A program made the translations under genes and the position numbers. DNA of 64,000 nucleotides from Macrotis lagotis (lineage: Eukaryota > Chordata > Mammalia > Peramelemorphia > Peramelidae), in NCBI RefSeq assembly GCF_037893015.1, contig NC_133658.1, positions 139,419,822-139,483,821 on the forward strand. Reading direction: 5' to 3'. Below, in pieces: positions 1-64,000 of the stretch. Within the stretch, counting starts at the first letter, position 1. Each line of letters opens with the position of its first letter. The notes below the pieces were generated by a model that was not told the DNA's origin, made no database searches, and worked only from the letters and a program-made list of their open reading frames with translations.

Positions 1-1795
1 AATTTACTTAACTGGTTGGAAAAGTTCAGGAAAATCTAAGAGCCAGCTGCCACAGTAGAAGTTTTTGTTATCTTCCCACAAAGAACTTGTTTTGTTCAGC
101 CAGCACCATGATATGAAAAATGGTCATAGCAAAAAAATATTTTTAGGTGCTGAGGGCCCATAGGAAATTCTTATTCAAAGACCATTGTCAAAAAGTAAAT
201 GCATGTCTGGGCCCAGTTTGATGTTTGAGGGCAGGTTGGAGCCCTTCTTTCCTGTCTGAACAGATATCCTTGGGAATAATCAGCTATAAAGTGTTATTCA
301 AGTAGCATGTATAAAGCAATGCTATGGATTCAGTCATTTTCCCAACTGACAGGGCCCTGCCCTATTAAGGACCAAATGAATAATTGAGGGGAAAGGAGAG
401 GAGGAGGCACTCTCTAGAAAATCCTGCCCTGGAACCCTGCTGTGCATATACTGTCTATCACCCTAGCATGTGAAAAGAGTAAATAACAGTTTCCTTTGAA
501 ATAGCCTGCAATTAGCATTGGGTGGCTCTGGCTGGAATTACATAGCCACAGTCTCGTGTTCATTTGACATCCTGTATAATTTGGTCAGTCAGCACTTGCA
601 GCTGGCCTGTTCCCCCCTTGACAAATATATATCACTTCAAACTGTGCCATAGGAAGATCAGTTAGTTGAGAGCCTGAGGGTGTTTAGCCAGAGGAGAAAT
701 TTAGGGATGCCATGATCATTGTTTTCCAGTATTTGAAGGACTGTCAGTAGGAATTAGGATTATACTTATTTTGTTTGGCCCCCAAGTATAGAACCAGGAA
801 CCCTGGGCAGAAGTTTGCAGGATAGCAGGTTTTAACTTAACATAAGAAGCAGCTTCCAAATTAGACCTGATCCACAAGTGCGGTGGGATGCTTGGGGAAG
901 GAGAGCATTCTCAATTACTATAAGCTTTCAAATAGAGACTGAATGATGACATGTCATTGGGGGGTAGGAAAGATGCCTCAAATCCTCTCTCTAGCAGGAA
1001 TCCTGAGAGTCTATGTTTAATGTGGGGTCTTCAGGATAAGAGAAGGATAAATCTGAATTCTACCCTAGGCTATCATTGGATTATACCTATCTCTGAAACC
1101 TACCCTTACTTTAGAGGCCAGTATAATATAGTTTCTGGACTCTGGGAAACATAAATATTGTCAAAGAATTTCCCTTCTGTTGCTTCTTAAATGACACTTC
1201 TTGGGGCCATTTAGGACAAGACTTTGGGGCAAAAGACAACAGAATTGGAGAGAGTCTAATAAACAAAAACTGGAGCGCTTTTGGATTAAGAATGGCATAC
1301 TATAGATGATGTGACAGTTTGGATCCCACGAGATCCAGTCAGTGAAACTGAAAGCTCAAGTTGAACAACTCTGGATCTGGTTATTTTGGCAAGAATAGAA
1401 ACTTATGTCCTGGGATTTTGATTTCTCATGTTCAGAGAATCTGCATTTGTTCCAGTGACTCCAAAAGACAGATTCAGATAAAAATATTTATAGAATAAAA
1501 CAAATACCTGCAAAGAGGTATACTAAACTCCTTCCCCAAGTATTTTCGATTTATCAAATTCTAATGATGTGTACCTTCTTGAGATTTTCTGTTAGAATTT
1601 ACTATACTGTCCCTTTTCCTTCCCCCTCCTTCAAATCAGATGAAAGTAGTTGCAAATTGAATTTGTTCCACTGGCGTTGGGACAAACCGGAGTAAGCAGT
1701 CATGTATGATGCAAGGTATGCATGTTGGTGAAGCACAACTGTAGTTTTTCTCCTGGGTCCTAACCATCACGTGTTTCCCTGTACCCCTTCTCTAG
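1..1795. other. 5' flank or first intron of ERLIN2
   Basis: No coding exon and no CpG island are visible here, so the ERLIN2 promoter and any non-coding first exon should lie upstream of the window. The stretch ends in a pyrimidine-rich tract and an AG at 1794-1795, which looks like the acceptor of the exon carrying the start codon. The 67-codon open frame at 951-1154 has no gene-like features. I recognise no young repeat in this piece. Confidence 0.6.
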
Positions 1796-1810
1796 GGTAA
1801 AAGCTTCCCA

Positions 1811-21322
<19,512 letters not shown>

Positions 21323-22383
21323 GCACATTTTCTATAGCCTTGAAGGACACCAAAAAGAAATCTTTCTATTTATTTTTCAAAGATGAAACAATATCCTTTC
21401 CCCATAACTTCCTTCTTTGGACTCTTCTAATACTGTGATGAAAGAAAAAGACTTAAACCCTCAACTTGCTTTGGGGGCTTGTGATTTGGAACTTCATACA
21501 GGTGGGTTAGAACTGACAAAATCTGAAAAATATTGGTTTATTTCTAAACCCTTTGACTTCAAGCTCCAGGTTTGGCCCCCTTTGAAGCTTGATTTAATTG
21601 GAGATGGTGTTGTTAAAGAGCAGGGAAAATTCAGGGTGTTTCTGCTTGGTGAATTGACTCTTCTATTTTATGGAGAAGTGTGGTCTAATTTTTTCACTCC
21701 TGCCTGCAAGGTAGGGGACTTTGGGATGAAGTCCAGCAACTGAGCAAAACATATGTTTCCAAGGCTTGCCAGTGGATTTATGGAAAAACATCTGCAGAAA
21801 GTCAATTTTTTTTTTTACTGGCATTTCTTTTATCACCTTTATGTATTGTTTTAGGGATATACTTTCTTTGAGCCCTTGTTTTAAAGAATATAATAATGGT
21901 GCTAGGTTTTGCAAGGTTTTCTTCATGTTCCTTGCCCTGCCCCAGGGTGTAGAGGCTGTGCAGAATCTGATTACATATTTCTAGGACCAATATGTGGTCA
22001 CTATGCAGGCTTCTGAAACTTTTTCTCCCTCTGAACATTCTGTGGATTTTTCCTAAACATATAAACTAGCCACACAAATATGCAAGCACCACCTTCTGGT
22101 TTTACTCAGCATTAAAAAGATAAAAACACTCACCAGCCGGTAAGGAAACCTCCCCCTCCCAAAGTGATATTTTTGCCTTGAAAAGAACAAAGGAGAAGCC
22201 CCTGTTATGGTGAACATAAAATGCCTCTGGTGTGGTGTTTTTGAGGATCTCTTCCCTAGGCTCATTTTTAATGCTGCTTTCATGGACAATTGAGTATCTT
22301 CCAGCTTACATGAGACAAGTCCATTCCTTAAGCATTGTGTTTTTATGTTTTGTTTTTAATTATAGAACTCACTTAAGTTCCTG

Positions 22384-22389
22384 AATAAA
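22384..22389 (+). terminator. candidate ERLIN2 poly(A) signal AATAAA
   Basis: Canonical hexamer 1.06 kb after the stop, followed within 45 bp by GT-rich sequence (GAGTGGTTTTG). It is the first canonical signal after the stop and so the leading candidate. Confidence 0.5.
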
Positions 22390-23215
22390 TAGATAGGATG
22401 TTATTAAATCTCCCAGAGTGGTTTTGAAAACAGAATTCAAAGTCACCTGCCCAGCATCTCTGAGACGAAACCCTGTACCAAGAGTTTCAAATGCAGAACA
22501 CTACTGTAAAATAGAATGCCACTTTGGAAAGTTTTGAACTATCTAGGGGTGATTCTGATTGCATTTAGAGAGACTTACTCGATAACTGAAATAAGGGATA
22601 ACAACCCCACCCCACCCCCAGCCAATGCGGTAAGGCCAACTTGCTCTAACTTGGGGGTAAGGGTAGTTTTTTGGAAATATTCAACCATTCTCTTCAGCCC
22701 TGGACTTCTTGGGTTATTCCCTGTTTCCCAGGGAATAAGGGCATGAATTACTCTGGCTTGCCTCTAGACCTCCTAACTAGACCCGTCCCTGAACAACTGA
22801 CTTGGTTGGTTGGGGAGAATTATGGACAGAGGGGATTTAGCTAGAGACTGTTGATCCCAAAAAAGGACATTCCTTGCTCCACAGAGCTTCAGACTTCAGA
22901 AGTTTGGAGAGGGAAAGGTCTGGGCATTATGGAGGTAATTGGCTCTTCTTATCTTAAGCCTTGTCTCCATTCTAAATCCTGGGACTACACTTTGCAAACC
23001 ACTGCCCAACCTGCCTCTTTAACCTGTCCAACCTCATGTGTTGTCCAAGAAGCAAAATTCACATGTAGCAATTAGGGTTGCCTTCTATGTGGTTCCTTGA
23101 AATTCCAGATTTAGACTGATTATATCCTTTTTTCAGTATCACTCCCCTGCCCCATTATAGCATCTCCTTCTTTAAAGAACTCTACGTTCGCTTCCTTTAG
23201 AATATTCAGAGACTC

Positions 23216-23497
23216 TTATGAGTCTGTAACCTCAAAAATGTGGGTATTCCCTTCAACTGCAGATCTAAGCTCATCTATGCCTGCCCATCTTCTGACTTCC
23301 TCTGGAAGTCTACGGACAGTTGATACCAATTTCTTGGCAAATTCCTCTTCAGTGATTTGTTTATAAGAGTCAATGTACCCCATGGAGGCAAATACTGTCT
23401 CTCTATTCCTAACTCTTGTTTCTTGGGTGTCAAACCATTTTGCGATTGATTGGCACTTTGCTTTGGGACTCACCCTCCAAGCTGTAGTTAATACCAT
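23216..23497 (-). other. unidentified antisense open frame, 93 codons
   Basis: This minus-strand frame starts MVLTTAWRVSPKAKCQ and contains KWFDTQETRVRNRETVF, SMGYIDSYKQITEEEFAKKL and VRRLPEEVRRWAGIDELRSA. The mix of acidic, basic and aromatic residues, predicted to be largely helical, is unlike the low-complexity translations of the surrounding UTR. I do not recognise the family. It has no obvious promoter or upstream exon that I can support. It may be a small gene, a fossil of a gene or mobile element, or chance. It lies antisense to the longer possible ERLIN2 3' UTR. Confidence 0.35.
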
Positions 23498-23872
23498 GGC
23501 TAAGATGGAAATGGGGTGCGGGGGGGTGGCAATCCTAGACCATCACGCTCACATTTTGAACCTGGGAGTCTCTAGTTCTAGCCTTCTGTGCCATCTTGTT
23601 CCTTGCACCAGCAACACTTTGACTTCAGGAAAATTATTCAAGCCGAAACCTGCTCTATAGCTCAACCCTGTCAGTGTTAATCCCACATTCACTTTAAATC
23701 TGTGAGTTTCTACTTTCACAGATCCAATGTGTGTTCCGTACTGGGATGAATATGGGAGAGCTGACCTATTGGTCTATTTTGGAGATGTGTTTTTCCATAT
23801 CTGTTTTGTAGCTCTTACTGAAAAACTTGTCCTTTAAACCATGTTTGAATTCTGAACATGGAAATAAAATAG

Positions 23873-23878
23873 TAGCTT
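23873..23878 (+). terminator. candidate distal ERLIN2 poly(A) signal AATAAA
   Basis: Second canonical hexamer, with another AATAAA about 20 bp further on at 23893. Use of this signal would give a 2.55-kb 3' UTR and would include the antisense frame at 23216-23497. Confidence 0.35.
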
Positions 23879-23885
23879 GCATTTG

Positions 23886-25194
23886 AACAGGCAATAAAGT
23901 CATGGCTGCTATTTACAGATTTCTTGGATAGCAAAATAAGTAACAATATTTTTAAAATTCAAAATTTTTGTAGGCTTTTCCAAAGTAATCAAGTATCCTT
24001 GATAAATGTTGCTTGCTCATTAAGATTTGCAACAGCTAATTCATCATTACCATTAACTTTCATTTTCTTTTTTAAAACACTAACAAGACTTGCAAGGAAG
24101 CCAAAGTTCTTCATTATTATTCTTATTATTATTATGTGAGGTGTCTGCTGTTGTGACATAAGAGGGCAGTCATAAAGTAAGGGGTCATCATCCCCATTGA
24201 TTCTAATGAAATGACCTTTTTTTAAGGAAGGAGAAGTTTATAATTAATATTACTACTTTATATTTGTTTAGCACCTTATTAGTTTTATGAAGCATTTTCA
24301 CATATATTATCCTACTCGAACCTCACATCAAATTACTGAGGTTTAAAGGGTGTAGGGTAGCGGTGGGTGGGGTGAATTAAAGGGGAATCAGAATTTCCAA
24401 CTTCATCAATTTGTGTTTGTATTCTGTTGAAAATATTGACCAAAAGAATCCCTTAGTAACAATGCCGTTTCAAAATAAGTAAACAGTATTTTTTTTAAAT
24501 GAATCTGGTGTTTTTCCTCAGGGTCTTGGCACTAAAACTGTTCTTCAGGATTTTCTGCTATTGGTGAATCTTAAACAATGAATGCTTTCTAGTCACAATG
24601 ACCGACTTAGCTCTTTGATTGCCATTTAGTATTAACCACAAAGCTTCACAATGTGTGCCTATATTTGGGCCCGTGGATATGCCCTGTCAACATCCTAACT
24701 CACCTCTTCTGGACTTCTAGGATTCCATTGATATCGCAAACTCCTTCCGTTTCTCTCTTCTACCTCTCCCGTCATTTCCTTTTAAATGAAGTGACAGACA
24801 GCCAACTAGTAGTCTGTTTCTTGTCCTTTTTTATGAGCAAGTGGTTTAATGTTCCATATGATTCTGTTTTCCAAAGGGCCCAGAAAAATAGGTGACCCTT
24901 TATGCAAGAGAAATTAGTGTGTGGTATTATTGATTCCATAGATGATGCAGCTAAATTTGATTGTATTACCTTGCTATCTGGAAGTGGGATTTTTGGGGGG
25001 ACCACATGGGGTCCTATATGAATGTAAACGGTCTTGGGTTTTGTTCATTCTTTCAATAAAAATGGGTTTTTGGTTTTTGTTGGCCTTTTTCAGGGGGCAT
25101 GGGGCATCTTTTTTTTTTGGAATATTTTGGAAATAACTGAAGTGATGCACTAATAGTGGGAGTAGATCAAAACCAGACATTAATATTTACCCAC
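23886..25194. other. intergenic, mostly unique sequence
   Basis: AT-rich sequence between ERLIN2 and the repeat-dense middle of the window. Only a short degraded MIR-like piece (about 24240-24345) is recognisable. No exon, RNA gene or CpG island is seen. Confidence 0.5.
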
Positions 25195-25360
25195 TAAGGT
25201 GACCCTGGGCCAGTCATTTAACCTCTGACTCTCAGTTTCCTAATCTGTAAAACAGGATTGATAATTTTGCACTACCTGCTAATCAGGGTGATTGTGAAGA
25301 AAGTACTTTGTGAAATTTAAAGCACTCCATGAATATGAACTGTTGTTATGTGGTTATTTA
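25195..25360 (+). repeat. MIR SINE remnant
   Basis: Forward MIR with CTCAGTTTCCTAATCTGTAA and a tail of AAAGTACTTTGTGAAATTTA followed by GAATATGAACTGTTG. Confidence 0.75.
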
Positions 25361-25454
25361 ATGGATGCATCATGATCCCACGCATGAGGGTTTAACCTTC
25401 ACCTGTGCAGGTTGACTTCTCATCCTATTTATTTTTCAAAACCTCTCTTTTTTA

Positions 25455-25607
25455 TTGGGGGGGGGTGGCAAAATAAGGGGGTTGGGCAAGTGACTTGCCC
25501 AAGGTCACACAGCTAGGTAATTATTAAGTTTCTGAAGTCAGATTTAAACTCAGGTCCTCCTGACTCCAGAGCCAGTGTTCTATCCACTGCACCACCTAGC
25601 TGCCCTA
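25455..25607 (-). repeat. marsupial tRNA-derived SINE
   Basis: Reverse copy with GACTTGCCCAAGGTCACACA, GGTCCTCCTGACTCCAGAG and the head complement CACCACCTAGCTGCCC. I found no clean target duplication, because the left edge lies in a poly-T/poly-G run. Confidence 0.85.
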
Positions 25608-26438
25608 AAGTCTTTCTGAAGAAACTTCACAAAGCATGCAACTATCACACTGATCAGCTTCTTCTTAATCTTCATATTGATGATTGATTAAAAAAAGACT
25701 ATAGATGATTTTTCATTTTTTAAACCATGAACATTAAACATTTCTAGATGACAAAGAACAGGAAAGAAATTCTATAAGAAACAATTACTTGGGGAAAAGT
25801 ACATATTAAGTTTTAACAAGGTTAAACCAAATTTATCATTTATATCCCCTTCTATACTTTTTCCTTTCTGTACATTTTTAAAGTTTTATTGATAATTTTT
25901 TCCTGTTGCATACATTGATTTTATATAGAAAGCTGTACCCATTATATCAATTTGAATAACACCATATACATGATGAATTATATTAATTCCTAGCATAATC
26001 CAGTCCATTCCTCATTTTTCCTGATACTGCCATGAAACCAAAAGGAACAACCCTCTCTGAAGTGAAGTTTTATATAGTTGAATAGGAAAGTGTTTTAAGT
26101 CTTTAAAACATTAAAATCTATTACTTCTAAGTTTTGGAATTTTTAAAAAACTACTATAGTAGTAAATATTATGAGACTAGAAACTCAAAAATAGAAGTTA
26201 GTAGAAACACCTTGTTTCTAAAGAATAACAAACGATGTTTAAAGTTATCACTTCAGTTTTAGAGTATTGAGTTTTAAGGAATAACGTGACTGAATGTATA
26301 CCAAACATGCTATGATTATTTGAGAGCTGATTATTAGATATTAAATCTTCCTTATATTAAAACAAATTATGTTTACTGGTTATTGTTTCAGAATTATCTT
26401 CTATATTTATCTACATTAGACCAATAAGAATTTTTCTT

Positions 26439-26593
26439 GGGGTGGCTAGGTGGTGCAGTGGATAAAGCACCTGCCCTGGAGTCAGGAGTGCCTGAGTTCA
26501 GGTCCGGTCTCAGACACTTAGTGATTGCCTAGCTGTGTGGCCTTGGGCAAGCCACTTAACCCCATTTGCCTTGCAAAAACCTAAAAAAAAAAA
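26439..26593 (+). repeat. marsupial tRNA-derived SINE, full length
   Basis: GGGTGGCTAGGTGGTGCAGT head through an A tail. A perfect 13-bp target duplication AAGAATTTTTCTT lies at 26426-26438 and 26594-26606. Confidence 0.93.
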
Positions 26594-27324
26594 AAGAATT
26601 TTTCTTCTGTCACACTGTTAAGAGGGGGTGGGAACAAAGGGCTCTATCCAGTGTAACTAGCAATACCACTCTCTGGAGCCTATAAACAGCAGATTGACTT
26701 GCTTTTTCTTTAGTTGCCCAGTATTCTAGAGAATAATTTGTTTTAAAGGTAAGAGCACAAAATATAGAGCTATACGTAGCTGCTGATCTCAGCCACAGAG
26801 TGCCCAAAGAAAAAACCATTTTAGCCTCATTTTTCCTTTTCCAAAAAATAGCTCATCGTAGGAGCTATTTTCCCATGTGATCTGTTTCAAGTAACCACAT
26901 TTTCAAAACTAAAACTGCTCTGCTATTTTAATATGCAGAGCATATTTTTTAATTCTACACTACTTAATTGGATGAAACAGACAGGACAAAGTTAATTCAA
27001 GCCAAATTCAGTCAGCCCTACTTAGGAAGATATTTTAGGAACTACCCAAAATTATCTCCCACTTCAAAATATTAGTATAGGAGCAGACTCCATCTTCTCC
27101 ATGATTATTTTAAAAAATTTTTCTCCTACCTACACCTCCCAATAATCTCTAGAAAGAATGACAAATTAAGGGGGGGGGGGGGAACGTGCTGCTATTTTAA
27201 CTTAAAGGAAATGGGGTTTTTATCTTTTTTTTTTCCTTTGGCGCTTATTAAAGGAAAAAACTCTTCTTTTGATGAAATTCTCAGGCCAACTTGAAATTTT
27301 AGGAAGTTTCTCTTAAACTCTATT

Positions 27325-27490
27325 TTTGTTGTTCATTTGTTTTGTGTCTGATTCTTCATGACACCATTTGGGGTTTTCTTAGAAAAGATACTAGAATGAT
27401 TAGCTATTTCCTTCTCCAGTTCATTTTACAGATGAGGAAATTGAGAGAAACAGTTAAATGTAACTTGCCCAGCATCACACAGAATCTAAG
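27325..27490 (-). repeat. second marsupial SINE type
   Basis: Reverse copy with TTTGTTGTTCATTTGTTTTG, CATTTGGGGTTTTCTTAGAA and CCTTCTCCAGTTCATTTTAC. Confidence 0.65.
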
Positions 27491-28634
27491 ATAAAAAAAC
27501 TAAGTCCTAAAAATTAACATGACAGTTGGTTTTAAAAGCATTATTCTTTATGAAGTTCTTCATATCCAGGTCATTTTACCCATGGAAATTTTTCTTAATC
27601 CTTGAACTCTTATATGCATCCCATATACTCTGCTTTACTTAAAAAAAAAAAAAAAAACACCTGACAACACTAATGGAAGGGAAAATAATCTACTTAACTG
27701 CACTAGTTCCTAGTAAAGGGACATAAAGGACAGATGAAATTAATTTTCATAGCAAAAAGAGTTAAGATTTGGACTGGTCATTTTTTTCTAAAAATTCTCA
27801 CAATTAGCATTTTCTTTATTCACAAAATAGCCAATTCTCTGAGAACTAAATAAATTTATTTACTTACTCATCTATAAATTTGTCATTGAAAAGAATGAGC
27901 AGCTGTCTCAGCTGAGTCTTTTGCTTTCCAGTATTTCTCAAATCTATATTATACCCCTCCTTACCAAATCAGTAAAGCCAATTTTAAATGAAAAGAAAAG
28001 GTGTTAGCAACTGGAAACTTAATAATCTTCAAAAGGTATTAATAGCTTGGTGCTTACTATATGATTTATCAACAGATAATTAAATCATCAGTTAACTTTG
28101 AAATTAAATATATACATGAAATATTTTAAAACATCCATAAAGATCAAAGAGAAAGGGGGAGAAATACAAAATGATCATCTTTTCCCTACTTCACCCAATA
28201 TAAATATTCTTTTCTTTTTTTTAAAATATTCTTTTCTCATAAATTCAAGTTCAGCATTTCAGTGGTTGGAGCTTGCTCTAGTTTAAGTGCATTCGAATTA
28301 TACTCTTAAGATTTTACTTCCGGATTTTAATGTAATTCCTCTTGTTGTATTGGTTGTCTAACTAAGTCCTGAGGAGCAACTCTTGCCCTGAAGAGTAAGG
28401 GGGGGGGGGGGGATAGTATTCTTAATTTCTAAGCTGACAACAACTTTATATGCCTGCCTCCTGGCTTCAATTGTTGGCTCTTTCATTTTGTGAAACTGAT
28501 CCCCCACACCATCATAGATGCCTCTTGGACCACACTGATGGTACTGTTTTATTCACACTCTACCGCAGAACCTTTCAGCTGAGAGTAAACACAAACAGGC
28601 ATAAAGGATAATGATGCAGTATCTCATCTTGTAA
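27491..28634. other. intergenic, AT-rich, no gene seen
   Basis: Very AT-rich sequence with homopolymer runs (poly-A near 27642, poly-G near 28401). No exon or confident repeat family is recognised, and the 62-codon frame at 28098-28286 looks like chance. Confidence 0.5.
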
Positions 28635-28800
28635 TTGTTGTTCAGTTGTATCTGACTCTTTGTGACCCTTCTACCACAGCACAACAGGTCTACTATCTCC
28701 CCAAGTCTGTCCTCACTCAGTGTTTTTAATACTGTCCATGACATTTTCTTGGCAAAGATGCTGGAGTGGTTTGCCATTTCTTTCTCTGATGAACCACCTT
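28635..28800 (-). repeat. second marsupial SINE type
   Basis: Starts TTGTTGTTCAGTTGTATCTG and contains TTTTCTTGGCAAAGATGCTG and GAGTGGTTTGCCATTTCTTT, all on the reverse strand. Confidence 0.75.
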
Positions 28801-29049
28801 TTGTCAGAACTCTCCACTATGACCTGTCCATTTTGGTTAACCTATATTGACATTTTTTTTAAAAATCACTACCCACTAAATTCCTGGCCCTAAATAGAAG
28901 CCCTGCTATGTAACAAATTGGAATAATCAAGATAAGCATCTTGGTCAAATCTAGTGAAAAGGTAATTGTTTTAAAAGCAGAAGGGCGGGGGTAGTCATTT
29001 CCTGGTAAGTTAATTAGGAAGAGATCACTACTATTCAAATTCAGGCCTA

Positions 29050-29580
29050 ATATCTTGTCTGATAAATAATAATAGCTAACATCAGTATAGTGCTTATTGT
29101 GGGTCAGTTGGGACAACTAGATGGCTCAGTGGATGAAGCACTAGACTTTGAACAAGAAGACTCAACTTCATGAGTTCAAAGCTACCCTCAGACACTTCTT
29201 AGCTGTGTAACCCTAAGCAGGTCACTACTCTTTTTGCCTTAGTTTCCTCATCTATAAAATGAACTGGAGCAGAAAATAGCAAATCACTCCAGTAATTACT
29301 GAAGAAAAATATACTAGGCCCAATGCTAAGTACTATACAATTATCTCATTTAATCCTCACAGCAATCCTGAAAGCTAAGTATTATTATTATTATCTCCAT
29401 TTTACAATTGAGGAAACTGAGGCACACTAAGATTTTTTTTATTTATATATATATATATGTATGTATATATATGTATATATATGTATATAACTTGCCAGGA
29501 ATCACACAGCTAGGAAGCATCTGAGGCTGGATTTGAACTCAGGTCTTTTGGACTACAGGTCCAGTGCTTTATGCACTGCC
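29050..29580 (-). repeat. MIR split by a SINE insertion
   Basis: The MIR 3' part (AATAATAGCTAACATCAGTA) lies at 29065-29104 and the rest resumes near 29325 (CAATGCTAAGTACTATACAA, then GAGGAAACTGAGGCACAC). Between them sits a forward SINE at about 29105-29315. An AT microsatellite (about 29443-29488) lies inside the right half. Confidence 0.7.
29105..29315 (+). repeat. second marsupial SINE type inside a MIR
   Basis: Forward copy with GGGACAACTAGATGGCTCAG, CTTCTTAGCTGTGTAACCC, TTTCCTCATCTATAAAATGA and CAAATCACTCCAGTAATTAC. Confidence 0.75.
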
Positions 29581-29589
29581 ATCTGATGG

Positions 29590-30860
29590 ATGATCCAATG
29601 ATTTAGGAATGACTGTACCTTCTATGAGCAAGGCTCAATACCAAAAGATTGGAAGGATTTTGGAATAAAAAGAAACCATAGGCCCCTGTTAGTTCATATT
29701 CTAAGCATGCTAGATATTTTCAGGCATAAGTAGATAAGTCATTTCAACAACAGAGCAACAGGAAATTGACTGACTTGACTCTGGAAACCTCTACTAAATC
29801 CACCCCCAGAGAGGGTCAGTTGTTTCCCAAACCATTTTCTGTGATACAGAAAAGGAAATCATGGTCCTGGCTGAGTTGGGAATCAGCTGTATAAATAATC
29901 TGATGGTATGAAATTTTAAACTGATAAGGCACAGTTTTATATTCATCCCTACATGTCACAAAATGATAATATAAATAATCCTAGAGGGGGAAAAAAATCA
30001 CAAAACAGGTTTTTTTGTAAGAATTCTTGAAAACATAGGGTATATATATATATATGGTGTGACAAGTTGGACATAGAACAGTATAAAATCAGTATGCTAA
30101 TCTAATCTCTTAGGGCAGGCTAACAGACTTTAAGGATTAAGAGGAAATGATTGTCACCAATCTCAAACTTTAGCTATGCTTTTACTGTTGTCCAGTATAA
30201 TATAATAAACAGCAAACTGAGAAAATAAGATATGGAAAACACATAATATTAGATGAGTGCATGCAGCTTGTATTTTTACTTTTAAAAAGTTTTACTTTTC
30301 AACCCTTTAATCATCTCAGTGTTTCTTCGCTTCACTGTGCTAAACACAGTGACTTTATTTGATAACTTTTTGGACAAAGCTCTAATTTACAACTCCTTTG
30401 AATCCCGTCTTCTAAGATTCAGGGACAATCTTCAACTGAAGACAATTAGCATATTCTTTTCTAAAGGCAGAGATAAAGTCCTTTAAAAAGGAACCCTCTG
30501 AAATACCTTTTCTTTTTCTAGGCAGGTAATATTGATAATCATTGTTCAGTTGTGATATGTACCTACGAAATTTCCTGTTCTTTGCCACCCAAAGCTGCTA
30601 AAAAGAATTGTTTATGCATAGGATCTTTTCCATTTTAATTTCCTTGGGGTATGGGCCTAAAAGTGGTATTCATGGTTTAAAGAGTATGCATAATTTAGTA
30701 ACTTTGGGAATAATTCCAAATTGCTGAAAAAACAGATTTTAAAGGATAGGTAGGAACCCACATGACCTAAAACTTCACAGAAATTATCCTAGAAGGAATT
30801 GGAACCTCTCCCTAATGAAATTCTTTGGGGAGTTTTTTATGTTTATTTGTTTTTTGCGAG
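29590..30860. other. intergenic, AT-rich, no gene seen
   Basis: No exon, RNA gene or clear repeat family is recognised in this stretch beyond a short (AT)n run near 30042. Confidence 0.45.
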
Positions 30861-30862
30861 CC

Positions 30863-30940
30863 AATGGGGTTACACAGCTAAGTAGTTATTAAGTGTCTGA
30901 GGTCAAATTTGAACTCAGGTCCTCTTGACTTGCTGCTCCC
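30863..30940 (-). repeat. marsupial tRNA-derived SINE, partial
   Basis: A reverse fragment covers TTACACAGCTAAGTAGTTAT through AACTCAGGTCCTCTTGACT; the tRNA-like head is missing. Confidence 0.7.
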
Positions 30941-31559
30941 TTAGTGAAATTAAGAGACAATTCAAATGAGGCAGAAGAGGGAGACTTGTTTGAAGATGTA
31001 GAAATATATCAAACTCGTCTCCTAACTTGGATTTCAAAAGACAAGTGTGAAGGATTAATATATATATATATATATATGACACTTTCCTGCATGAATAGTG
31101 TCAGCCATGCCAAAGCTCAGAATTAGCCCAAGGCTGTCAACAAATGTTGAGTTAAACAAAAGGAGATGTTTGTAGTCATATTGAGAAGAGAACCAGAGAA
31201 GGGATAGAACTGCTTCTTAGAATGAATAAGATGATGTTAATGGACTATGAGAGAAAACAACTATTTAAATTTTATTTTACATCTCTTCTCTGACAATGAA
31301 AGGAGAAAAAAAGCAAAATTACTAATAAAGTGTTTAAACCCAAGAAAAGTAAAGAGAAGCACCTACCTGCTCTTGCTAAGTTTCAAGGTCCAGGCAAACT
31401 ATTGCATACTGAAATAAATGACTAAAGTGAAACTGAACAAAAAAATTATCCAGAATGAAAAATATATATATACAGAACTGGAAAAAGTCAAGCTGATGTT
31501 TAACAAAAGGAAGAAAGTAAAGTCTCCAAACTGAAATTAATTCCTAAGGATTTGCATGA

Positions 31560-31742
31560 ACCAATGCTGAGCAAGATGAGTAGAACCAGAACATTGTACA
31601 CCCTAACAGCAACATGAGGGTGATGTATCAAACTTAATGGACTTGCTCATTCCATCAGCACAACAATCAGGCATAATTTTGGGATATCTGTGATGGTGAA
31701 TACCATCTGTATCCAGAGAAAGAACTGTGGAGTTTAAACAAA
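31560..31742 (+). repeat. L1 3' UTR fragment
   Basis: Forward text (CATTCCATCAGCACAACAAT, GAATACCATCTGTATCCAGA, GAACTGTGGAGTTTAAACAA) shared with 40190-40330 and, reversed, with 36590-36720 and 42640-42770. Confidence 0.75.
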
Positions 31743-31744
31743 GA

Positions 31745-32185
31745 CCAAGGCTGAAAAGGTGGGAGAAAGCTAGGTTGTTAAGGACTTTGGTCCAGGAGGC
31801 AACAAGGAGCCCCTGGAGTTTACTGAGGAGGGGAGTGGCATGACCAGACCTGTGTTCTAGAAAATCACTTTTAGTGGCTGAATGGAGTATGGACTGGAGT
31901 GAAAGACTAGAGAGGGGCAAGCTATCAGTCAGCTATTCCGGCAATCCAAGCATGAGCTAATGAGAGCCTGCATGGGATGGAAGAGAAAGGTGTTGCAAAG
32001 GTGAATATCAACAGACCTTGACAATGGATAGGTAATAAGAGAGGAGAAATAGATTTCAGGATGTGTTCTTAGGTTGAGAGAAAGAAGAATGGCATAGTAG
32101 AACAGGGTAGGAGTTGAAAGAGAAAGATAATGAGTCCTCTTGAACATACTGAGTTTTAGATGTCTACTGGACATCCAGTTCAAGA
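31745..32185 (+). repeat. old interspersed repeat, left part
   Basis: Purine-rich text in a fixed order (AGGACTTTGGTCCAGGAGGC, GTGGCATGACCAGACCTGTG, then a CAATCCAAGCATGAG stretch). It shares blocks with 6410-6680 and 12380-12690. The apparent continuation of the same family is at 33130-33440. Confidence 0.5.
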
Positions 32186-32189
32186 TTTC

Positions 32190-32810
32190 TGAAAGGCACT
32201 TGGAGAATGACTGAATAAGCTATAATATGATTGTGATAGAATACAATTGTATTATAAGAAGTGATGAACAGGGGCAGCTAGGTGGCGCAGTGGATAAAGC
32301 ACCGGCCCTGGAGTCAGTTCAAATCTGGTCTCAGACACTTAATAATTACCTAGCTGTGTGACCTTGGGCAAGCCACTTAACCCCATTGCCTTGCTAAAAA
32401 CCTAAAAAAATAAAATAAAATAAAACCAGTTGGCTTAAGCCACTTAACCCCATTTTGCCTTGCAAAAGCCTTAAAAAAAAAGTGATGAAAAGGAAGCTCT
32501 CAGAAAAACCTGCAAAGACTTACATGAACTGATGTGAAGTGAACAGAATCAGAACAGTATACACAGTAATAGTAACATAGAATGGTGATCAATTGTGAAT
32601 GACTTAGTTATTCTCAGCTATACAGTGATCTAAGACAATTCCAAAGGACTTGGAATGAAAGATACTCTCCACCTCCAGAGAAAGAACAGATGGGGTTTCA
32701 ATGTAGATCAAAGTACTATTTAAATTTTATTTTTCTTGGGGGTTTTTTTATCTTTTACAACATGACTAAAATGGTAATATGTTTTACATGACTGCAGATG
32801 TTTAATCTAT
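32190..32810 (+). repeat. L1 3' fragment interrupted by a SINE
   Basis: L1 tail text at 32190-32268 resumes at 32490 (AAACCTGCAAAGACTTACAT, then CCAGAGAAAGAACAGATGGG). The gap is exactly the SINE at 32269-32480, which duplicated AGTGATGAA. Confidence 0.7.
32269..32480 (+). repeat. rearranged marsupial SINE inside L1
   Basis: The body lacks the usual segment between GGAGTCAG and GTTCAAAT. After an A-rich tail (about 32393-32426) it carries a second copy of the 3' end (AAGCCACTTAACCCCATTTT plus GCCTTGCAAAAG). The duplication AGTGATGAA flanks the whole at 32260-32268 and 32481-32489, so both parts arrived together. Confidence 0.85.
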
Positions 32811-32879
32811 ATCAACTTGCTTGCATTCTTAATAAGGGAAAAGAGAGTTTGGAACTCAACATTTTTTTTTTATATTCAG

Positions 32880-33065
32880 CCATTCAGTTTATTCAACCAT
32901 TCCCCAATTAGTGGTCTTTCCCTCAATTTTCAAATCTTTACCTCCACAAAAAGAGTTGCTATAAATATTTTTATACACGTAGGTCCTTTCCCCTTTTTTA
33001 TAGCACCAATCTTCTTACTTATTCTCTTTGGCCCAGAACTTTTCCCTCTCCAATTCATCTTGTTT
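32880..33065 (-). repeat. L1 3' fragment
   Basis: Reverse L1 tail text: CCATTCCCCAATTAGTGGTC and GTTGCTATAAATATTTTTAT, opposite in direction to the L1 piece immediately to its left. Confidence 0.6.
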
Positions 33066-33129
33066 GAGAGCTAGTATCCCTTAAATGAGAACTCGACATT
33101 TTAAAAATGTAAAAATATTGTTTTTATAT

Positions 33130-33445
33130 GTAATTGGAAAGAAACATTGAACTGCATTTGGAGATGAATTGGAGGTGAGCAGAGAGACTGAAGCAGAATG
33201 GGTAGATCTGAGAATCATCAGCAGAGAAATGGTAATTTAATCCATGGGATTTGATGAGATTAACAAGTAGTATAGAAGAAGAGAAGAGGGTCCAGGAAAG
33301 AACCCTGAGGGACATCTAGAGTTATAGGTTGTGATCTAGAGGAGGTTCCACCAAAGGTAACAGAAAAGGAAACGTAAATCCAGGAGAGTGGTGTCCCAAA
33401 AATGATTGCATCCAAAGAGTGGTTATTAATAAGTTAGTGTCAAAT
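33130..33445 (+). repeat. old interspersed repeat, right part
   Basis: Text such as GAGAATCATCAGCAGAGAAA, AGAAGAGAAGAGGGTCCAGG and AACCCTGAGGGACATCTAGA is the expected continuation of the unit at 31745-32185, which has been split by L1 insertions. Confidence 0.45.
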
Positions 33446-33489
33446 GTTTTAAGGGGGGTAAAAAGTTGCTATCAGTATAGAAAGAGATC

Positions 33490-33610
33490 CCGAGTAGGGT
33501 ACCCCTAGGGATCTGTGCTTAGCCCTATGTTGTTTAACATGTTTATTTAGGATGTTGATAAAGGCAATACATTTATCAACTCTGCAAAAGTCACAAACCT
33601 AGGGAGGATA
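33490..33610 (+). repeat. CR1/L3-type LINE fragment (RT domain)
   Basis: GTACCCCTAGGGATCTGTGC followed by TTAGCCCTATGTTGTTTAAC resembles the reverse-transcriptase block coding PQGSVLGPLLFNIFI in L3/CR1 elements. It is short and decayed. Confidence 0.6.
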
Positions 33611-33794
33611 AAACACAAGCCAGCATTTTTTCTCTTCTACTACATCCTCTTGGATATCAAATGTACTGATTGGCTTCTGAGATCTCTTCTAATTAAGAGA
33701 TTCTATAAAGTAAATGCAAAATATACATATAAAATAAATGCACAGTAATTTCTAGGCCATGTAAGGATTTGGAAATTTTGTCTTATTGAAAGTT

Positions 33795-34015
33795 CACATA
33801 GCTGGGTGTGAGAGATAGCTAGATAATTCAAAGAGAGCATTGGGCCTGGAGTCAGGAAGACCTGAGTTCAAATGCAGCTTCAGACCCTTCCTAGCTGTAA
33901 CACCCAGGGAAGTCACTTAACCTATTTGCTTTAATCCATCTGAGAAGGAAATGGCAAACTATTCCAATAATCTCTGTCAAGAAAACTCCACAATGGAAGT
34001 CAGGGAGAATCAGAA
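33795..34015 (+). repeat. second marsupial SINE type
   Basis: Forward copy with GGAGTCAGGAAGACCTGAGT, AAATGGCAAACTATTCCAAT and a GTCAAGAAAACTCC block near the 3' end. Confidence 0.7.
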
Positions 34016-34019
34016 CAAC

Positions 34020-35257
34020 AAAGGAATTGGGGGTAGCATCCTACAGCTGGGGAGGGTGAGGATAATGAGTTCAATGAGTTCAGGGTGAGCTCAAGAGTTC
34101 TGAGCTGTAATAGAGCTAAAGCCAATCCAATATATGCACTAAACTAGGACTGACTTAGGACCCCCAGCAGCAAGAGTTCTTGAAGGGCACAAACCAGCCC
34201 TGGTCAGGTCAAAGTTTCCATGCTAAATAGTGATGGGGACAGTTCCATGAGTGGCACTTCCAACCTAAACAAGATAAAGAAATTCATTCTAAAACAAAGG
34301 GAAAAAAGCACGCATGCTGGTGAAATCATAATAGAATGTCTAGAGAGAGAAAAGACATGCTTGGGGGACACTTAGATAGGGGCAGACAGAAGAAGAAATA
34401 TGAACTATCACAGGTGACTAGAAGCACAATCAGAAAGGGAGGTGAACCAGGAGAGAATAGTGTTCTAGGAGCAAAGAAAGAGACAATATTCAGGAAAGGG
34501 GGAAAGGCAATATTTTGAATGTTCATGTAGGAGAAGGAATGGCAAAAAAAGTCAGTGGATTTTAAAATGAAGATGTCATTGGCTCCCTTTTAGTAAAAAC
34601 TAAACAGAATGATGAGAAGCCAATCTTGTACTAGTGAAGACTAATTACATGCATGAAATCATGTGTTCATCAAATCATTACATAATAAGAGTTCACATTT
34701 CTACAGTGATTTGCAATTCACAAAATAGCATTAGAGGAATAATGATTTGGAAGCCAAGTTGAAAAACTTTAAAGAGCAGATGGTCGGTGAAGAGGTGTAG
34801 AAAGTAAATGGGGAGATTACTTTTCTGTGTAGTGTGGTTATACACTCCTGGGTACCTCCTTTCACATTTGGGGTCCCCCCCCAAAAAAAGATATTCCAGG
34901 TTGGAGACACTCAAGTCAGAACCCAATAAAAAATTGTTGCTCTGAAGCCTCCACCAATGTGTTTATTTTTACTAGCCAGTGAAATGACATATTGATTAAA
35001 AAGTTTCCCATTAAGTAACATATAAAATAATGTATACTCTGATCAATTTAACCACTGATCACTGTCCATGACTTATCCAAACCTTGTATCTCAAGATCTA
35101 ATGTAGTGTTCTATTTACTAAATTTTTGTGGAATCTATAAAATGACCATTTTGATGATGATATCGTTTACTGATGATCATGAAGTTGAATATTCCAAACT
35201 TTTTTTTTAATGGACATATCACACCTGGAATACTTTGCCCTCTCTCCAAACCATTGT
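34020..35257. other. intergenic, no gene seen
   Basis: Unassigned sequence left of the inverted repeat. It contains no recognisable exon. The open frames at 34326-34526 and 34336-34518 overlap on opposite strands of purine-rich DNA and look like chance. Confidence 0.45.
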
Positions 35258-35720
35258 GCCTTTGCCTATGGAATATTCTAATCAGTAGTACTTGCAGCTC
35301 TTGCCTCTAGAACTTATTTTTGAATCCTAGGCCATCTAGTGTGGCAAACAGAATTCCAGGTATTCTTGAAACAGGATATCCTTTTCCCAAGGAAGAGTCA
35401 GGGGTCCTTGCGTTATTCACTGATGCTTTATTTCAAAAATATGAAGATAAGATCTTACTTTGACCTTCAAAGTGTCATTGGGGTAAACAATTTTCTTTGT
35501 TGGCCATTGAAACCAACCCTCCCCTGAATCCAATGAAACGTTTGAAATAAAGCATCAGTGAATAACGCAAGGACCCCTGACTCTTCCTTGGGAAAAGGAT
35601 ATCCTGTTTCAAGAATACCTGGAATTCTGTTTGCCACACTAGATGGCCTAGGATTCAAAAATAAGTTCTAGAGGCAAGAGCTGCAAGTACTACTGATTAG
35701 AATATTCCATAGGCAAAGGC
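35258..35720. repeat. perfect inverted repeat, 180-bp arms and 103-bp loop
   Basis: Left arm 35258-35437 and right arm 35541-35720 are exact reverse complements at all 180 positions (paired positions add up to 70978). Pairing ends at 35438/35540. The spacer at 35438-35540 is unrelated to the arms. The arms do not match any SINE, MIR or L1 family in the window, and I see no target duplication at the outer edges. The frames at 35339-35527 and 35467-35658 are mirror images created by the palindrome. Confidence 0.98.
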
Positions 35721-36342
35721 TTTCATTTGAAAAAAAAAGTCTTATTAAGTACCCATACTGAGCAGAGCAGTATACAGATTATTAAGAGGAATCACAAGAA
35801 CTTTTGTGGCAAATTGTGAAAAGTCCAAGCAAGGGATGTCCCTCCAATCAAGTCAGATCTTATCTTATAATCCAAACTTAGAAAATTTCCTGAAGACCAG
35901 AGAAATTGTGACCTGCTCATCACATGGGATGAGAAATGTACATAAAATCAAATGAAATCAAACATAACTCTTCTACAAATACAATTTCTAGTCTAGGAGG
36001 AAAGGTTGAAATATTATATATGAGTTCTTTGAAATACTATCATGGTGCCCAAGGGATCTTCACTCTCTGATCATTTGCTTTTGGATGGTCTTCCAGCCTA
36101 AAATGTGTGGTCAACAACTGAACACAAGACTATGATAATGGTCTGATTAGAGCAGAGTAAAATTCTAGACAAAATGCTTCAATTAAAAAATATTGGGTGC
36201 CATTCCTTGGCAGTCCTAGCCTACCCCTATCCATTACTGATACTGATTTCTCCCCAAAATTCAATTCACTTTTCCTCTTCCCCTTCCTGCCCTACCAATT
36301 GAAAAGCAGAATGTAAGTTCCTTGGGTGTAGGGACTTTATTT

Positions 36343-36904
36343 TTTTTTAGAAAGATTTTATTTATTTTAAGTTTTACAATTTTCCCCCTAATCTTGCTTC
36401 CCTCCCCCCACCCCCACAGAAGGCAGTCTGTTAGTCTGGGATGTAGGAACATTCTATGGCATACATTGATCTCAGTTGAATGTGATGACAGAGAAATCAT
36501 ATCCTTAAGGAAGAAAAATAAAGAGATAGCAAAATTGCATAATAAGAAACCGGGTTTTTTCCCCCTAAGTTAAAGGTAATAGTCTTTGGTCTTTGTTTAA
36601 AATCCACAGTTCTTTCTCTGGATACAGATGGTATTCTCCATTGCAGACAGCCCCAAATTGTCCCTGGTTGTAGCACTGATGGAATGATTGAGTCCATCAA
36701 GGTTGATCATCACCCCCATGTTGCTGTTAGGGTGTACAGTGTTCTTCTGGTTCTGCTGATCTCACTCGGCATCAGTTCATGCTGAATTCCTATCCCTCCT
36801 GGTGTTCTGACATACACATACCACAGTTTGCTAAGCCATTCCCCAATTGAAGGACATTTACTTAATTTCCAATTCTTTGCCACCACAAACAGGGCTGCTA
36901 TGGT
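36343..36904 (-). repeat. 5'-truncated L1, 562 bp
   Basis: Reverse L1 3' end from the A-tail complement (TTTTTTTTAGAAAGATTTTA) to a truncation near CAGGGCTGCTATG. The target duplication is GTGTAGGGACTTTATTT at 36326-36342 and GTGTAAGGACTTTATTT at 36905-36921. Confidence 0.85.
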
Positions 36905-36918
36905 GTGTAAGGACTTTA

Positions 36919-37073
36919 TTTGTTTGTTTATTTATTTAGCAAGGCAATGGGGTTAAGTGGCTTGCCCAAGGCCACACAGCTAGGTAATTATTGAGTGTCT
37001 GAGGCAGAATTTAAACTCAGGTCCTCCTGACTCCTGGGCCTGGTGCTCTATCCAACTGCCACCTAGCCGCCCC
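36919..37073 (-). repeat. marsupial tRNA-derived SINE
   Basis: Reverse copy with GGCTTGCCCAAGGCCACACA and the head complement GCCACCTAGCCGCCCC. The target duplication is TAGGGACTTTA at 37074-37084, with the left copy (TAAGGACTTTA) now part of the L1 duplication. Confidence 0.85.
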
Positions 37074-37602
37074 TAGGGACTTTAAACAAATACCTTTCCT
37101 TAAGATATTCTTAAGATTGTCCTTAAGTTTCATCCCCACCAAGACACAGGGAATCTTCACTGACTTTGCGCCAAAGCCTATAATTCTCTCCTTCCTCTCT
37201 ACCTCCTAGCTTTCCAGACTTCTTTTAGTCTCTGCTAAAGTCCCACATCCTGTAAGAAATTTCTATGATTCTCAACGCTGGGACTTTCTGGCTGATAGTC
37301 CCTACGCTTTATCCTGTATTTATCTTGATTGTACATATGGGTTTGCATGTGATCTCTTGAGGGAGGGGGGGTGCTGTTTTTTCTCAATTCCCACTCGGGC
37401 CCCTTGGAGCGGACCCTTAATTCGAGTTTACTGACTTGTCTCTAAATGCCGCCCACCTGACATCCAGCTGCAGAAGGGGGTGACTCCGTCTCACAGCCTG
37501 GCTTTAGTTTGGATTCGGGTAACTCTGTCTAGAAGAGGGCCTGCGCTATTTCTTCCACTTGCATCGGGGCGCACTACGACTTCAAAGTTAAGATGTCATT
37601 GC

Positions 37603-37716
37603 TGGGGCAGCCCTGGAGTCAGGAGGACCTGAGTTCAAATCCGGCCTCGGACACTTAATAACGACTTAGCTGTGTGGCCTTGGGTGAGCCACTTAACCCC
37701 ACTGCCTGGCAAAAAC
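37603..37716 (+). repeat. 5'-truncated marsupial SINE at the CpG island edge
   Basis: Only the second part is present (CCTGGAGTCAGGAGGACCTG, then the B-box region and GGCAAAAACGG); the A-box half is missing. It has kept or gained CpGs (CCGGCCTCGGACAC, AATAACGAC) where copies elsewhere have lost them. Confidence 0.8.
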
Positions 37717-37743
37717 GGTTTCCTCGGGAGTGCGCGCTGCCCC

Positions 37744-37777
37744 AGGGAGGGGGTGGGGGTGGGGGTGGGGGTGGGGA
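37744..37777 (+). promoter_or_regulatory. G-quadruplex-prone G-run
   Basis: Five or more G-tracts (GGGAGGGGGTGGGGGTGGGG and on) separated by single bases, about 670 bp upstream of the PLPBP start codon. Confidence 0.8.
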
Positions 37778-38244
37778 TCGGCCCCGAAAAACCTCAGAGG
37801 GGAGGGGCAACGGGCAGATGCCCCCGAAGCCAAGTCTCAGGATTTCGTTCTTTATTCCTGAGCCCGGCGGCCGCACCAGACCACACAGACCCCCACGCAC
37901 ACACCAGGACTCCCAGGAAGGAGGCGGCGCTCGTCCCGGAGCCTGCGGCGCCCGCCGCCTCTCCGAGCCTCCGCTTCCTCCCCCGTCCCCCCGCGGAGCT
38001 GCCGTAGGCGAGCGGGAGCGCAGCACGCAAGCGCGGAAGGGACTGATCCACCTTCCTAAGCGGGGGGGAGCAACTGGAGGGATCCAGCAGGGCCCCGCTC
38101 TGCGCAGTTCTCTCATCCCGCGGACTCGCAGCCTCCATGCTCCCGCGTCCCGCGTCTGCTACTCGGAACAGACCCTTCTCTCAGCCTCACCGCATCCCAC
38201 CCGGTTACTCAATGTTGCCGTCGGCACCCCCCCCCGACCTCCTA

Positions 38245-38406
38245 AATATGGCCTCTCCAGGGAGGCGAGGACGTCATCACCGGCAAGGGGACGCGTAACC
38301 ATTGGCCGGGAGGAGCCAGCGGCGTGCTGTGATTGGTCTAACTGGCGGGGAGAGGGCGGAACCGGAAAAAGGTCCAAGCCGGCGCCCAAGGAGGAGAGGC
38401 GGGGCC
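38245..38406 (+). promoter_or_regulatory. PLPBP: PLPBP core promoter motif cluster
   Basis: In order: a YY1-like AATATGGC (38245-38252), an ACGTCA half-CRE (38271-38276), two inverted CCAAT boxes ATTGG (38301-38305 and 38332-38336, 31 bp apart), an ETS-type ACCGGAA (38361-38367) and a GC box AGGCGGGGCC (38398-38407). This is the usual make-up of a TATA-less housekeeping promoter. Motifs are seen; use is inferred. Confidence 0.6.
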
Positions 38407-38443
38407 CTTTGGAGCGACTTGGGCTGTATGGAGGACCGCCGGC

Positions 38444-52516
<14,073 letters not shown>

Positions 52517-53524
52517 ACCAAGAAAGGAAAAGCCTCTACCTATCAAGGACCATGTGTGGAAAATTTAACTATGCACTAACCCAAATTTTAATTTTTATAA
52601 CCCAGGTTGTAGGGCAACACTTCTTTTGTTAAAATTTGGGCCTTTGAGCTCTACTTATTATTGTATTGATGGAAATCATCCTTATTTAATATCTTTGATA
52701 CCTTAGATCCATTTAAGTCATTGACTTAGGACTGTCATGGAACTAGAGAATCAAGGCAGGAAAGGTACCAAATCAGAATTAACCCTTGATCCTCTCCAGA
52801 AATACTAACTCATCATGAATGCCTTTTTGCAAGTTGAAATGTGTTCACCAAAGCCTATATTTAACTGCTATCAAATGTATTTTCAGTTGCTCTTCCCCTA
52901 TTCACTGGTGCTTCATCTACTCTTAATAGAGATGGAGACCCTCCAGAGTAACCACCATCCCTGCCCCGAGATAGGCTTGGGCGCCTTCATCCTCTCTCTT
53001 TCATAATATGCCCAAAGATAATGTTCACTTTCTCTATTGAAGAATAGCAGAAATAGACAAATTCATGGCTCATATTGTGCTCCACTCCCAAAAGGCAGCT
53101 GCTGAATTAATGAACTTGGTGTGATTAGCCTTTCTGTTCTTTTGATCCTGAAAATAGGATTTGTGATTAGTTGCATCTCACCTCCTATCCTAGGGAATGG
53201 AATCTCCCCCCAAAAGGTGGCAACATAAAATTTTTAGTATATATATATATATAGTCTGCTTCCTTGTTTCTGATGGCGAAATTTAATGGTAGTTTTCCAG
53301 AAATGGACAGAGCCCTTCAAATCTAGGCCAAGTCAAAAGCTTCAAACAGGACTGACTTTGAGTACTCCTCCTTACAGAGTATTCCAGCAGCCAAGTTTAT
53401 ACCTCCCAACCATATTTTGAAGTAATCATTTTGTAAATTTTCCTGTTTACTAGCAAAATAGCTTGGCTTTTATGAGCATGAAAATGGCCAAAATGCACTA
53501 TTGAAAATACATGGGAAAAAAAAG

Positions 53525-53526
<2 letters not shown>

Positions 53527-53562
<36 letters not shown>

Positions 53563-53613
53563 GTGTGCGTGTGTGTGCGTGTGTGTGCGTGTGTGCATGT
53601 GTGTGTGTGTGTT
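53527..53613. repeat. (TG)n microsatellite with regular CG steps, in the 3' UTR
   Basis: A run of GT followed by four or five GTGTGTGC units, then GTGTGCAT and GT again. It explains the long His/Thr frames on the minus strand at 53397-53658. Confidence 0.96.
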
Positions 53614-53781
53614 GAGCGCACCTCCCCCATAAATTAGCTTCTTGCTTAATTTATTCAATCTCTGGACTTAATTTTATAGATTAACCTGTGAAATATTATG
53701 TGAATGTAATTTTTAAAAATTCTTAATCCAATATGAATTCTGTGCTTTTAAAGCTACAGTGTGATAGTTCATAGTCTACTA

Positions 53782-53787
53782 AATAAA
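53782..53787 (+). terminator. PLPBP: PLPBP poly(A) signal AATAAA
   Basis: The first strong canonical hexamer after the stop codon, 1.27 kb downstream and just ahead of a SINE. Other AATAAA hexamers near 54657 and 54841 lie beyond the SINE and are less likely. Confidence 0.65.
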
Positions 53788-53888
53788 AATGTAAGTTTGA
53801 ATTATGCCATCTGTGCCAATACAAAGCAATTAAAAGATTATTTTTTTTATACTCTGTTGTAGTAAATGTGTTCTTTGAAATGATAGGG

Positions 53889-54036
53889 AGGGGTGGTTAG
53901 GTGGTGCAGTGGATAAAGTACCAGCCCTGGAGTCAGGAGTGCCTGGGTTCAAATCCGGTCTCAGACACAATAATTGCCTAGCTCTGTGGCCTTGGGCAAG
54001 CCACTTAACCCCATTGCCTTGCAAAAACTAAAAAGG
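53889..54036 (+). repeat. marsupial tRNA-derived SINE
   Basis: GGGTGGTTAGGTGGTGCAGT head, GGTTCAAATCCGGTCTCAGA and CCTTGCAAAAACTAAAAAGG tail. The target duplication is unclear. Confidence 0.88.
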
Positions 54037-54039
54037 GGG

Positions 54040-55300
54040 GGGCAGCAACTTTACTGGCTTCATTTCATTTTGGAAAACAGCTTCTTTCAAAATCACTACT
54101 GTAGCCAAATTTCAGCAATGGATGAAAAAAGGGATTATCATCAACCTAAAGAGGGAGAAAAAAAAGCCTTAGAAATTATCAAGATGAGTAATGCTGCCCT
54201 CCTGTACTCCCTAAAACACACCTCTAGATGGCGACATTTCCTAACCCTGCAAAGTCCAGGGACCGGCTAAACCCAGGAGGCTATTGAGTCCTAACTAGTG
54301 AACATGTCCCCATGACAAATACAAGGGAGAGGCAGCAGCAGGGTCCTTGGGACCCAGGGGCTCAGGTAAGCCAAAATGGAGGAAGCAGAATAACTGAGAG
54401 ACCCTAAGGGAGAGGGAAATGTGAGCCTGGGAAGGAGGCAGTCCTGCCTCTGAATCTGATTCCAGAACAGCCCTCTGGGTTTTGATGAGTGGAAGAGGGC
54501 ACCAGCCTACTGGAAGGGCAGCCAAAGGACAGATGAACATAAGGATCATCCTTCAGGCAGTCCTATTACTGGCCAACAACCAAAAAAAGGGGTGGGATTG
54601 TCCTCCCCATGCCAGGATCCAAAGTTCTGGTGTGCTCTGCTACCATTCTTTCCTCAAATAAACTTAGGTGTCCCTCTTCTTTGAATTAAACCAAATTTCT
54701 TTTAAACTCTATTTTTAGCCTACCTTGCCTCCTTTTAACTCAACATTCAAATGATTTTCCCCACCACCACCACCAGAAAGGAAAACTTTATATTTGTATC
54801 ACAGTTTTCAAAGCATTTTCACTTGTGCCTTATTGATCCAAATAAAGCCCTCTGTAGCCTTATATGAAAATGACAGCAGGTTCTTGGCTATTCCAGTGAA
54901 GCATGAAATCCAATAGATACTTCCAAACTGGACAGGACTGGAAAATGTCACTTATCCATGGACCAGCCTAGCTAGGTACAGAGAAGCACATCATCAAAAG
55001 GTTGGGGAAGAAGGTCGTATCTTACAAGATGTAGCTCTCTTTGAAAGTTAAGAAAATTAAGTATATTCTGAAAAATAAAATATTAAACGACTCAAGTTTT
55101 ACATTTGGGACAAGAGGGTGTGTGTATACAGATAGGTATGGTTTGCATTTCATCCACAAACACTTCTACTTGGGGATAGCCCCCCTTCCCCTCATCCCTA
55201 ATAGGCATTCTTTTAATTCAGATTTGTTGGGTTTCATTCAAGATGGCTTATCTTGAAGTCTATACATTAAAGTAATTCAGAGTGCAAACTATGATCTTCT
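54040..55300. other. downstream flank of PLPBP, no gene seen
   Basis: Mostly unique sequence. The frames at 53974-54270 and 54295-54549 show no family resemblance. No splice-bounded exon is convincing. Confidence 0.5.
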
Positions 55301-55500
55301 GAAGCTGACAAAGCAAGGCTTAAAAAGCATTTTACCAATATGGGATTTGATGCTCAAAGCAGTCCTGTGTGGTAGGTAAAGTGTAATTATTTCATTTGAA
55401 GAGGAGATATCAAAGGTCCAGAAGCCACTTTCCAAGGTCACAGTTGATAAGTTCTATAACTAGGACTCAAATTCAGATCATCTGACTCCAGTTTCCTTCC
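55300..55500 (-). repeat. MIR SINE remnant
   Basis: Degraded reverse MIR: AAAAAGCATTTTACCAATAT, then CAAGGTCACAGTTGATAAGT and CAAATTCAGATCATCTGACT. Confidence 0.55.
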
Positions 55501-55509
55501 CCAATATCT

Positions 55510-55680
55510 CTTAGGCTAATTGTGTGTTCAATCATATCTAATTCTTCATGACTCCATTTGGGGTTTTCTTGGCCAAGATACTGGAGTGGAAGAAACAGAC
55601 AAACAAAATTTAGTGACATCCAAAGGCACACAGTTAAGTGTCTTCCTGACTCCAAGCTCAACTAACTGCCCTAGAATTCA
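55510..55680 (-). repeat. second marsupial SINE type
   Basis: TTCAATCATATCTAATTCTT, CATTTGGGGTTTTCTTGGCC and GATACTGGAGTGG, reverse strand. Confidence 0.65.
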
Positions 55681-56359
55681 GGACAGCATTCCATCCCTCT
55701 TTTTCCCTATAGGGAAAACTGAAATGGTAGTAAGTTGGTTTGTCTCAACTGTTTTCCAAAGCTAGAGATACTTTGGGGCCAGAGGTGAAATGGAATCGAG
55801 GGCATCTGGAAAGCAAGTCAGTGTCCAAGACTATCCTGCAGAAGTTGATGTGCTGCTGCTCTTCATGAAACTTGGAAGAAGTTTCTCTCTATAGTTTTCC
55901 CTCCCCCTCTTTCCTGCCTACCCCTTTCCCCAAGGAGGACAGGATTTAATTAGTGGAACAATAGGAAATGATTTTCTTTGGGAACTATGACTATCTTGAC
56001 TGCTTATGGCTGTAAGCTGTGATATCAGCCTCCTGACCAAGTACAAAGAATTCTAAGCAGTTCACCAAGTATTTTATTGCTCCTCAAGAGACCAGGGTTG
56101 TTTCTTTTTTTTGGTTCCCCCCTCTCCCTCCAGGGGGGTAGAGGGGGTGGGAGGGGGAAAGTTTTTATACCCACTTGGCACCAGTGGTAGGTTGTGGGTC
56201 AGTTGTTATTTTTAGGGCACTAGGGCCCATAACTCAGTTTTCTTTCCATTACCATTACCAGGTCCCCAAGAATCTAAATTCCAGAGCTATTTTTTTGTAA
56301 GTTTGGAAAGGATAAACTAAACTGACAGAAGGGAGATTTGATATCTTTGAGAGGATCTG

Positions 56360-56520
56360 TGATAGTGTGGAAAGAACAGCCAACTAGGGAGTCAGAAAGC
56401 GAGGGTTCAAGTCCTGCTAGTTAACAAACTTCAGTTTCTACTTAATAAGTAAAAAAGAATGAGATAGATAATCTTTAAAGTCCCTTCTAACTGATATTCT
56501 GAGTGTCTATAGTTCCTTTT
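56360..56520 (+). repeat. MIR SINE remnant
   Basis: AACTAGGGAGTCAGAAAGCG, GGGTTCAAGTCCTGCTAGTT and the TAAAGTCCCTTCTAACTGAT end. Confidence 0.6.
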
Positions 56521-56869
56521 TTTTTTTTAGTTAATTTGGGACTGGAACTACCAATTTTGCCCAGCCTAGGGGGCTACTCTCAGGCTCCACTTCATTACTG
56601 ATCAGCACATTCTATTGATCCCCTCTTTAGATGGCCCCATGGCCTCCTGCTCTCAAGAGCCCATCATATTGGTGTCAGAATTAGACTTCTAGCACCCAGA
56701 ACCCCCCCAAATTCAAGTGATGGACCATTCTTAGCCTCAGCAGTAAGGATTATGGGCACACACCATCATGCCCATTTAGGATTATATTCTTAAAGATCTG
56801 AAGTTCTCAAACTTTGAGATAAATATGTAAACAAATCCAAGTCAATTCAGAAGACCTAGTTTGAGAGTC

Positions 56870-57035
56870 AATATGGAATCTCTGGATGCTGGGTTTGGAG
56901 TCAGGAAGACCTGGATTTATACCCCACTTATCAGCTATGTGACCTGAAAAAGTCACATGGACCTCAGTTTGCTCACTAAAATGAGTGTATTGTATTGGAG
57001 GACCCCTAAAAGTTCCCTTCCACCTCTAAATCGAG
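56870..57035 (+). repeat. MIR SINE remnant
   Basis: GGTTTGGAGTCAGGAAGACC, CAGCTATGTGACCTGAAAAA and CTCAGTTTGCTCACTAAAAT in MIR order. Confidence 0.65.
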
Positions 57036-59499
57036 GAGACTGATGGCCTTTGTAAACAAGGACTCCTCTGCTTTGCCTGCTTGTTATCAGATGGGCTCTC
57101 TCCAAGCCCCTGCCACCAACATCACCCATCCTATCACCCTTACCTTGGCTGAGCAAGGGCTGTGAGCCTCTCTGGCAAGCCTTCAGATCTGTGCTTGACC
57201 TGGCTGCCAATCTCCAAAATAAAATCAATGTGTGACCTTATTCACCAGATGTCCTGAAGAAACGAGCACAAACCAGGGCCAACGGGGAAGCCAAGAAGGG
57301 AAGATGAGAAGTGGGGGAGGGGGGTGGGGAAGAAGAAAGAAAAACTTGGCTGGACATGAAAGGTGTCTTGTCTGTCTGTTCTCTATTAGGAGCAATTCTC
57401 TTGCAATCTGCAACCTCGACATAATTCTCCCAACCAGAAACTCTCCAGAGAGATAATGTCAGAAGGAAAAACAAACGGAATCGCATCTTCTGAGGACAAA
57501 GTCACTTAAAAACCTATTTGGGGGGAAAGAGGGGAGATGTCAGCGAGTCCGGGAGAGAATATTCTTGACAGCGGGGCACATATGGGGAATCGTTTACCCT
57601 AGGACATGACAAAGAGAGGAAGGAGGGGAGAGGAGGGAGAAGCAAGAAGGAGGGGGGCCACCAGGAGGGTAGGGGGTGCCGGGTCTGTTTATAGTTGGTC
57701 CCGGGAGACCCTATTTGAGGCGCCTCCTCTCTGCTGGCCTCTTGGTGAGCCCCCAAGCCTCTCTCTCTGAGACAGGGTCTCGGCACCAACTCTTTGGGGC
57801 CTGGTTGTTTATGGTCTCTTGTTCATGCTGAGAAATTCCAAGGGGCCTCTATCTATCTTGAAGCTTTCCAGCTGCCTGTCCTCAAAGGGTGACTGGAAGC
57901 AGCCAGAACCTAGGAGGGATTTAGCATGACTATCATCTTTGGGGAAATTCTCCCTAGTGTTTCCCCTCCCCATCCCCAGTCACCCACATGATTGGCCCAG
58001 GTCTAGACCACAACTGACCTGGAGCTTTTGTCTACAGTGGACGAAGGGCCCAGTCTACAGAGAACCTTAGACTGATTAAACCTTAATACTTACTCTTGGT
58101 CTGGCTTTGGCCCAAGTCGGGTCTCAGTATTTGGGGAAGTGATCCCCACTCAACTCACCCAACAGGAATAGTGAGGGGGGTAAGGGTAGAGGGAAAGGTG
58201 CTAGACTAATAGGGAGATAGGAGAGGGGGCAGCTCTGTACTTTTGATTCTAGGGAAGGCATCCCTTGCTTCAGAAGGAAATATTTTTCAAAATGAAGGAG
58301 GAAGAGAAAAGCTAATCAGAAGAGGGAATGAAGTGGGTTTTCCTGCCTTCCAGACTTGTTTATTACTTAGATATCTGATTTCAGTAGAGGAAACTGTTGC
58401 TGAAGCAAGATTTTTATTGGCCACCGGCTAGAGGAATTCAGGGTTTGCTTTTGACTTGGCTGCCTCAGAACACGAGCACGGAAGAGTATTCACTGCTTTG
58501 ATGGGGAGCTCAGCATCATGGCCCCCAAGGATTCCCTGTTTTCATGGTGTCAAGGGGAAAGGGGCCAGAGTTGGATGTGAATGGCCTAGGGAGATGTTCC
58601 AACATGGAGAGCAGGCTTACCAAGATCTGAGCTTGCCTTTCGGGAGCTGGGGGGAGAAGCAGGGACCCTGCCACGCTGGACCCTCCGAGATGGCAAGAGA
58701 GGGCTTGAAGGCAGCAGGAGGGTTCTGGGAAGTGTAGCCTGAGGAGCTGGGAAGGCTAAAGTTAGAGGGCCTCAGTACTGATGGTTTCAATGTGTTGGGT
58801 AGAAAAAGCCAGAGATTTGCACGGAGAGAGCCCCTGCCAACACTGGCCTCTGGGCTGTGGGCTGGGGAGGCATCTCCAGCTGTGGTGCAGACCAGGCTGG
58901 GATACTGCCTCTCCTGGTCCTTGATTTGTGGGACTTCTTAGAGGGTCTCCTGGTAGAAAGGCCCCCTTGGGGGTCTGGAAGCTAAAGAAGCACAAATATG
59001 TCTAGACTAGAAGGTCCTTTGAAAAAACTTTCATGATTCCTACTAATTCCTCAAAGGAAAACATCCCTGGTTTCAGGGAGGGAAAAAAAGTGGGAATCAA
59101 TCCATCAACAGGCATATATTTAATGTGCCAGGTCCTGGGGATACAAAGACAAAAATAAAACTACCCCTCCAGCTCTAAGAAGGAGGCTGTTGTTCTGCAG
59201 CTCTTTCCCTCAATTCACGGGGACCCCACCCCAGGCATTCCCTGCCTCTCCCTCTGCCTCTGACAGTGTCCAGCTTGGTCTCACTCCCCATCACTTTCTC
59301 CATCTTTTTTTCTTCTTTCTACTTATAATGAAAGGGATTTCATTTTGTCAATTTTATGGATAAATTCGATGCTGGTAACTGGACTACTCTGAATTTGCAA
59401 AAGACCAATGATAGAATAAGACACAAAAATCCCATCTTCTATCATTTCCTGCTTCCCTCCCACATTACCTCCATTTTATCTGGTATGTTGTCTGTCTAC

Positions 59500-59635
59500 C
59501 ATTGTCTATGTGTTGTCACCCCATTGATCGAGAGCTTCTTGAGAGCAGGGGCTGTCCTTTACCTTAATTTGTAGCCCAGCTCTTGGAAATGTATTTGGCA
59601 TACAGTGAATGCTTAATAAATGCCTATTGACCTGG
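59500..59635 (+). repeat. L2 LINE 3' end
   Basis: GAGCTTCTTGAGAGCAGGGG, then TTTGGCATACAGTGAATGCT and TAATAAATGCCTATTG, the typical L2 terminus. Confidence 0.7.
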
Positions 59636-59739
59636 CACAATACATTGTTAGAGATAGTCAGTGGTTAGGGAGAAGAGTTATTGCGAAGTTGAAAGCATTC
59701 CAAAAAAGTAGTTATAATTTTAAAAAATGAATTGTAATT

Positions 59740-59905
59740 GGACTCAGAGAAATTGAGTGCCAATTCTAACTCTACCATTTATTATCTGTATGACTTTAGG
59801 TAAGTTGACTTTACTCCTTTGAAACTCATTCATCTATAAAATGAGTTATCCTATAATCCCTAAATCCCTAATCCCTTCCAGCTTTAGATTTATGATCCAC
59901 TGACT
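59740..59905 (+). repeat. MIR SINE remnant
   Basis: CTCTACCATTTATTATCTGT, ATGACTTTAGGTAAGTTGAC and CATCTATAAAATGAGTTATC. Confidence 0.6.
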
Positions 59906-59909
59906 CAAC

Positions 59910-59987
59910 TTCCCTCTCCTTCCCTTCTCCTCCCCTCCCTTCCCCTCTCCTCCTCTTTCCTCCCCTCTCCTCTCCTTCTCTCTTTCC
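59910..59987. repeat. 78-nt pure pyrimidine tract
   Basis: Nearly only C and T on the plus strand (CTTCCCTCTCCTTCCCTTCT and on). Triplex (H-DNA) formation is possible for such tracts. Confidence 0.85.
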
Positions 59988-60089
59988 ACCCCACCCATTT
60001 AGAGGAAAGAAAAATATCAAATCTTCAAAGAAATATATATATCTTCAGTGTTTATGCCTCTTTTTCTGACTTTGTATATGTGTTTCTGA

Positions 60090-60092
<3 letters not shown>

Positions 60093-60138
<46 letters not shown>
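60093..60138. repeat. (TG)23 microsatellite
   Basis: Uninterrupted TG run, flanked by unique sequence. Confidence 0.97.
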
Positions 60139-60140
<2 letters not shown>

Positions 60141-60411
60141 AAATGACATCACTGTTAAAGACAAATTACAGTGTGTCTGACTGTGACTTAGACCAATACA
60201 AGTTTGGAATGTTCTACCATAGGTTGGGCACAAATAGTCCATGTGAATACTTGGAGTATGTATGCAAGAACGTTTGCCTGTAGCCCTATGAGGTGTTTTT
60301 TAGTATTTCTTATGTTCTTTATCATGCTCACCAAACATGCATTAGGTCTTTTTGTCAATGTGAACTCTTTGACACTTTATTTACTGTGTGTCCTTTGAAA
60401 AAAGGGCAATT

Positions 60412-60721
60412 GAAGGAACTAGATGGTGAAGTGGATAAAGTGTTGGCCTTGGAGTCAGGAGAATCTGAGTTCAAATCTGACCTCAGACATTTCCTAGCTG
60501 CTTCATCTTGGGCAAGTCACTTAACCATGATTGCCAATCTATGGTCATCCTATTTCATATCTGGTCAATGGACCCAGATGAGTCTGGAGGAGAAAGTGAG
60601 GCTGGTGACTTAGCACATCATCCTTCACTTAAATCCAGTTCGTGTGCTTGTCATGGCATCACCTCCCTGACGTGATGGTCTTCTCTGAGAAGGACAAACA
60701 TCATCATCATCATCATCATCC
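60412..60721 (+). repeat. third SINE type, about 300 bp, with (CAT)n tail
   Basis: Head GGAACTAGATGGTGAAGTGG, B-box region GAGTTCAAATCTGACCTCAG and 3' end TGAGAAGGACAAACATCATC, followed by seven CAT units. The same family appears in reverse at 61290-61592. Confidence 0.75.
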
Positions 60722-61289
60722 TATAGTAGGTCTAAGGATGCACATTTTGGTGGGAAGGAAAAAGAAGAAGCTTAGGAACAAGCTTTCTGGAGCCAAGGGC
60801 CTGCCTGAGTCAGTAGCTTCCTAGCCCTGAGTTGTAAGCAGAAGCAAAAGGTCCATACTAGAGGGTTGGAGAAAGGAGGTAATTTAAATGAGATCGTATT
60901 TCTAAATGGCCTCACATATCATATTGCCTGAAACATAGTAGGTCATAAAGGATTATTCCTTCCCCCTTCCCTCCATGATATAGGTGAGCTTATGCCTTTA
61001 AAATCAGCCTGAAAGCCCCAGAGCACAGAAGCCTCAAGCCTGACTATGCTGCATGTTCAACAAAAAGAATTGAAAGTTACCTAAATTATCTCTATGATCT
61101 TGGGCAAGGCCTCAGTTTCCTCCTCTGTCAGATATATCATTTTGCTCAAATGTTCTCCAAAGACCCTCTTGGCTCAAATATTTTGCATCTTATATCAAAA
61201 ATATAGTGCTCATCCTAGTTTGATCAATAGTCAACTATGTGATTTAAATTATTCTAGACCAGTTCACAGAATAAAATGATATTTTGGCC

Positions 61290-61592
61290 TTCATTCTTGA
61301 AGAAGACAGTAATGTCAGGGGAGGTGATGTCATGACAAGTACATAATTTGGATTTGAGTGAGGGGTTGTTGTGTTAAGTCCCCAGTCTCACTTTCTCTTC
61401 CAGAGCCATCTGGGTCCAGGGGCTAGATATGAATCAGGATGATTGGAGATGGCCCTGGATGGGAGACAATCAGAGTTAAGTGACTTGTCCAAAGTCACAC
61501 AGCTAGTAAGTGTCAAATGTCTGAAGTTTGAATACAAGTCCTCCTGACTCCAGGGTTGGTGTTCTACTCACTTCATCATTTAACTGCCCTCA
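61290..61592 (-). repeat. third SINE type, about 300 bp, full length
   Basis: Reverse copy: TCATTCTTGAAGAAGACAGT (3' end), TCTGGGTCCAGGGGCTAGAT, GACTTGTCCAAAGTCACACA, and the head complement CATCATTTAACTGCCC at the right. Confidence 0.75.
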
Positions 61593-61869
61593 CAGGATAA
61601 TACAATTTTAACTATTAGAGATCATCTAGTTTTTATCCTCTCAATTTACAGATTAAAAGCATGACTTTAGGGATATGATTGTTTTGCCCCAAATCACCAA
61701 ATGTTCCTTAAGGACCTAAAAAGCACAGTGTTAAGTGTTTCATTTACCAACCACCAACAACAACAAAAGACACCTTAGTTGAAAGCAAAAAAAAAAAAAA
61801 CAAAAAAAAAACAGCAGAGCAGAGCAGAAAAAAATGACAAGTAAGATTTCTCAAAAAAAGTGTAAACTG

Positions 61870-62020
61870 GGGTGGCTAGGTGGTGCAGGATAAAGCACCG
61901 GCCCTGGAGTCAGGCATACCTGAGTTCAAATCCGGCCTCAGACACTTAATAATTACCTAGTTGTGTAGCCTTGGGCAAGCTACTTAACCCCATTTGACTT
62001 GCAAAAAAAAAAAAAATTCT
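61870..62020 (+). repeat. marsupial tRNA-derived SINE
   Basis: GGGGTGGCTAGGTGGTGCAG head with a 4-bp gap (CAGGATAAAG for CAGTGGATAAAG), then the full body and A tail. An imperfect duplication AAAAAGTGTAAA / AAAACGTGTAAA flanks it. Confidence 0.88.
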
Positions 62021-62029
62021 AAAAAACGT

Positions 62030-62920
62030 GTAAATTCACCTATCAGTTGCCAGCCTACCGGGGAAGGAAGGCTACCCGTACACTTAACAGCTCAAACGTC
62101 AGTCCTTAGATACTGCAGAGATACAGATGAACTAATGATTTCAGTAGAATTGATTGATTGACCAGAGGAGGTTTCTCAGCTAAACTGGAGTCATTTGCTG
62201 TTCTATCTCCCCTGCAGTTTTTCTCTTTAATTAATACTTGTTGCTTCTTATTAACTACATTGTTGCTCTCTGCTACCTGCTGTGAGATCCCTTCCTCCTT
62301 AGAGGACGATGTCTGGTAGCTCTTTAGTCCCAGGAAACATCTTTGTCCCTTCTGAGATGCAAACTCTAGTCAACTAGAAGCATTATAGGAAATTTTAAGT
62401 CTATTTTTCGAACTGCCTTTCTTCTAGCTGACCTTTATCCTTAGCTCATTTGGGGTTAAATAATATCTTTTAACTCCTGTCATAGTCTTGTTGTTTATAT
62501 ACATCTCTTCAAAACATTCTTGGGACTCCACTTAGCAAAATTGTAATAGAACTGTGTGAAACAAAGTTTGTTTGTTTTTGTAAATCCCACAATGCTCCTG
62601 GTATTCATGCAAATCAATTTGGGGCAAGACCTAAAGGTCTAAGTAGAGCTGGTTACCTCTTCCTTAGTTCCTGTATTCCATATGCTTACTTTTGCCAACA
62701 TATTTGTGTCAGCAGCATCAATTATCTTTTCAAATGTTATAAAAAATAAAAGCCTGGAGAGGAAAGAGGTCTTAGTGTATTACAAAGTCAATATGAGTCA
62801 ATTTATGAAATACTGGCATTGTACATAAATTCTTCCTTTAATTGCTAATGCCTTCTCCCCTTTAATTGCCTATATTTACTTTGTATAATTAGTATTTACT
62901 TATAAATGTATTATTTTCTC
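62030..62920. other. downstream flank, no gene seen
   Basis: AT-rich sequence without recognised repeat or exon. Confidence 0.45.
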
Positions 62921-62924
62921 CCTT

Positions 62925-63050
62925 CATAAGAATGTAAATTCTTTGAGGATAGATGATTCTTTTTGTCTTGGTATCTCCAGTGCCTAACAACTCCTACCCA
63001 TAACTGGTGCCTAATAAATGCTTATTAAATGAATTGAATGAATGAATAGG
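62925..63050 (+). repeat. L2 LINE 3' end
   Basis: AAGAATGTAAATTCTTTGAG, GTATCTCCAGTGCCTAACAA and the TAATAAATGCTTATTAAATG end followed by AATGAATGAA are the L2 terminus. Confidence 0.8.
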
Positions 63051-63240
63051 ATTTGACTATTAAAAACTAATTAAGCAAGAGATTACTAGTAAAAAAAAAA
63101 GCAATATTACAGGCTCTAATGCAGGAAAGCCAATGTAGTAATGTTACCATTGGACTGAATTCATGAATAAAAAGGAAAACAATTGCAGGAAGGATTAGAA
63201 AACAAAAGTCAAAAATTTGCTGCTTAAATGAAACATCTTG

Positions 63241-63390
63241 GGACAGCTAGGTGGTGCAGTGGATAGAGTGCCAGCCCTGGAGTCAGGAGGACCTGAGTTC
63301 AAAATCATCCTCAGTCACTTAATTACCTAGCTGTGTGGCTTTGGGCAAACCACTTAACCCCATTGCCTTGAAAAAAACTAAAAAAAAGTA
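63241..63390 (+). repeat. marsupial tRNA-derived SINE
   Basis: GGACAGCTAGGTGGTGCAGT head through the CCATTGCCTTGAAAAAAACT tail. A loose duplication around GAAACAT flanks it. Confidence 0.88.
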
Positions 63391-63747
63391 AAAAGAAAGA
63401 AACATATCTCTTGCATACAGCAGGTGTTGTTTATTTTTTTTGGTCCTGAATCCCATTGACAATTCTATGGAATCTAGCTATTCTTCCTCAGAATGCTCCC
63501 ACATTCATAACTGAAGGCAATTCCAAATTTCAGTTAGAAGTTAATGAAGATAGATATGAAATTTTTGTCATCCAAGTTCATTAACTCCACCACAGTTTAA
63601 TAGACCCTGACATAGAAGATTGACATGCAGATCTAAAGTGAAAGACTGAAATAAAAATCTGCTGTATGTTGAAATTATGACTTTTCATAAGATAATAACA
63701 AGCAAAAATACTGTTAAGAAAGACACACAGAAAGCTATATTATTATT

Positions 63748-63905
63748 TTTTTTTTCTTTAGGTTTTTGCTAGGCAATGGGGTTAAGTAGCTTGCCCAAGG
63801 CCACACAGCTAGGTAATTATTAAGTGTCTGAGACCGGAATTGAACCCAGGTACTCCTGACTCCAGGGCCAGTGCTTTATCTACTGCACCACCTAGCCGCC
63901 CCAAC
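63748..63905 (-). repeat. marsupial tRNA-derived SINE, full length
   Basis: Reverse copy with AGCTTGCCCAAGGCCACACA and the head complement CACCACCTAGCCGCCCC. A perfect 13-bp target duplication CTATATTATTATT lies at 63735-63747 and 63906-63918. Confidence 0.92.
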
Positions 63906-64000
63906 CTATATTATTATTAAGGCACCATATATAATGAAAAACACTATTATTAAATATACATGCAAATGATACAGCAACCACGTTCATAAAGGAAAAGTTA

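What the first reader, a model, noticed from the sequence alone, without database searches (positions are those of the whole stretch)
35258..35720. Exact 180-bp inverted repeat with a 103-bp spacer between ERLIN2 and PLPBP
I paired both arms base by base: 35258-35437 and 35541-35720 are perfect reverse complements with no mismatch, while all nearby repeats are diverged. The arms match no repeat family in the window. Perfect identity means a very recent inverted duplication, active gene conversion between arms, a fold-back element, or an assembly or library artefact. If real and transcribed it would form a 180-bp double-stranded RNA hairpin, a substrate for ADAR or Dicer.
Basis: seen in the sequence. 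Interest (0 to 1): 0.75.

Follow-up and report, generated by a model that had tools for sequence, protein, structure and literature searches.

The report
Recent inverted copy of 180 bases
A 180-base stretch of marsupial DNA between two genes appears to have been copied backwards, recently, 103 bases away from itself, most likely by a slip of the DNA-copying machinery; this is an ordinary, well-described kind of mutation, and no function is indicated.

Summary
35258-35437 and 35541-35720 are perfect reverse complements (180 of 180) with a 103-base spacer, and the match stops at once at both edges. A search of the window's own 3.66-Gb genome with the arm found only these two places, so it is not a multi-copy transposon or a SINE pair. 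In a 264-kb sample the other 26 of 27 local inverted pairs have arms with 13 or more matches.

Best reading: a recent small inverted duplication made by short-range template switching, the left arm being the source and the right arm the insert. Joining the flanks of the right arm gives a 16-base perfect palindrome across the junction (324 of 200,000 random joins do so) and 3 bases of microhomology; joining those of the left arm gives neither. Zero differences put its age under about 4 million years at an assumed 2e-9 changes per site per year, unless gene conversion keeps the arms alike.

Humans carry the same class: 277 inverted duplications, median 284 bp (PMC12350158). An artefact is not excluded; no reads were available. 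New member of a known kind, low interest.

The parts
35258..35437 (+). left arm, 180 nt; inferred source copy
   Evidence: exact reverse complement of 35541-35720; one of the only two places found in the own genome
35438..35540 (.). 103-nt spacer, not duplicated
   Evidence: matches only itself in the 264-kb sample at E 1e-3; its search in the whole genome did not complete
35541..35720 (-). right arm, 180 nt; inferred inserted inverted copy
   Evidence: polarity inferred from the junctions
35532..35540 (.). left part (9 of 16 nt) of the palindrome that appears when the right arm is left out
   Evidence: a 22-nt quasi-palindrome with one mismatched pair spans 35529-35540 plus 35721-35730
35721..35727 (.). 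right part (7 of 16 nt) of the empty-site palindrome; its first three bases TTT equal the first three of the right arm (3-nt microhomology)
35726..35732 (+). TTTGAAA, equal to the first 7 bases of the right arm (35541-35547); possible longer priming homology in an alternative reading
   Evidence: read; a 7-mer recurs in that way in 255 of 100,000 random trials

Best explanation
A recent germline inverted duplication made by short-range template switching in DNA replication or repair. The new top strand had copied the left arm and the spacer up to about 35540, at the middle of a short palindrome. Its 3' end came loose and paired through a few bases (TTT on AAA at 35435-35437) with the strand just made, or switched to the opposite strand. 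It copied the rest of the left arm (177 bases) backwards, then returned to the original template with nothing lost. Shown: the two exact arms, their absence elsewhere in the genome search, the sharp edges, and that the flanks of the right arm join into a palindrome with 3 nt of microhomology. Inferred: that this join is the ancestral site, the direction, the timing and the enzyme route. No function is proposed; the locus is expected to be neutral or mildly unstable, and its perfection to decay by substitution.
For: 180 of 180 identity with abrupt edges. The arm was found only at these two places in the genome, the left flank at one place; spacer and both flanks match only themselves in the 264-kb sample. 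Leaving out the right arm joins the flanks into a perfect 16-nt palindrome centred one base from the junction (22 nt with one mismatched pair). A perfect palindrome of 16 or more spans the junction in 324 of 200,000 random joins (0.16%), and 3 nt or more of inner microhomology occurs in 6.5% of random geometries. Leaving out the left arm gives 0 and 0 nt of microhomology, and the best perfect palindrome near the junction is 4 nt. One mismatched pair in the short quasi-palindrome, against none in 180 in the arms, suggests that the palindrome is older than the event. Human counterpart: 277 inverted duplications, median 284 bp; most of the class have 1-15 bp of microhomology, which the authors take to suggest a replicative origin (PMC12350158, passages). 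The ape study says template switches often generate perfect inverted repeats and that a subset of ancestral sites had potential for structure (PMC7954356, passages).
Against: No outgroup or second individual was available, so the empty site is inferred. The palindrome was noticed after the fact, and 0.36% of all positions in the intact 264 kb lie inside a perfect palindrome of 16 or more (0.18% if dinucleotide-like ones are left out). Its predicted single-strand hairpin is weak: -2.9 and -3.2 kcal/mol, with 52% and 47% of 3,000 random joins folding as well; the rival empty site (left arm left out) gives -2.0 and -3.7, that is, no worse on one strand. The microhomology is only 3 nt at one junction and 0 at the other. 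The ape model sets the expected length of the copied piece at 10 nt, so 180 nt is long for that class, though not for human inverted duplications.
Confidence: 0.78

Rival explanations
1. A double-strand break at the centre of the palindrome was repaired by end joining with a templated insertion copied from the strand 103 bases away (polymerase-theta or MMBIR-like), rather than by a switch at a running fork.
For: The insert sits one base from the palindrome centre. The product would be the same.
Against: No loss of bases is seen if the palindrome is ancestral. 180 nt is longer than I recall for polymerase-theta inserts (recalled, no call).
Confidence: 0.1
2. Assembly or library artefact: an in-vitro snap-back or a faulty gap fill put a reversed copy into the sequence.
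For: The published assembly that fits this genome rests on about 10x HiFi reads, with gap filling by PBJelly and polishing by Pilon (PMC11239497, passages). No reads could be examined.
Against: A snap-back chimera has one junction (recalled, no call); here both edges of the insert return to distinct flanks, with an unduplicated spacer. A 463-base structure is far shorter than a usual HiFi read (recalled). The window has no N.
Confidence: 0.08
3. An older inverted repeat kept perfect by gene conversion between the arms, or by repeated template switching.
For: [quoted passage not shown]
Against: The edges are abrupt, with no decayed shoulder, and the flanks of the right arm still join into a near-perfect palindrome.
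Confidence: 0.06
4. A fold-back or MITE-like transposon with 180-nt terminal inverted repeats.
For: Overall form: long inverted arms around a short middle.
Against: The genome search found no further copy of the arm in 3.66 Gb. No target-site duplication at the outer ends (read). In the 264-kb sample arm and spacer match nothing but themselves.
Confidence: 0.01

Closest known systems
Human small inverted duplications (SVAN class 'inverted', PMC12350158; passages seen)
   Same: a reversed copy of a few hundred bases inserted near its source; little or no homology at the junctions; here, as there, no mobile-element features needed
   Different: seen here in one marsupial assembly, fixed or polymorphic state unknown; the source lies 103 bases from the insertion point
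Short-range template-switch mutations (four-point model; PMC7954356 passages, PMC8794818 abstract and part of Results)
   Same: one event yields a perfect inverted repeat able to fold as a hairpin; ancestral potential for structure is reported for a subset
   Different: the copied piece (177-180 nt) is much longer than the 10 nt taken as expected length in the ape model
Fold-back inverted duplications with disomic spacer (PMC3907307; passages seen)
   Same: source, unduplicated spacer, inverted copy, and short inverted microhomology at the inner junction (2-8 bp in 13 of 21 there)
   Different: those are large rearrangements of chromosome ends with sequenced spacers of 766 bp or more; here both sides continue normally
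Small inverted triplications (PMC13334657; abstract and one section seen)
   Same: similar size (148/160/148 bp on average, spacer 30 bp) and a proposed replication origin
   Different: there direct copies flank an inverted one; here there are two copies only

Membership tests
Small inverted duplication (human SV class) | at least 75% of the inserted sequence aligns in reverse orientation at the insertion point, alignments being taken within 2 kb of it (PMC12350158 methods) | tested here: met
   180 of 180, near edge of the source 103 nt away; that it is an insertion is inferred, no empty allele seen
Small inverted duplication (human SV class) | segregates as an insertion against an empty allele | not testable with these tools
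   no second individual held
Short-range template-switch mutation | descendant differs from ancestor by one reverse-complement copy of nearby sequence | tested here: inconclusive
   the product fits; the ancestor is inferred only
Short-range template-switch mutation | microhomology or hairpin potential at the switch point (seen in part of the events, not required) | tested here: inconclusive
   3 nt and a 16-nt palindrome, but the predicted hairpin energy is unremarkable and no better than that of the rival empty site
MITE / fold-back transposon | multiple genomic copies | tested here: not met
   two places found, the two arms themselves
MITE / fold-back transposon | target-site duplication at the outer ends | tested here: not met
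   left ...ACCATTGT, right TTTCATTT... (read)
Small inverted triplication | direct copies flank an inverted one | tested here: not met
   no direct repeat of 20 nt or more in 34200-36800
microRNA or hairpin RNA gene | match to a described RNA family, or transcription | tested here: inconclusive
   no Rfam match on the repeat at E up to 1; transcription not testable here

The most novel reading that the evidence does not exclude
A newborn 180-bp perfect hairpin, seeded by a template switch at a palindrome, that is transcribed in read-through or upstream RNA of ERLIN2/PLPBP and already acts as a dsRNA source (small RNAs, ADAR editing), caught before any mismatch has arisen and perhaps still polymorphic in bilbies.
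Probability: 0.04. Interest if true: 0.5.

Novelty: new member of a known kind. Interest (0 to 1): 0.15.

Why it matters
It is a clean and apparently very young example, in a marsupial, of how one copying error can make a long perfect hairpin with no transposon involved. With the existing bilby resequencing it could be dated and its polarity tested. It reveals no new system.

Tried and rejected
Transposon or SINE pair: rejected by copy number. Coding content: 12 stop-to-stop frames of 40-68 aa overlap 35200-35780; I take them as noise and did not search them against protein libraries. RNA family: the only match at E up to 1 in 34000-37000 is a sub-threshold one (20.4 bits, gathering score 50) at 36235-36365, outside the repeat. 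Left arm as the insert: its empty site has no perfect palindrome over 4 nt near the junction and no microhomology, though its predicted fold is no weaker on one strand. A longer 7-nt priming homology (TTTGAAA at 35726-35732) was considered; it would need a 5-nt filler and would make the palindrome a coincidence, so it is kept as an alternative that also makes the right arm the insert. Base rate: a larger genome sample was wanted and not obtained; the control is 20 stretches of 10 kb on one contig between 10 and 210 Mb, not genome-wide. Papers: six searches; the search 'bilby' with 'inverted' gave 54 papers, of which 8 were listed, none with a title on this locus. I make no wider claim that it is not in print.

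Full report
The feature. The two arms 35258-35437 and 35541-35720 are exact reverse complements over 180 bases, separated by 103 bases that are not duplicated. Outside the arms the pairing falls to chance at once. It is the longest of 119 inverted pairs of 40 nt or more in the window, and the only perfect one among the 25 that were listed. In the window plus 20 control stretches of 10 kb from the same contig (264 kb in all), the next longest perfect inverted pair within 2 kb is 42 bases.

Setting. Untranslated exons were not mapped. The window lies in a genome of 3,655,600,598 bases in 607 contigs whose contig 1 is 934,355,481 bases. The published greater bilby assembly is 3.66 Gb, with 609 scaffolds and a chromosome 1 of 934,426,298 bases (PMC11239497, passages). 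That near match makes a version of the greater bilby assembly the likely source; this is an inference.

Not a repeat family. A search of the own genome with the arm at E up to 10 found two places, the two arms themselves; the tool scores only its best candidates and skips very common words. The left flank was found once. The same search for spacer and right flank did not complete; in the 264-kb sample, arm, spacer and both flanks match nothing beyond themselves at E 1e-3. Of 27 inverted pairs with arms of 40 or more and spacers up to 1 kb in the 264 kb, this is the only one at 100% identity and the only one whose arm has no matches beyond the pair; the other 26 arms have 13 to 178 matches. No direct repeat abuts the two outer ends.

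Which arm is new. If the right arm is left out, the flanks join as AATGAAACG|TTTCATT, a perfect 16-base palindrome centred one base from the junction, and a 22-base quasi-palindrome with one mismatched pair. The first three bases after the junction (TTT) equal the first three of the copy. Among 200,000 random joins in the 264 kb, 324 (0.16%) had a perfect palindrome of 16 or more bases across the junction, and 6.5% of random geometries had 3 or more bases of inner microhomology. If the left arm is left out, both microhomologies are 0 and the best perfect palindrome centred within 12 bases of the junction is 4 bases. Against giving this much weight: I noticed the palindrome on reading the sequence, so 0.16% is not a planned test; 0.36% of all positions in the intact sample lie in a perfect palindrome of 16 or more; and the single-strand hairpin predicted for this empty site is weak, -2.9 and -3.2 kcal/mol on the two strands, with 52% and 47% of 3,000 random joins folding as well, while the rival empty site gives -2.0 and -3.7 (70% and 37%). 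TTTGAAA, the first seven bases of the copy, also occurs at 35726-35732; such a recurrence came up in 255 of 100,000 random trials. Read as a 7-base priming site it would need a 5-base filler; it too makes the right arm the insert.

Mechanism. The simplest account is a short-range template switch: the growing strand left its template in the palindrome, primed on AAA at the inner edge of the left arm, copied it backwards, and returned. The ape study says that such switches often generate perfect inverted repeats and that a subset of ancestral sites had potential for structure (PMC7954356, passages). The RNA-hairpin study says that one such event can create a perfect stem (PMC8794818, abstract and first part of the Results). 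For size the better comparison is the human long-read catalogue of 1,019 people: 277 inverted duplications, median 284 bp, most of the class with 1-15 bp of microhomology, which its authors take to suggest a replicative origin (PMC12350158, passages). Large fold-back duplications share the source-spacer-copy layout, with 2-8 bp of inverted microhomology in 13 of 21 sequenced junctions, but are of another scale (PMC3907307, passages). Small inverted triplications are of similar size but have direct copies on both sides of an inverted one, absent here (PMC13334657, abstract and one section; direct repeats).

Age. With no difference in 180 pairs, the 95% upper age is 8.3, 4.2 or 2.8 million years at assumed rates of 1, 2 or 3e-9 per site per year (the rates are assumptions, from no call). 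Gene conversion would void this bound.

Function. As RNA the stretch 35200-35780 would fold into a very stable hairpin (-378.9 kcal/mol on the + strand, z -39; -390.4 on the - strand, z -36), as any long perfect inverted repeat must. No Rfam family matches the repeat at E up to 1, and no expression data were available. I propose no function.

Artefact. The published assembly used about 10x HiFi, with gap filling and short-read polishing (PMC11239497, passages). A simple snap-back chimera has one junction (recalled), whereas this has an entry and a return with distinct flanks; but without reads an artefact cannot be excluded.

Noticed in passing
38001-40000: GC-rich stretch (56.9%; the other 2-kb bins run from 33% to 48%) around the first PLPBP coding match at 38426, as expected for a CpG-island promoter.
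   Followed up: no
2893-3020, 26423-26599, 36912-37040, 48202-48307, 63742-63918 and others: Many diverged repeat copies forming inverted pairs at 80-94% among these places; arms of this kind have about 100 matches in 264 kb. They look SINE-like; that label is recalled, from no call.
   Followed up: no
9739-9837 and 11831-11929: A 99-base inverted pair at 96%, 1993 bases apart, the most alike of the other 24 listed pairs; its family was not examined.
   Followed up: no
35200-35208 and 35730-35738: A run of nine T left of the left arm and a run of nine A just right of the right arm (read); the latter could be a polymerase stall site next to the insertion point (inference).
   Followed up: no
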